The position numbers were made by a program, and so were the translations under genes. From Nitrosomonas sp. Nm166 (GTDB taxonomy: Bacteria > Pseudomonadota > Gammaproteobacteria > Burkholderiales > Nitrosomonadaceae), in contig NZ_FONE01000012.1 of assembly GCF_900112825.1 (NCBI RefSeq), forward strand, positions 1 through 64,000: DNA of 64,000 nt, given 5' to 3'. The notes below the pieces were generated by a model. That model ran no database searches. It was not told where the DNA came from and saw only the letters and a list, made by a program, of their open reading frames with translations. Positions 1 through 64,000 of the stretch are shown piece by piece; within the stretch, counting starts at the first letter, position 1, and every line of letters begins with the position of its first letter.

Positions 1-66
1 GACCAGTTCGTCCAGTCGCTGGCGGAACAGGTCATTACTCTTTTGCGTGCACGGCTTTGGCCCCAT
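1..66 (-). CDS. IS5-family-type transposase, N-terminal end only (runs off left edge)
   Basis: Reading the minus strand from an ATG at 66 gives 22 codons that stay open to the window edge. The peptide begins MGPKPCTQKSNDLFRQRLDE, which resembles the start of IS5-group transposases (the region before a DUF772-type domain). Only this end is visible, so neither integrity nor the element's boundary can be judged. It is a different subtype from the IS5 relic at 24.8-26.0 kb, whose N-terminus is unrelated in sequence. The family call is recognition from a short peptide and is only moderately sure. Confidence 0.5.
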   Translation of the reverse strand, partial: MGPKPCTQKSNDLFRQRLDELV

Positions 67-293
67 CTAACCCTCGCTAAATTTGCAGGAAATTGTAGCA
101 ATTTTACCAAAAACTGGTGAATTTAATCGCCTTAATTCATCAATTCATCACACAGAATCAGAATGTTATGGATTGTTCAGACTGAACTACTTAAGGTCTT
201 GTATTGAATATTTACAAGGCCCGTCCTTGGCACATGAATTTTTATTTCTTTGTTATGGGCAACCAAGTATCGATTGTGCTAAGTTTAGTGTTG

Positions 294-674
294 TTATTTT
301 TCTTTCCAGAGGGCATAGATAAGCAAGGCCCATGCAGTAAGGAATGAAATACCGCCAAATGGCGTGATAATGCCAAGACCACGTATTCCGGTCAGGCTTA
401 ATATATAGAGACTTAAGCTGAACAAAATAATACCAACTATCATCAACCAGCCAGATATTGGGATCAGGCGAGAGTTGGGAAAATGCAGCAATAATAAACC
501 AATGATGAGGATTCCAAAGGCATGATAAAAATGGTACTGTACGCCTGTGTGATATACCGCGAGCATATCTGTTGATAATATTCGTTTCAGGCCATGTGCG
601 CCGAAAGCGCCTAATGCAATGCATAAGAACGCATTCAGTGCACCCAGAATCAGAAAAGTTTTTGGCATTGACAA
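294..674 (-). CDS. DUF423 family small membrane protein
   Basis: This 126-residue protein has four hydrophobic segments and an N-terminal pattern (GALNAFLCIALGAFGAHGL) typical of DUF423 (YgdD-like) inner-membrane proteins. The AFGAHGLK stretch near residues 22-31 is the family hallmark, and the length is normal. Function in the family is unknown. It lies downstream of xseA on the same strand, 51 bp away, so the two may be co-transcribed. The ATG at 674 is followed at once by the hydrophobic N-terminal helix, which fits the family start. Confidence 0.85.
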   Translation of the reverse strand: MSMPKTFLILGALNAFLCIALGAFGAHGLKRILSTDMLAVYHTGVQYHFYHAFGILIIGLLLLHFPNSRLIPISGWLMIVGIILFSLSLYILSLTGIRGLGIITPFGGISFLTAWALLIYALWKEK

Positions 675-725
675 GTCTTTATTCTGTAAAATAAATATAA
701 TTAACGTTGGGTTTGTGTGCTTTGA

Positions 726-2069
726 TCAATAACTCTTGATTTTGCTGACATTAGCTTCACACATTCCATGCGCGAATTTTACCTGAATTTTATCGCCGGA
801 ATTAATTTGTTTGCTGTCATGGATCACTGTGTCTTGCAAGTAAGTGATGCTATACCCACGCTCAAGCACGGATTGTGGATTCAGATACGATAGCTGTGCT
901 TGCAAATGTTGTAGCTTAATAGCCAACCTTTCCAAATAGCGAGAAAATGTGTAGCGAAAACGTGTAGCAAGCTCTTTCTGTTGCTGTTCTAATAGAGCGA
1001 AAGCGGAACCTGCAATGGTTTGTCGTTGATTGAATTCTAATAATTTCCAGCACTTCCTATCGATTTGATAAGCCCAAGCCTTGATGAGGCGCTCCTGTAT
1101 ATGGTGCAGGTGGAGGCGTTGCTGTTTGATTCGATCACCTGGATAAATTAACCGATGCGTTAGAATATCCACTTGTTGCATAGCGTATTCAATATGCTGC
1201 AAGGTGGTACGATACATGCGCTGATGCAGCATGCTCAGGCGATGGCTTAACTCTTTGCGATCCTGACTGGCTAGTTCAGCAGCGCCAGTCGGCGTGGGTG
1301 CACGGATGTCGGCGACAAAATCTGCAATCGTGAAATCTGTCTCATGACCGATGCCACTAATGATGGGGATAGAGCTGGCGGCAATGGCAAGCGCAACAGT
1401 TTCTTCATTAAATGCCCATAAATCTTCAACGTTGCCTCCGCCCCGGCAAAGTATCAGTACATCACATTCCGCTCGTTGGCAAGCAATTTTAATTGCATCA
1501 GCGATGCTGCCCGCTGCCGTTTTTCCTTGCACCAAGGTAGGATAGATGATGATAGGCAGTGATGGCATGCGACGCTGCAGTGTCGAGAGTATGTCTCGCA
1601 ATGCTGCAGTATCTGGAGAGGTAATGATGCCGATTTGTTTAGGGAGTGGAGGAAGTGGTTTTTTGTTCGTGGGACTGAATAATCCAGCTTTTTCCAATTT
1701 GGATTTAAGCTTCTCAAATGCATCAAATAATTCGCCTAAACCAGCGCGCCGCATGGTTTCAACATTTAACTGAAAGTCGCCGCGTGGCTCATATAATGTA
1801 ACGAGTGCGAGCACTTCGACTTGCATACCATCTTTAGGTTGCCAATCGATATACTGATTCTTATGACCGAATAAAACGCAACGAACTTGTGCATTGGCAT
1901 CTTTGAGGGAAAAATACCAGTGACCTGATTGATAGCACTTCAAGTTTGAAATTTCACCCTTTATCCATAGTAAAGGTATGTTTTGTTCCAAAAATTGTTT
2001 AGTATTACGGTTCAATTCGCTGACAGTGAGTATTTTAAGAAAGTCTCTGAATATGGAAAGCAGGCTCAT
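726..2069 (-). CDS. xseA: Exodeoxyribonuclease VII large subunit
   Basis: XseA is the catalytic subunit of exonuclease VII, which degrades single-stranded DNA to acid-soluble oligonucleotides together with the small XseB subunit. The 447-residue length is normal. An N-terminal OB-fold begins near TVSELNRNTKQFLE and includes the WIKGEISN and GHWYFSLKD motifs. The catalytic domain follows, with IGIITSPDTAALRDIL near residue 150, the RGGG segment near 210 and the GIGHETDFTIADFVAD motif near 240. A helical C-terminal region leads to LERGYSI. No xseB lies next to it; in many proteobacteria that gene sits elsewhere, near ispA/dxs. The start at 2069 gives MSLLSIFRD; an internal start nearer TVSELN is possible. 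Confidence 0.95.
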   Translation of the reverse strand: MSLLSIFRDFLKILTVSELNRNTKQFLEQNIPLLWIKGEISNLKCYQSGHWYFSLKDANAQVRCVLFGHKNQYIDWQPKDGMQVEVLALVTLYEPRGDFQLNVETMRRAGLGELFDAFEKLKSKLEKAGLFSPTNKKPLPPLPKQIGIITSPDTAALRDILSTLQRRMPSLPIIIYPTLVQGKTAAGSIADAIKIACQRAECDVLILCRGGGNVEDLWAFNEETVALAIAASSIPIISGIGHETDFTIADFVADIRAPTPTGAAELASQDRKELSHRLSMLHQRMYRTTLQHIEYAMQQVDILTHRLIYPGDRIKQQRLHLHHIQERLIKAWAYQIDRKCWKLLEFNQRQTIAGSAFALLEQQQKELATRFRYTFSRYLERLAIKLQHLQAQLSYLNPQSVLERGYSITYLQDTVIHDSKQINSGDKIQVKFAHGMCEANVSKIKSY

Positions 2070-2407
2070 TTGGTAATATCCACATGCTTATTAAAAATGC
2101 AAATATACCGTTAGAATAAGCACAAATGGTAGATAAGTATTTAATTAATTGTTTAATAGATATTTTTTTCGGTTAAAAAATAGTCAAGTTAGAAAAGCTG
2201 TTTGAATTTGCTCACTTACTCACCTATTCCTTAATATACTCACAAGCTTATCCACAGAAACTGTGGATAGTTGCTGTGTTGCTGAAAATGCACTATTCCG
2301 ATACATTGCATATCAAATTGACTACTTGGTTATAAGTAAGCAAATTAGGTAATATCATCAATTACAAGAATAATACTTGGACCTATAGTGAATGAGGAGA
2401 CTATCTC
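2070..2407. other. Divergent intergenic region, AT-rich, xseA / exbB-like gene
   Basis: These 338 bp separate two divergently read genes, so promoters for both should lie here. The stretch from about 2090 to 2200 is very AT-rich. It is followed by three copies of a CTCAC word between about 2210 and 2245 and then an inverted pair of DnaA-box-like 9-mers (separate entry). I see no further open reading frame or RNA gene. Confidence 0.5.
2248..2270. promoter_or_regulatory. Inverted pair of DnaA-box-like 9-mers
   Basis: Positions 2248-2256 read TTATCCACA, a perfect match to the classical DnaA box. Positions 2262-2270 read TGTGGATAG, the reverse complement of CTATCCACA, one base away from the same consensus. 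Together they form a near-perfect palindrome with a short spacer. It lies 138 bp before the GTG of the ExbB-like gene and beside an AT-rich tract. Binding is inferred only from the consensus. There is no dnaA, dnaN or other origin gene in the window, so this is more likely a regulatory or chance site than oriC. Confidence 0.4.
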
Positions 2408-3016
2408 GTGTTATCTTTGATTCAAGCAGCCGGCTGGCCGATTTGGCCGATTATTATTGCTTCCGTTGTTGCCGTTAGTATTATCGTTGAGCGAATGTGG
2501 ACACTGCGTTTAAGCGTTATTTCTCCAAAGGAGTTGTTACCCAAGGTATTAAACGAGTATAAAAGAAGTGGCGTAAACCCCGAGATGATTGTACGTTTAC
2601 AGAGGCATTCGCCCCTCGGCGCAGTTCTTGCCGCTGGACTCAAAAATGTAAAAAGCACACGCGAAGTCATGAAGGAATCCATTGAAGAATCTGGTCGTGT
2701 AATTGCTCATGATTTGAATCGTTATCTGACAACTCTGGGAACTATTGCTGCACTGAGTCCTCTCATGGGTTTGTTTGGTACTCTGGTTGGTATGATTGAA
2801 ATCTTTGGATCAAACTCCCCTGCTGGCAGTAATCCGGCACAGCTTGCGTATGGAATTTCTGTGGCTCTGTATAATGCTGCATTTGGCATATTGGTAGCAA
2901 TCCCCAGTATGATCTTCTACCGCTATTTTCGTGCAAAAGTTGATGATTTTGTCATCGAAATGGAGTTGCAGGCCCTGAAATTAGTTGAAATTGTGCATGG
3001 AGAGCGGGAAAGCTGA
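2408..3016 (+). CDS. MotA/TolQ/ExbB proton channel family protein
   Basis: This 202-residue inner-membrane protein belongs to the ExbB/TolQ family, which uses the proton motive force to energise outer-membrane processes with a partner of the ExbD/TolR type. The N-terminal helix (GWPIWPIIIASVVAVSIIVE) and the second and third helices around the LMGLFGTLVGMIEIF and ALYNAAFGILVAIPSM motifs, including the family glycine/proline pattern, are all present. The start is GTG at 2408, preceded by a good GAGGAG-like ribosome site at 2394-2399. In related betaproteobacteria this gene usually sits beside exbD. Here the next gene is hpnA, with no ExbD/TolR gene in the 108-bp gap or anywhere else in the window. 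Confidence 0.88.
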   Translation: MLSLIQAAGWPIWPIIIASVVAVSIIVERMWTLRLSVISPKELLPKVLNEYKRSGVNPEMIVRLQRHSPLGAVLAAGLKNVKSTREVMKESIEESGRVIAHDLNRYLTTLGTIAALSPLMGLFGTLVGMIEIFGSNSPAGSNPAQLAYGISVALYNAAFGILVAIPSMIFYRYFRAKVDDFVIEMELQALKLVEIVHGERES

Positions 3017-3138
3017 ATTTTTTCAATGGATATTGCTTAAGTTGCTTTCTTTATGTGTGCGAACTCAATCAAAACTAATCAATTCTAGATTTAGAAGCTT
3101 ATTTCTTAAATATTTCTGCTTATGTGAGTATAGATTTT

Positions 3139-4197
3139 ATGAGTAGCCGGCGTTCTTTAGTTACTGGTGGTGGTGGTTTTATTGGATCACATTTAGTTAA
3201 GCTGTTGCAGGAAAATGATGAGATAGTCAGAGTGTTAGAGTTACCTGATGTGCCGTTGCCTGCAACTGTAGAGGTAGTGCGTGGTTCAATTTGTGATGCG
3301 GATGTGGTTCGTAAAGCGCTCAAGGGGGTTCAAAGAGTCTATCATTTAGCAGCCAATCCAAACTTATGGACACTCAGAAAAAGTGACTTTAATCTCGTTA
3401 ACTTTGAAGGAACACAAACAATCTTTGCTGAGGTAGCAAAGCATGATATTGAAGTAGTGGTGTATACTTCGACTGAATCTATTCTAACCGGAAAGGCGCG
3501 AAGGAATTGGCAAGTAAATGCATCGGTAGAACGTACGCTTAGCGAGATGCCGGGTCCGTATTGCCGTTCAAAATTTCTTGCCGAGCAAGCAGCGTTTAAG
3601 GCCGCAGAAAAAGGATTGCCTGTCGTTATTGTGGCACCCACGTTACCGGTGGGTCCTGGAGACCGTTTGATAACACCGCCGACAAGAATGATTCTTGATT
3701 TCTTGAATTCCAAGACTCCAGCTTACCTGGATTGCGGTTTTAATATGGTGGATGTACGGGATGTAGCAAAGGGACACATCCTTGCAGCCGAGCATGGTCG
3801 TGTGGGTGAGCGATATATTTTAGGCAATGAGAATTTGACCTTGGGTGAGCTGTTGCATTGGATTGAAGAAATCACGGGTTTGTCTATGCCAAAGCAACGT
3901 ATACCATATTGGCTTGCTTTGGTGGCAGGTGCAATTTCCGAATTTATAGCTGACTATGTGACTCACCGTCCGCCGAGAGCTCTCCTTACAGGTGTGCGGC
4001 TGGCACGCTATCCAATGTTTTTTGATAGCGAAAAAGCAGTACGTGAGCTTGGTTTTCCGCAGAATTCAGTGCGCCAGGCGCTGGTTGATGAAATTGAATG
4101 GCTGTTAAGTAATGGATTGATTATGCGGAGTTTGCCTTTTCCTCACAGACGGCGCATGCTTTATAGAAGCCTAAAGGCTGGGTTTACAAATAAGTGA
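3139..4197 (+). CDS. hpnA: Hopanoid-associated sugar epimerase HpnA
   Basis: HpnA is an NAD(P)-dependent extended SDR epimerase found in hopanoid clusters and thought to act on the sugar or side chain of extended hopanoids. The Rossmann motif GGGGFIGSH lies near the N-terminus, the catalytic YCRSK (YxxxK) near residue 142, and the family DVRDVAKGH and YILGNENLTL segments follow. At about 352 residues the length is slightly above family norm. A GTG at 3124 would add five residues; the ATG at 3139 is preferred because it puts the Rossmann motif at the usual distance. The stop overlaps the GTG start of mlaA (GTGA), which indicates translational coupling. Confidence 0.88.
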   Translation: MSSRRSLVTGGGGFIGSHLVKLLQENDEIVRVLELPDVPLPATVEVVRGSICDADVVRKALKGVQRVYHLAANPNLWTLRKSDFNLVNFEGTQTIFAEVAKHDIEVVVYTSTESILTGKARRNWQVNASVERTLSEMPGPYCRSKFLAEQAAFKAAEKGLPVVIVAPTLPVGPGDRLITPPTRMILDFLNSKTPAYLDCGFNMVDVRDVAKGHILAAEHGRVGERYILGNENLTLGELLHWIEEITGLSMPKQRIPYWLALVAGAISEFIADYVTHRPPRALLTGVRLARYPMFFDSEKAVRELGFPQNSVRQALVDEIEWLLSNGLIMRSLPFPHRRRMLYRSLKAGFTNK

Positions 4198-5036
4198 CTG
4201 AGAATATTAGAGATATAAATTTTTTATTTAATAACAAGCATTTGTTTCTTATTGTATTGTTTATCTGTTTTGCAATTCTGCAAGGCTGTGCAACAACCCC
4301 AAAAAATAATGATCAGGATTTAGACCCTGTTGATCCCCATGAGAAGGTTAACCGCGCTGCTTATGATTTTACTGACCGGGTGGATCGGGCGATATTTGAG
4401 CCCATTGCGAATGTCTACATAGATTATGTGCCTAATGCAGCGCAGCGATCTATTGGAAATTTCTACGATAATCTATCGTATCCCAATGTGGTTCTGAATT
4501 CTTTCTTACAAGGCAAGGTGAAACAGGGTCTTCAGGATACGCTGCGTTTTGCTGTAAACTCATCGATTGGTTTATTCGGGCTTTTCGATATGGCAACCCA
4601 TATGGGCTTAGAAAAGCATGATGAAGATTTCGGTCAGACATTGGGCGTATGGGGAATAAATCCAGGTTCTTACTTGTTTATCCCACTTCTGGGGCCCAGC
4701 AGTCAACGTGACGTCACGAATATTCCGGTTGGTCTATTGACCAATGTACTTTTTTACGCAGGCATAGCGGTGGGCACATCATTTGCTGCTCCATTAACGA
4801 TTCTGGGCGCTATCGACAAACGAGCTCGTTTAATAGGTCCTATGCGCATTCGGGATGAAGCCGCATTAGATCCTTACTTGTTTGTACGCGAAGCTTCTAT
4901 GCAGCAGCGTGAATTTCTGGTACATGATGGTAAATTACCTCTGGATCTTTATTATGAGCCTTTTCAAGATAATCCCTTTGAAAAGGATTCAGAAAAATCT
5001 AAAATAAAGCCGAAACAGAAAATAAATTCTGATTAA
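4194..5036 (+). CDS. mlaA: MlaA/VacJ family outer-membrane lipoprotein
   Basis: MlaA removes mislocalised phospholipids from the outer leaflet of the outer membrane and passes them to MlaC for return to the inner membrane. The protein has a signal peptide with a lipobox LQGC (Cys near residue 32). The VacJ domain follows, with DPHEKVNRAAYDFTD, the NLSYPNVVLNSFLQG region, and EDFGQTLGVWG leading to YLFIPLLGPSS. The basic C-terminal tail is low complexity. It starts with GTG overlapping the hpnA stop and sits between hpnA and shc, so it probably belongs to the hopanoid operon. The other Mla genes are not in this window. Confidence 0.92.
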   Translation: MTENIRDINFLFNNKHLFLIVLFICFAILQGCATTPKNNDQDLDPVDPHEKVNRAAYDFTDRVDRAIFEPIANVYIDYVPNAAQRSIGNFYDNLSYPNVVLNSFLQGKVKQGLQDTLRFAVNSSIGLFGLFDMATHMGLEKHDEDFGQTLGVWGINPGSYLFIPLLGPSSQRDVTNIPVGLLTNVLFYAGIAVGTSFAAPLTILGAIDKRARLIGPMRIRDEAALDPYLFVREASMQQREFLVHDGKLPLDLYYEPFQDNPFEKDSEKSKIKPKQKINSD

Positions 5037-5179
5037 AATCAGATCATCAGACACTTTGATTCAGTTGTAATGACTGATAGAAAAATCTTTATAAAAATAA
5101 AGTAGAGCTAGACAAGGCTGGTATATATACTTATACCTATTAGAAATTTGACAGCTATCGATATAGCGCTTAGGAATAT

Positions 5180-7168
5180 ATGGACGGATCTCAGAGAATA
5201 TTTGATATATTACAGCAACCGAGTAGTCTGGCTTTTAAAGGTAAAATACCTTTGTCGTACACAACTTCGGATTTGAATCAGGAAGAAATTAGTGTAAGTG
5301 AGCTGGAAGAGAAATTCACGCAAGCTCGCGATGCCATGTTGTCTTTGCAGAATAAAGACGGGCACTGGTGCTTTCCGCTAGAAGCGGATTGCACAATTCC
5401 TGCAGAATATATCTTGATGATGCATTTCATGGATGAAATCGACGTCATCCTGGAAAATAAAATTGCTCGTTTTATCCGTGAGAAGCAGGACCTTAACCAT
5501 GGCGGTTGGCCGCTTTATTATGGCGGTGCGTTTGATATTAGCTGCACCATTAAATCATATTATGCTTTGAAGCTGGTGGGTGATTCTCCCGATGCGGCGC
5601 ATATGGTACGCGCCCGGAAAGCCATTCTGGCCCATGGTGGTGCGGCCAAAGCCAATGTCTTTACTCGCTTACTGCTGGCAATGTATGAGCAGATCCCCTG
5701 GCGGGGTGTGCCTGTTGTGCCGGCGGAGTTGGTGTTGCTGCCGCGCTGGTTTCCTTTTCATCTTAGCAAGGTTTCTTACTGGTCACGTACCGTAATGGTA
5801 CCTTTGTCCATTTTATGCACGCTGAAGGCGCGCGCCGCTAATCCACGCCAGGTCAATATCCGCGAATTATTCGTTATTCCGCCGGAAGAAGAAACAAACT
5901 ATTTTCCGAAAGCAGATACACTGCTCAAACGCCTTTTTATGCTGGTAGAGCGGCTGCTGTCACGTGTAGAACCCTATCTTCCCCAATCGCTACGTCAATG
6001 CGCCATTCGCCGTGCAGAAAGCTGGACGCTCGAGCGTCTGAATGGTGAATGTGGCATTGGTGCCATTTTTCCGGCCATGGTCAATGCGCATGAAGCATTA
6101 ACATTACTGGGTTATGCGTATGATCACCCCAACCGGGTACAGTGCCGGAACGCATTGCGCGGGTTATTGGTTGATGAGGGAGAACGCGCTTGGTGCCAGC
6201 CTTGTACCTCACCGATCTGGGATACAGTGTTGACCAGTCTGGCGTTACAGGAAGATCCGGCGACTGACCAGAAACCGGTACAGCAAGCACTGGACTGGCT
6301 GGTGCAGCAGCAGATCCTGGATGAACCAGGTGATTGGCGTGGCAGTCGCCCGGACCTGCCGGGTGGCGGCTGGGCTTTTCAATATGCTAATCCGCATTAT
6401 CCGGATCTCGATGACACCGCTGCGGTGGCTTGGGCACTGAATCAGGGTAGCCCGGAGCGGCATCAGAAATCTCTTGAACGGGCGGCTAACTGGCTGGCGG
6501 GTATGCAATCGCGTAATGGCGGTTTTGCTGCGTTTGATATCGATAATGTCTACCACTATCTGAACGAAATCCCGTTTGCCGATCATGGTGCGCTGATCGA
6601 TCCTCCTACGAGCGACGTGACTGCGCGTTGTGTTGGTTTGCTCGGAAAATACGGAAAGCACCAGCAAGAAGTTTGGCGAGGTATCAATTTTTTACTGCAA
6701 GAACAGGAAAAAAACGGTTCCTGGTTCGGGCGCTGGGGTACTAATTATATATATGGCACCTGGTCTGTTTTGGAAGCCTTCCACTTGGCCAAGTTCGATA
6801 TGCAGCACAATTCAGTGCGTCGAGCCGTGAAGTGGTTAAAATCTGTGCAAAGAGCTGATGGTGGTTGGGGAGAAACCAACGATTCCTATTTGGATACCCA
6901 GCTCGCAGGGCAGTTTCCCGAGACCAGCACGGCATTTCAAACGGCCTGGGCGCTGCTGGGTTTGATGGCGGCCGGCGAAGTTGATAGCGAATCAGTACGC
7001 AAAGGTATCAATTACTTGCTGTGTAATCAATCGAGTGATCATTTATGGGAAGAGCCTTGGTTTACAGCCCCTGGTTTTCCGCGCGTTTTCTATCTGCGCT
7101 ATCATGGCTATTCAAAATTCTTCCCGCTATGGGCGCTGGCGCGTTATCGCACGCTGATTAGGGTATAA
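5180..7168 (+). CDS. shc: Squalene-hopene cyclase
   Basis: Squalene-hopene cyclase converts squalene to hopene and hopanol at the inner membrane, the committed step of hopanoid synthesis. The 662 residues match the bacterial family. The catalytic DxDD motif reads DLDD at residues 409-412. Several QW repeats are visible: QNKDGHW near 57, QSRNGGF near 445, QEKNGSW near 510 and QRADGGWGE near 562. The C-terminal FYLRYHGYSKFFPLWAL block is conserved. An AGGA ribosome site precedes the ATG. The 143-bp gap after mlaA could hold a secondary promoter. The product would be processed further by HpnG, encoded 5 bp downstream. Confidence 0.97.
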   Translation: MDGSQRIFDILQQPSSLAFKGKIPLSYTTSDLNQEEISVSELEEKFTQARDAMLSLQNKDGHWCFPLEADCTIPAEYILMMHFMDEIDVILENKIARFIREKQDLNHGGWPLYYGGAFDISCTIKSYYALKLVGDSPDAAHMVRARKAILAHGGAAKANVFTRLLLAMYEQIPWRGVPVVPAELVLLPRWFPFHLSKVSYWSRTVMVPLSILCTLKARAANPRQVNIRELFVIPPEEETNYFPKADTLLKRLFMLVERLLSRVEPYLPQSLRQCAIRRAESWTLERLNGECGIGAIFPAMVNAHEALTLLGYAYDHPNRVQCRNALRGLLVDEGERAWCQPCTSPIWDTVLTSLALQEDPATDQKPVQQALDWLVQQQILDEPGDWRGSRPDLPGGGWAFQYANPHYPDLDDTAAVAWALNQGSPERHQKSLERAANWLAGMQSRNGGFAAFDIDNVYHYLNEIPFADHGALIDPPTSDVTARCVGLLGKYGKHQQEVWRGINFLLQEQEKNGSWFGRWGTNYIYGTWSVLEAFHLAKFDMQHNSVRRAVKWLKSVQRADGGWGETNDSYLDTQLAGQFPETSTAFQTAWALLGLMAAGEVDSESVRKGINYLLCNQSSDHLWEEPWFTAPGFPRVFYLRYHGYSKFFPLWALARYRTLIRV

Positions 7169-7173
7169 ATTAC

Positions 7174-7899
7174 GTGACTATAACTGGTTTGGTGACTGCG
7201 TTGCGGGCTGAAGCCAGTTGCGTATCACCGGCGGCGTATATTCCATTCAACCAGGTAACGCGGATTGAAGATCATACGGTTTTGTGGTTGAGTGGTATGG
7301 GCGCGCAGGCAGCACGAACAGCAGCAGAAGGGCTGCAACAGCATGGTGCGGCAGCATTGGTGAGCTTTGGCGTCGCTGGTGCATTGAATTCCAATCTGAA
7401 GCCCGGTGATCTGATACTACCGGATGCTATCCATACCGGTGAGCAGTTGCCTGTAGATATGGCTTGGCGCAACCGTTTGCAAAATTCACTTCCAGCTGAT
7501 ATCAATGTGGTCAACAGCCTATTGGCTCACAGCGCAGTGCCATTGACAAGTGAAAAAGCAAAATTCGACCTGGCACAAGCCACGGGAGCCTGGGCGGTGG
7601 ATATGGAAAGCGGTGCGGTTGCGGCAGTGGCAGCAGCAGCGGGTATCCCATTCATCGCGGTGCGCGCCATCATTGATCCGGTTCAATTCTCGCCACCACA
7701 AGCACTGCTGGATGCCATCTATCCGGATGGCAGGGTGAATCCAGTGCGTTTGGTGATACTATTACTGAAACGCTCAGTACATTTGAGTACGTTACTGCAT
7801 ATGGCAGCAGGCATGCGTGCTGCGCGCAGAACGTTATCACGGGTGATTCAATCGGTTGGTACCGGATTGAGTAGTCAAGCAACTAATCCGGGTCACTAA
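7174..7899 (+). CDS. hpnG: Hopanoid phosphorylase HpnG (nucleosidase family)
   Basis: HpnG releases adenine from adenosylhopane, giving ribosylhopane, the precursor of bacteriohopanetetrol and aminotriol. The 241-residue protein has the purine nucleoside phosphorylase/MTA-SAH nucleosidase fold pattern: GLVTALRAEA at the N-terminus, SGMGAQAA near 40, SFGVAGALNSNLKPGDL near 64-80 and the VDMESGAVA active-site motif near 142-150. The start is GTG at 7174, five bases after the shc stop, so it is very likely in the same transcript. The radical-SAM gene hpnH, which makes adenosylhopane, is not in this window. Confidence 0.9.
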   Translation: MTITGLVTALRAEASCVSPAAYIPFNQVTRIEDHTVLWLSGMGAQAARTAAEGLQQHGAAALVSFGVAGALNSNLKPGDLILPDAIHTGEQLPVDMAWRNRLQNSLPADINVVNSLLAHSAVPLTSEKAKFDLAQATGAWAVDMESGAVAAVAAAAGIPFIAVRAIIDPVQFSPPQALLDAIYPDGRVNPVRLVILLLKRSVHLSTLLHMAAGMRAARRTLSRVIQSVGTGLSSQATNPGH

Positions 7900-7909
7900 G
7901 GGCGATTTC

Positions 7910-9673
7910 TTATTGGGGCTGTAATTGCAACGCAGCCAACCGTGCATATAAAGGACTCGATTGCAGCAGCTCGGTATGCGTGCCCAGTGCCTCCAGTCGC
8001 CCATGATCAAGCACGGCGATCCAATCGGCCGATTGCACGGTAGCCAGACGATGGGCAATAACCAAAGTGGTGCGGTTGCGCATCAGTTGTTGCAGCGCTT
8101 GTTGCACCCAATATTCACTTTGCGCATCTAATGCGCTGGTAGCTTCATCCAGCAATAGAATTGGTGCATCGGCTAATAAAGCACGTGCGATAGCCAGTCG
8201 TTGTTTTTGACCACCGGATAAACCCATGCCTGAATCGCCTAACGGTGTTTGATAGCCTTGCGGCAGCTTGCAGATGAATTCATGCGCATACGCTGCATTG
8301 GCCGCAGTTTCCATTTCCGCATCGCTGGCATCGGGGCGCGCGTAGCGCAGATTGTCGCTGATGGTGCCGTGAAATAGCACCGGGTTTTGCGATACCAGCG
8401 CAAAGCACCGGCGCAAGGCGAAAATATCCAGATTCCGGATATCGATGCCTTCCAGCTTGATATAACCGGATTGGCTGTCAAAGAAGCGTAACAGTAAATC
8501 AAACAATGTCGATTTGCCTGCACCGGAAGGGCCTACTAGCGCTAGCGTCTCACCTGCTCGAATGTTGAGTGTCAGTTCGTTGATGGCTAATGTATCGGGG
8601 CGAGAGGGATAGGCGAAGCACAATTGCTCAATGGCGATATTTCCAAATACTTTCGGAAATGGATGGAGATTCTCAGGCGATTGAATCAGATTAGGTGCCT
8701 GCAGTAATTCCATTGTTCGTTCGGCAGCACCGGCGGCGCGCTGTAATTCGCCGATGACCTCCGAAATAGAGGCAACCGCCGAACCGACGATCACGCTGTA
8801 AAAAACAAAAGCTGCCAGCTCACCTGCACTGATGCGGCCTTCAATCACATCCATGCCGCCCACCCAGAGCATCAACCCTACTGCACCCAGCACTAGCAGG
8901 ATGACGATGGTGATCAGTAAAGCGCGTTGCGTGGTGCGTTGTTTGGCAACCGTAAAGGCTTCTTCCACCTGATCGTGAAATTGATGCTGGTCGATGGATT
9001 GGTGGTTGTAGGCCTGCACGGTTTTAATCTGCCCGAGCACTTCACCAACATAAGCGCCCACTGCAGCAATTTTGTCCTGGCTCTGGCGCGACAAATGCCG
9101 CACCCGGCGGCCGTATACCAGAATGGGGATCACCACCAGCGGTACGCAGATTATTACCAATGCAGTCAGCTTCGCATTCGTGATGAACAACCAAATGATA
9201 CCACCCAGCATCATGATGAAATTGCGTAGTGCAAAAGAAATGGACGATCCAATCATGGTTTGTAGTAACGTCATATCGGCAGTCAGGCGCGACTGGATTT
9301 CGAGGCTGCGATTTTCCTCGAAAAACCCTGGATGCAGATGGATCAGATGATTGAACACCTTGCGGCGAATATCTGCAATTACCCGCTCGCCCAGCCAAGT
9401 GACCCAGTAATAGCGAGTAAAGGTGCCCACAGCCAAGGCGATCACTAACAGCAAGAAGATCACGACATATTGGCTCAAGAGATCCTTTGACTGAGTCGCA
9501 AATCCCTGGTCAATCAACAACCGAATGCCCTGTCCGATCGACAATGTAATTGCTGCAGTAAAGAATAAAGCCATTAAGCTGTAGATGACTTGGCGCCGGT
9601 AAGGGGCGATAAATTGCAATGCCATTTTGATGGCTTGCCAGCGGGTTTGGATATTTTGGAGATGCTTGGTCAT
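7910..9673 (-). CDS. ABC transporter, fused permease/ATPase (MsbA-related exporter)
   Basis: This 587-residue half-transporter has an N-terminal six-helix exporter domain (about 1-320) and a C-terminal ATPase. Walker A is GPSGAGKST near residue 380, the signature LSGGQ near 484, Walker B ILLLDEATSAL near 505, and the switch His lies in VIAHRLATV. It most resembles the MsbA-related group of proteobacterial lipid or lipid-A exporters, acting as a homodimer in the inner membrane. The substrate cannot be read from sequence. It converges on hpnG with a gap of 10 bp; its position next to hopanoid genes is suggestive but not evidence for hopanoid export. Confidence 0.92.
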   Translation of the reverse strand: MTKHLQNIQTRWQAIKMALQFIAPYRRQVIYSLMALFFTAAITLSIGQGIRLLIDQGFATQSKDLLSQYVVIFLLLVIALAVGTFTRYYWVTWLGERVIADIRRKVFNHLIHLHPGFFEENRSLEIQSRLTADMTLLQTMIGSSISFALRNFIMMLGGIIWLFITNAKLTALVIICVPLVVIPILVYGRRVRHLSRQSQDKIAAVGAYVGEVLGQIKTVQAYNHQSIDQHQFHDQVEEAFTVAKQRTTQRALLITIVILLVLGAVGLMLWVGGMDVIEGRISAGELAAFVFYSVIVGSAVASISEVIGELQRAAGAAERTMELLQAPNLIQSPENLHPFPKVFGNIAIEQLCFAYPSRPDTLAINELTLNIRAGETLALVGPSGAGKSTLFDLLLRFFDSQSGYIKLEGIDIRNLDIFALRRCFALVSQNPVLFHGTISDNLRYARPDASDAEMETAANAAYAHEFICKLPQGYQTPLGDSGMGLSGGQKQRLAIARALLADAPILLLDEATSALDAQSEYWVQQALQQLMRNRTTLVIAHRLATVQSADWIAVLDHGRLEALGTHTELLQSSPLYARLAALQLQPQ

Positions 9674-10029
9674 GAATCTCGTTAATCAAAATAAAAAAGA
9701 CAGTCTCATACTTTCCTGATTGAGTAGATTAAAGGGTCGAGCATGATTGATCAATCCGGGCTTTGCAAACTGCCTCTTGCTGCTTCCACACAGTACGGGG
9801 AATGATAGCTAAATCAAGCGTAACTCCAGATATTCAGCCACACAAAAACCGCGCGGTTAATGGGTGATTCTTTAATCCGTTTGCTTAAGTTTACAAGGTG
9901 ATGGTCGATAACGGGGTGGGTAAGATGTTATTTTGAAAATAGTTCTTACTATGGGGATCAAATTACCGAGCCAGTAGCTTTGATGATAAAGAGTGAGCTG
10001 CCTGTGTAGTCTGGATTGAATAAGGAGAA
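9674..10029. other. Intergenic region, no gene seen
   Basis: These 356 bp separate the divergent ABC exporter and DUF917 genes and should hold both promoters. An AAGGAGAA ribosome site lies just before the DUF917 start at 10030. I see no additional open reading frame, RNA gene or strong repeat. Confidence 0.5.
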
Positions 10030-11211
10030 ATGATGGTCGCTCATCAATATGGAATCACTGATTTTGAATACATTGCTGCAGGTGCTGCAATTCTTGCCAG
10101 CGGAGGGGGTGGCAGCTACGAAGACGCGGTCAGCATACTGAGCGAGATTGCTAAGAGCGGTTGGCGTGGTACAGTCACAGTACAGGATTATGATGGTGTT
10201 ACCGATTGTTGTGTGTTGGCTATCATGGGTTCACCAGATGCCGCTAATCAAATGACGCTGGCTGAGATCGAATACGCTATCGCTAATACCCTTAATACAT
10301 TTAAAAGCTCGGTCGATGTTATGCCCGGCTGCATCATTCCGGTCGAGATCGGCCCGATCAATTCCATCGTTCCGTTGATCGCAGCAATGATGGAGAGGCG
10401 TTTGTGGGTGATGAATGGTGATGGTGCCGGACGCGCTGTCCCAGAGCTGCCGCAAACGACCTATGCCGGAAATGTCAATTTGCCTGCAACGCTTTGTGTT
10501 TTGGCGAACAGTGCAGAAAATGATGCCCTGCTCCAGTCTGCGGTTTTGAATGCGCCGACAGCTGCCGTGACAGAAACCTTGGCGGGAGGCATCGTTTCCG
10601 CATTCGGCAGCTATTCCGGTATTGCGCTTTGGCCTTCCAATGTGGCCAATGGACATGCGCTACAGGGCAGCTATATTTCCGGAACGTTGACTCAGGCATG
10701 GCAGATCGGTCAGTACCTGATAACTGCGCCTGCTCTACCATCAACGGCCGATGTGGTCGCAAAGATCAACACCGTTACCCGACGACAAACGATCGCGATT
10801 ATTACTAATTTCTATATTACTGCTGTGACGCAATCGACGTCCAGTACCTCGCTTGATGTTGGTTTAATCCGCTTAGACAATGCGCCAAGTCAAGCAGACG
10901 GCACTGAGTCCTATTACCTCTACAACCTAAACGAAAACCTTATCATGTATTCGAGCGTAAGTAACGCGCCGCTGATTGTTGCGCCAGATTCAATCTGTTA
11001 TTACTCGGAAAGCACTGGGCGCGGCTTTTCGAATGCGATTTGCGATCTCGCGGTGTATTTCGATTTCAGCAATGCAACGAGCACAGGCAAAGTCATCAGT
11101 ATCATCAAAGTCGCGGCTGCGCCGCAGCTTTGCGAAGCAGCCGGCGTGATCGAATCTTTTGCCGGCTTGTTACGCGGCATTGGTTACGCCGGTAAGCTGC
11201 CTCGTAGTTGA
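10030..11211 (+). CDS. DUF917 family protein (S-methyl thiohydantoin desulfurase-like)
   Basis: This 393-residue protein matches the DUF917 family in order: an ILASGGGGSYEDA segment near 21-33, PGCIIPVEIGPINSIVPL near 98-116, the VMNGDGAGRAVPEL motif near 128-140, and a C-terminal PLIVAPDSICYYSESTGR segment leading to AAGVIESFAGLLRGIGYAG. Characterised relatives act on hydantoin-like compounds, often beside hydantoinase/oxoprolinase genes. No hydantoinase is here; instead a diguanylate cyclase gene starts eight bases after the stop. The reaction is therefore unknown. The AAGGAGAA ribosome site supports the first ATG. Confidence 0.75.
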   Translation: MMVAHQYGITDFEYIAAGAAILASGGGGSYEDAVSILSEIAKSGWRGTVTVQDYDGVTDCCVLAIMGSPDAANQMTLAEIEYAIANTLNTFKSSVDVMPGCIIPVEIGPINSIVPLIAAMMERRLWVMNGDGAGRAVPELPQTTYAGNVNLPATLCVLANSAENDALLQSAVLNAPTAAVTETLAGGIVSAFGSYSGIALWPSNVANGHALQGSYISGTLTQAWQIGQYLITAPALPSTADVVAKINTVTRRQTIAIITNFYITAVTQSTSSTSLDVGLIRLDNAPSQADGTESYYLYNLNENLIMYSSVSNAPLIVAPDSICYYSESTGRGFSNAICDLAVYFDFSNATSTGKVISIIKVAAAPQLCEAAGVIESFAGLLRGIGYAGKLPRS

Positions 11212-11218
11212 CTCGGTC

Positions 11219-12241
11219 ATGATCGATGAGGATCTCAACAAGGAACGACTGGAACTAGCCTTGGAAGCTGCCGGCCTGGATCTTTGGGAAAATGATCTGG
11301 TGAGTGGTGATGTCACCCATAAAGCGAAGAAGACTTTTGTGGAGCTTGGCTATAGCGAGCAAGAAATCAGCACTTACATTGATGATCTTTTTCTGCTCGT
11401 TCATCCTGATGATGTGCCGGTACTCAAATCCGCTGTTGCGGAGCATTTTTCCGGCATCACTGCGCAATACCGATGCGAATTCAGACTACGCTCCAAGAAT
11501 GGTACATGGATCTGGTATGCCAATTACGGCCGGATCATGGAGGTTGGCGGCAGTGATCGCGGCAGGCGGTTTATTGGAGTGACATTCAATATTGATGACC
11601 GTAAACGCAGAGAAGATGAGATTGAGCAGATCAATCGCAAGCTTGCTGAACAGAATGCGCAGCTGGAAAGTATGAATACCTCCTTGCAACTGTTAGCGAC
11701 AACCGACTCTCTGACCGGCCTGGCGAATCGTCGCAAATTAATGGAAGTGGGTACGAATGAATGCAAACGCGCCAAGCGTTTCCGGCACTCACTCTCGCTG
11801 CTGATTGTAGATATCGATTTCTTCAAGCAGATCAATGACACTTGGGGTCATCCCATTGGTGATCAAGTGATTTGCATGGTGGCCGATGTTTGTCTTAACA
11901 GCACACGCAAAGATCTGGATGTCGTTGCACGTATCGGCGGGGAAGAGTTCGCTATTGTTCTGCCGCAAACCGATTATGCTAATGCCTACAGCTTGGCTGA
12001 ATGGCTGTGTAAAACGGTGGAAGCTCAGCGAATCAATGTCGGCAATAGTGATGAGTGGATTGCATCGACCGTCAGTATTGGTGTGGCGGCTCTGTCTGAT
12101 GATGCAGCATTATTATTGCAAAGCGACTCCGCCTTGTTCGAGTTGCTAATGAACAAGGCGGATAAAGGCCTGTATAAAGCCAAGCAAAGTGGAAGAAACT
12201 GCGTGTTTGGTGCTGGAGCAGCAGCGTATTTGGGTCAATAG
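11219..12241 (+). CDS. Diguanylate cyclase with PAS/PAC sensor domain
   Basis: This protein should make cyclic di-GMP from two GTP. The N-terminal 130 residues form a PAS/PAC domain (ALEAAGLDLWENDLVSGDVT, then WIWYANYGRIMEVG and FIGVTFNIDDRKRRE). A coiled-coil linker near 130-160 leads to a GGDEF domain with TDSLTGLANRR, VDIDFFKQINDTWGH and the active-site GGEEF near residues 240-244. The inhibitory I-site RxxD, five residues before GGEEF, reads KDLD, so its arginine is replaced. The ATG at 11219 is preferred over an upstream in-frame start inside the DUF917 gene. No membrane segment is seen, so it is cytoplasmic. Confidence 0.9.
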   Translation: MIDEDLNKERLELALEAAGLDLWENDLVSGDVTHKAKKTFVELGYSEQEISTYIDDLFLLVHPDDVPVLKSAVAEHFSGITAQYRCEFRLRSKNGTWIWYANYGRIMEVGGSDRGRRFIGVTFNIDDRKRREDEIEQINRKLAEQNAQLESMNTSLQLLATTDSLTGLANRRKLMEVGTNECKRAKRFRHSLSLLIVDIDFFKQINDTWGHPIGDQVICMVADVCLNSTRKDLDVVARIGGEEFAIVLPQTDYANAYSLAEWLCKTVEAQRINVGNSDEWIASTVSIGVAALSDDAALLLQSDSALFELLMNKADKGLYKAKQSGRNCVFGAGAAAYLGQ

Positions 12242-12360
12242 GTGATTGCGATGTTTCTGGTGATGCAACACACTCTAAAGTGCAGAGATTGCGCGATATC
12301 AGCGATATCATTTTATTAACCTGCCCCTGGCACTAGCATAAAAATTGATTTTATACTTTA

Positions 12361-12855
12361 CTAAATCCTATCACGGTAGAACACTACCACCAGATTCGGT
12401 TGCCTGGCGGAAGCATCAAAGGAGAAAGTGCCCCGGGTAGCCAGAAAACGATAAGTCACGGATTGGCCATCATTGCAGCTATCTATCCTTTGTATGGTAG
12501 CTGGGAATACGTGAAAGTCATCAACATAACGTCCGAATATATTGTGTTGATGAGCCGATTGAAAGGAGGTCGAGTTTCTGGTGAGGCTATAAGCAATGGT
12601 TCCCGGAAAACTTGGATGGCTGACACTGAATTGAAAGAGCGCATTTGCAGTTGCAACTGTAAATCCTGCTTCTGGGCAGACTACTGTGACTGTTCTTAGC
12701 ACATTAGGCGAGGCTGTGCTAAGGGTATCGATCTCAATGGTACTGGATGTCTGGGAAAAGTCGAGTGCCACTTCAGGTGTTGCTTTGGCCTGATTACTCA
12801 TCAAAAAAAATGAACTGATAAAAATCGATAATGTAAGTAAAAAGATATTGTTCAT
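12361..12855 (-). CDS. Small secreted protein of unknown function
   Basis: I do not recognise this 164-residue protein. It has a clear signal peptide with a hydrophobic core at residues 4-19 and a likely cleavage after AKA at 23-25. The mature part is rich in Ser, Thr and Phe with alternating hydrophobic residues, which suggests a beta-sandwich. Two cysteines (in VVCPEAG and DSCNDG) could form a disulfide in the periplasm or outside. It stands alone between the diguanylate cyclase gene and the eut genes, so its context does not suggest a role. Confidence 0.65.
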   Translation of the reverse strand: MNNIFLLTLSIFISSFFLMSNQAKATPEVALDFSQTSSTIEIDTLSTASPNVLRTVTVVCPEAGFTVATANALFQFSVSHPSFPGTIAYSLTRNSTSFQSAHQHNIFGRYVDDFHVFPATIQRIDSCNDGQSVTYRFLATRGTFSFDASARQPNLVVVFYRDRI

Positions 12856-13134
12856 GATATTAATCTCCAGAGAAAAATTAAACTGTTTTACATTAAATTC
12901 AGTATCCCATAATAAAAGTAGTTTTTTATAAGGGTCTCAGGCAGTTAAAGAAGATTTAAATGTGACTAATACGAGTATTTCATGATAGAGATTATCATGA
13001 CGATGATTAAAAAGAAATTCGGTCCTTCAGATGAAAGTAAAAAGTATGAAAAGTAATTCAAGTACGCCATTATGGGCGCGTACATCAGAACGTATAAGTA
13101 ATTAAGCTCTGACATCGCACAAAGCAGCCATGAG
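12856..13134. other. Intergenic, no gene seen
   Basis: This AT-rich stretch holds the probable promoter of the minus-strand secreted-protein gene. I find no convincing open reading frame, RNA gene or repeat up to the transposase-like relic that begins at 13135. Confidence 0.4.
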
Positions 13135-13257
13135 ATGGGTAAGAAGCATAAACAATATAGCAGGGAAACTTACTTAGCTGTTAAGCTATCCCATACTGAG
13201 ATAGCTAGGGGTTGTGGCGTGAGTGATATAACGTCGAGGTGTGACAACAGGTTCTAA
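13135..13257 (+). pseudogene. Relic of an IS3-type OrfA (transposase N-terminal helix-turn-helix)
   Basis: Forty codons from an ATG at 13135 to a TAA at 13255 encode a peptide beginning MGKKHKQYSRETYLAVKLS and continuing HTEIARGCGVSDITSR. This follows the start of IS3/IS150-group OrfA proteins (a basic KKHKQYSREF-like start, then an EIARxxGVSDxT helix-turn-helix), but with an internal deletion between the two parts and no continuation. No OrfB and no terminal repeats were found nearby. The match is by eye on a short peptide, so the call is tentative. Confidence 0.4.
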
Positions 13258-13301
13258 GATAGGTCAGGTATCGTATTGCAATTAAAGCAAGAGGGATATT
13301 T

Positions 13302-14717
13302 ATGGTATATCGCTTTAGTATAGGTGCATCGCGCTATCAATTTAATGACTTGAAAGATTTACTTGCCAAGGCATCTCCAATCCGTTCTGGTGATTGTTTA
13401 GCGGGTATTGCCGCTGAGACTTACGCTGAGCGTGTGGCAGCACGTATGTGTTTAGCGGAAGTCCCATTAAATCGTTTTCTAGAGGAATTACTGATTCCTT
13501 ATGAGAAGGATGAAGTCACGCGTTTGATTATTGATACCCATGATAAGCAAGCATTTACCGAGATTAGTCACCTGACTGTGGGAGATTTTCGCGACTGGCT
13601 GCTTGCAGATAGTACTGATTCAGTTAGTTTAAAGCGTGTCGCACCAGCTATTACACCAGAAATGGCAGCCGCTGTGAGTAAGCTTATGCGTAATCAGGAT
13701 CTGATTTTAGTTGCTAAAAAATGCCAGGTGATTACCGCATTCAGAAATACTATTGGCTTGCCAGGTCACCTCTCTGTTCGCTTGCAGCCTAATCATCCCA
13801 CTGATGATCCATATGGCATTGCTGCTTCCATTCTCGATGGTTTGTTATACGGTTCTGGAGATGCAGTCATTGGCATTAATCCCGCATCAGACAGTGTGCC
13901 AGCTCTGATGGATCTGTACTATTTGGTGGATGAGATTATCCATCGATACAATATTCCTACGCAGTCCTGCATTCTTACCCATGTAACTAACCAGATTCAG
14001 TTAATTGAAAAAAATATACCGGTGGATCTGGTATTCCAATCAATTGCAGGTACTGAAAAAGCGAACAGGCATTTTGGAATAGATCTCGCACTACTTCGCG
14101 AAGCCAGATCTGCAGCACTATCGCTTAATCGCGGCACTATCGGCAACAATGTCATGTATTTCGAGACAGGTCAGGGATCAGCGCTCTCGGCCGATGCAAA
14201 TTTCGGAGTAGATCAGCAGACATGCGAAGCACGAGCCTACGCAATTGCACGTCACTTGTCTCCCTTGTTGACCAATACTGTCGTTGGCTTTATCGGCCCG
14301 GAGTATTTGTATGATGGGAAACAGCTCATTCGTGCTGGACTGGAGGATCATTTTTGTGGGAAGTTGTTGGGAGTGCCGCTGGGCTGTGATATTTGCTACA
14401 CCAATCATGCTGAGATTGATCAGGATGATGTTGATACCTTAATGACTTTACTTGCTGTCGCTGGCGTCACTTTTATGATGGGCATTCCGGGTGCTGATGA
14501 CATCATGCTGAATTACCAGTCTACTTCTTTCCATGATGCGCTTTATTTACGCAAAGTGATGGGTTTGGGCGTTGCTCCGGAGTTCGAACAGTGGTTGAAG
14601 CGCATGAATATAATGAATGCCAGTGGGCAGATCCAGCCAGTGGAGCCCACGCATCATTTATTACAAGGTATGTCTAATCATTTATTGACTTTGAAAACAC
14701 CCCTTGAAAAAAATTGA
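13302..14717 (+). CDS. eutB: Ethanolamine ammonia-lyase large subunit
   Basis: EutB is the catalytic, TIM-barrel subunit of adenosylcobalamin-dependent ethanolamine ammonia-lyase, which splits ethanolamine to acetaldehyde and ammonia. The 471-residue protein contains the family segments SGDCLAGIAAETYAERVAAR near 28-46, DDPYGIAASILDGLLYGSGDAVIGINP, and near the end LMTLLAVAGVTFMMGIPGADDIMLNYQSTSFHDA. An AGAGGG-like ribosome site precedes the ATG. The stop overlaps the eutC start by 14 bases. No eutA reactivase, permease or microcompartment gene is present. In an ammonia oxidiser the released ammonia could be used as substrate; this is inference. Confidence 0.95.
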   Translation: MVYRFSIGASRYQFNDLKDLLAKASPIRSGDCLAGIAAETYAERVAARMCLAEVPLNRFLEELLIPYEKDEVTRLIIDTHDKQAFTEISHLTVGDFRDWLLADSTDSVSLKRVAPAITPEMAAAVSKLMRNQDLILVAKKCQVITAFRNTIGLPGHLSVRLQPNHPTDDPYGIAASILDGLLYGSGDAVIGINPASDSVPALMDLYYLVDEIIHRYNIPTQSCILTHVTNQIQLIEKNIPVDLVFQSIAGTEKANRHFGIDLALLREARSAALSLNRGTIGNNVMYFETGQGSALSADANFGVDQQTCEARAYAIARHLSPLLTNTVVGFIGPEYLYDGKQLIRAGLEDHFCGKLLGVPLGCDICYTNHAEIDQDDVDTLMTLLAVAGVTFMMGIPGADDIMLNYQSTSFHDALYLRKVMGLGVAPEFEQWLKRMNIMNASGQIQPVEPTHHLLQGMSNHLLTLKTPLEKN

Positions 14718-15507
14718 TCAACCAATCCTGAGCAAAGATCCCTGGCAGCAGTTAAAGGGATTCACCCGCGCGCGCATTGCCTTGGGAAGGGCAGGTAGCA
14801 GCCTGCCAACAAAAGAATTATTGGATTTTACCTTATCGCATGCCATGGCGAGAGATGCGGTACACCTTGCTTTGAATGCGACTGCACTTGCTCGGGATTT
14901 GGGAAGGGAAGGGTTCTCTACCCAGCTGGTGCAAAGCAAAGCACCTGACCGAATGAGTTATCTGTTACGACCTGATTATGGACGGCAGCTTATTCAGCAA
15001 AGTAGGCGGCAGCTACAGACTCTCAAGCTTGTAACTGCATCTGACTCAGTCAATTTGGTCATCGTGATCGGCGATGGGCTCTCTTCATTAGCGGTTGAGC
15101 GGCATGCCAGGCCATTACTTGCTGAAATCAAAAAGAATATCCCAGAACAATGGAAGCTAGGCCCCCTCGTGATTGCCACCCAGGCGCGTGTAGCCTTGGC
15201 TGATGAAATTGGTGAGTTACTGGGTGCCGATATTGTTTTCATGCTGATTGGTGAACGTCCGGGATTGAGATCGCCTGATAGCTTGAGCATTTATATGACC
15301 TATGCGCCCAGAGTCGATTGCAGTGATGCAGATCGCAACTGTATTTCTAATATTTGCTCAGAGGGATTATCTTATGAGGCTGCCGTAAAGAAACTGATCT
15401 GGTTGGCGAAAGAGGCCATACGTCGAAAACTTTCAGGCGTTGCGCTAAAGGATGAAAGCAGCGTGCAAGAAATCGCTGTTATTGGCCAGCATAGAAAACT
15501 GCTTTAA
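14704..15507 (+). CDS. eutC: Ethanolamine ammonia-lyase small subunit
   Basis: EutC completes the cobalamin-binding site of ethanolamine ammonia-lyase with EutB. The 267 residues show the family features: TRARIALGRAGSSLPTKELLDF near 20-42, HAMARDAVHLAL, then LLRPDYGRQL and VIVIGDGLSSLAVERHA near 116-136, and RPGLRSPDSLSIYMTY near 203-219. The start is a TTG at 14704 inside the end of eutB, so translation is probably coupled. It is slightly shorter than enteric EutC, mainly at the N-terminus. The pair is complete and looks functional. Confidence 0.93.
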   Translation: MKKIDQPILSKDPWQQLKGFTRARIALGRAGSSLPTKELLDFTLSHAMARDAVHLALNATALARDLGREGFSTQLVQSKAPDRMSYLLRPDYGRQLIQQSRRQLQTLKLVTASDSVNLVIVIGDGLSSLAVERHARPLLAEIKKNIPEQWKLGPLVIATQARVALADEIGELLGADIVFMLIGERPGLRSPDSLSIYMTYAPRVDCSDADRNCISNICSEGLSYEAAVKKLIWLAKEAIRRKLSGVALKDESSVQEIAVIGQHRKLL

Positions 15508-15566
15508 CTGAGAAAGTAAAAATCCACGTTTGATTGATTTGTTTCCGGAGTGTCAAAGGTCACAAA

Positions 15567-16523
15567 ATGAAAAAGATATTAGTGACAGGAGCTACTGGCC
15601 AAATAGGCTCCGAATTGACAATGGCCTTGCGCGATCAGTTCGGTGCGGATAACGTTGTGGCGGCCGGACACAGCAGGCAACCGCTCCCCAACTTGCAGCA
15701 GTCGGGACCTTATTGTCAGCTTGATGTGCGTGATAGCTCGGCATTGCGTCAACTCGTCGAAGACTATCAAATCGATACGATTTTTCACCTGGCATCGCTG
15801 TTGTCCGCTGTCGCGGAAGAAAAACCGCAGCAAGCCTGGGATATCAATATGAACGGCCTGCTCAACGTGCTGGAGACAGCGCGCCTGCATGACTGCGCAG
15901 TGTTTTTTCCCAGCTCTATCGGCGCTTTCGGTGCCGGTACTCCAGCTATCGATACACCGCAAGATACGATCCAGCGGCCTTCCACGTTATACGGCATTAC
16001 CAAGGTTGCAGGGGAATTGTTGTGCGATTATTACCACCAGCGTTTTGGTGTCGATACGCGTGGTTTGCGCTATCCGGGGCTGATCTCGAATATTGCATTG
16101 CCGGGCGGCGGCACGACGGATTATGCCGTGGATATTTTTTACCAGGCCGTCAAAAACGGGCATTATGATTGTTTTCTTGGCGCCGACACGCAACTGGACA
16201 TGATGTATATGCCCGATGCCATCGATGCCGCGATTCAATTAATGAAGACGGACGGCCACAAGCTACATCATCGCAATGCTTTCAATATCACGGCCATGAG
16301 TTTTACGCCGCGGCAATTAGCCGCGGAAATTCAAAAGCATCTGCCCGGATTCACGCTCGCTTACCGCATCGATCCGGTGCGGCAGACGATCGCCGATTCC
16401 TGGCCCCGGCATATGGACGACAGTGCTGCGAGAGCAGAATGGGGCTGGCAGCCGCGCTTCAATCTGTCGAAAATGGTCGGGGATATGCTGGATAAGATAG
16501 CGCTCAAATTAAGCAAAGGCTAA
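15567..16523 (+). CDS. L-threonine 3-dehydrogenase, SDR type (NAD-dependent)
   Basis: This 318-residue extended SDR protein most resembles the epimerase-like L-threonine dehydrogenases, which oxidise threonine to 2-amino-3-ketobutyrate. The NAD motif VTGATGQIGSEL lies at the N-terminus, FHLASLLSAVAEEKP near 82-97, PSSIGAFG near 124 and the catalytic YGITK (YxxxK) near 144. The family block LRYPGLIS follows, and then DMMYMPDAIDA. Its neighbour, 10 bases downstream, is glycine C-acetyltransferase, which uses this product and so strongly supports the call. The ATG at 15567, preceded by AAAGG, is preferred over an upstream TTG. Codon use looks more GC-rich than in eutBC. Confidence 0.85.
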   Translation: MKKILVTGATGQIGSELTMALRDQFGADNVVAAGHSRQPLPNLQQSGPYCQLDVRDSSALRQLVEDYQIDTIFHLASLLSAVAEEKPQQAWDINMNGLLNVLETARLHDCAVFFPSSIGAFGAGTPAIDTPQDTIQRPSTLYGITKVAGELLCDYYHQRFGVDTRGLRYPGLISNIALPGGGTTDYAVDIFYQAVKNGHYDCFLGADTQLDMMYMPDAIDAAIQLMKTDGHKLHHRNAFNITAMSFTPRQLAAEIQKHLPGFTLAYRIDPVRQTIADSWPRHMDDSAARAEWGWQPRFNLSKMVGDMLDKIALKLSKG

Positions 16524-16533
16524 GGAGATAGTT

Positions 16534-17757
16534 ATGTCGCTGACAAAAATAGAGCAGTTATTCAAGGCGAAATTAGCACTGCTGCAACAGCAGGGCATCA
16601 GCAAGGGTAATGAGAAAATCATTACCGGCAGAAAGGCTGCGATAGACGGTTTCGGCCCGCGCTATTTTCTGGACGGCTATCGCGATCAGGCATTCCTGCG
16701 CATGAATTCCAATTCCTATCTGGGATTAACCGAGCATCCTCAGCTCATTCAAGCAGAAGCCGAAGCCGTGGAAAGATTCGGCACGGGGCCCGGCGCGGTG
16801 CGCTTTATCAGCGGTACTTATCAGTCGCATGTCGAGTTGGAAAAAAAGCTGGCGCAATTTCATGGCCGCGATGCGGCCATGATCATGAGTGCGGCCTACG
16901 CGACCATGATAGGCGTTCTGCCGCAGTTTATTTCCGATGAGACACTGGTTGTCAGCGATGCCCTGAACCATAACTGCATTATCAACGCGATCCGCCTGGC
17001 GCATCCGGTCAGGAAAGAAGTCTATGCGCATGCGGATATGAAGGCGCTGGATCACATCCTTGCAGCCAATAAGGGCCAGGTCAGGCGGGTTTGCGTCGTG
17101 ACGGACGGCATTTTCAGCATGCGCGGCGATCATGCGTCGCTTGATCAAATCAATAGCTGCTGCCAGCGCCATGAAGCCGGCTACGAAGAGGGCATTATCA
17201 CGGTTGTCGATGACTCGCACGGGGTCGGCGCTTTCGGTCAGACCGGGCGCGGTACCGAAGAATATTGCGGTGGCAAGGCTGATATCCTGATTGCTACGCT
17301 TGGTAAGGCATTCGGTGTCAATGGCGGTTATGTGGCGGCGAGCTCTGTGGTCATTGCTTATTTGCGCGAAACCGCACCGTTGTATATCTATTCGAATCCG
17401 ATCACACCGGCCGAAGCGGCGGCAGCCATAGCCGCGCTTGATATTGTCGATAGCCAAGAAGGCTTAGGTTTGCTGGAGAAATTACGCAGCCTGAGCGAGC
17501 GGCTCAGGACCGGCCTGGAGCGGTTGGATTTTGAAACCCTGTCCGGCGAGCATCCTATTGTGCCCATTCTGGTCAGAGACACGGAAAAAACCTCGGCTCT
17601 GGTATCGCACTTATTTGCGCATCAGATTTTGGCCACGGGACTCAATTATCCTGTCGTGCCGAAGGGGGGGCAGGAAATTCGATTGCAGGTATCGGCCGAG
17701 CATACCGAAAAAGATGTCGACTATTTATTGTCTGTGCTGGCGAAGTTTAATCGCTAG
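16534..17757 (+). CDS. kbl: Glycine C-acetyltransferase (2-amino-3-ketobutyrate CoA ligase)
   Basis: This 407-residue enzyme of the alpha-oxoamine synthase family uses pyridoxal phosphate to split 2-amino-3-ketobutyrate with CoA into glycine and acetyl-CoA. Visible features are FLRMNSNSYLGL near 50, GTGPGAVRFISGTYQSHVELE near 87-107, the VVDDSHGVGAFGQTGRG motif near 225 and the PLP lysine in ATLGKAFGVNGGY near 251-263. It forms a threonine-degradation operon with the SDR dehydrogenase just upstream, with a GGAGATAG ribosome site. Other oxoamine synthases (BioF, HemA) are less likely given the neighbour. The stop abuts a repeat-like sequence at 17758. Confidence 0.88.
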   Translation: MSLTKIEQLFKAKLALLQQQGISKGNEKIITGRKAAIDGFGPRYFLDGYRDQAFLRMNSNSYLGLTEHPQLIQAEAEAVERFGTGPGAVRFISGTYQSHVELEKKLAQFHGRDAAMIMSAAYATMIGVLPQFISDETLVVSDALNHNCIINAIRLAHPVRKEVYAHADMKALDHILAANKGQVRRVCVVTDGIFSMRGDHASLDQINSCCQRHEAGYEEGIITVVDDSHGVGAFGQTGRGTEEYCGGKADILIATLGKAFGVNGGYVAASSVVIAYLRETAPLYIYSNPITPAEAAAAIAALDIVDSQEGLGLLEKLRSLSERLRTGLERLDFETLSGEHPIVPILVRDTEKTSALVSHLFAHQILATGLNYPVVPKGGQEIRLQVSAEHTEKDVDYLLSVLAKFNR

Positions 17758-17993
17758 CCCGAATATTGCACGAGCGTCCAAAATAAAGATCGCATTTGCC
17801 AGGCGCCGATTTTGATCAGTTTCAGGCCACACAAGGTGGAACTGCTCGCAAATACCTCTGTGCGCTCAACTGCTGATTGAATCGCCAAGTCATGGCGTAA
17901 TTCACTGGCAATCCCTTTTCTTTATTCAAATTAAGTTAACTGAATTATAAATGATAATAATGGAATTGCCATTTCTCTTCGTGCAATATTGGG
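17758..17993. repeat. Inverted-repeat-bounded segment, possible MITE-like remnant
   Basis: The left end, 17758-17773, reads CCCGAATATTGCACGA. The right end, 17979-17993, is TCGTGCAATATTGGG, whose complement CCCAATATTGCACGA matches it except for one extra base. The arms enclose 205 bp with no gene. This is the layout of a small non-autonomous element or of a deleted insertion sequence. No target duplication is clear, and the left arm begins directly after the kbl stop codon. Alternatively, the arms could act as a very long-range hairpin or terminator for the convergent kbl and fhs genes. Confidence 0.4.
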
Positions 17994-18017
17994 ACCCTTC
18001 CTCACAAGGCAGGGCGG

Positions 18018-19643
18018 TCAAATGCCCATGATTTCCCCATCATCGGACAGGTCAATACGGTGTGCAGCCGGATCATGCGGTAAGCCGGGCATAGTGACGA
18101 TATCGCCGGTCAGTACCAGCAGGTACCCTGCTCCGGCGGCGATGCGCACTGACTCGACTGGCAGTGCAAATGCTCTGGGATGGCCTACGTGAGCAGGATC
18201 ACTGCTGAGTGACAGATGGGTCTTGGCGATACAGATGGGAAGCCGGTCGTAACCAAGTGAGCGCACCCGCTCCAGTTCCTTTCTGGCGGTGCGACTGAAT
18301 TCAAGATCACTGGCGCCGTAAATGGTCTGAGCGACGGCGGCAATTTTCTCCTCGGGAGGTGACGCCAGCTCATAAAGATAGCGCGCAGGCGGGGTCGGCT
18401 GAGCAGCGACAGTGGCGACCGCATGCGCCAGCGTTTCTGCCCCGGCGCCGCCATCGGTAAAACCGGTAAAGAGGGCGGCATTCAGCCCAAGCCTGGCGCA
18501 TCCCTTCTCGATGACAGCCAGTTCTTGCTGAGTATCACCTTCAAAACAATTGATGGCAATGACCGGCTCAAAGCCGAAGGCGCGCACGCTGTGGACATGG
18601 TGCTCCATGTGCTCCAGGCCGCATTCGATTTCTGTGATAGGACCAGGGTGAGCAGGATCGCCGCCGCCATGGATTCTTAATGCCCGCGCGGTTACCACCA
18701 AGACAACTACACTAGGCCACAGGCCGGAGCTACGGCATTTTAGGTCAAAAAATTTCTCGGCGCCCAGATCAAAACCAAAGCCCGCTTCTGTCACAGCAAA
18801 GTCCGCGCAGGCGGCGGCAGCCTTGGTGGCGACCACGCTATTACAACCATGGGCGATGTTGCCAAAAGGGCCGCCATGCACAAAAGCGGGCACACCTTCG
18901 GTCGATTGCACCAGATTCGGCAGTATCGCATCCTGCAGCAGAGCCGCCATTGCGCCCGTTGCCTGCAGACTGTGTGCCGTTACCGGATTACCCGCGCGGT
19001 CGAATCCAACCAGGATGCGCCCCAGCCGGTTCTTGAGATCAGCGAGATCCTCGGAGAGACAGAGAATGGCCATCACTTCCGAAGCTGCGGTGATGTCGAA
19101 GCCGGTCTCACGCGGCACGCCATTGAGACGCCCGCCCAATCCAATCACGGTCTGACGCAGGGCGCGGTCATTCACATCCAGCACACGGCGCCAAAAGACT
19201 TGGCGGTGCTCCAGATCCAGTTCGCTGCGAAAATGAATGGCATTATCCAGCAAGGCGGCCAGCAGGTTGTGGGCTGCAGCAACAGCATGCAAATCTCCGG
19301 TGAAGTGCATATTGATGCGCGTCGAAGGCTCAAGCTGGCAGTATCCGCCGCCAGTGCCACCACCCTTGACCCCAAAAATGGGTCCCAGCGAGGGTTCGCG
19401 CAAGGCAAGTGCTGCATGCTGACCGATGCGGGCCAGACCTTGCGCCAGGCCAATAGAAACAGTGGTTTTTCCTTCACCACTGCGGGTAGGATTAATCGCC
19501 GAAACCAGCACGATTTTGCCTTTTGGCTTAGCCTCTTTGTTGGGCAGAGCGCTCAATCGAAGCTTGGCCATATGCTCGCCATAGCACATCAGTGCATTGG
19601 GTTGCAGATCAAGTGCTGCGGCGATTTCCAGTATGGGGCGCAT
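18018..19643 (-). CDS. fhs: Formate-tetrahydrofolate ligase
   Basis: Fhs (formyltetrahydrofolate synthetase) couples formate to tetrahydrofolate using ATP, feeding one-carbon metabolism. The 541-residue length is normal. The ATP-binding loop PTRSGEGKTT lies near 51-60, followed by REPSLGPIFGVKGGGTGGG, the MHFTGDLHAVAAAHNLLAALLDN block and VRETGFDI-like substrate residues (GVPRETGFDIT). FVHGGPFGNIAHGCNSV is intact. The ATG at 19643 is preferred over a TTG two codons earlier. It converges on the kbl operon. Its role with glycine made by threonine breakdown is plausible, because both join the folate pool. Confidence 0.95.
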   Translation of the reverse strand: MRPILEIAAALDLQPNALMCYGEHMAKLRLSALPNKEAKPKGKIVLVSAINPTRSGEGKTTVSIGLAQGLARIGQHAALALREPSLGPIFGVKGGGTGGGYCQLEPSTRINMHFTGDLHAVAAAHNLLAALLDNAIHFRSELDLEHRQVFWRRVLDVNDRALRQTVIGLGGRLNGVPRETGFDITAASEVMAILCLSEDLADLKNRLGRILVGFDRAGNPVTAHSLQATGAMAALLQDAILPNLVQSTEGVPAFVHGGPFGNIAHGCNSVVATKAAAACADFAVTEAGFGFDLGAEKFFDLKCRSSGLWPSVVVLVVTARALRIHGGGDPAHPGPITEIECGLEHMEHHVHSVRAFGFEPVIAINCFEGDTQQELAVIEKGCARLGLNAALFTGFTDGGAGAETLAHAVATVAAQPTPPARYLYELASPPEEKIAAVAQTIYGASDLEFSRTARKELERVRSLGYDRLPICIAKTHLSLSSDPAHVGHPRAFALPVESVRIAAGAGYLLVLTGDIVTMPGLPHDPAAHRIDLSDDGEIMGI

Positions 19644-19649
19644 TATCAA

Positions 19650-19970
19650 AACTTCAGGCGATGCGAATAAGTAAAAACATGATCAATTCTAACATCCCGA
19701 CGCTCATCCAGATGAGCTTGTGCGAATTGCCGCACGGCTCGATTCACGAGAAGCATATATAAATCTTGCGATTTCACCCGAGAAATAAGGCGTTTTTTAC
19801 AGATCAATTTTAGTTGCTGGCGGAATTAATCCGCCTAGTTTTTAAAGATGGCAGATCTGCTCATCTGAAATATGCGCTTTTGCTGGTAATGCGACAGAAC
19901 CAAACTTGTACATAAATTCAACGGTGAGCGAACTGGTACGATATAATACTTAATTTGCTCCCAATGACTT
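19650..19970. other. Intergenic region before the prfC relic
   Basis: These 321 bp hold the promoter region of fhs on the minus strand and one hairpin with a T-rich tail (separate entry). No gene or RNA was recognised. A TATAATAC-like element lies near 19941, about 30 bases before the start of the prfC relic, and could be its old promoter. Confidence 0.4.
19819..19843 (+). terminator. Rho-independent terminator-like hairpin
   Basis: A six-base GC-rich stem (GGCGGA and TCCGCC) with an ATTAA loop is followed by TAGTTTTT, so it would work on the plus strand. No plus-strand gene now ends just before it, because fhs runs the other way. It may be what is left of a deleted gene's terminator, or it may protect the downstream relic from read-through. 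Confidence 0.45.
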
Positions 19971-20333
19971 ATGTCTGAATTGCTTACTGAGTTGAGTCGC
20001 TGGCACACCTACGGTATGCTTTCTAATCTTGACACGGGTGGAATTGCGCTCCACAAAAAGTCCATCCAGTTTGGCGGTACTTTCCAGAGAGTAAATTTGG
20101 TCAATAACTACAAGTCTTGTCACCATGAGACTTCAGACTTGATGAAGATGGAAAAGCAACACGATATTCTCTTCCTCACCTTAGTCATTCAATTCGGGCA
20201 CAAGAAATTTGTCCTGAATCTGCTCGATATCCCCGGCCATGGGGTTTTCTCGGAAGACACTTATCGTGCTCTCACCGCCGTCGATTCGACCCTAATGGTG
20301 ATCGAGAGTGCCAAAGACGCAAAAGCCCATTAG
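19971..20333 (+). pseudogene. prfC: Decayed N-terminal fragment of peptide chain release factor 3
   Basis: The 120-codon frame follows RF3 from its first residue (MSELLTELSR) through FGGTFQRV, then HHETSDLMKMEKQHDI and VLNLLDIPGHGVFSEDTYRALTAVDSTLMVIESAK. In functional RF3 the same places read HPDAGKTTLTEK, ATSDWMxMExxRGIS and [30 protein letters not shown]. Here the P-loop reads NLDTGGIALH, so GKT is lost, and the arginine-glycine of the switch I region is gone. The frame ends at TAG 20331 after about one quarter of the full length, and the rest of the gene is absent. A GTPase function is therefore not possible; this is a relic copy. Confidence 0.85.
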
Positions 20334-20470
20334 AGATCAGTCCATGTCAACTTCGGCCAAGGAAGAACGTCGGCAACTGTTTGAACGTTATCAGCAGTGC
20401 ACCTCGATGGAACAGACCGCAATCAATTTGTTGGCAGTAGTGTGGGGCGGGCTCAACAAATCGCAGATCA

Positions 20471-20507
20471 CAACGCCATTGCGCAAAATTCTAGGTGCGG
20501 ATGAGGC
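20471..20507. repeat. Direct repeat copy 1 (37 bp) at SNF2 frameshift
   Basis: This 37-bp sequence, from CAACGCCATT to GGATGAGGC, is repeated exactly at 20542-20578. A 34-bp stretch of other sequence separates the copies, so the second copy adds 71 bp and changes the reading frame of the SNF2 gene. It falls inside the codons for TTPLRKILGADEA. Confidence 0.9.
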
Positions 20508-20541
20508 GATAGCCAGCAGCTACGGAATAGACCGTTTAGCT

Positions 20542-20578
20542 CAACGCCATTGCGCAAAATTCTAGGTGCGGATGAGGC
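20542..20578. repeat. Direct repeat copy 2 (37 bp) at SNF2 frameshift
   Basis: This is the exact second copy of 20471-20507. The reading frame after this copy is the one that continues into the long SNF2 open stretch, while the frame before copy 1 leads into a stop at 20563-20565. A local duplication with a 34-bp filler explains both. Confidence 0.9.
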
Positions 20579-23500
20579 AGCCAAAATCGAGCTGGAGCTC
20601 TTGCAGCGCAGCGGTCTGCTCGAAGTCGAAAAAACGTCGTGGGGTGGTCACCGTTTAAGGTGCAATAGACTCATTATCGAACTGGTGACGCGCGAACTCG
20701 TCGCAAGTGGCACGTTCGAACGCTATGTTGATCTGGTGCGCCTCGCCGCTCCTTTGCAAACAGGCTATCAGAAAACCGCCAAGGATGACATCCAGTTTCG
20801 CGATGATGACGAACTGATTCGGGAAGTGCGTATCGGTATTTACCGGGCGGACGAGCTTTACATCAATCGCTTGTTCGGAATGCTGGAACGGCTGAAATAT
20901 TTCTACCGGAACGGTCTGCTGCAACGCTGGCCTGATCCCGTGCCAATTTACGCAATGGTTTGCGATAATCCCTTTGAGCGTGAATGGTTCGTGCGTCTTC
21001 CTGCAAAAATCAGAGAACCTGCCTTGCCGTTGATTCTGTTGCAGAGGGCTGCAGCTTGGGAGTTGGATGCAGCGGCCTTCGATCTGTTGCGCGAAGCATG
21101 TGAGGGATTATCCGTGTCTGTGCCTGAAGACTGGCAGCTATGCATGACCCTGATTTCGATTTTAAGGGGTGAGATGCAGGCCGCGCAGGCCGCGTTGTCC
21201 CGTTGCTCAGTCAGCTACCGTGAACGGGCTTATCGGGGATTGCTTTTACTGCTGGAAGGAGATCATGACAGTGCGCTGCGATATTATCGGGAAGGGCTGG
21301 GCTTGTTGCGTAAGGGGCAAGGCAAACGCAGAGTATTCTTTTCGGGGGTTGTGGGGTTTTTCTTTGTATTAGGTTTGTTTCAGCGCAACCAGGCGGGCGA
21401 CCTGGAAGAGGCTCAAAAACTTCTGGAGACGATTTCTGAAAATCATTCCTTTGGCTCAGTTTTTATGTTGATGAAGCTTGTTCCTGAGTTGCAACGAAAT
21501 CAGCCCGGCGCCCTGACACAATTGAACATGCGTTTTGAGCAGATCTTACGGTATGGTCATACGAATCCCTGGATTTTCTGGATCGGCTTGTGGCTGCTCC
21601 ATCAATACGAGCAGGCTACAAAATTATCCCACTATTTGTCGCAAGCGAAGGCTTATCAGCAACAAGCCACCCATTGCGGTTACGGGTGGCTTGCAGCGGA
21701 GCTGGCTACACTGATCGCGCGGATCGAACCGAAGCAGACTGATATGAAAAGTGCGGTCGATGCCTTCGAGTGCGCCAAGGGTATCAGGCTTCTGGTCAAT
21801 CGTAGCCAACACGAGGAGCCTTGGGAGCGCGCCCTGAACGCCATCAAGAATACCGCGGTGCGCGGTGCGGCTATAGATAAGAGAGACGAAACAGCCGAAT
21901 ATCGCCTAGCCTGGTTGCTGTCGCGCGAGCACGCCTATCTTAGCTTCGCGTTGGAGGCACGGGAACAGAAACGTAACGCCAATGGCAGCTGGAGTAAGGG
22001 CAAGCCATTGTCGATGAAGAAAGTGGCTGAAATGGCAGAATCGACAGCTTATTTTTCCGCGCAAGATCGCCGCGTGGCCGCGCATATTGCTCCCGATCCG
22101 TACACAGGGGGATATGCCTTGTCCAGCCGTGGCTGGCTAGCGATGGTGGGTGCGCCCAATGTGTCGTGGAAGGATAGTGGCGTCGCCGTGGAACTGGTCG
22201 CTGCTGAGCCGGAGTTGCGGGTCAGAAAAAAGCCTAAGAGCGAGCAAGTCAAAATCGAATTCTGGCCGCTGTGCGATGAGGAAGAGAGCGTGGTGCTGGC
22301 CGAAGATGGCCTGACCCGTCTCAAAATTGTCGAACTTAAGCCAAAGCACCACCGTCTTGCCGAAATTATCGGCAAGGGAATCGAAGCTCCGGTATCCGCT
22401 CAAGAGCGCATTCTGGCCAGCCTGGGTGCGGTATCCACCCTGGTGACCATCCATTCAGATATCGGTGGCGGAGAATTGGTCGCCGCCGAAACAGTCACAG
22501 CTCATGCCCGCCCCCACGTGCAACTGATTCCAGAAGGCGAAGGGCTGCGCGCCGCTATCCTGACCCGCCCCTTTGGTGAACAGGGTTCGTATTGCACCCC
22601 CGGTTCCGGCGGCTCCAGCTTGATTGCGGAAATTGGTGGCAAGCGCCTGCAAGCCCTGCGCGATCTCAAGCTAGAGCGAAAGCTGACGAATGAACTCATC
22701 TCGCTTTGCCCCAGTCTCGCCAATCAAGCGCAAGAGGTGACGGCCTTTCACTGGCTGTTGGCAGATACTGAAAGTAGCCTGGAGTTTTTGCTGGAACTGC
22801 AGGAAGCAGGTGATAAGACCCAGATCGAATGGCCGCAAGGCGAGAAACTCAAGGTGTTGGGGCAGGTTGGATTAAGTCAGTTCAGCATCAAGATCAAGCA
22901 GCAGCGTGACTGGTTCAGCGTCAGTGGCGAGCTCAAGCTGGACGATGGACAGGTGTTGAACATGCAGCGCCTGTTAGAATTGACGGAGGGTATTCGGGAT
23001 AAATTCATCCGCCTGGATGAAGACCGCTTCCTGGCCCTGACGGAAGCGTTCAAGAAGCGTTTGGACGATCTGCGTGCTTATTCGGAAAAACACGGCAAGG
23101 AACAGCGACTCCATTCGTTGGCGTTGCCGATCATGGATGAAATCGCTGAAGAAGTGGGTGAGTTTGAAGGTGATTCCGCTTGGCGAGCGCAATTGGAGCG
23201 ATTGCATCAGGCAGAACAAATCCAACCGAAGCTCCCGTCCACTTTACAGGCGGAGTTGCGGGATTATCAACGCGATGGCTTCGAATGGCTGTTCCGGCTG
23301 GCCGCTTGGGGTGTGGGTGCCTGCCTTGCCGATGACATGGGCTTGGGGAAGACTTTGCAAGCCTTGGCCATGATCCTGAGCCGGGCCGGTGAGGGGCCGA
23401 CCCTGGTGGTTGCACCCACCTCGGTTTGCATGAACTGGCAGAGCGAGGCCCAACGTTTTGCACCGACGCTCAACGCTCAAATCCTGGGAAGCGGTGATCG

Positions 23501-24631
23501 GCAAAAGCTGATCGAGAGCCTGCGCCCGATGGACCTTTTAATTTGCAGTTATGCCTTGTTGCAGCAGGAATCCGTCGGTAAGCTTCTGGCCGTACCCACA
23601 TGGCAAATCATCGTGCTGGATGAGGCTCAGCTCATCAAAAATCCGGCAACCAAGCGTTCCCAGCAAGCCATGGCCCTCCAAGGCCTGTTCAAGATCATCA
23701 CCACCGGAACACCGGTGGAAAACCATCTGGGCGAGCTTTGGAATCTATTCCGATTTATCAATCCCGGCTTGCTCGGTTCGCTGGAAAGCTTCAACCGCCG
23801 CTTCACTGGGCCTATCGAACGCAACCAGGATCGTGAGGCGCGCCAGCGGCTAAAACGCATGATCCAGCCTTTCATCCTGCGGCGAACCAAGGCCCAGGTG
23901 CTGGACGAGCTGCCGCCGCGCACCGAGATCGAGCTGCAAGTAGAGCTGAGCGAGCAGGAGGCGATATTTTACGAGGCCTTGCGTCGCAAGCTGTTGAACG
24001 AGCTGAATGAAACTCAGGGGCCAGAGGAAGATAAACGCTTCAAGGTATTGGCTGCGATCACCAAGCTGCGCCGGGCTTGCTGCAATGTGCAGCTGGTAGC
24101 GCCGGATCTGGGTCTTTCCAGCAGCAAGCTGGCGTTGTTTGGCGAAGTTGTGGATGAACTTCTCGACAATCGCCATAAAACCCTTGTGTTCAGCCAGTTC
24201 GTCGACCATCTCAGCCTTATTCGTAGCTATCTGGGCGAAAAAGGCATCGACTATCAATACTTGGATGGGCAAACCCCGCCAGTGGAACGCAAGAAGCGGG
24301 TAGACGCCTTCCAGGCAGGACAGGGCGATGTCTTTCTCATCAGCCTGAAAGCCGGTGGCGTAGGCTTGAACTTAACGGCTGCGGACTATGTTATCCACAT
24401 GGATCCCTGGTGGAATCCGGCTGTCGAGGATCAAGCTTCCGACCGCGCCCACCGCATCGGCCAGCAACGCCCCGTCACCGTATACCGTCTGGTGACGAAA
24501 AACACCATCGAGGAGCAATCGTGTCGCTGCACAAGCACAAGCGCGATCTTGCCGATAGCGTCCTGGAAGGTGGTGAAATCAGCGGCAAGATCAGCGCTCA
24601 GGAATTGCTGAACTTGATCCAACTCGGATAA

Positions 24632-24805
24632 GTTTGGTAGATCTGGGAAAGCAGCTGGAATTCTTGCTCCCGAGTTCTCTCAAGTGGGACCAATCTGCCG
24701 GATACGCTTCACTAATACTCTCGCAGGTGGCAACATGGAATTCGGTCACGATCATTAACTTCGCCGACAAAGAGGCATGCACCTAGTATTTTGGCTTTAT
24801 TCTAA
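24632..24805. other. Intergenic between SNF2 relic and IS5 relic, no gene seen
   Basis: No gene is convincing here. Short frames on both strands lack ribosome sites and resemble nothing I know. The last four bases, CTAA at 24802-24805, are the left copy of the presumed target duplication of the IS5 element. Confidence 0.4.
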
Positions 24806-25995
24806 GGAAACACTAATTTATTCGGATACATCGGATCAGAATGCTGAAGACTGATAGAATCCACTGACTGATAATATGGAATAAATCGATGCAATCGAGC
24901 TTTTCTGAACTGGAATATGCGTCAAAGAAGAAACAAACGCGACGGGATCGTTTTCTGGCCGAAATTGAAGCGGCCACTCACTGGTATCCCTGTTGAGTGT
25001 TATTGCTCCATTCTGCCCGGCTAGCGGAAAACCTGTTCGTCCGCCCGTTGGTCTGGAACGCATACTCCGTATATATGTTGCGCAACAGTGTCTTGGTTTT
25101 TCAGATGAATGCGTTGAGGATGCCATATACGGTAGTCAGGCAATTCGCCGCTTTGTTGGCATTGATCTGAATCGGGAAGCCGTACCGGATGCAACAAATA
25201 CTGCTCAAATTCCGCCATCTACTGGAAGAGCATCATCTGACCGAATCCATCTTCAATGCGATCAACTCGCATCTGGCTGATCGGGGGCTATTTCTTCGCG
25301 CAGGCACCATTGTTGATGCCACACTGATTGCCGCGCCGCCTTCGACCAAGAATAGACAAGGAAAGCGCGATACCGAGATGCATCAAACCAGGAAAGGCAA
25401 GCAGTGGCATTTCGGCATGAAGGTGCCTATGGGTGTAGAGCGAAGTCAGGGCTTGTTCACACCCTGATCGGAACGGCTGCCAATATTCACGACGTCACTC
25501 AGGCACAGGCGCTGCTGCATGGTGATGAAACGGATGTGTTTGGTGATGCGGGCTATCAGGGTGTTGAGAAACGTGAAGAAAATCTTGAACTGCCCGTGAC
25601 CTGGCCTATTGCGATGCGTCCTTCCAGGCGTAAAACATTGCCCAAAACGATGGTTGGTGAACTGATGGAGAGACTTGAGCATGCAAAGGCCAGTATTCGT
25701 GCCAAGGTTGAGCATCCCTTTCATGTCGTAAAAAATCTATTCATGCACCGCAAGACCCGCTACAAGGGGATGACCAAGAATACAGCTCAGATGTTCTCGC
25801 TGTTTGGGTTGGCCAATTTGCTGCTGGCTCGGCGGTGGCTATGTAGCACTAATAGCCAAGTTGCGTCCTGAAAACAAAAAAGAGGGAAGTAATGCAAAAA
25901 ATGACACAATTGAGGCCAGAAAATACCGGATTCTTACCTGATACCCAAAAATCGCTCGCAAAACTCTGGTTTGCGGTGAATTATTCAGCGTTTCC
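24806..25995 (+). mobile_element. IS5-family insertion sequence, inactivated
   Basis: The left end begins GGAAACACTAATTTATTC at 24806. The reverse complement of the right end (25978-25995) begins GGAAACGCTGAATAATTC, so 14 of 18 terminal bases agree. CTAA at 24802-24805 and again at 25996-25999 looks like the target duplication. The length of 1,190 bp is normal for IS5. The single transposase gene inside is frameshifted in several places, so the copy cannot move by itself. Confidence 0.75.
24889..25871 (+). pseudogene. IS5-family transposase, at least three frameshifts
   Basis: The frame starts at ATG 24889 (MQSSFSELEYASKKKQTRRD), typical of an IS5 transposase. It shifts near 24980 to a second frame that carries GKPVRPPVGLERILRIYVAQQ and FVGIDLNREAVPDAT. 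It shifts back near 25190 (one extra base; LLKFRHLLEEHHLTESIFNA, then GTIVDATLIAAPPSTKN), and again near 25425 (one base lost), to reach SGLVHTLIGTAANIHDVTQA, DETDVFGDAGYQGVEKREE and VEHPFHVVKNLF. The DDE-type core residues (the D in VDATLI, the D in GDAGYQG and a late E) are still legible across the pieces. The end is TGA at 25869-25871. Confidence 0.85.
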
Positions 25996-26052
25996 CTAAG
26001 GTGGGTAAATATGATCAGCGATAATGTCCATAAATGGTGTACGAAACCAGGA

Positions 26053-26403
26053 CTATCTACGTGATTCCATAAATCCTTTAAGCACGATAGCATGATTAAT
26101 ATCCCCACTTTTAGCTGCATATAACAAGACTACATTCTTATGCTTGGTTAATAAGTTTGAAAGAATTGCTACAGCAGGATTTTGTGCAAGTTCTTCAACA
26201 TAACGAGTGCGAAATTCAAGAAATTTTTTTGGATCATGGCCAAACCACTTACGTAATTCTGACGAAGGAGCAATCTCTTTTAACCACAAATCAATTGCTG
26301 CCTGTTCTTTAGTCAATCCTCTAGGCCACAATCTATCCACCAAGACCCTGTATTCATCTTTTGTAGCCTTTTCGTATACTCGTTTAATCTTGATGGCGCT
26401 CAT
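26053..26403 (-). CDS. DUF488 family protein
   Basis: This small cytoplasmic protein of about 116 residues fits DUF488: IKIKRVYEKATKDEYRVLVDRLWPRGL at the start, WLKEIAPSSELRKWFGHDP in the middle and VVLLYAAKSGDINHAIVLKGF at the end. The family's biochemical function is unknown. I chose the ATG at 26403 (MSAIKIKRVYE) because family members begin here; a start at 26424 would add seven residues. It begins 54 bases beyond the IS5 target duplication, reading toward it. Confidence 0.85.
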   Translation of the reverse strand: MSAIKIKRVYEKATKDEYRVLVDRLWPRGLTKEQAAIDLWLKEIAPSSELRKWFGHDPKKFLEFRTRYVEELAQNPAVAILSNLLTKHKNVVLLYAAKSGDINHAIVLKGFMESRR

Positions 26404-26424
26404 CGTATTTGTAGAATATGACAT

Positions 26425-26733
26425 GGCAGCAATTTCAGAACTATATCGGTGCTCTAATATTCACTCATTTGCTGTGGGGAAGTCTGTTTGCTCTGGAGCC
26501 AGATGCGGTAGGTCCATATGTCCGGTTCTGAAAGGGTTCGGTCAGACAATCTGGTCGTTTTGCTCGCATAGTACCCATACCTTGCCGAAAAAGATGTTTC
26601 ATTTGTTTAACTTCTTCATATTTGTATTGTTATTGTTTTTCCTAGCCGCATATTTTTGTTCAAATGCCCCCGCTGGCTTTTTTGCTCTCTTGCAATGATT
26701 TACTTGATTACAAAAACGGGGGCACGGTCTATA
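26425..26733. other. Intergenic region, no supported gene
   Basis: These 309 bp contain one plus-strand frame that stays open to 26698 and ends in a hydrophobic stretch (FIFVLLLFFLAAYF). It has no ribosome site near a plausible start and its first half overlaps DUF488 on the other strand. I therefore do not call a gene. No RNA gene or repeat is evident. Confidence 0.4.
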
Positions 26734-26949
26734 TCAGGTTAAACCTAAGCTGTTATTCCGCACTACTTGAGAACGATTAGTGCTATTTGTTTCTAGCTTA
26801 GCAACCTGATTTATGCCTTGCAGGCCCCATGCTGCATTATCAGCAGATGGCGATATAACTGCCGCTAAATAGAACGTGATTGTATAAAGGATAGCAATTG
26901 CATAAACTACAAATAACTGAGGTGCTTTTAATAACTCTTTGGTTTCCAT
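26734..26949 (-). CDS. Small single-pass membrane protein, unknown
   Basis: I do not recognise this 71-residue protein. It has one hydrophobic helix at about residues 13-34 (FVVYAIAILYTITFYLAAVI) and a polar C-terminal half rich in Asn, Ser and Thr. An AAGGAGTAAAATCT ribosome site stands directly before the ATG on the minus strand, which is the main support that it is translated. It is transcribed away from the LysR gene 334 bp to the right, so that regulator could control it. Confidence 0.55.
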   Translation of the reverse strand: METKELLKAPQLFVVYAIAILYTITFYLAAVISPSADNAAWGLQGINQVAKLETNSTNRSQVVRNNSLGLT

Positions 26950-27283
26950 AGATTTTACTCCTTGTAGTACATTTATTGATTATTTATGCAAGTAGTAAAG
27001 AGGAATGTCTGACTTGTAAAAATAACCATATTAAAATTAAGCTCTTCCAGGTTGACAATAAAACCCCTAATTAATCAACCAACAATACATCACTTTAAGT
27101 GATCAAGAACGAGCTAACTAAGGCTGGATACATATTAGTCATTTAATTACAATAACAACCATCATTGCTTCAAGGTATCTAATATAAATATCTTACCTTG
27201 TAAGAGATAATATAGACAGAACACATCAGATAGAAGTAGCAAAAAATGAAACATTTTGTTTCCTAACTGGATACAATTGCATT
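26950..27283. other. Divergent intergenic region before the LysR gene
   Basis: These 334 AT-rich bases should carry the promoters of both the small membrane protein and the LysR gene. The only structure I can point to is the dyad at 27248-27262. No further gene is seen. Confidence 0.4.
27248..27262. promoter_or_regulatory. Short dyad, possible LysR-type operator
   Basis: GAAAC, five bases, GTTTC forms a perfect dyad at 27248-27262, within a T-N11-A arrangement, ending 21 bases before the lysR start. This is where a self-binding site is often found. It is a pattern match only. Confidence 0.3.
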
Positions 27284-28195
27284 ATGCAAGATCTGAATCT
27301 TTTCATCATTTTTGCACGGGTCGTGGAGGCAGGTAGTTTTGCGGAAGCGGCGCGTCGTATGGATATCTCTCGTGCAGCGGTCAGTAAAGCCGTCGCTAAA
27401 CTTGAGAAAGATCTTAGTACACGATTACTTCTCCGAAGTACTCGACATCTTAGTTTGACAGAGACAGGTATCGCGCTTTTAGAACATGTGGCACGTATCC
27501 TGGCTGAAGCTGAACATGCCGAACAAGTAGTAAATAGCCTTCATGCTGAGCCGCGCGGAACACTGAAAGTAAGTGCGCCAAGCTCTTTTGGAACGCGCCA
27601 TGTCGCTCCAGCACTGCCTTGTTTTCTTGCTCGTTACCCTAAAATTAAAATTGATTTGACCATTACCGATCGTCCAGGTGATTTGATCGAAGAGGGATAT
27701 GATGTACAAATTCGCGTGACAAATGAGCCTGATCTCAATGTGGTGGCTCGTAAGATTGCGCCTGTGCGTCGCATATTGTGTGCAACTCCTCAGTACTTTC
27801 AACAATGGGGCGTGCCACAAACACCAGAAGATCTAGTAAAACATAACTGTCTCGATTGCGCACTCTCAGCTGAACAAGGTTACTGGCGTTTCACGGGGCC
27901 TGAAGGCAAGATCAAGGTTCCAGTATCAGGAACCTTACGTATCAATGATAATGATGCGCTTGCTCAGGCAGTTCTTTATGGATCGGGAATCGCTTTGTTA
28001 CCCACCTATACTATTGGCATGGAATTACAAAAAGGACGACTCCAGGCGGTGCTTCCAGAATACCTATCGGTAGAGCGTCATATTTATGCTTGTTATCTCC
28101 CAAGTAGACATTTGCCGAAAAAGATAAGCTCTTTTATTAATTTCCTGTCAGAACACGTTGGAGATATGCCTTACTGGGACCGATCTTTAGAATAG
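27284..28195 (+). CDS. LysR-family transcriptional regulator
   Basis: This 303-residue protein has an N-terminal winged helix-turn-helix (residues 1-60: VVEAGSFAEAARRMDISRAAVSKAVAKLE) and a periplasmic-binding-protein-like effector domain (about 90-295). The motif order SFGTRHVAPALPCFLARYPKIKIDLTITDR puts it in the CrgA/DmlR-like subgroup. The effector and target genes are unknown. The divergent neighbour is the small membrane protein at 26734; the downstream gene is an IS relic. A short GC hairpin follows the stop. Confidence 0.92.
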   Translation: MQDLNLFIIFARVVEAGSFAEAARRMDISRAAVSKAVAKLEKDLSTRLLLRSTRHLSLTETGIALLEHVARILAEAEHAEQVVNSLHAEPRGTLKVSAPSSFGTRHVAPALPCFLARYPKIKIDLTITDRPGDLIEEGYDVQIRVTNEPDLNVVARKIAPVRRILCATPQYFQQWGVPQTPEDLVKHNCLDCALSAEQGYWRFTGPEGKIKVPVSGTLRINDNDALAQAVLYGSGIALLPTYTIGMELQKGRLQAVLPEYLSVERHIYACYLPSRHLPKKISSFINFLSEHVGDMPYWDRSLE

Positions 28196-28204
28196 ATCTA
28201 GCTC

Positions 28205-28230
28205 AGCCAGAATCTGGCTTCAGCCTTTTT
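28205..28230 (+). terminator. Probable terminator after the LysR gene
   Basis: AGCCAG, three bases, CTGGCT forms a perfect stem starting ten bases after the LysR stop, followed by TCAGCCTTTTT. The T-run is interrupted from the stem by a few bases, so efficiency is uncertain. Confidence 0.45.
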
Positions 28231-28350
28231 AGGCAACTGATTCGTTGTTTTGCAACGCGATTCTACTGCTACTAGCACAGCTCAGTTGACCGATATCTCT
28301 ATCCGATTTGCAATATCATTTACCTTAGGGTGCGGTAGAGGATTGCCCGG

Positions 28351-28531
28351 TACTGCGAGCTTGAATCGCATGACGGCGCACAACGAGTGTTCGAGGTAAA
28401 CGAAGCCGCGGGGCGTATGGTCGGTGACAATGAGTTTGCCAGTGGGGAGCAGCATATTAACGGCATCGAATCTTTCTGGAGCTTTGCCTACACCCCTTGG
28501 CAAATTTCAATGGTGTGTCTGAACTGTTGAA
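28351..28531 (+). pseudogene. 3' relic of an IS1595-type transposase
   Basis: In the frame through 28447 the peptide reads VGDNEFASGEQ, then HINGIESFWSFA. The HxNGIExFW motif is a hallmark of the C-terminal catalytic region of IS1595 (ISXO2-like) transposases. After FAYT a frameshift moves to another frame that reads LANFNGVSELLNQFNFKKG, again as expected for the family end. There is a stop just upstream in the same frame, near 28336, and no N-terminal half. The element's ends were not found. The relic reaches the 3' end of the THUMP gene on the opposite strand. Confidence 0.6.
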
Positions 28532-29071
28532 TCAGTTCAATTTCAAGAAGGGGTAGCGCTTGCGTTGATCGCGGGACCATAATGACAAACCTGCCTGCTG
28601 AGCGACGATTTCAATATCTAGAATGACATCAGGATCATCAAAGGTCACTTTACCTGCTGCGCCTTGCGATCGCAGTTGTTCATCCACATAGTCACCGAGC
28701 AAACCTGCTTCATCCTGGCTTTTTATCGTGCCGTGGAAACCACGGCGATGCATGCGAACATGAAAGCTTTGATGCGCCAGTTGCGGTAAGAATAATTGAA
28801 TGCACTGCTTGGCTTCTTCCTCAAATGCTTCGAGCGTTTGAAAGAAAAAGCCATGAGTGCAAGGGATTACCCGGCAGAATACGTGCATATAGGCCGGATC
28901 TGCTTGCAAATCCTGAAGGAAAGACTCGAGAAACGCGTCGATATTCGCTACCTTAAGGGTTAACACATTATAAAATGATGTCTTTTCAACGTGGCCATAC
29001 TTCGTCAGCAAAGAAAAACCGTCCTTGAAGCAATTTTCTGCGACAGTGACCACAACATTCCAGTCTTTCAT
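28532..29071 (-). CDS. THUMP domain-containing protein
   Basis: This 179-residue cytoplasmic protein matches stand-alone THUMP proteins. It opens with MKDWNVVVTVAENCFKDGFSLL, continues with an NFLD-like alpha/beta N-part, and has the THUMP core FHVRMHRRGFHGTIKSQD near 116-133, then DPDVILDIEIVAQQAGLSLWSRDQ. THUMP domains bind the acceptor side of tRNA and are usually fused to a modifying enzyme; here no catalytic domain is attached. The ATG at 29071 is preferred over the GTG at 29080 because GAAGG lies about nine bases ahead. It might act as an adaptor for a partner enzyme encoded elsewhere; this is inference. Confidence 0.75.
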   Translation of the reverse strand: MKDWNVVVTVAENCFKDGFSLLTKYGHVEKTSFYNVLTLKVANIDAFLESFLQDLQADPAYMHVFCRVIPCTHGFFFQTLEAFEEEAKQCIQLFLPQLAHQSFHVRMHRRGFHGTIKSQDEAGLLGDYVDEQLRSQGAAGKVTFDDPDVILDIEIVAQQAGLSLWSRDQRKRYPFLKLN

Positions 29072-29264
29072 GTGATTCACCTTCGATTAAGGAGTGGATG
29101 AATGCATGTTGGCTCTATAAAAGATACTGTTGAACACGGAACTGTTTAGTCCGTTCACCATATACCGTTAATTCAAACTTTGATCATTGTAAGAGCCTCG
29201 CAGCACATCCCACGTAATCGTTAAGTAAATTGTAGTGTCGAATTTTTCAAAAGATAAAACCATT

Positions 29265-29295
29265 GGGAAAAACCAAATCGCTCCTGGTTTTTCCC
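29265..29295 (-). terminator. Strong hairpin terminator after the heme lipoprotein gene
   Basis: GGGAAAAACCA and TGGTTTTTCCC form a perfect 11-bp stem with a nine-base loop, about 40 bases past the stop of the minus-strand lipoprotein gene. On the minus strand the stem is followed by AATGGTTTTAT. It could also stop transcription from the other side. Confidence 0.6.
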
Positions 29296-29334
29296 TTACT
29301 GAACTACATTTGGTCAGAAGCAAGTTTGCCCAGG

Positions 29335-30963
29335 TTAATGTGTTCGAGCAGGAGTATAGGCACCCTGAGCAGCTCTTTCCCGTTTACGTGCAAGATCAGT
29401 AGCTTCTTTAAGCTCCGGAAGTATAGTTTTTAGCTTCTCGGATTTTTCTGATTGGGTTACAGGTGCTTGGATAACTTGTTGAATCTGATCACGAGCCGTA
29501 TCCACATTCTTATAAATATCATGTTCACGTGCTTTTTTCACCTTCGAAACCGTAACACTTTCCGAGGCGGAAACGACGCCGGGGCAGGGTGCTGCGATTT
29601 GCTGAAAGGCATCGCGATTTTCTTTAAATTGCTGTGCAATCTGTATACGTTTAGGAATAAAAACTTCCGTTAAAAGCGGCGATAATTCACCCGCTTCATT
29701 AATATGTACAAAGCGAAGGCTAGCAGGCCAAGTAGCGCCATTGCCAAGGTTTTTGCCCGCAGAAAATTGATGGCAGCCACCACATGTCATAGTCCCAGCA
29801 CGATTCATCAATTGATCAGGGGATACACCGGTGAGATCCGGCAGCGAAGCAAGACGGGCTTGTACTTGGTCAAGCAATTGAGCATCGGTATCGGCAGCAG
29901 GATTATCATCCTCATCTTGAGAAATGGACTCAAAATCATTGAATTTGGGATCATAACCAGCCCTGATTCCGTTAATGACATCTGCTGCAGATGCATTGCT
30001 GTTAATTCGATCTGGGTTAACCAGATTACATAATGACTGGCCGAGGAAAGAGTCATGGAATTCACTCTGATCTGTTTCATTGAATCCATCAGGCAAACTT
30101 GTAGTTGCGCGGAACAAGGCGGCAATTGGTGAATCGTCAACTGGTTCAGGCTTAAAGATTGCTCGACCGTCATTCTCGTCAAAGCTTACTAAGAATTCAC
30201 GTAGAGACCACTTAATCTGACCAGGATCAGGTGTTTTAAATAGATTAACACGCAATTGTCCCAGCGGTAGACCATAATTTTCAGCTTTGACAACCGGTTG
30301 GACTCCAGAAATACCTTGATAGTAGAATTTTTCCAGCTCGGTTACCGTTTGAGTTGCATCGGCATCTTGAGAGCGTTGTGCCCAGAAGTCAGTGATTGGA
30401 GCGCATCCTGCCAAACCTTGACTGGGGTCTGGATTGGGAATCCTGGCTTCAAAGATCATGGTCAAACGATCTAATGGTCCACTCGATTTTTTTGCGTAAA
30501 CAATCCGGTATTCACCACAATTGCTGCCATCGACAGGTGCCAGATCAAAACGATTGAATAGCCCGACTGGAATCATGCCATCAGGTGAGTCTGGATTCAA
30601 TAAATCCTCTGGATTAATTATTGATTCAAGTGGCCGAGCGGTGACAGCAATCGTTTTGCCTGAAACAGGATGAGCAAATGAATTTTCCGCAAATGAATCT
30701 AGGATACTTCTCAGCATTAGAATTGAAGATGTTGACGCTCCACCTGCAGTAGCAACGATTTTATCCATTGTTTTAAGGAATGAAAATGGAATAGCTAGTT
30801 TTTCAATATCATTAAATACAACAGATTTTTGGGTAATTGGCTTTGGTTCTGGGGGTATAACGGGTCCATTCTTATCGCATCCCAGTAAGCCGAGCATAAC
30901 GATAAATAAAAAAACATAAAATCCTTTATAGATAAACGACTTGTGATATATATAAGACATCAT
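29335..30963 (-). CDS. Lipoprotein with one c-type heme motif, unknown function
   Basis: I cannot name this 542-residue protein. A signal peptide ends in a lipobox LLGC with the lipidated Cys at 29. A single CxxCH heme-attachment motif, CGGCH, lies at 394-398 within MNRAGTMTCGGCHQFSAG. The middle region is beta-rich with a VGLFNRFDLAP segment near 133-143, and the C-terminal 90 residues are charged and likely helical. The layout suggests a periplasmic, membrane-anchored cytochrome-like protein, although the rest does not look like any cytochrome c fold I know. It is divergent from the DUF2780 gene and is followed by a strong terminator, so it is transcribed alone. Confidence 0.7.
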   Translation of the reverse strand: MMSYIYHKSFIYKGFYVFLFIVMLGLLGCDKNGPVIPPEPKPITQKSVVFNDIEKLAIPFSFLKTMDKIVATAGGASTSSILMLRSILDSFAENSFAHPVSGKTIAVTARPLESIINPEDLLNPDSPDGMIPVGLFNRFDLAPVDGSNCGEYRIVYAKKSSGPLDRLTMIFEARIPNPDPSQGLAGCAPITDFWAQRSQDADATQTVTELEKFYYQGISGVQPVVKAENYGLPLGQLRVNLFKTPDPGQIKWSLREFLVSFDENDGRAIFKPEPVDDSPIAALFRATTSLPDGFNETDQSEFHDSFLGQSLCNLVNPDRINSNASAADVINGIRAGYDPKFNDFESISQDEDDNPAADTDAQLLDQVQARLASLPDLTGVSPDQLMNRAGTMTCGGCHQFSAGKNLGNGATWPASLRFVHINEAGELSPLLTEVFIPKRIQIAQQFKENRDAFQQIAAPCPGVVSASESVTVSKVKKAREHDIYKNVDTARDQIQQVIQAPVTQSEKSEKLKTILPELKEATDLARKRERAAQGAYTPARTH

Positions 30964-31112
30964 GAACCTCCATATATGTAAGAAAAGGCCCCTATCTCAA
31001 AATAGGATATTCTTATTTCTCAATAATGAAAAGCCAATAAATTTTTTTAAATTTTTGGTGAAGCTCTAGATAAGAGACAGATCAAGCACAGTTCTTTCAT
31101 AAAGGAGTATCG

Positions 31113-31634
31113 ATGATGAAAAAAATCACATCATTAAGTGTATGTTCTTTATTGAGTATTGTACTATTCCCAGCTAGTTATGTGCATGCGGTTGATTTGG
31201 GTAATTTTCCAGGCGCAACGGGAGCCTCGCAGAAAATCACACAAGCTCTACAAGCTGGCGAGGCCACAACAATGGCTATCTCGGCTACGACTTCCGCAAC
31301 CGGGCTGACCAGATTATTAATACAGCAATTAGGCGTGACCCAGCTGCAAGCAGAAGCTGGAACAGGGGCATTATTCCAGTTAGCCAAATCCAGAATGTCA
31401 GCAGCAAATTTTACTGCCCTGAGTAACTTGGTTCCCGATATGTCAGGCTTGCTGGCGGCTGCACCTGCGGCAAATCCAATCGGGGGCGGCGGTATGGCAG
31501 GTACTTTCCTGCAACTCGGCTTGGTGCCCGAAATGGTGCAAAAATTCATACCTATTATTCTGCGATATGTTGAAGAAAGTGGTGAGAACGTCCTTGCAGC
31601 CGCACTTAAATCGGCTTTGATGGGTGGTATGTAA
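31113..31634 (+). CDS. DUF2780 (VcgC/VcgE-like) secreted protein
   Basis: This 173-residue protein has a signal peptide with likely cleavage after VHA near residue 26. The DUF2780-type domain follows: LTRLLIQQLGVTQLQAEAGTGALFQLAKSRM, SNLVPDM, a Gly-rich loop and FLQLGLVPEMVQKFIPIILRYVEESG. The family is widespread in gamma- and betaproteobacteria and has no known function. An AAAGGAG ribosome site precedes the doubled ATG. It is divergent from the heme lipoprotein and separated by 149 bp. Confidence 0.8.
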   Translation: MMKKITSLSVCSLLSIVLFPASYVHAVDLGNFPGATGASQKITQALQAGEATTMAISATTSATGLTRLLIQQLGVTQLQAEAGTGALFQLAKSRMSAANFTALSNLVPDMSGLLAAAPAANPIGGGGMAGTFLQLGLVPEMVQKFIPIILRYVEESGENVLAAALKSALMGGM

Positions 31635-31693
31635 TTTTTGTAGTGAAACAGGTGGGTTTCCCGACTAGCTTCACATTCTGAAGTAAAGAGTTC

Positions 31694-32566
31694 TTAGCGT
31701 AGTACAGGATTTTTCAAAACCCAATGATCGATCAGCTCGCACAGTTCATCAGGATGAGTAGCCGGGAGCCAGTGATCAGCGTCGATGGTTGCAAATTCCA
31801 CTTGAGGCAATACCTGGAGCAGGTTTTGTGTGTGTTTTGCATCGGTAATACTGTGCCCACTCGACTGGATTATAAGGGTGGGACAATACACAGTGGCAAC
31901 GGGCAAAGGACGCATGATTTCGATGAGATTGCTGAGATACTGTACTGTCGGAACAATCTTCAGGTCTTGCCAGGGTGAGCCATAGTCTGCCAGCATAGTT
32001 TTCAGCTCAGCGCGGCTCGCTTTCTGGACGCGGCGATCCAATACTTGGAGATCCAAGGTTTTTAGTTGGCGTCGATAGAGGCCGAGTCGGTTGAGCAGTT
32101 TAATCAATACTACCGCAAAACGTAGCAGCGGGGTCAATGGCCGCAGCCGGGCGAGTATGCCGGTTACTGCCTCAGCAGCGATAGGTTCGATGAGTACTAG
32201 TCCGGCGCAGCGATTGGGATAGCGCGATGCAAAGTTCAGCGCGATGTTGGCACCCAGGCAATGGCCTACCACGATCGCGTGCGATTTATGCTCATGCTGA
32301 AGCAGTGCAACGATATCCTGACTCCATTCCTCGATGCGCGCCGGACCACGCCACATCGATTCGCCATGGCCACGCAGATCTGGGCGAAGCAAACAGCGAT
32401 CAGCAGTCATACGGCTATGCTGGACGAAATACCACCAGCGGGTGAAATTACTGGCTGCACCGTGCAGCAGTATGAGGGGCGTATTGCGTTCGCTTCGTAC
32501 CGGCAACCACCGTCGGTAGGTGATCTGGACCCCGTCCTTGCTCTGGAAAGAGCACTTTTCATCCAT
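31694..32566 (-). CDS. Alpha/beta hydrolase with cysteine at the nucleophile position
   Basis: This 290-residue protein has the alpha/beta hydrolase fold: LILLHGAASNFTRWW near 31-45 (oxyanion loop), DLRGHGES near 63-70, and the nucleophile elbow VVGHCLGANIAL near 99-110. The elbow reads G-H-C-L-G, with Cys103 where the family normally has serine. The likely catalytic His lies in IDADHWLP near the C-terminus. Cys nucleophiles occur in dienelactone hydrolases and some related groups but are unusual in this type. Its ATG directly follows the stop of the DCC protein gene, so the two are co-transcribed. The substrate is unknown. Confidence 0.82.
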   Translation of the reverse strand: MDEKCSFQSKDGVQITYRRWLPVRSERNTPLILLHGAASNFTRWWYFVQHSRMTADRCLLRPDLRGHGESMWRGPARIEEWSQDIVALLQHEHKSHAIVVGHCLGANIALNFASRYPNRCAGLVLIEPIAAEAVTGILARLRPLTPLLRFAVVLIKLLNRLGLYRRQLKTLDLQVLDRRVQKASRAELKTMLADYGSPWQDLKIVPTVQYLSNLIEIMRPLPVATVYCPTLIIQSSGHSITDAKHTQNLLQVLPQVEFATIDADHWLPATHPDELCELIDHWVLKNPVLR

Positions 32567-32938
32567 CTACAGCCGCCCGGTTCTTTTCAAACGTCGCTGG
32601 ACCATGCGGTGGTAGAGCGATGACAGCACCGGTCGGATGACTGGCAGACCGATCAGCCAGGCGAGCGGTTTAAGTAAGGATACGCGGGACATCAGTAAAA
32701 TATAAGCATCCAGTTCTGAGACGATCTGTTCGTGTTCATCGCGAACGTGTAGCTCGCTCAAAGCCTTGTGCGGATCGATGCCGATGTCACGCAGATGAGC
32801 ATCCTGCCCGGTAATATCGAACCAGCACACTTCTCCCGCCCTTTTGCCCGCCAATTTCTCGTAGTTCTCTCGATCCTTGACGCAACTGGGACAGGCACCA
32901 TCATAATAGACAATGATCTTTTTCTTTTCTTCGTTCAT
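32567..32938 (-). CDS. DCC-family thiol oxidoreductase-like protein (DUF393)
   Basis: This protein of about 123 residues belongs to the DCC family, named for its DxxCxxC motif, read here as YYDGACPSCVKDRE. A thioredoxin-like fold follows, with WFDITGQD and GIDPHKALSELHVRD, and a hydrophobic C-terminal part (LAWLIGLPVIRPVLSSLYH). The family is predicted to be thiol-disulfide active, but no reaction is proven. The start at 32938 is favoured because GAGGG lies about eight bases ahead; a longer form from 32974 is possible. The stop abuts the hydrolase ATG with no gap. Confidence 0.82.
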   Translation of the reverse strand: MNEEKKKIIVYYDGACPSCVKDRENYEKLAGKRAGEVCWFDITGQDAHLRDIGIDPHKALSELHVRDEHEQIVSELDAYILLMSRVSLLKPLAWLIGLPVIRPVLSSLYHRMVQRRLKRTGRL

Positions 32939-33090
32939 CATCACCCTCGGTGAAAAGTTATCATTGTTAACCATGATCGATGGAGGAGCAGAAGAAACAA
33001 TCTATAAATTATGCAAGACAAGGGTCACAAATGTATGTGATTATTGGGCAAACATGACAAGTAGCACATCTTTTGTTGCCATACCAGGCT

Positions 33091-34050
33091 TTATTGATTC
33101 TGTTTGGTTTTTAACTCTTTTAGTACGCTCTCAAAAGAGGCTGCTTGATTAAACACACCGTCATCGAACCAGCTTGCCAATCGCTGTGCAATCTCATCTC
33201 TGCCTTCGAAAATAATGCATGAATTTACTTCATTTTCGCCATGATGAGGAAAGGTAAGCGCAACATGCTTTCTGTCAATAATGAGCACATTCAATCCAAT
33301 TGGTTTATTGTCGTCGATTAGCCGTAGCTTAACCAGGTCACTTACTTCATGTTGCTCATATATGTCTAGACGTTTTTTTAAAGTGTCAAAAAACTCATGT
33401 TGTTCTTGCATAGATAAGCAAGCAACTACTTTATAATTAATATCATTTAAGTAATTGTCTCTCTGTGTTTTCAAATGATTCGCTAGTTCTTCACTCCAAC
33501 TATCTGGTTGCTTATCAAGCCAGATTTGCCCATACACCAATAACTGAATTTCAGTTTCTGCGTTAGTTGCGAGTGAAATGAGACAGCTATAAATTTCTTT
33601 ATAGTTTGAAAGAAACCGCCCACCCAAAAGGTTAAGCAAGAATTTTTGATTTTCTTTGAGATCTTCTTTTATTTTATTGTGGTCAGTTTGGTCTGACTCA
33701 AAATGTTTTTTAAGAGCCGCAGAGAATGCTTCGTCTGTAGAAAAATGTTTTTCCACTCGACGGAAATGATGGAATAACCCTATTCCGATAACGAGTGAGA
33801 GAGCGCCAAGTACATGCAAAATTACCGAAACCTCATGTTGCATTGCATTGATTATTGCAACTTCAGGATCTACTCCATGGCCAGAGCCAGAAAGTTGATG
33901 GAACATAGGATATAATGCACCAAACAGGCTGATTAGTATGAGCACCAAGAAAGCAAAGTAATCCCAAGCCAGACTTAACCATTCGCTCAGCTGTTCTCTC
34001 AGTTTTATAATAATCCCCTTTGAGTGCGATTCTTCTGTTGGTTGGGTCAT
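33091..34050 (-). CDS. Membrane protein of unknown function, two helices
   Basis: I do not recognise this 319-residue protein. Two membrane helices lie near residues 30-52 (YFAFLVLILISLFGALYPMF) and 78-96 (ILHVLGALSLVIGIGLFHHF). They are followed by a charged linker of about 40 residues and a soluble C-terminal domain of 190 residues with a mixed alpha/beta pattern (ETEIQLLVYGQIW, YKVVACLSM, LNVLIIDRKHVALTFPHHG). The last domain has the rhythm of phospholipase D-like folds, but no HKD catalytic motif is present. It stands alone, with a GGAGATATC ribosome site before the ATG. Confidence 0.7.
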   Translation of the reverse strand: MTQPTEESHSKGIIIKLREQLSEWLSLAWDYFAFLVLILISLFGALYPMFHQLSGSGHGVDPEVAIINAMQHEVSVILHVLGALSLVIGIGLFHHFRRVEKHFSTDEAFSAALKKHFESDQTDHNKIKEDLKENQKFLLNLLGGRFLSNYKEIYSCLISLATNAETEIQLLVYGQIWLDKQPDSWSEELANHLKTQRDNYLNDINYKVVACLSMQEQHEFFDTLKKRLDIYEQHEVSDLVKLRLIDDNKPIGLNVLIIDRKHVALTFPHHGENEVNSCIIFEGRDEIAQRLASWFDDGVFNQAASFESVLKELKTKQNQ

Positions 34051-34203
34051 GATATCTCCTTTTATGTGGGGTCAGAAATCAAAGAACCAGAAGAGTCAGT
34101 ATCGATTGAAATGATCATGAGGTTTCTTTTCTCATGCCTTTTCATGATGAAATAGGGAACTTTATGTTCCTCTGTCTCGCTTAACTAGAAAAAAACAGGT
34201 GTT

Positions 34204-34485
34204 TCAATCAGTACGCTCAGTGACTTCTACCAAATGATACCCAAACTGCGTTTTAACCGGACCTTGCACGACACCGACCGGTGCACTGAAAACAACCGTA
34301 TCAAATTCTTTCACCATTTGGCCACGGCTAAATTCTCCTAATTCGCCGCCTTGTTTGCCGGAAGGGCACAATGAGTATTGTTGTGCCAGTTGACTGAATT
34401 CGGCGCCATTTTCAATCTCAGCCTTCAAACTGTTACATTGTTCTTCGGTTTTTACCAGAATATGACGTGCGCTGGCTCGTGCCAT
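34204..34485 (-). CDS. ppiC: Parvulin-type peptidyl-prolyl isomerase
   Basis: This 93-residue protein is a complete single-domain parvulin, like E. coli PpiC. It has ARHILVKTEEQC at the start, the NGAEFSQLAQQYSLCPSGKQGGELGEFSRGQMVKEFD core, and GPVKTQFGYHLVEV at the end. It speeds prolyl cis-trans isomerisation in cytoplasmic proteins; no signal peptide is present. An AGGAGAAT-like ribosome site precedes the ATG at 34485. It is divergent from the ABC transporter operon. Confidence 0.95.
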   Translation of the reverse strand: MARASARHILVKTEEQCNSLKAEIENGAEFSQLAQQYSLCPSGKQGGELGEFSRGQMVKEFDTVVFSAPVGVVQGPVKTQFGYHLVEVTERTD

Positions 34486-34635
34486 AGGATTCTCCTGTAT
34501 TTTTAAAAAATAATTTCTGTTACGTGATACATTTAAGCACAGATTGGTATGCTTATTAAAGCATTACTCCATTTTTATGCGGTTATCCAGGTATAGCGAT
34601 CTCGATGAATTTAAAAACTGTTTCAATATCCATGG

Positions 34636-35310
34636 GTGTCAATACAAATGCTTGAGTTATGCAATATCAATAAAGCCTATGCCGAAGGGCGGAAGGTGCT
34701 GACCAACTTAACGTACACTCTGAAAGCAGGCGAGTATGTCGCCATTATGGGGGATTCGGGGGTGGGTAAATCGACTTTGCTGAATCTGATCGCTGGCTTG
34801 GATACGCCGGATTCAGGCGAGGTCCGCATCAATGGCGTTGCCATTTCGGCATTGGATGATGATGCAGCCACGCAATTGCGGCGCGAACAATTTGGCTTCG
34901 TATTTCAGGCATTTCACGTATTGCCGCATCTGACGTTGCGTCAAAATATCGCTTTGCCGTTATTGCTGAATGAAGCGTCGCTGGATCGTGTTGAGCAGAT
35001 GCTGGCTGAGGTGGGGCTGCACGATCGGGGGCATCATTTTCCGCGCCAGCTATCCGGGGGTGAATTGCAGCGCGTGGCGATTGCACGCGCGCTAGTACAC
35101 CGGCCTAAGCTGGTTCTGGCGGACGAGCCCACCGGTAATCTCGATCCGGATACAGCGCGCGAGATTCTCCAGTTAATGCGCAAGGAAATCAAATCAAACG
35201 GCGCTACGGGCATTCTCGTAACACACTCGCATGCGGCAGCTGCCACGGCGGATATTGTTTTGAATTTGACCAAGGATGGCTTGCATCCTGCAAGGTCAGA
35301 GTTGAGCTAA
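34636..35310 (+). CDS. ABC transporter ATP-binding protein (LolD-like)
   Basis: This 224-residue ATPase belongs to the LolD/MacB/FtsE group. Walker A is GDSGVGKST near 39-47, the signature is LSGGELQR near 139-146 and Walker B is LVLADEPTGNLD near 159-170. The start is either GTG at 34636 or ATG at 34648 (MLELCNINKAY); neither has a good ribosome site. The stop overlaps the start of the permease gene by one base. With the permease and the AttH/CrtC-type lipocalin it forms a three-gene operon whose substrate is probably a lipid-like or hydrophobic molecule, by analogy. Confidence 0.92.
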   Translation: MSIQMLELCNINKAYAEGRKVLTNLTYTLKAGEYVAIMGDSGVGKSTLLNLIAGLDTPDSGEVRINGVAISALDDDAATQLRREQFGFVFQAFHVLPHLTLRQNIALPLLLNEASLDRVEQMLAEVGLHDRGHHFPRQLSGGELQRVAIARALVHRPKLVLADEPTGNLDPDTAREILQLMRKEIKSNGATGILVTHSHAAAATADIVLNLTKDGLHPARSELS

Positions 35311-37856
35311 TGAATTCGATATCGTTATTTCGCTGGTTGCTGTTTGGTGAATGGCGTGCGCATATGGTGCAGCTGATTGTGGTGCTCATAGCCATTGCAG
35401 TGGGCGTTGCGATGGGGTTTTCCATCCATCTGATCAATACCGCGGCATTCAATGAATTTTCTGCCGCCAGTAAAAGTCTTTCCGGCCAATCGGATTTGCA
35501 GGTGCGAGGCCGCAAGGCTTTCTTTGGTGAATCGCTTTATCCGATGCTGGCCGGCCATGAAGGTGTCGCGTTGGCGAATCCGGTGTTGGAATTGGATGTT
35601 GTGGCACTGGGCAAGCAGCAAAACAGAAATGATCATAAGCTGAAAATCATCGGTATCGACATGTTCCGGGCAGCGGAGATTTCGCCCGATCTGCTGGGGT
35701 TGCCCGAGGAAGGGAAAACACTGGATCGGCTAGCCAGCGATACCATTTTTCTATCGCCGGCCGCCATGGAATGGTTGCAAGTTAAACAGGGCGATTCGTT
35801 GCCATTGCAGGTGGGATTACAAACCGTTACTTTGCGTGTGGCGGGTGGTTTGGTGCGGGCACGGGCCGGACAGCGCCTTGCGGCCATGGATATTGGTGCG
35901 GCGCAGTGGCGTTTTCAGCAGCTCGGATTATTGTCACGGATCGAGCTGAAACTGAAAGATGGCGTCAATCATGCCGCATTTAAGGCCAGACTGACTGAAG
36001 AATTGGGCGAATCGTATTGGGTGTCCGAAACAACAGATCAGGAAACACGAATTGCCAATATGTCGCGCGCTTATCGCGTCAACCTTAACATGCTGGCTCT
36101 GGTGGCGTTGTTTACCGGTACGTTTCTGGTATTTTCGACACAGGCGTTATCGGTTATCCGGCGGCGCCAGCAATTTGCATTATTGCGCGTCCTCGGTTTT
36201 ACACGGCAACAATTGTTGCGGCAGATCATCACTGAAGGAGTGATTCTGGGTGTGATCGGCTCAATGCTGGGATTGATGTTAGGTTATGCTGTCGCAGCCA
36301 TGGCAATTCAGTTTCTGGGTGGAGATTTGGGCAGCATGTTTTTTCCGGGCGTTAAGCCCAGTATTTACTTTAACCCGCTGGCTGCATTGACATTCTTTTG
36401 GGTGGGATTAAGCGTGACGATGTTAGGCAGTCTTGTGCCAGCATTCGAGGCTGTGCGCGCTAGGCCCGCGCTGGCATTGAGATCCGGCAGTGAAGAGCTA
36501 GCCATGGCGAAATTGTCTGCACCGTGGTTTGCTGTGATTTGTCTGTCTTTCGCCTTATTGTTTACCCAACTTCCACCTATTTTCGAACTGCCGATATTTG
36601 GATATCTGGCTATCGCACTGCTGCTGATTGGCGGTATTGCGTTGATGCCGCGCTTTGCGGGATGGGTTTTTTCTGCTTTATTCGTAAAACTGCATCACAG
36701 GATAGGCGCTGTTTTTACCTTGGTGCTGACGCGCCTGGCCAATGCACCTAACCAGGCTGCTATTGCACTGGGCGGTATCCTGGCCAGTTTTAGTCTGATG
36801 GTCGCAATGGCGATCATGGTGACGAGTTTTCGTATATCGGTGGATGGTTGGCTGGAGCGGGTTTTACCAGCTGATTTATATGTACGTGTGACTGCAACGG
36901 GTGATCAAGGAGGCTTTCAACCCGATGAGCAAAAGGTGATATCGGAACTACCTCATTTTGATCGGGTGGATTTTTTCCGTACGCAACCATTAACGTTGGA
37001 GGCTGATCGGCCGGAAATTACATTGATCGCTCGTCCCATTGACCAGACGGATCCGCGCAATACGTTGCCTATGACGGATGACATGATTGCGCCTGCACTG
37101 CTATCTGAAGGAATCATGCCCGTGTGGGTATCTGAAGCGATGGTGGATTTATATGGCTATCGTGTTGGAGAAAAAGTGACTTTGCCCATCGGTGCTACAT
37201 CCAGTGAATTTTTGGTTGCTGGTGTGTGGCGCGATTATGGCCGCCAATTTGGTGCTGTGCAGATGCAACTGGCAGACTATCAGGCGCTGACTGGTGATTC
37301 GAGTGTCAACACATTGGCTTTGTGGTTACAGCCCGGAATAACGTTGGAGGAGGCCATCGCAAACTTGCGGCAATTGCCGTTTGGAGCCGCGCTGGAGATA
37401 TCCAGATCCAGTGATATGCGCGCCTTGAGCCTGGAAATTTTTGACCGGAGTTTTGCCGTTACTTATATATTGGAAATCGTGGCGGTAGTCATCGGACTGC
37501 TGGGTGTTGCAGCGAGTTTTTCCGCCCAAACATTGGCGCGTGCCAAAGAGTTTGGCATGCTGCGGCATATCGGTGTCATGCGCTGGCAGATCCTTGCGAT
37601 ACTGGCTGCAGAAGGTAGCTTGTTGACGACGCTTGGGGTTATGCTGGGTTTTGGGTTGGGGTGGGGTATCAGCCTGATTCTGGTTTTTATTGTCAATCCG
37701 CAATCCTTTCACTGGACCATGCAATTGCATTTGCCGTGGGGGTGGTTGATGGTGATTGCCGCAGTTATGCTGGTTTCAGCAACACTGACGGCACTGCTCG
37801 CCGGGCGTCAGGCGGTTTCTGGTCATGTGATACGTGCTGTACGGGAGGATTGGTGA
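35310..37856 (+). CDS. FtsX-like ABC transporter permease, two-domain
   Basis: This 848-residue inner-membrane protein has two FtsX-type modules, each with a large periplasmic part followed by three or four helices: near 255-395 (RVNLNMLALVALFTGTFLVFS, then FALLRVLGFTRQQLL) and near 700-848 (VTYILEIVAVVIGLLGVAASFSAQTLARAKEFGMLRHIGVMRWQI). In between is a second group of helices near 400-520. The length matches the double-length permeases encoded next to LolD-like ATPases. Start and stop overlap both neighbours by single bases, so translation is coupled. Confidence 0.92.
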   Translation: MNSISLFRWLLFGEWRAHMVQLIVVLIAIAVGVAMGFSIHLINTAAFNEFSAASKSLSGQSDLQVRGRKAFFGESLYPMLAGHEGVALANPVLELDVVALGKQQNRNDHKLKIIGIDMFRAAEISPDLLGLPEEGKTLDRLASDTIFLSPAAMEWLQVKQGDSLPLQVGLQTVTLRVAGGLVRARAGQRLAAMDIGAAQWRFQQLGLLSRIELKLKDGVNHAAFKARLTEELGESYWVSETTDQETRIANMSRAYRVNLNMLALVALFTGTFLVFSTQALSVIRRRQQFALLRVLGFTRQQLLRQIITEGVILGVIGSMLGLMLGYAVAAMAIQFLGGDLGSMFFPGVKPSIYFNPLAALTFFWVGLSVTMLGSLVPAFEAVRARPALALRSGSEELAMAKLSAPWFAVICLSFALLFTQLPPIFELPIFGYLAIALLLIGGIALMPRFAGWVFSALFVKLHHRIGAVFTLVLTRLANAPNQAAIALGGILASFSLMVAMAIMVTSFRISVDGWLERVLPADLYVRVTATGDQGGFQPDEQKVISELPHFDRVDFFRTQPLTLEADRPEITLIARPIDQTDPRNTLPMTDDMIAPALLSEGIMPVWVSEAMVDLYGYRVGEKVTLPIGATSSEFLVAGVWRDYGRQFGAVQMQLADYQALTGDSSVNTLALWLQPGITLEEAIANLRQLPFGAALEISRSSDMRALSLEIFDRSFAVTYILEIVAVVIGLLGVAASFSAQTLARAKEFGMLRHIGVMRWQILAILAAEGSLLTTLGVMLGFGLGWGISLILVFIVNPQSFHWTMQLHLPWGWLMVIAAVMLVSATLTALLAGRQAVSGHVIRAVREDW

Positions 37857-38965
37857 TGTTGAGTGGTAAAAGTATGAGTCAGTATTATTTTTTTCCTTTT
37901 GTCAGATTAACTGTTCTTTCTTTCTGCTTGTTTACTGCAACTGCTTTTGCTGAATCCTCCGAATTTATGCCGGTTGTACCTGATTACAAGCTGACTTTTC
38001 CACGCGATTACGGCGCGCATCAGGATTTCCGGATTGAGTGGTGGTATGTTACTGGTTGGCTGGAGACGGAGGATAAAAAGCCACTCGGCTTCCAGGTAAC
38101 TTTCTTTCGTTATGCAACTGGCCATAATCAGGATAACCCAAGTCGTTTTGCGGCGAAATATTTGATTATCGCGCACTTGGCACTCTCCGATCCTGCAGTG
38201 GGAAAATTAATGCATATTGAAAGGACTGCCCGTGAAGGTTTCAATCTGGCTTATGCCAAAGAGGGGAATACCGATGTGAGGCTGAATGACTGGACATTTG
38301 TGCGCGAAGAGGATGGGCACTATCAGGTGGATATGCAAGCCAATGATTTTGGTCTGCAATTATCATTAACACCGACACAAATGATAATGCTGCAAGATCA
38401 AAACGGCTTTTCCCGTAAAGGTCCCAAATCAGAGCAAGCAAGTTATTATTACAGTGAACCGCATTTAAGCGTAACCGGTACGGTTTTTCGGCATAATAAG
38501 CCTGTTACTGTCAGCGGCCGTGCCTGGCTTGATCATGAGTGGTCAACGGCATATCTGGACTCTGATGCGGATGGATGGGATTGGGTTGGTGCCAATCTGG
38601 ATGATGGTTCAGCATTGATGGCTTTTCAAATACGCCACAAGAATGGCGGTAAAGTTTGGGCTTATGCCGCATTGCGCGATGCATCCGGCAATATTAGTTT
38701 TTTCAATCCGGAGCAGGTGGAGTTTACACCTACGCGTACTTGGCGCTCACCCCATACGGATGCTATTTATCCTGTCGCTATGCATATCCGGACAGGTGAA
38801 ACGGAATGGCAGCTGATGCCACTGCTCGATGATCAAGAATTGGATTCACGTCAATCAGCTGGAGCGGTTTACTGGGAAGGTGCAGTAACACTTACTAGAG
38901 ATAATAAACCTGCTGGACGAGGTTATCTTGAGCTAACAGGATATTTCAAGCCTTTAGCATTATGA
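37856..38965 (+). CDS. AttH/CrtC family lipocalin-like exported protein
   Basis: This 369-residue exported protein has a signal peptide (likely cleavage after AFA, near residue 32) and matches the AttH/hydroxyneurosporene synthase-like family. Key blocks are FPRDYGAHQDFRIEWWYVTGWL near 48-68, GFQVTFFRYATG, the YYYSEPHLSVTGTV region, and AWLDHEWSTAYLDSDADGWDWVGANLDDGSALMAF. The EWWY and HEWS segments are family marks. The ATG at 37856 overlaps the permease stop, with GGGAGG just upstream, so the much longer open frame from 37661 is not the real start. It probably carries a hydrophobic ligand for the transporter. Confidence 0.88.
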   Translation: MLSGKSMSQYYFFPFVRLTVLSFCLFTATAFAESSEFMPVVPDYKLTFPRDYGAHQDFRIEWWYVTGWLETEDKKPLGFQVTFFRYATGHNQDNPSRFAAKYLIIAHLALSDPAVGKLMHIERTAREGFNLAYAKEGNTDVRLNDWTFVREEDGHYQVDMQANDFGLQLSLTPTQMIMLQDQNGFSRKGPKSEQASYYYSEPHLSVTGTVFRHNKPVTVSGRAWLDHEWSTAYLDSDADGWDWVGANLDDGSALMAFQIRHKNGGKVWAYAALRDASGNISFFNPEQVEFTPTRTWRSPHTDAIYPVAMHIRTGETEWQLMPLLDDQELDSRQSAGAVYWEGAVTLTRDNKPAGRGYLELTGYFKPLAL

Positions 38966-39293
38966 GTATGATTTTTATATTTCGTCTTGGAGAAATGCGC
39001 AATGGCAAGCGTAAGGGATTTAATTTGAGAGTAGTTCCGCTCAAGTTCTAGGAATGCATATAACGCGTTTCTAATTCAACACTTTCATTGTTGGTAAATG
39101 TGAGTTAGAATTTGTAAAATGATCTGAATCATATTGGATTGTTACGAAATAAAAGTAATATATTCAAATCCTTGAATGGTTGGTCAATAAAAAGTTACAC
39201 GATCACAAAACTTTGTGCTCGTGAAAGTAGGGGGGTCGATGTTATCGGCTTTAGTTAAGTAAGTGGTAATCTATTTAAATAAGGAGATTAGTT
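38966..39293. other. Long leader/intergenic region with one hairpin
   Basis: These 328 bp follow the lipocalin operon and lead into a 38-codon gene. The clear structure is the hairpin at 39198-39223. A tiny 18-codon frame at 38995 has a GGAG-like ribosome site but no other support. No RNA family was recognised. Confidence 0.4.
39198..39223. promoter_or_regulatory. Hairpin in the leader of the 38-residue peptide gene
   Basis: CACGATCACAAA and TTTGTGCTCGTG form a 12-bp stem with one mismatched pair and a two-base loop. It ends 70 bases before the ATG at 39294. It could be a protein-binding dyad or an RNA structure; no T-run follows, so it is not a typical terminator for the operon upstream. 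Confidence 0.4.
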
Positions 39294-39410
39294 ATGACTG
39301 AAATTAATAGAAGAGAAACAGATGCACAAGTTCTGAGATTGTTCTTCATTTCAACAGCAGTTTTTATTGTAATTGGAGCGATTGTTTACGGCATTTACGG
39401 CGGTTTCTAA
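39294..39410 (+). CDS. 38-residue single-pass membrane peptide
   Basis: The gene runs ATG 39294 to TAA 39410 and gives 38 residues. The first 14 are charged (MTEINRRETDAQVL). The rest is one membrane helix, FFISTAVFIVIGAIVYGIYG, ending GGF. An AAGGAGATTAGTT ribosome site in good position supports translation. Its size and shape recall accessory subunits of respiratory enzymes such as NapE/TorE or CydX, but it matches none of them well. It is flanked by hairpins and lies on the opposite strand from the protoglobin gene, pointing toward it. Confidence 0.65.
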   Translation: MTEINRRETDAQVLRLFFISTAVFIVIGAIVYGIYGGF

Positions 39411-39747
39411 ACTGATCGGTTTTTATGAATGCCCGTATGCGTAGTTTAAGATTTGCTAGTTATTGATGATTATCCAGTTTTATCAAAACTTATTCTATCG
39501 CTATGAATGATTTGTAAAACGTATCAGTTAAACACATTTTACAAGTAAAAATATAAATGCCCATTTATCGGAAAATTATCTGATAAATGGGCATTTATCA
39601 TGCATTAGCGCACAAAAGATTATTACTCTTAGTAAGTAAAAAACAGTTGCAATAACAATTGGGCTCAATGAGCATTCATTTTTATTTTGGTTACTTCATC
39701 CAGTTTGAACAGAAAGTGGCAAGTAACAAATGTTACTTCCAGAACTT
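39411..39747. other. Convergent intergenic region with large palindrome
   Basis: These 337 AT-rich bases lie between the peptide gene and the convergent protoglobin gene. The only structured element is the 17-bp-arm palindrome at 39553-39598. I find no gene. Confidence 0.5.
39553..39598. terminator. Large palindrome, likely bidirectional terminator
   Basis: The arms 39553-39569 (ATAAATGCCCATTTATC) and 39582-39598 are perfect complements, with a 12-base loop. The flanks are A/T-rich on both sides. It lies between two convergent genes, which suits a two-way terminator, though it is 143 bases from one stop and 150 from the other and has no long T-run. It could equally be a repeated extragenic element. 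Confidence 0.5.
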
Positions 39748-40341
39748 TCAGAACTCCCCTTCTTTAATATAAGGTTGTGACCACAGAATGACTTGCATCA
39801 GGACAGATTTGCGCCAGGCGTCTTGCATGCGATCAACATCATCACGTGAGTGACCCCCTTTCTCCAGAAATGGGCGAAGTGTGGTCGTGATTGGAATGAG
39901 TAATGCAAAAATGTAGTGTATGTGAATAATCGGGACAGATTTTACGTTGTCTGTACTATTTTTTTTAGAGCTGTGATGACGCAACCCGATCTCATACTGA
40001 TAGTTGAGCCAGTTCTGATCATATTCGGCATTTGCGGTATCAACAATCCATTGACCAAAGCGTTTACGCACTGCTCCCAGGTAATTCGTATCCGGCTGAC
40101 CATCTGCTGGATTGGTGAAATAGTGCAGCAGAAACGGTGTCGAGCCTACAAAGCCATACCATACATCCAGGATTTGTTCTGTCTGGTCTTTCAGTATGTC
40201 GTGCGACATTTTCAAGTAACGCACATCATCATCACTAAATAAGCTGGCTTGTTTCAGTTTGTCGAAATCTTCCATGGTGAATGGAGATTTCTTAAGCTCA
40301 GCACTGCCATAGGTATATCCGGGTATATTTGTAGCTGCCAT
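39748..40341 (-). CDS. Protoglobin (heme-binding globin-fold protein)
   Basis: This 197-residue protein is a stand-alone protoglobin, the heme domain related to globin-coupled sensors. It opens with MAATNIPGYTYGSAEL and contains FTMEDFDKLKQASLFSDDDVRYLKMSHDIL, YLGAVRKRFGQWIVDTANAEYDQNWLNYQYEIGLRHHSSKKN and a C-terminal helical part. The proximal histidine is expected in the GLRHHSSKKN segment. Protoglobins bind O2, CO and NO; in a nitrifier a role with NO is plausible but inferred. The ATG at 40341 fits the AAGGA ribosome site better than the one at 40347. Confidence 0.85.
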   Translation of the reverse strand: MAATNIPGYTYGSAELKKSPFTMEDFDKLKQASLFSDDDVRYLKMSHDILKDQTEQILDVWYGFVGSTPFLLHYFTNPADGQPDTNYLGAVRKRFGQWIVDTANAEYDQNWLNYQYEIGLRHHSSKKNSTDNVKSVPIIHIHYIFALLIPITTTLRPFLEKGGHSRDDVDRMQDAWRKSVLMQVILWSQPYIKEGEF

Positions 40342-40558
40342 AAACATTCCTTTTTATTTTTGAGTTAGTCATCATAGGTAACAAAGTAATAGTTACACTA
40401 TGTATTTATATCATGCGGTTACGCAATGAATTCTGGTCAAATTATATAAAAAAAGAGTCAATCCAATATTGGATTAAAATTTAAATCGCGGATTTTACAG
40501 GATTGATAATGAGTGCGGGGGTACTTTTTTATAGGAGCAGCAGGTAAAAAGTGGTTGT

Positions 40559-41959
40559 CTAATTTCTGTGTATTTTCAACAAAGTATCCAGCCAATTCTT
40601 CCAGGATTGATATTTCTCTGATAATGCATGGTTCTCATATTGAATGGTGATTTTTTTAGTCTGGTGGTTAGATTTCGATTGAAGCCTACCAGCAAGGAGC
40701 GCTGCACCTTGCAGACTTGCTTCCTTTTGCTGCAAGTGAGAAACCGGCAATGTCACACATTGAGCGATACCTTGTTGCAGACAGGGCAATTCAGATAAGC
40801 CGCCTGACAGGTAAACTTGAGTTAGCGGTACGTGGTAGTGAAAATCTTCCAGGATGCGTGCAACGCGGAAAATAATAGCCTCGAGCATGAGGAGAGCGAT
40901 TTGCTGTGTGGTCAAATCTGTAACAGATCTGGAAAAATAAATACCCCAGTCGTTGCGAAAATAGGGCGCGCCTAAGCCACTTGGCTCTGCCAGGCAAAAA
41001 ATGTCACTGTTTGCCAAATCTTCAACACAGCAATTTGCAACCGGGTAAGGCGCCAGTGCAGCAGCAATGGAATTGAGCGTGCCTTCAATGGCAAATTGAG
41101 CTTGATGGTTGTCATTCTGATAAACCAGTGTTTGTAGATAGCCCCCAAATGCCGGTTCACCTTTGGCAAGAGAGCGGATCACAAAGCCGCCGGTGCCCAG
41201 ATTAACCAGCGCTTCGGTTTGATTATCTGTCAGGCTGGCAATCAGAGCGGCTGATTGGTCACCTATACTGGCTTGTAAGGTCAAACCGACATCCAGTGGC
41301 AGGTTCAAACCAGTTGAAGGTTTGATTTGGGGCAGAATCGATCGAGGAATATCAAAAAGTCTGCATAAAGAGTCTGACCATCGCTGCTGATGGATGTCCA
41401 TGAGCAAAGTGCGCGCAGCCATCGAGGCATCGGTAAGAAAATACTGACCGCCCGTCCAGCGCCAGATCAGAAAAGTGTCCAGTGTGCCTGCCAGCCATTC
41501 ATTCTTAACAAGTTTCTCACGCCACGTCGGATTCTCCTGCAACAGCACACTGAGTTTGGGGGCAAAGTAATAAGCAGTCAAACGTAAACCGGTCCGTTTT
41601 TGAATAGTATCTACCGATGTCTGCAGATGATCACAACAGCTTGCTCCCCGGGTATCCTGCCACGAAATTAAGGGTGTTATGGGCTCACCGCTGGCTTTAT
41701 CCCAGATCAGGAAGGACGAGCGCTGACTGCATAGCCCTAAAGGAGGATGATCGTTGGCTTGTTCATTGGCTTGTGCAATGCATTGTTTTAACACTCGTTC
41801 GGTAATCCGGGCATAATCTTGTGCATTGCTTTCATAGCGTCCATTGCGAACATTAATAGGCGATGCAGGCTCCGCGACGATGTGATGGAGATTTCCTTGC
41901 CGATCCATTAAAGCCGCTTTGATGGAGGTTGTGCCCAGGTCGAGGGCGATCGCGGACAT
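40559..41959 (-). CDS. FGGY-family carbohydrate kinase, glycerol kinase-like context
   Basis: This 466-residue kinase has the ASKHA-type nucleotide fold of FGGY kinases: SAIALDLGTTSIKAALMDRQGN at the N-terminus, SFLIWDKASGEPITPLISWQDTRG near 90-112, ASIGDQSAALIASL near 232 and VYLSGGLSELPCLQQGIAQC near 400. It is shorter than typical GlpK. Its position directly after glpD (TAATG, one-base overlap) suggests it phosphorylates glycerol, but another polyol or sugar is possible. The ATG at 41974 would overlap glpD by 16 bases and is less likely. Confidence 0.8.
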   Translation of the reverse strand: MSAIALDLGTTSIKAALMDRQGNLHHIVAEPASPINVRNGRYESNAQDYARITERVLKQCIAQANEQANDHPPLGLCSQRSSFLIWDKASGEPITPLISWQDTRGASCCDHLQTSVDTIQKRTGLRLTAYYFAPKLSVLLQENPTWREKLVKNEWLAGTLDTFLIWRWTGGQYFLTDASMAARTLLMDIHQQRWSDSLCRLFDIPRSILPQIKPSTGLNLPLDVGLTLQASIGDQSAALIASLTDNQTEALVNLGTGGFVIRSLAKGEPAFGGYLQTLVYQNDNHQAQFAIEGTLNSIAAALAPYPVANCCVEDLANSDIFCLAEPSGLGAPYFRNDWGIYFSRSVTDLTTQQIALLMLEAIIFRVARILEDFHYHVPLTQVYLSGGLSELPCLQQGIAQCVTLPVSHLQQKEASLQGAALLAGRLQSKSNHQTKKITIQYENHALSEKYQSWKNWLDTLLKIHRN

Positions 41960-43548
41960 TAATGCATGATCCATTGCCGGCAGCAGTGCTCAACTTCCTG
42001 CTGTAACTGTGTCTTATCCCAATTCATAACACTGGCTACGCGCAGCGCGATCTGCCGGATTTGGTTTTCTGTCAGCCTGGCCAGAATGAGTAAAGGCAGG
42101 CGGCGGCGTAGCAGATCATCCAGATGTACGACCATTTCAGAAATGGCGCAGTACATCAGATCAGCTTCAATTAACGGCAGGGATGGGATGATTCGCTGTG
42201 CAAGTCCGGCTTGTGTTTCAATACCGCGGAAAATCTCTGTGGTTTGTGTGCCATGCCGACGCAGTAGCCATTTTGTGCTTTCTGCATCAATACCCAGTTG
42301 CATTGCCCGGCTTTGCATGTGGGCAAACCATGCTGAAAAATCTTCTCGTGGTGTCCAGGGAAATAGTTTGCCCTCAGTTGCACACGGCTGGGAAACACCG
42401 AGTTGCGAGCACACTGTATCAACGATTTGAGCGGCATCTTGACGCGATGAGGTTATTTTCCCACCGATGGCGTAGTGCACGCCATTCGAGGTGGATTTTA
42501 ATTCCCAATCACGGCTCATTGCCGAAGGTGAGTCGGAGGAAGGAAGATGCATGTTGAGTTTGAAAACCCGAATCCCGGCAAAATAACCAATAATGTCAGA
42601 CTTTGTCCAGGGTGTTTTCAGATAATCGTTGGCGGCAGCGAGCAGATAGTCAATATCACTATCATCCACAGAAATTTGCTCGGTATTGCCTTTGAAGTCG
42701 GTATCGGTTGTGCATAACAGCGTCAGACCATACCAGGGAATCAGAAAAAACACCCGACCATCTGATCGAGCTGTGAGTAATAACGCTTCATCCTTCAACA
42801 CGGCTGGCATAACCAGATGAACCCCTTTGGAAAGACGGCACCACTCGCTGCTCGGTGTCTCATTGGCTAACCACTGACCGGTAGTAATAACAATCTGTTT
42901 GGCGTTAATTTTCTGCTGGGTTTGGGTAAGTTGATCGCGGATTATCGCACCATCTGCCTTGCCATTGGTTTCCAGCAGTTGGATCAATTTGCAATAGTTG
43001 ATGCAATTGGCGCCCGCATTCAGCGCTCCTGCGATGAGCTCCCATACCAACCTGGCATCATCGGTTTGTGCATCGGCGTAGGTAAAACCGCCTTTCAATG
43101 CGTTTTCATTAAGCAACGGAAAGTGGGCGGTGAATTGCTGCCGATTGAGATAGTGGTGGCGCATGTGCGGATCGGTATCACCGGCCAGGAAATCATACAG
43201 TGTGAGCCCTAGCTTCAGTTGCAGCCGGTTCATGCGCTGATGCGCGTAAACAGGAACACCAAAACGCAATGGCCATACCCGGTGAGGCGCTGCATGTAGC
43301 AACATTTTGCGTTCTTTGAGCGACTTGCTGACCAGCTTGAAATCATAAGTCTCCAGGTAGCGCAAACCGCCATGAATTAACTTACTGGAGGCAGATGAAG
43401 TGGCGTGAGCCCAATCATTCTGCTCAACGATGGCTACTTTCAGTCCGCGTAACGCAGCATCATACGCAGTCCAAGCACCATATATGCCGCCGCCGCAAAC
43501 CAGCAGATCGAAATGCTGGTTTTGCAGCGCTGCAAAATCCCTTTTCAT
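41959..43548 (-). CDS. glpD: Glycerol-3-phosphate dehydrogenase, FAD-dependent
   Basis: GlpD oxidises glycerol-3-phosphate to dihydroxyacetone phosphate and passes electrons to quinone at the inner membrane. The 529-residue protein has the FAD-binding FDLLVCGGGIYGAWTAYDAALRG motif near 12-34, SSASSKLIHGGLRYLETYDFKLV near 52-74, the LIPWYGLTLLCTTDTDF segment and the C-terminal DAO domain. The start overlaps the phosphodiesterase gene by four bases and the stop overlaps the kinase gene, so the three genes form one transcription unit. No glpF or glpT transporter is present. Confidence 0.93.
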   Translation of the reverse strand: MKRDFAALQNQHFDLLVCGGGIYGAWTAYDAALRGLKVAIVEQNDWAHATSSASSKLIHGGLRYLETYDFKLVSKSLKERKMLLHAAPHRVWPLRFGVPVYAHQRMNRLQLKLGLTLYDFLAGDTDPHMRHHYLNRQQFTAHFPLLNENALKGGFTYADAQTDDARLVWELIAGALNAGANCINYCKLIQLLETNGKADGAIIRDQLTQTQQKINAKQIVITTGQWLANETPSSEWCRLSKGVHLVMPAVLKDEALLLTARSDGRVFFLIPWYGLTLLCTTDTDFKGNTEQISVDDSDIDYLLAAANDYLKTPWTKSDIIGYFAGIRVFKLNMHLPSSDSPSAMSRDWELKSTSNGVHYAIGGKITSSRQDAAQIVDTVCSQLGVSQPCATEGKLFPWTPREDFSAWFAHMQSRAMQLGIDAESTKWLLRRHGTQTTEIFRGIETQAGLAQRIIPSLPLIEADLMYCAISEMVVHLDDLLRRRLPLLILARLTENQIRQIALRVASVMNWDKTQLQQEVEHCCRQWIMH

Positions 43549-44297
43549 CGACCGCGCCTCGTCAACGCTTTATGGGGTAAATCGCTGATGAGAATGTCAA
43601 CGCCCAATTGCAGGGCTTTACTGATTTCTGTATCACTATTACAGGTGTAGACAGCGATATATTTATCATGAGTACGCAGCAGGTCGACAATGGCTTGATT
43701 CACATTCTCAATAGGCAGGCAGAGACCGTATAGAAAAGAATGTGTGTTTAACAGCTCACGTGCATCTGCAATGGTCTGATGGGTTTCAAAGTTATAAACC
43801 AGCGGAGATTCCGGCTTATATTGATGTGCGTAGTCCAGGCTGGCAAGGTTGAAGGAAGAAACGATGATTCGTTGATCGGAATTTTGACCGATCAGATCGA
43901 GTGCCTGGCGCATTTTTAGTGCGTGACGGGAAACAGACTCCCAGGCACGATTTTTGATTTCGATCAATAAACGGCAGCGCTTCCGATAGGCGGTCAGAAA
44001 ATCCTGCAGGGTCATGATACCCTCATTCTCGGACTCCGGGTTAATCAGTGCCTGGAGTTGATGATAATCAAAGTCGTCAATGTGCTTATTATGAAGTCCG
44101 ATTTTGTCGAGAAAGCGGTCATGCCAAAGCACTGCAATTTCATCCCGACTCAACTGCACATCGGTTTCGATGCCATCAATTGCGTAGCTCAACGCTTTAT
44201 CAAAGGCACTGCGGGTATTCTCCATGACTTCTGAGTGCAGGCCGCGGTGCGCAAATACCAAACAATTTTCAGGAATAAGATGGGTTTGTTCGGACAT
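43545..44297 (-). CDS. ugpQ: Cytoplasmic glycerophosphodiester phosphodiesterase
   Basis: This 250-residue enzyme cleaves glycerophosphodiesters to glycerol-3-phosphate and an alcohol. It has the GDPD signature FAHRGLHSEVMENTRSAF near 15-32, then GIETDVQLSRDEIAVLWHD (metal-binding E, D and H) near 38-56, and LLIEIKNRA. No signal peptide is seen, so it is like UgpQ and not the periplasmic GlpQ. It is the first gene of the unit that leads to glpD and the kinase, which makes a phospholipid head-group salvage route. Confidence 0.92.
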   Translation of the reverse strand: MSEQTHLIPENCLVFAHRGLHSEVMENTRSAFDKALSYAIDGIETDVQLSRDEIAVLWHDRFLDKIGLHNKHIDDFDYHQLQALINPESENEGIMTLQDFLTAYRKRCRLLIEIKNRAWESVSRHALKMRQALDLIGQNSDQRIIVSSFNLASLDYAHQYKPESPLVYNFETHQTIADARELLNTHSFLYGLCLPIENVNQAIVDLLRTHDKYIAVYTCNSDTEISKALQLGVDILISDLPHKALTRRGR

Positions 44298-44330
44298 CTG
44301 TTTTATGAATGATATTGCACACTATCATTA

Positions 44331-45494
44331 TTACGCTGCTGTTTGCAGCAATTCAATGATGGCCGGATCTTTGGCCATTTCACGTGCAGTTTTTCCTGTT
44401 TTGCTTTTGATTTTCGTATTTGCGCCTTTTGCCAATAATGCTTTTACGGCATCAATGTGATCATGTAAGGCAGCCCACATCAGCGCAGTGACCCCATCAT
44501 CATTTTGCAGGTCGATTTTGGCGCCATGCGCCAGTAACAACTCTATGATGGGCGTATGTCCGTTCTGTGCCGCCAGAATGAGTGGCGTGAAGCCATTCGC
44601 CGCTTTATGGTCAACTTTGGCGCCACGTTTGAGCAATGCTTCAACGACTTCGGTATTGCCAAACAGAGCGGCAATCGTTAGTGCTGTCGCGTCATTCTTA
44701 TCTTTCAAGTCGATTTTAGCGCCTTTTGCCAGTAACGCATTGACGACATCGATATGTCCATTCTGGGCGGCGATATACAGTGCCGTGGTGTCGTTGGCGG
44801 CCAGTAGATTAATGGGAGCATTTTTTTTCAACAATGTTTCGACGATTGCGGTATGTCCGTTTCTGGCAGCCATATAGAGTGCGGTGGTATTATCTGAAGC
44901 CTGCACATCTATTTGTGCATTCTTCGCCAGCAGTTTGTCGGCAATGCTTGTTCTGCCCTCCAAGGCTGCGATCATTAAAGCAGTTACGTTATCTTTGGTC
45001 TGCAAATTGACATTTGCGCCTTTTGCCAACAGAGCATCCACAATGCTTTCATACCCTTTCTGTGTCGCCGGCATGAGGGCTGTAATTCCATCTGTGGTTT
45101 GCACATCAATCTTGGCACCTTTGGCTAATAATGTGTTGACAACCTCTGCGTGACCATTCTTGGCGGCAATAATCAGTGCGGTTGCACCGCCGGCATTTTG
45201 CAGATCAATATTGGCATTATGCTCCAGTAACAGGTCAACAATATCAGCATGCCCATATTGAGATGCAATGATGAGCGCACTAAATCCCATTTCATTCTGA
45301 TAATTAACGTTGATACCTTTTTCCAATAATTGCTTGATAGTCTCCGATTTTGCAGAAAAAGCAGCTTTAAGAAACTCTGTATGATCATCATCAGCAGCAA
45401 AAGTGCTGGTAAGGGGTCCTAATAATATCGCCGAGGTTACCGTCAAAACTAAGAATGTGCGCGTATAATTAATTAAATCTCTTATATAATTCAT
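44331..45494 (-). CDS. Exported ankyrin-repeat protein
   Basis: This 387-residue protein has a signal peptide (hydrophobic core at about 13-30, likely cleavage after TFA) and then ten nearly perfect ankyrin repeats of exactly 33 residues each plus a C-terminal cap. The repeats follow xTALxxAAxxGHxxVVxxLLxxGAxIDxQ. The folded protein would be an elongated solenoid in the periplasm that binds another protein; the partner is unknown. It stands alone, divergent from pgeF, 33 bp from the phosphodiesterase gene. Confidence 0.88.
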   Translation of the reverse strand: MNYIRDLINYTRTFLVLTVTSAILLGPLTSTFAADDDHTEFLKAAFSAKSETIKQLLEKGINVNYQNEMGFSALIIASQYGHADIVDLLLEHNANIDLQNAGGATALIIAAKNGHAEVVNTLLAKGAKIDVQTTDGITALMPATQKGYESIVDALLAKGANVNLQTKDNVTALMIAALEGRTSIADKLLAKNAQIDVQASDNTTALYMAARNGHTAIVETLLKKNAPINLLAANDTTALYIAAQNGHIDVVNALLAKGAKIDLKDKNDATALTIAALFGNTEVVEALLKRGAKVDHKAANGFTPLILAAQNGHTPIIELLLAHGAKIDLQNDDGVTALMWAALHDHIDAVKALLAKGANTKIKSKTGKTAREMAKDPAIIELLQTAA

Positions 45495-45748
45495 CTATTA
45501 CACCTATCGGGCATTTTGTTATCAACAATTGTTGGGCTTTATCTATTGACCCATGCTGAATCAGTCATAAATTGCTAATTTTCGGGTTTTGTTGCTATGG
45601 CATCGGAAATTGAGAATCCATTGAAAAAACCTTAATTCAGAGAAAATCCTCCAAGGGTAGCATTTTAACCCAGAAATATTGATTCCAAGGCTTAATTAGC
45701 TCGAAGACATTAAAACTGATTTGAAAAAATAAGATTCAAGCGGAATTT

Positions 45749-46495
45749 ATGAATGATTGGATAATCCCGGATTGGCCGGCACCTGGCAATGTGAAAACAT
45801 TGTTTACTACCCGCAATGGCGGCGGCGTGAGTAGTAACGTCAATGGTAATTATGCTTCTTTGAACTTAGCAGCGCATGTCAATGATGAGTGGGAAGATGT
45901 GGCATACAACCGGGCTTTATTGCGCCGCTGTTTGCCGGCTGAACCGAGATGGTTGAAACAAGTGCACGGCAATTTACCTGTCTGGATTGATGACACGACA
46001 GCGGCCATTCCTGAAGGAGACGCTGCGCTCAGCCGTAAACCAGGCACAGTATGTGCTGTCATGGTTGCTGACTGTTTATCGGTATTTTTGTGTGATACTG
46101 CGGGAACGACGGTGGGTATCGTACATGCGGGTTGGCGCGGGCTAAGTGGGGGAATCATTGAACAATCGGTTGCTGCCATGCAAGTGGACCCTGGCAAACT
46201 AATGGCATGGCTGGGACCGGCGATTGGTCCGGACCACTTTGAAGTTGGTACTGATGTCTACGACGCATTCGTCCAGCATGATGCGCAAGCAGCACAAGCT
46301 TTCGCGCCAAAGGATCATCATCAGAAGAAATGGTTGGCTGATATTTTTCTATTGGCTCGCCAGCGACTGGCTGATATGGGCATTCCCGCCGTGTATGGCG
46401 GAGAGATTTGTACCTTTAGTGATCCTGAGCGTTTCTATTCCTATCGTCGTGATGGTGAAACCGGACGGATGGCAGCTTTAATCTGGCTCGGATGA
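45749..46495 (+). CDS. pgeF: Peptidoglycan editing factor / multicopper-type polyphenol oxidase
   Basis: PgeF (YfiH) removes wrongly incorporated amino acids such as L-Ser from peptidoglycan precursors; it was earlier called a laccase-like polyphenol oxidase. The 248 residues contain the family core: LFTTRNGGGVSSNVNGNYASLNLAAHVND near 18-47, LKQVHGN near 68, AVMVADCLSVFLCD near 103-116 with the key Cys, and VGIVHAGWRGLSGGIIE near 122-138 with the metal-binding His. It ends with GEICTFSDPERFYSYRRDGETGR. The length is normal. The divergent ankyrin gene lies 254 bp upstream. Confidence 0.93.
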   Translation: MNDWIIPDWPAPGNVKTLFTTRNGGGVSSNVNGNYASLNLAAHVNDEWEDVAYNRALLRRCLPAEPRWLKQVHGNLPVWIDDTTAAIPEGDAALSRKPGTVCAVMVADCLSVFLCDTAGTTVGIVHAGWRGLSGGIIEQSVAAMQVDPGKLMAWLGPAIGPDHFEVGTDVYDAFVQHDAQAAQAFAPKDHHQKKWLADIFLLARQRLADMGIPAVYGGEICTFSDPERFYSYRRDGETGRMAALIWLG

Positions 46496-46568
46496 ATGCA
46501 CCGTAACTTGTTAAGCTATTGCCGCTTACAACAGCGTATAATCCCGCCTTTCCTTTTCAATTAACTTT

Positions 46569-47369
46569 ATGTCGACGCTTACCTGGATTATTTCTGCCAG
46601 CTTATTTGGAGGGGGATTGAGTTTATTGCTCGCAGCAGTACTGGCACTCAATACACGGGTATCGTGGCTTTCCATGCTGGTTTCCTATGCCATCGGTGCA
46701 TTGCTGGGGGCTGCTTTTCTCAATACCTTGCCTGAAGCATTTGAACTTTCAGAAAATCCAATGCAAGTGACCATCACAGTATTGATTGGGATTTTGATGT
46801 TTTTTATTCTGGAAAAGCTCGTATTGTGGCGTCACTGTCATTTAGAGGATTGTGAAGCGCATGATCCGTCACATGGTATGACAGCAACTACAAGCTATCA
46901 GCACGAACATGATCATGGACGTAGCGGAATGATGGTGATTGTAGGTGATACTTTTCATAATTTTGTCGATGGTATTTTGATTGCTGCGGCTTTCATGGTG
47001 GATGTGCAACTGGGTATTGTGACATCGACAGCTATTATCGCTCATGAAATTCCACAGGAAGCCGGAGATTTCCTTATTCTGTTGAATTCAGGCTACACAC
47101 GTCGGATGGCTTTTCTGATGAATGTGTTATCCAGCTTTGCCACGCTAATTGGCGGTGTATTGGCGTACTTCATGCTGCATAAGATGAATTTTATGGTGCA
47201 GCCGCTGCTGGGGCTTGCCTCAGCCAGCATGATTTATGTCGCCATGTCAGATTTGATTCCAGGCTTGCATAAACGCCCTGAGATCCATGCAACTATTCAA
47301 CAGGTGGTATTAATTTTGTTGGGAATTACTTCCATCTGGTTAGTGGGTAATATTTTTACCCATGTCTAG
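46569..47369 (+). CDS. ZIP family divalent metal transporter
   Basis: This 266-residue inner-membrane protein has eight predicted helices. The two metal-binding helices carry HNFVDGILIAAAF near 132-144 and HEIPQEAGDFLIL near 162-174, both typical of ZIP transporters. A His-rich loop (HCHLEDCEAH, then YQHEHDHG) between helices 3 and 4 suggests zinc or a similar metal. It starts about 70 bases after pgeF. A TATAAT element at 46537-46542 may be the core of its own promoter. Confidence 0.92.
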   Translation: MSTLTWIISASLFGGGLSLLLAAVLALNTRVSWLSMLVSYAIGALLGAAFLNTLPEAFELSENPMQVTITVLIGILMFFILEKLVLWRHCHLEDCEAHDPSHGMTATTSYQHEHDHGRSGMMVIVGDTFHNFVDGILIAAAFMVDVQLGIVTSTAIIAHEIPQEAGDFLILLNSGYTRRMAFLMNVLSSFATLIGGVLAYFMLHKMNFMVQPLLGLASASMIYVAMSDLIPGLHKRPEIHATIQQVVLILLGITSIWLVGNIFTHV

Positions 47370-47405
47370 AAGTGCTGAAGATACGAAATTTTGCAAGGAT
47401 ATTTG

Positions 47406-47822
47406 ATGATAAAACAAGTGCTTGTATTATTATTGCTGTTTTTTTGTGCTCCTGTTGTGAATGCGGAAGAAGACAATATTCTGGCTGAAGTTGAAGGGAG
47501 TGCACGTGCCTGGCTTGAGTTGATTGATAGTGGGAAATATAAGGAAGGTTGGGAGACTTCATCTCCACTATTTAAGACGAAAACACCTGAACCTGAATGG
47601 GTTAAGTCTATTACTGGTATTAGAGCACCACGTGGAGCAGTCAATGCCCGATATCTTGCAACAGCAGGCTCTACAAAAACATTATCGGGATTCCCGGAGG
47701 ATGATTATGTCGTACTCCAGTTTTACACAACTTTTGCAACAAAAGGGCTGGCATTGGAAACGATAACGCTGGCGAAAGCACCTGATGAAGCATGGCGGGT
47801 TGCAGAATATGTGATCAAGTAA
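47406..47822 (+). CDS. DUF4019 domain secreted protein
   Basis: This 138-residue protein has a signal peptide with likely cleavage after VNA near residue 20. A DUF4019 domain follows, with ARAWLELIDSGKYKEGWETSSPLFK, TGIRAPRGAVNARYLATAG and DYVVLQFYTTFATKGLALETITL. Function is unknown. It lies close after the ZIP gene and its stop lies 13 bp from the stop of the converging glycosyltransferase gene. The ATG at 47406 is taken as the start; the codons before it add nothing family-like. Confidence 0.82.
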   Translation: MIKQVLVLLLLFFCAPVVNAEEDNILAEVEGSARAWLELIDSGKYKEGWETSSPLFKTKTPEPEWVKSITGIRAPRGAVNARYLATAGSTKTLSGFPEDDYVVLQFYTTFATKGLALETITLAKAPDEAWRVAEYVIK

Positions 47823-47835
47823 GCTCTTATGTATT

Positions 47836-50442
47836 TTATTGCATTTCGGATGAGCTCACGCCCTTAAACCCTTGGGAAATACGATAGTAAACGTGGCGTA
47901 CCGGCGTACCGTAGCGTTCAATGACGCGATATTTAATGGTGTCGGGCTGGTCAAGCATTTTTTCAACCTCGATACCTTGAGTGCCTGGTCGGGTTTTTTC
48001 CAAATGGCGGCGTTTCATACCAACCTGAATGATGGGTCGATGGGTGGCTTCCTGGGAGGGGAACCAGAAATCATACATGGCACCATTATCACCAAACATA
48101 TTGCGCGAACGAATGTCTAGTTGCGTATCGCCGTGGGTATAAAAATATAGTGCGCTGGCAACTGACCATTTGCTCATGCCGACAATGATGGGTTCTTTGC
48201 CCGTCTGATTTCTGACTTCTTCTGCGATCTGCTCGATTTCTGCCGCTGTTTCACGCCAGAAATAGTGTTCAGTGAATAAATGATAGGGTATGCCGGGTAT
48301 TCCTAGGACGACATAGTGTAGCACAAAGGCATAAATGAACACGCAGGCTATAATCGTTGATCGCCAACCTGCCTGGATGCGTTTGACAAAGCTGCTCAGA
48401 TGCTCGGTTTGACCCATCATCCAGGCCATGGTCGGTAATATTGCAAGCCAGATCGGGACTGTCCAGTGAAAGCGGGGCTCATCAAAAGTGCTGAGTATGA
48501 AACAAACGAATAGAGGGGCGCCTGCGAAAACCTGGACAAATAAATGACGTCTGCTCTCCAGTTGCTGGGTTCCAGATTGCTTGATTGAGAATAAGGCTAA
48601 CGCAGCTGCAAGAAAGCCAACGGGAGTTAACAGAATGATGATATGAAAAATTAAATGATGTACTGAAAATTGATAGCTGTCCGCCAATACGCGGTTCGAT
48701 TGGAATGCAAATGAGGCCCAGTCATTTGTGTAGTTCCAGATGATGACAGGCGAAAAGAGTAGTAAAGCCAATAGGGCAGCCAGATAAGGATGGGGGCGCT
48801 TCATCCAGTAGCGTGCCGCTGGATTTATGATGACAAACACCAATGCAGCGATACCTAGCAAACCCAGACTGTATTTGGATAGTAATCCCAGGCCGAAGGC
48901 GATTCCCATGCCCAGCCAGGCCCAGCGCTGCCCGGCTACCAATGCACGCTCCATATAATAAAGTGTTGCAGCCCAGGTCGCGACTAATGGTGCATCAGGA
49001 GTCATCAGCAAGCCAGAACCAAATCCTACTGGCAAAATAGCCAGTAATAATAAGGCGCGCATCGCGGTGGATTTGTCATACAGGTTCTGCGCCAGCGCGT
49101 ATAAATAGCCCATGGTTATCAAGCCACAGAGCAGAGCACCGATACGCACGCCAAATTCATTATGTCCTAGAATTGCTGTGCCGAGCCAAATTAACCAGGC
49201 CACCATCGGAGGGTGATCATAAAAGCTTAAATCCATGTGCTGGGCATATTGCCAGTAATAAGCTTCGTCTGGAATGAGTTGCGCTAAGCCAAAATAGACC
49301 AAACGTAATAATAGGGCGAAAATTACAATACCAATCGCTGCTATGCGCCAGCGTATTTCCGATGACGGTAGATCTTTTTTACTGGGAAATACATAAAAGG
49401 CTGAGCCCAGATAGTTTACGGCTGCAGTGGCAACGATGGCCGGGAAAATTGCCAGTATTGGTGGTACTTGCCAGACATAGACCAGCAAAGCCAATACTCC
49501 ACCGCGTAACAACAACGCGAGGGCGCCAACAGTCAGAAAGCGGCCAAATTGATGCCATTGAAGATATCCCGCATGATGTTCACGGAATGCCCATTTTGAA
49601 TTAAATATATAGTTGACGCTTGCAGCGACAAAGAAACTGGCGAAGTGAGCCAGGGCAAGTCCCGCTTCACTGTTGATCATCCATTGAAAAACAAGGGCAT
49701 CGATCAATACGCCAAATAAACCGACCATCGCAAAGCGGCCGGCGGTTTTAAGCGTGATTGTGCCACCGGCTAAGGTAATCAAACGCTGAATATAAGCGCG
49801 CTGATGAGCAAAAGATAATTTGGAACTGCCGTGCGTGCGATCATGAAAACGGATCGGTACTTCTGTAACACGGATCTTGCCGTGATTGGCCATGAGCAGC
49901 TCAAGCAGAACTTTATAGCCATGCGCATCGTTAGAAATATTTGCTGCTAATTTACGGCGGAATGCGAAGAAACCCGATGTAGTGTCATTCACATCACAGA
50001 TGGGGCGTGCTATCCAGCCACCGATGCGTGACAATAGTTGCCGGTGCAGTGGCCAATTTTCTGTACTGCCGCCGGCGATATAGCGGCTACCGATGACTAC
50101 ATCATAATCGCCCTTTAAAACGGGCGTGACAATCGCTGATAAATGTTCTGGCGGATGGCTCAGATCCGCATCCATGACGACAATGACATCACTATTAGCG
50201 GCAGCGGCTCCCGCAATGATCGAAGCTGTTAAATCCGGTTTTTCATGCCGCTCAATCAAGCGAACATTGGATTGGTTTTTCCATGCGTGCACCTTATCAG
50301 GGGTTCCATCAGTGGAACCATCGTCAACGAAAATGACTTCAAAAGTGTCGGGACTGAAATTAAGTGCGAATAGGCGAGTTAGGAGTAAATCGATATTCTC
50401 AGATTCATTCAGAGTGGGCACTACGATGGAAAATTGAGTCAT
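47836..50442 (-). CDS. Three-domain glycosyltransferase (GT2-GtrA-GT39)
   Basis: This 868-residue protein joins three parts that are often separate. Residues 1-225 are a dolichol/polyprenyl-phosphate mannosyltransferase-like GT2 domain, with IVVPTLNESENIDLLL, FVDDGSTDGT, VVMDADLSHPPE and GSRYIAGG. Residues 230-355 are a GtrA-like flippase domain with four helices (GRFAMVGLFGVLIDALVFQ). Residues 370-868 are a GT39/ArnT-like membrane transferase, with PDEAYYWQYAQHMDLSFYDHPPMVAWLIWLGTAI. One protein could thus make a lipid-linked sugar, flip it and pass it on to an acceptor. It follows mltG on the same strand. Confidence 0.9.
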   Translation of the reverse strand: MTQFSIVVPTLNESENIDLLLTRLFALNFSPDTFEVIFVDDGSTDGTPDKVHAWKNQSNVRLIERHEKPDLTASIIAGAAAANSDVIVVMDADLSHPPEHLSAIVTPVLKGDYDVVIGSRYIAGGSTENWPLHRQLLSRIGGWIARPICDVNDTTSGFFAFRRKLAANISNDAHGYKVLLELLMANHGKIRVTEVPIRFHDRTHGSSKLSFAHQRAYIQRLITLAGGTITLKTAGRFAMVGLFGVLIDALVFQWMINSEAGLALAHFASFFVAASVNYIFNSKWAFREHHAGYLQWHQFGRFLTVGALALLLRGGVLALLVYVWQVPPILAIFPAIVATAAVNYLGSAFYVFPSKKDLPSSEIRWRIAAIGIVIFALLLRLVYFGLAQLIPDEAYYWQYAQHMDLSFYDHPPMVAWLIWLGTAILGHNEFGVRIGALLCGLITMGYLYALAQNLYDKSTAMRALLLLAILPVGFGSGLLMTPDAPLVATWAATLYYMERALVAGQRWAWLGMGIAFGLGLLSKYSLGLLGIAALVFVIINPAARYWMKRPHPYLAALLALLLFSPVIIWNYTNDWASFAFQSNRVLADSYQFSVHHLIFHIIILLTPVGFLAAALALFSIKQSGTQQLESRRHLFVQVFAGAPLFVCFILSTFDEPRFHWTVPIWLAILPTMAWMMGQTEHLSSFVKRIQAGWRSTIIACVFIYAFVLHYVVLGIPGIPYHLFTEHYFWRETAAEIEQIAEEVRNQTGKEPIIVGMSKWSVASALYFYTHGDTQLDIRSRNMFGDNGAMYDFWFPSQEATHRPIIQVGMKRRHLEKTRPGTQGIEVEKMLDQPDTIKYRVIERYGTPVRHVYYRISQGFKGVSSSEMQ

Positions 50443-50489
50443 GTAGATCCACGGCTTAGAATTGACACTTAGCGATTGACGGCATGATT

Positions 50490-51485
50490 TTATTTTTGTT
50501 GTTTTTGGTATTGATTAACCGCTTTATTATGATCGGACAAGTTAGTAGAGAATTGAGATTCTCCATTACCTTTTGAGACAAAATATAGCGCATCGGTTTC
50601 AGCCGGATTAAGAGCCGCACGAATGGAAGCTAAACTTGGCAAAGCGATAGGTGTAGGCGGCAAACCTGGGCGAGTATAAGTGTTGTATGCTTGATCTGCA
50701 AGTAGATCTTTTTTGCGTAAGTTTCCATCAAATTGCTCACCCAGACCATAAATAATAGTGGGGTCTGTCTGTAATCTCATACCCTTACGAAGCCGGTTAA
50801 TAAAAACACCGGCGATTTCAGCGCGATCACTTTCTATCGCGGTCTCTTTCTCAATGATGGAAGCCAGAATGAGTGCTTCATATGGCGTAGCTAAAGGCAA
50901 AGATTCTTTGCGGGATGACCAGCTGGTTTGTAAATAATTTTGCATGGCTTGATAAGCGCGCTGCAAAATATCGATATCGCTGTCACCTTTAATAAAATAG
51001 TAAGTATTAGGAAAAAACAATCCTTCAGTTGCTGTTTCGCTTGCACCGATACGCTGTAGAATTTCCTGATCACTTAAATCAACTATCGTATTTTTTATGG
51101 CTGGGTGTTCACTTAAAGTTTTTCGAAGCTGAGCAAAGGTCCAGCCTTCAATAAAGGTAATTTCATTTTGTTTTGGATCACCTTTGGTAAGATATTTTAG
51201 CAGCGCTATTTGCGAAAGATTGCCAGTAAGCTGGTAGTCACCTGCTTTAATAGCTGATTCTTGATTCAGATAACGCGCTAATATTACCAATGTCCACTTG
51301 GTAGGGATAACACCAGCATCAGCCAACTGTTGCGAAACTTGTTTTAGAGTGCTCCCAGGCCGGATGGAGAATTCATAGGGTGTGGTTGGGGGCGTGATAT
51401 TAGAGTGAACATGCAGATATAACCATCCGATTAGAAGAATGGTTATTGATGTCATAATAAATAGGAGGCGTCTTAGCGTATGCAT
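50490..51485 (-). CDS. mltG: Endolytic transglycosylase MltG (YceG)
   Basis: MltG cuts nascent peptidoglycan strands inside the chain and so sets their length. The 331-residue protein has one N-terminal membrane helix near residues 6-26 and the YceG domain. It includes FSIRPGSTLKQVSQQLADAGVI, FIEGWTFAQLRKTLS and the catalytic region LILASIIEKETAIESDRAEIAGVFINRLRKGMRLQTDPTIIYGLG, with the active-site Glu in EKET near 213. It ends with LPPTPIALPSLASIRAALNPA. It lies 17 bp after fabF, the usual order in many proteobacteria. Confidence 0.95.
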   Translation of the reverse strand: MHTLRRLLFIMTSITILLIGWLYLHVHSNITPPTTPYEFSIRPGSTLKQVSQQLADAGVIPTKWTLVILARYLNQESAIKAGDYQLTGNLSQIALLKYLTKGDPKQNEITFIEGWTFAQLRKTLSEHPAIKNTIVDLSDQEILQRIGASETATEGLFFPNTYYFIKGDSDIDILQRAYQAMQNYLQTSWSSRKESLPLATPYEALILASIIEKETAIESDRAEIAGVFINRLRKGMRLQTDPTIIYGLGEQFDGNLRKKDLLADQAYNTYTRPGLPPTPIALPSLASIRAALNPAETDALYFVSKGNGESQFSTNLSDHNKAVNQYQKQQK

Positions 51486-51502
51486 GCCCCAAAAAATAAA
51501 AC

Positions 51503-52744
51503 TTATACTTTACGAAAAACAAGCGTTCCATTCGTTCCTCCAAAGCCGAAGGAATTGGATAATGCAACGTTGATATGCATGTCTCTTGCGGTGTTAGGAA
51601 CATAATCCAAGCCGCACTGTGGATCTTGATTGACAAGGTTGATGGTGGGTGGAGCAATTTGATGATGGATTGCAAGCGTGGAAAATACCGCTTCTACACC
51701 TCCGGCAGCACCCAGCAAATGCCCTGTCATTGATTTTGTAGAACTGACCGCGAGTTTATTGGCATGATCTTCAAAACACCGCTTGACAGCAATGGTTTCT
51801 GCGATATCGCCCAATGGCGTGGAAGTGCCGTGCGCGTTAATATAATCAACGTCAGCGGTATTAATCCCTGCATTTTTAAGCGCATTGACCATGCAGCGCG
51901 CTGCCCCTTCACCGTCATCGCAAGGTGCTGTCATATGAAATGCATCGGCACTCATACCGAAACCGGCTAATTCTGCATAAATTTTTGCACCACGGCGCTT
52001 GGCGTGTTCCATTTCTTCCAGAACCAGAATTCCAGCACCTTCACCCAGTACAAAACCATCACGATCTTTATCCCAGGGACGGCTTGCCGACGCCGGATCA
52101 TCATTGCTTACCGACAAGGCTTTTGCTGCAGAAAATCCACCAATAGACAGCGGAGTAACACATGATTCCGCGCCACCGCATACCATGATATCAGCGTCAC
52201 CATACTCAATCATGCGCGCTGAATTACCGATACTGTGAGTAGCTGTGGTACAAGCTGTGACAATGGCTATATTAGGACCTTTGTAACCATATAGGATGGA
52301 TAAATTACCTGCGATCATGTTAATGATCGTGCTGGGAATAAAAAAGGGCGATATTTTGCGCGGGCCGCCTGCATGATAGGCGCTATCGGTACTCTCAATC
52401 ATCGGCAAACCGCCAATGCCTGAGCCAATATTGACACCGATTCGTTCGGAATCAAGATGCGTGACATCCTCTATGCCTGCATCTTTAACAGCCTGGATTG
52501 CTGCAGCCATGCCATAATGGATAAAAATATCCATACGACGTGCTTCTTTGGCAGATAGATATTGCTGAATATCAAAATCTTTCACTTCACCTGCAATTTG
52601 TGAAGTGAAATTTGATGCATCAAAACGAGTAATTCGAGCGATACCGGATTTTCCTGAGACAATATTCTCCCATGCATTTGATACAGTGTTACCTACTGGC
52701 GATATAATCCCTAACCCGGTAATTACTACCCTACGTTTGGACAA
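51503..52744 (-). CDS. fabF: 3-oxoacyl-ACP synthase II
   Basis: FabF condenses malonyl-ACP with acyl-ACP to elongate fatty acids. The 413-residue length is normal. Key residues are the catalytic Cys in [15 protein letters not shown] near 163, His in [12 protein letters not shown] near 303, and the [17 protein letters not shown] segment with the second His near 340. It ends with [15 protein letters not shown]. The ATG at 52744 gives [19 protein letters not shown]. It lies 38 bp after acpP and 17 bp before mltG. Confidence 0.97.
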
Positions 52745-52782
52745 AAATAACTCCGATTACTTGTATTTAAGAGAACAAAATA

Positions 52783-53019
52783 CTAATTTGTGTTGGCAGT
52801 GACGTAGTCAATTGCTTCCTGGACTGTATTTATTTTTTCCGCCTGCTCATCTGGAATTTCGCATTCGAATTCTTCTTCTAATGCCATGACCAACTCAACT
52901 GTATCGAGCGAATCTGCTCCCAGATCATTAACAAAAGATGATTCATTCTTGACTTCAGCTTCATTAACACCCAGTTGCTCAGCAACAATTTTTTTAATAC
53001 GCTGCTCAATATTTTCCAT
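52783..53019 (-). CDS. acpP: Acyl carrier protein
   Basis: AcpP carries the growing acyl chain on a phosphopantetheine group. The 78-residue acidic protein has the attachment serine at position 37 in [18 protein letters not shown]. The helix pattern and length match E. coli AcpP. The gap of 164 bp to fabG is the largest in the cluster and could hold its own promoter, as acpP is often expressed at higher level. Confidence 0.98.
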
Positions 53020-53183
53020 CTAGATACTTCCTCTCAGGTAAGAAAAACTTTCTCATTTTAACAAATTTTCAGTGTCAAAAGAACTGAAAGATGACCCTAA
53101 CTCAATAAGTTTTAATTAATTTATGATTTTCAGCTGGCTGGTTCATTATAAATAATTCCTTATTATCAATTACTTTTCTTCAA

Positions 53184-53936
53184 TCAATCCATATACATTC
53201 CACCATTTACATGAAGCGTGGTGCCTGTTATGTAGCCTGCATTAGACGAAGCTAGAAATGCTACTGCTGATGCAACTTCTTCAGGGCGTCCTAGTCTTCC
53301 CAAGGGAACATGCTGGATTAAACTTTGTTGATGCTCGCTGGCCAGCGAGCGGGTCATATCCGTATCAATAAAACCTGGCGCAACGCAATTCACAGTAATA
53401 TTGCGACTTCCTATTTCGCGTGCTAATGATTTGCTAAAGCCGAAGAGTCCTGCCTTGGCGGCTGCATAGTTTGTTTGACCCATATTTCCAATTGCACCGA
53501 CAACAGAAGAGATATTGATAATACGCCCATAACGGGCTTTCATCATCGCACGAAGAACGATGCGACTTAAACGGAACACTGATTTTAGATTGGTTTCCAT
53601 GATCTCATCCCATTCTTCGTCTTTCATACGCACTAACAGGTTGTCGCGCGTAATTCCGGCGTTATTCACCAGTATTTCAATGTCACCAAATTTTTCCCGG
53701 ACGATTTGAATTGAGTGGTTAATTTGCTCAGTATCATTCACGTTTAAAACGATACCGGTACCTTTGATACTTGCCTGCTCCAGATATTGACTGATTGAGT
53801 CGGCACCGCTTTCAGTGGTTGCTGTGCCAATCACAATTGCGCCATGCTGGCCTAATTTTAATGCGATAGCTTGCCCAATCCCGCGACTCGCGCCGGTTAC
53901 TAATGTTATTTTATTTTCCAAGATTATATCCCTCAT
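53184..53936 (-). CDS. fabG: 3-oxoacyl-ACP reductase
   Basis: FabG reduces 3-oxoacyl-ACP with NADPH in the elongation cycle. The protein of about 250 residues is a classical SDR, with the cofactor motif LVTGASRGIGQAIA near 10-23, NNAGITRDNLLVRM near 88-101, and the catalytic Ser, Tyr and Lys in INISSVVG and NYAAAKAG near 138-159. It ends VAFLASSNAGYITGTTLHVNGGM. I place the start at 53936 (MRDIILENK), as in relatives; a longer start at 53963 adds nine residues. No strong ribosome site distinguishes the two. Confidence 0.95.
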   Translation of the reverse strand: MRDIILENKITLVTGASRGIGQAIALKLGQHGAIVIGTATTESGADSISQYLEQASIKGTGIVLNVNDTEQINHSIQIVREKFGDIEILVNNAGITRDNLLVRMKDEEWDEIMETNLKSVFRLSRIVLRAMMKARYGRIINISSVVGAIGNMGQTNYAAAKAGLFGFSKSLAREIGSRNITVNCVAPGFIDTDMTRSLASEHQQSLIQHVPLGRLGRPEEVASAVAFLASSNAGYITGTTLHVNGGMYMD

Positions 53937-53976
53937 AACCAGAGCCATGATGGTGAATAGCAAGTACTCATTGTTA

Positions 53977-54912
53977 TTATTTTAAATTAACAGCTTGTTT
54001 GATTGTTTCACTATCGGCCAGTGACAGTTGTTGTAAATTCTGATCAATGCGTTTATTCAGCCCGGCCAATACTTTTCCCGGCCCGCACTCAATGATATGC
54101 GTGATACCCTCAGCAGCAAAAGCGCGGATGGTATCCACCCACCGCACAGGGCTTACCAATTGCTGAACTAGAATTTCCTTGATGGAGGTAACATCAGCAT
54201 GTGGCTTTACATCGACATTGTGTAGGATCCGAATTTTAGGCGGTTGCAAGGTTGCACGTTCCAATTGCAACCGCATGTTGTCAGCTGCCGGTTTCATCAG
54301 TGAGCAATGCGAAGGAATACTCATCGGTAACAGGATTGCACGCTTAGCGCCTTCTGATCTGGACATTTCAATTCCCTGCAGGATGGCATTTTTGTGGCCG
54401 GCAATGACCACTTGGCCTGGTGAGTTGAAGTTGGCTGGTTCAAGAGATTCTCCATTGCCCTGATTGGTGATATCACGGCAGATGGTTTCGATGATTTTAT
54501 CATCCAGACCTAGAATTGCAGCCATTCCACCGACACCTTCCGGTACGGCCTGTTGCATGGCTTGCGCACGAGAGCGCACCAGTGCTAATGCATCCGCAAA
54601 ATTCATTACTTCTGCTACAACGAGCGCTGTATATTCACCCAGACTATGTCCGGCTAATAACGCTGGCTTTGATCCCCCTAAACTGGTCCATGCACGATAT
54701 ACGGCTACACCTGCTATGAGCATGAGAGGTTGGGTATTGATGGTGAGATTGAGGTCTTCACCAGGCCCGGAACTAACCATTGCCCAGAAATCCTGTTGAA
54801 GGATATCGGATGCTTCTTGAAAGGTTTCCTGAATGATGGGTAAGTCTGCGTACCCGTTCATCATTCCGACCGATTGTGATCCCTGACCTGGAAATACGAA
54901 TGCAAATTTCAT
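53977..54912 (-). CDS. fabD: Malonyl-CoA-ACP transacylase
   Basis: FabD moves malonate from CoA to ACP. The 311-residue protein opens with KFAFVFPGQGSQSVGMM and carries the catalytic GHSLGEYTALV with Ser near 90. The second catalytic His is in SIPSHCSLMKPAA near 200, with VRWVDTIRAFAAEGITHIIECGPGKVLAGL toward the end. It begins at ATG 54912, three bases after the fabH stop plus one codon. A TTG in the same frame at 54915 is less likely as the start. Confidence 0.96.
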   Translation of the reverse strand: MKFAFVFPGQGSQSVGMMNGYADLPIIQETFQEASDILQQDFWAMVSSGPGEDLNLTINTQPLMLIAGVAVYRAWTSLGGSKPALLAGHSLGEYTALVVAEVMNFADALALVRSRAQAMQQAVPEGVGGMAAILGLDDKIIETICRDITNQGNGESLEPANFNSPGQVVIAGHKNAILQGIEMSRSEGAKRAILLPMSIPSHCSLMKPAADNMRLQLERATLQPPKIRILHNVDVKPHADVTSIKEILVQQLVSPVRWVDTIRAFAAEGITHIIECGPGKVLAGLNKRIDQNLQQLSLADSETIKQAVNLK

Positions 54913-54915
54913 CAA

Positions 54916-55872
54916 TCACCAGCGCAGTAACACTGCTCCCCATGTAAAACCACCACCAACACCTTCCAGTAAAATTAACTGATCAGACTGAATACGTCCG
55001 TCCCGTACGGCAATGTCGAGTGCAAGCGGAATGGAAGCGGCAGAGGTGTTGCCATGTTTATCAACGGATACCACTACCTTGTCCATCGGCAACCCCAGTT
55101 TCTTTGCCGTTGATTGAATGATTCGTATATTGGCCTGATGCGGAATCAACCAATCGATGTCCGTCGATTGCAGATTATTTTTTGTGATCGCTTCTTGCAC
55201 GACTTCTTCCAATACCTTGACAGCGAATTTAAAAACGGCGTTGCCTTCCATGTGGATGTAGGGCGTGCCTTGTACTTTCCCTCCACTGATGCATGCAGGT
55301 GCAGACAGAATATTACTATGACTGCCGCTGGCATGAAGATGCGTCGATAGAATGCCGGGCTGATCACTTTGCGAAAGTACCACCGCTCCCGCGCCATCGC
55401 CAAACAATACACATGTGCTCCGGTCGTTCCAGTCAAGTATTTTCGAATAGATTTCACTGCCGACCACTAAGGCATTGCGGCATTTGCCTGAACTGACAAA
55501 CATATCGGCGGTTGCCAGAGCATATACGAAGCCGCTGCAAACTGCTTGCACATCAAAAGCCGGGCAATTTTCTATCCCCAGTTTGTTTTGCAGAATACAG
55601 GCAGTGCTTGGGAAAATCATGTCCGGCGTCGTAGTGGCGACAATGATGAGATCAATATCTCCACCGGTTACACCGGCGGCCTGCATAGCATTTTGGCATG
55701 CATACAATGCCAGATCACTGGCAACCTGGTCTTCACGTGCAATATGTCGCTGTGTGATGCCCGTACGCGTGCGTATCCATTCATCGCTGGTATCCACCAT
55801 GCTTTCCAGATCATGGTTGGTAAGTATCTTTTCAGGTAAATAACTACCTGTTCCAATGATTCGTGAATACAT
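54916..55872 (-). CDS. fabH: 3-oxoacyl-ACP synthase III
   Basis: FabH starts fatty acid synthesis by joining acetyl-CoA and malonyl-ACP. The 318 residues have the catalytic Cys112 in [15 protein letters not shown], the His in [13 protein letters not shown] near 245 and the Asn in [15 protein letters not shown] near 275. It ends [17 protein letters not shown]. Its ATG overlaps the plsX stop by one base (TAATG). Length and spacing are as in other proteobacteria. Confidence 0.97.
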
Positions 55873-56903
55873 TATCTAGTCATTATTTCCGGAGAATTAT
55901 GGGAAAACTCGGCTACGCGTTCACTGATGCGCCGCAACATGCCACCCCGAACTTCATCAGCTGCGCGCTTGATAGCAAAACCAAATGCATATTTATCAGC
56001 AGAGCCATGGCTTTTAATAACAATACCGCGTAAACCCAACAGACTGGCGCCGTTGTACCGGCGATGATCTACACGATGCTTGAAGGAATTAATAACCGGC
56101 GTGGCAATGATACCAGCTAATTTTGTCAGAACATTACGCTTGAATTCCTCGCGCAGGTAGGTTGCTAACATTTGCGCCAGACCTTCTGAAGTTTTTAAAG
56201 TAATATTACCTACAAAACCATCGCAAACTACTACATCAGTGGTTCCTTTGTAAATGTCGTTGCCTTCGACATTGCCATAAAAATTAAGCCCGCTATTGCG
56301 CAATAATTCAGCCGCTTGCTTAACTGTTTCATTTCCCTTGATTTCTTCTTCGCCAACATTGAGTAGTCCAACACTTGGCGATGGGTTACTTTCCACGGAA
56401 GATACTAAGGAAGCACCCATGATTCCAAATTGGAATAAGTGCTCCGCCGTGCAATCGACATTGGCGCCTAGATCCAATATATAGGTATGGCCAGTGACGG
56501 TTGGCACTATACCTGCCAGAGCAGGACGATCAACGCCTGAAATAGTTTTTAAAACAAAACGCGAAGTTGCCAACAGGGCCCCCGTATTTCCCGCGCTGAT
56601 ACAAGCTTGTGCTTCACCAGTTTTGACAAGATTAATAGATATGCGCATTGAAGAGTTTTTCTTCCAACGCAAAGCCAGTGCAGGTGATTCATCCATGCCT
56701 ACCACTTCACTGGCTGGGTGTAACCGAATTCTGGGGCCTAATTTAGCATTTGCTGCGTGTAATTCTGCTTCAATCGCATCAGGAACGCCTACTAGAATAA
56801 TATTGGCTTCGGGGTCATGACGAAGATAATCAACCGCAGATGGAACTGTGACATGAGGGCCATGGTCGCCACCCATACAATCTATTGCTACAGTAATTTC
56901 CAC
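55872..56903 (-). CDS. plsX: Phosphate acyltransferase PlsX
   Basis: PlsX makes acyl-phosphate from acyl-ACP for phospholipid synthesis by the PlsY route. The 343-residue protein opens [22 protein letters not shown] and contains [28 protein letters not shown] near 57-84, [14 protein letters not shown] and [18 protein letters not shown]. It then reads [18 protein letters not shown] near 220-237. It lies between rpmF and fabH as in the usual cluster. The gap to rpmF is 69 bp. Confidence 0.97.
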
Positions 56904-56972
56904 TTTCGGTGCTCTTCTTATGACTGAGAAAAACTATATGAGTGTAGCTGATAGCAATAGGTAGTGTAATTT

Positions 56973-57152
56973 TTAGTCGTTTTTAGTTTTAATGACTTTC
57001 TTGCCACGATAATATCCATTGGGGCTAATATGGTGACGTAAATGAACTTCTCCTGTACTCGGTTCAATCGCTAAAGGAGGGTTGGTCAGAAAATCATGCG
57101 CGCGGTGCATACCACGTTTTGAAGGGGATTTTTTATTTTGTTGAACTGCCAT
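56973..57152 (-). CDS. rpmF: 50S ribosomal protein L32
   Basis: This 59-residue basic protein reads [20 protein letters not shown], then [15 protein letters not shown] and [19 protein letters not shown], the classical L32 sequence. The HLRHH and the lack of paired Cys mark a zinc-free form. It is a small protein of the large ribosomal subunit. An AAGGAG-like ribosome site lies before the ATG at 57152. It sits between yceD and plsX, as in most proteobacteria. Confidence 0.97.
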
Positions 57153-57169
57153 TCAAATAACTCCTTGAA

Positions 57170-57685
57170 TCAATTTTTATTTTTAAATGCGGCCAGCGCT
57201 GCAAACGGGTTTGTCAATTGTGTTTTATCAAATAAAATATCTTCATTTGATTCTGGTTGATACATTTCGCATGCACCATCCGGATGACGCGATGAAATCG
57301 ATAAACTAAGGATGATTTCTTCCTCAATTAAACTCCAAACATCCAGATCAGGTGTTGCTAAAATGGCATCGATTGTATCCTCTTCATCGACCTGATCAAG
57401 CTCTGCTTCACTTTCAACGAGTAGCAAAATAGTTTGCAGATCTACGATATGTGGTAATTTGTCAAGACAGCGCTGACAGCAAAGATGTATTTTACCTTTA
57501 ATCTCCAGGTGCAAGTTAGGTTTGTTATTTTTATCAAAGTGACCACTGATTGTGTATCTCAGTTCACCTTCATTATCAAATAAAAGGTCGTGTAAACGCG
57601 CAAGCTCTAACACCGGGATTTTATCCTGATGTATACCCGCATTACGCACAAAATCGATAGAGTCTATCATAAATCGCACAGACAT
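57170..57685 (-). CDS. yceD: YceD/DUF177 family protein
   Basis: This 171-residue cytoplasmic protein is the usual first gene of the rpmF-plsX-fab cluster. It has a conserved CCQRCLDKL motif near 87-95 with cysteines that may bind metal, the acidic EAELDQVDEEDTIDAIL segment, and DVWSLIEEEIILSLSISSRHPDGACEM near 135-160. In plants and some bacteria the family affects 23S rRNA maturation; the bacterial role is not settled. It is divergent from maf by 56 bp. Confidence 0.92.
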   Translation of the reverse strand: MSVRFMIDSIDFVRNAGIHQDKIPVLELARLHDLLFDNEGELRYTISGHFDKNNKPNLHLEIKGKIHLCCQRCLDKLPHIVDLQTILLLVESEAELDQVDEEDTIDAILATPDLDVWSLIEEEIILSLSISSRHPDGACEMYQPESNEDILFDKTQLTNPFAALAAFKNKN

Positions 57686-57741
57686 AAGGCGCGCATGTTA
57701 TATTTTTTATTTTTAAGTGTCAAAAAATACAGAAGGAAATT

Positions 57742-58338
57742 TTGAAAATACAAACCAATACTCAGAAAATTATTTTGGGGTCAAGTTCCATTTATCGTAA
57801 AAAATTGCTGCAGCGTTTACAGATTCCATTCGAAACAATCAGCCCTCGAATTAATGAAGTGCCTTTGTTGAATGAATTGCCGGAGGAAACTGCTTTACGT
57901 TTGGCTGAAACAAAGGCGCGTGCCGTTGCTGAAAGCTACTCGCAAGCGCTTATCATAGGCTCTGATCAAGTGGCGGTGCTCGGAAATTTACGTCTTGGCA
58001 AGCCGATGAATCATGTCAATGCAACTGAGCAGCTACGGCTGGTACGGGGTAAAGAAGTAGTTTTTTATACCGCTTTATGTCTGCTGAATAGTGCTACTGA
58101 TCGGCTGCAGATGCGGGTTATTCCGTATTATGTGAGATTTCGACAATTTAGCGATCATCAGATCGAGAACTATCTACTTAAAGAACAACCCTATCATTGT
58201 GCAGGTAGTGCAAAATCTGAAGGATTGGGTATCGCGCTCATTGAACAAATGACCGGAGAAGATCCCAATGCCTTGATTGGATTGCCGCTGATTGCTCTGG
58301 TAGATATGCTAGCCGATGAGGGTGTTGCGATTGTTTAA
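57742..58338 (+). CDS. maf: Maf family nucleotide pyrophosphatase
   Basis: Maf proteins hydrolyse certain non-canonical or modified nucleoside triphosphates. The 198-residue protein has the N-terminal [30 protein letters not shown] motif and the [16 protein letters not shown] segment near 49-64. [12 protein letters not shown] (catalytic Asp) lies near 72 and [31 protein letters not shown] near 152-182. It starts with TTG, supported by a very good AGAAGGAAAT ribosome site. The GSDQV form suits the YceF-like subgroup. Confidence 0.93.
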
Positions 58339-58431
58339 GCATGAGTTTTTATAAAAGTTGTTTAATTGCAAATACCTGAATAATGTGAAATCATTGGTTC
58401 AAAATTTTATTTGATAACAGATTTTAGTACG

Positions 58432-58806
58432 ATGAGGAAATATCCTGCTTACCCTATTATCTTTATGCTGATTGTGAGCATACTGACGAATGGGCTTAGT
58501 TTATCCTTCAGGGGAGAGATATTTGCTCATGAACTGGATCACATTTATCATGATCATGCGTTATCAGTAGATCCTGCTACGCACCTAGAACTGCATCACG
58601 GTAACGTCACACGAGATGGTGCTGATCTTGATGCAGCAACGCACTTATGCTTACATTCAGCAGGACAATACCAGCCTTTTTTCTTTAATTCCTTTCCGCA
58701 GATACCGGATCAGATAGCAACAGAAACTTTGGTTGTGTTTGTTTCAGCCTTTATTCCGGAAACAATTCCGGATTTGCCTCTTCGTCCTCCTCGAAGCGTT
58801 TCTTAA
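58432..58806 (+). CDS. Small exported His-rich protein, CzcI-like
   Basis: This protein of 124 residues has an N-terminal hydrophobic segment (YPIIFMLIVSILTNGL). A His-rich stretch follows (HELDHIYHDH, then HLELHHG and HLCLH) that could bind metal. The C-terminus is Pro-rich, with LPLRPPRS, as in CzcI-type proteins that precede czcCBA in some betaproteobacteria. CzcI is thought to be a periplasmic regulator or accessory of the efflux system. The identification rests on position, His content and the C-terminal motif; sequence likeness is otherwise weak. Confidence 0.55.
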   Translation: MRKYPAYPIIFMLIVSILTNGLSLSFRGEIFAHELDHIYHDHALSVDPATHLELHHGNVTRDGADLDAATHLCLHSAGQYQPFFFNSFPQIPDQIATETLVVFVSAFIPETIPDLPLRPPRSVS

Positions 58807-58928
58807 GCTGAATTTTAATGTGTGGTTTGTGGATTGTTTTCTTTGATCTACAGATCGCAGAAACAGGTCAATTCAGGCTTAGCTTGTGACCTTGTGTTTA
58901 GATAGGCTTAGGTACGCGGAGGAGTTCC

Positions 58929-60377
58929 ATGAAATTGAGCGACCGGTTCATAGTATTAAGCTATTTGATATCGTCAACATCATCCATCATATGGTTAGCT
59001 TTTGTCTTGTTGCTGGGTTTCACTGCCCAGATAAGGGCCAGTGCGGATTCTTTTAATGCGCTTTCTGGCACTCACGGAGGCAGAAATAATTCAACTGATC
59101 CGGTCATCAGTGAAGAGAAAGCCGATCTAACCCTACGTGATGCGGTTAATCTTGCATTACTTCGCAATCCCGAGTTGGCTGCTTTTGCCAAGGAAATGCG
59201 CGCCTTGGAAGGAGCAACCCTGCAAGCCGGGTTATTGAAAAATCCGGAATTGTCTGCAAGTGTTAAAAATATTGGAAACGTCCAAAAGTTGCGCGACGAA
59301 GTCAATGCACCCGAATCGATCGCGCAGGAAGTGACGCAGCAGGTTACGACGATCCAGATCGGTCAATTGATTGAGCTGGGTGGCAAACGCGCCGCCCGGG
59401 TCAGTGCGGCCCAATTGGGTGAAGAGCTGGCTGCCATGGACTATGAATCCCGGCGTATAGAAATCATAGTCAGCGTGGCAAATTTGTTTACCGATGTATT
59501 GGCTGGTCAGGAAAGGTTTAAATTGGCCGAGGAGACTAGGCAGCTCGCGCAAAACGTGGTCGATACAGTGGTGTATCGGGTGCAGTCGGGTAAGGTGCCG
59601 CCAATTGAAGAAACTAGGGCCAAGGTAAGCTTATCCACCGCGCACATTGAATATGAGCAAGCGCAACGTGACCTCATCTCGGCCCGCAAACGGCTTGCGT
59701 TGATGTGGGATAGTGACGCGCCGCAGTTTGATAAAGCTTTAGGAGTTCTGGAAGTATCGATTGTGCCACCGGATTTTCAAATGCTGCAGGAGCGTGTGCT
59801 GGACAATCCGATGGCGCTTCGTACCATGAAGAGTATCGAACATCGCAAGGCCTTGCTGGAGGTAGAGCAAACTCGCCGGATTCCTAATCTGACCGTAAAT
59901 GCAGGGGTGGTGAATTATGCGGTACTGGGTGGCAACACGGCTATCGCCAGCGTGACGATTCCATTGCCGTTGTTCGACCGTAACCAAGGCAATCTTAAAG
60001 AAGCGCACCAGCGGGTAAGTAAAGCGGAAGATGAGCAGAGTGTCATGGAGTTGCGGCTGAAAACCGAGCTGGCGCAATCTTATGAAGCGATGACGGCAGT
60101 ATGGAATGAAATCAATATCTTGCGTGACGAAGTGTTGCCAGGAGCCAAGAGTGCTTTTAGCGTGATGCGTAAGGGTTACGAATTGGGAAAATTTGGCTTG
60201 CTGGAGCTAACGGATGCGCAGCGTGTGCTGTTTCAGAATCAATTGCTCTATGTTCGTGCACTTGCAAACTATCAACGTCTGATCAATGACATCGAACGCC
60301 TGATTGCAGCGCCTATCGAAAGTGTCAAGCTTAAGCATGAAACCAACTTACGCCAACTTGAGCGGAAGAGAAAGTAA
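58929..60377 (+). CDS. czcC: Outer-membrane efflux protein, CzcC-like
   Basis: CzcC is the TolC-type outer-membrane channel of the CzcCBA tripartite metal pump. This 482-residue protein has an extended N-terminus with a signal peptide (hydrophobic to about residue 40). Two outer-membrane efflux repeats follow: LTLRDAVNLALLRNPELAAFAKE near 66-88 with TIQIGQLIELGGKRAARV, and VAIPLPLFDRNQGNL-like GNTAIASVTIPLPLFDRNQGNLKEAHQRV near 335-363. An AGGAG ribosome site precedes the ATG. The gap to czcB is 12 bp. Confidence 0.92.
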   Translation: MKLSDRFIVLSYLISSTSSIIWLAFVLLLGFTAQIRASADSFNALSGTHGGRNNSTDPVISEEKADLTLRDAVNLALLRNPELAAFAKEMRALEGATLQAGLLKNPELSASVKNIGNVQKLRDEVNAPESIAQEVTQQVTTIQIGQLIELGGKRAARVSAAQLGEELAAMDYESRRIEIIVSVANLFTDVLAGQERFKLAEETRQLAQNVVDTVVYRVQSGKVPPIEETRAKVSLSTAHIEYEQAQRDLISARKRLALMWDSDAPQFDKALGVLEVSIVPPDFQMLQERVLDNPMALRTMKSIEHRKALLEVEQTRRIPNLTVNAGVVNYAVLGGNTAIASVTIPLPLFDRNQGNLKEAHQRVSKAEDEQSVMELRLKTELAQSYEAMTAVWNEINILRDEVLPGAKSAFSVMRKGYELGKFGLLELTDAQRVLFQNQLLYVRALANYQRLINDIERLIAAPIESVKLKHETNLRQLERKRK

Positions 60378-60389
60378 AAGGATTAGACG

Positions 60390-64000
<3,611 letters not shown>

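Follow-up and report, generated by a model that had tools for sequence, protein, structure and literature searches.

A conserved single-helix peptide gene of Nitrosomonas, very probably for an extra helix of ammonia monooxygenase, and its structured leader RNA

Overview

The window, a stretch of 64,000 nucleotides from Nitrosomonas sp. Nm166, carries a gene for a 38-residue peptide (39294-39410, plus strand, ATG start) which, judging from stepwise homology, very probably represents in Nitrosomonas the small additional helix of ammonia monooxygenase (AMO). Nitrification begins with this enzyme. AMO is difficult to purify, and structures that show the small helix are recent. As a whole, the locus is best explained as the gene of this extra helix, equipped with its own promoter-like box and a cis-acting leader; a probability of about 0.82 is given to this reading. 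The peptide belongs to a known type of protein, and its leader is absent from Rfam 15.

The peptide gene and its distribution

The reading frame is preceded by the ribosome binding site AAGGAGA (39281-39287, plus strand), located 6 nt before the ATG and kept at 90% or more across 31 aligned leaders. The peptide has a single hydrophobic stretch (best 19-residue mean of 2.53, from residue 13) and a charged, conserved N-terminus. In a single-sequence structure prediction it forms one helix, from residue 3 to 36, with a mean pLDDT of 89.8. The one-helix membrane peptide and the very good ribosome site described in the first-pass annotation of this DNA were thus both recovered. AMO helices of the kind considered here cross the membrane once and are about 35-46 residues long; the prediction and the hydropathy place the peptide among them, and its relatives measure 33-46 amino acids.

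The distribution was followed in 101 genomes, i.e. the own genome and 100 relatives, with 61 genomes in the genus and 40 from other genera. A search with the peptide alone gave a match at E ≤ 1 in 54 of the 101: nearer lineages carry copies with 76-91% identity, matches farther out are weaker, and five matches from other genera (E 0.2-0.4) are taken as chance. With the profile A1, 56 of the 61 genus genomes are positive at E ≤ 1e-8, and none of the 40 others falls below 0.01 (the next match overall, from another genus, is at 0.0108). A class sample of 369 genomes was also searched with a broader profile; at a threshold of 0.001, the other 367 gave no match. Named records that bear the peptide include N. 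ureae, N. oligotropha, N. marina, N. aestuarii and N. supralitoralis. The five genus genomes lacking it by the A1 profile are G014, G015, G033, G045 and G049, in which a broader profile and a fragment of 9leg (see below) gave nothing convincing. The first-pass annotation had staked its proposal on conservation of the peptide among close relatives, and such conservation is what was found.

The gene is also under purifying selection, with a pN/pS of 0.21 (mean pS 0.433, mean pN 0.090; 38 sequences, 35 codons, uncorrected). It is present once in the own genome. Genus-wide it is a single-copy gene that has no conserved neighbour. The peptide is a real conserved gene.

Homology to the extra helix of AMO

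The assignment stems from a search of 177,635 PDB sequences, a file from which chains of unknown residues only are absent. The best match of the A1 profile is chain Da of entry 9cl6, annotated as "ammonia monooxygenase supernumerary helix" (3.9e-16), followed by chain E of 9leg, "AmoD" (1.2e-7). They are followed by two designed proteins (0.043 and 0.13), in which no individual stretch passes, and by chains of photosystem I (from 0.72 upward). Since four of the A1 rows are distant, two of them being of the 9cl6 type, the search was repeated with the remaining 17 rows. The same order was obtained: 9cl6_Da at 3.5e-6, 9leg_E at 0.012, in an alignment spanning the membrane half, and the next match at 1.0. 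When the window peptide was used alone, a single match was found up to E 10, again 9cl6_Da (0.013). A relative in G038, which the window peptide finds at E 0.011, is identical to 9cl6_Da over the whole chain (39/39 residues). The link from the peptide to the PDB is thus a stepwise homology that appears good as profiles and weak as a single pair. Because the profiles match AMO chains and a relative is identical to the 9cl6 chain, the peptide is best read as an AMO extra helix, and in its own organism it would likewise be a part of AMO. Against this reading, none of the chains of 9pxf, the AMO entry in the PDB whose AmoA is the closest, matches the helix profile.

Entry 9cl6 is presumably the structure of Tucci and Rosenzweig (PNAS 2025), a paper found in the reference lists of PMC13425015 and PMC12445013. 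Like the window peptide, its chain Da is a short single helix. However, proteins of the 9cl6 type have a start resembling MGYSDAATTQ and a GGKY end, whereas the window peptide has neither, and the leader RNA of their genes differs from that of the window. The 45-residue chain E of the AMO entry 9leg is the weaker, second-best match, and its name, AmoD, clashes with the older amoD. The amoD/amoE (PmoD) genes of AMO and pMMO bacteria, compared by description, share only a name with the peptide; according to the part of PMC10030591 consulted, their products are copper-homeostasis proteins that are not considered structural parts of the enzyme. The same part of that paper lists AmoX, AmoY and AmoZ for the archaeal AMO. 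Also compared by description, these resemble the peptide as extra AMO subunits beyond AmoABC, but they are archaeal. A literature search whose scope left out most subscription journals returned no publication dealing with the helix or with the leader of its gene.

AMO genes in the same genomes

The organism has AMO: amoA was found at G000:C78:244-948 (E 1.2e-118). The gene lies on contig C78 and the peptide gene on contig C55. AmoA (PF02461) was detected in 34 of the 61 genus genomes and in none of the 40 others. Among the 34, the peptide is present in 32 and missing in G014 (83% complete) and G045 (100% complete). It is also present in 24 of the 27 genus genomes without an amoA match, where repeated operons were probably lost from the draft assemblies; co-occurrence within the genus is therefore uninformative. 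Complete relatives carry up to three full-length copies of the AMO genes.

G045 (locus L143), which also counts against the reading, has two amoA matches and no detectable helix gene. In the amoA copy fetched from it, the amo promoter-like stretch is followed by amoA with no amoC reading frame in between, so the missing helix is not the only peculiarity of this genome. The stretch itself, TTGAC...GACTAGCCT, is conserved upstream of the amo genes in 9 of the 11 loci scanned (L126-L132, L143 and L144); the two without it are L133, which is at a contig start, and L145. A leader common to the peptide gene and amoC was rejected, as the amo loci carry this different conserved stretch. Two reading frames after amoB gave no Pfam match at 0.001.

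The promoter-like box and the conserved upstream unit

Upstream of the peptide gene lies a promoter-like box, TTTCAT - 17 nt - TAGAAT (39083-39111, plus strand), which is near-invariant in 20 aligned relatives, even where the upstream gene differs. It is part of a conserved unit of about 220 bp with a sharp 5' edge at about 39074. The same sharp edge is seen in L009, L010, L032 and L034, all of which lack the upstream CrtC gene. Only nearer lineages retain the transporter and CrtC genes upstream, and distant lineages have other neighbours; what travels together is the peptide gene and its ~220 bp. A related box, CTTCC(A or C)TTGT...GGTTAGAAT, precedes the peptide with the same spacing in seven loci of the 9cl6 type, including the gene in L047, whose product is identical to the 9cl6 chain.

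Within its own genome the box is unique, with one match at up to 3 mismatches. A generic sigma-70 scan called 2 other sites (3.9 in shuffles) and did not call the box, which is hence treated here as a putative promoter. A leader or box common to other genes of the own genome was rejected: the only full-length match is the locus itself, a further 16 matches cover short stretches (E between 1.1 and 7.4), and the single one overlapping the box is inside a long coding frame.

The leader RNA

If transcription starts from this box, the leader extends over 39118-39293 (plus strand, about 175 nt). It contains two hairpins before the ribosome binding site. Hairpin C (39198-39223, plus strand; arms 39198-39208 and 39213-39223) had been announced as a 12-bp stem. 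The hairpin is there, but the clean 12-bp stem is not: it has 10 Watson-Crick pairs and one U.C mismatch, and a repeat search delimits it with 15-nt arms that are 87% complementary. Across relatives hairpin C covaries, as double changes occur in 5 of 8 counted pairs and 95.2% of cells are paired; the conservation that the first-pass annotation had proposed to look for is thus seen for this hairpin as well. Hairpin D (39232-39252, plus strand, 9 pairs), which had been overlooked, is kept in distant lineages. Here 94.7% of cells are paired, with a double change in 1 of 9 pairs and one-sided variation in 6. A short upstream reading frame at 39239-39262 was considered and rejected, since L004 has a stop after its ATG.

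The case for the leader is carried by covariation across relatives and not by energy. Against dinucleotide shuffles, the stability of hairpin C alone is moderate (z -2.6, 2/200 as stable), that of C and D together is higher (z -3.4, 0/200), and that of the whole leader is not striking (z -1.8, 11/200). The covariation was assessed in the A3 alignment of 21 distinct leaders, in which three helices were tested against 500 shuffles. Paired cells amount to 94.2% (shuffled mean 91.2; 0/500 as high), pairs with a double change to 9 of 25 (5.2; 4/500), double-change cells to 23 (8.8; 0/500) and further pair types to 32 (28.6; 14/500), while the covariation is 0.326 (0.262; 0/500), in rows that are related, so that the changes are not independent events. 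When the partners were slid by 1-3 columns as a control, pairing fell to 36-47%. In a 31-row alignment that includes distant lineages, double changes were found in 10 of 15 predicted pairs.

Some lineages depart from this arrangement. In the window leader (39105-39293) the first covarying helix has lost its 3' strand, which the other 20 of the 21 A3 rows retain. In the lineage of L027, L029 and L030, hairpin D has been replaced by a different hairpin of the ACGTTTCTAAA...TTTAGAAACG type, and an upstream stem is longer. The genes of the 9cl6 type (L045, L047, L138-L142) have a conserved leader of their own with a different predicted fold, as derived from an alignment of the seven.

The leader is specific to the peptide gene. 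The covariance model R1, built from the last two leader helices, matches in 44 of the 101 genomes, once in each, and by coordinate comparison always directly 5' of the peptide gene. The rows of the model came from at least 27 of the 44 matched genomes; the 17 genomes outside the model rows are mostly near relatives, and G010 is distant. Twelve peptide-bearing genomes gave no R1 match, seven of which have the differently folded 9cl6-type leader, and weak matches may have been lost to the strict filters of the search, with at most 36 candidates scored per genome. At the gathering score Rfam 15 has no match in the window or in the loci of 8 relatives, and a permissive scan yielded only matches far below the cut-off. 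A known riboswitch or RNA family was rejected for the leader on these grounds.

What the leader does can be read in two ways, both of which keep the peptide as the AMO helix. It may be a passive stabilizer of the mRNA with no sensing or regulatory role, for which the chances are about even. The different folded leader of the 9cl6-type genes, the missing strand in the window, the swapped hairpin D and the lack of an Rfam match all fit such a role. However, hairpins C and D persist in deep lineages, where double changes maintain them, and they occur nowhere else above threshold in the 101 genomes, which suggests a gene-specific task. The other, more tentative reading is that of an undescribed cis-acting RNA that matches the synthesis of a helix for AMO assembly or array formation to the enzyme's state, with copper, ammonia or free AMO subunits as examples of the signal. 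A leader that only stabilizes is placed slightly ahead of one that also regulates.

The palindrome and the protoglobin gene

The first-pass annotation saw in the peptide an accessory subunit of a respiratory enzyme that forms a gas-responsive set with the neighboring protoglobin gene. That gene is present (39748-40347, minus strand; Pfam PF11563, 2.5e-26) and is the only protoglobin gene found in the genome. Between it and the convergent peptide gene lies a terminator-like hairpin (39553-39598). The palindrome had been reported with 17-bp arms; it exists with longer arms of 23 nt that are 91% complementary, and it is far more stable than its shuffles (z -8.1, 0/200 as stable). A dispersed repeat was rejected, as besides itself it matches at E 0.22 or worse. 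In nine protoglobin-bearing loci inspected, a hairpin lies between the convergent genes in all nine (seven by pattern, two by eye). Its arms are of the GCCCAT type in eight and CACCCATTCATC in L030, and a T-rich run follows in some. The copy in the window has no U-tract, and no terminator was called in the window. The palindrome may nevertheless serve as a terminator common to both genes.

In a context survey of 40 loci (38 usable; L049 and L060 were dropped as cut off), the protoglobin gene is downstream of the peptide gene in 11 of the 38, i.e. the window and 10 others. This adjacency, the single helix and a Pfam similarity to Coa3_cc that is weak (E 0.09) and misses the curated cut-off are what would recommend assigning the peptide to a terminal oxidase or another respiratory enzyme as an accessory subunit. 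However, the protoglobin gene adjoins in only those 11 loci, on the opposite strand and with the hairpin in between, and no respiratory chain is found among the PDB matches of the peptide, which are AMO helices. The accessory kind of subunit therefore stands while its respiratory partner does not; the gas-responsive set is not supported, and such a role is considered very unlikely. In its size, its single membrane helix and the long, folded leader of its gene, the peptide resembles type I toxins, but a toxin repressed by antisense RNA is still less probable given the single copy in the genome, the genus-wide presence, the purifying selection, the charged conserved N-terminus, the homology to an enzyme-bound helix and the absence of a PADLOC match.

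Beyond the protoglobin gene, four minus-strand genes (40559-45494) follow, the first of which is an FGGY kinase by Pfam; their order is kept in several relatives. Database searches gave a best value of 0.076 in PHROGs and no match in PADLOC or NCBIfam.

Proposed mechanism and significance

In the proposed mechanism, the peptide gene would encode the Nitrosomonas form of the small extra transmembrane helix that accompanies AMO. Transcription would start from the conserved promoter-like box into the ~175-nt leader with its covarying hairpins, and the transcript would end before the strong hairpin. The leader would act in cis on the stability or the translation of the peptide mRNA. In this way, one helix gene could keep pace with AMO genes that are present in up to three full-length copies.

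With the probable helix gene located across Nitrosomonas, away from amoA and under a control region of its own, deletion, tagging and proteome searches become feasible. As the leader is covarying, gene-specific and without a match in Rfam 15, control of AMO assembly at the RNA level becomes directly testable. Should the leader indeed be an undescribed cis-acting RNA, it would mean that a component of AMO is controlled at the level of RNA.
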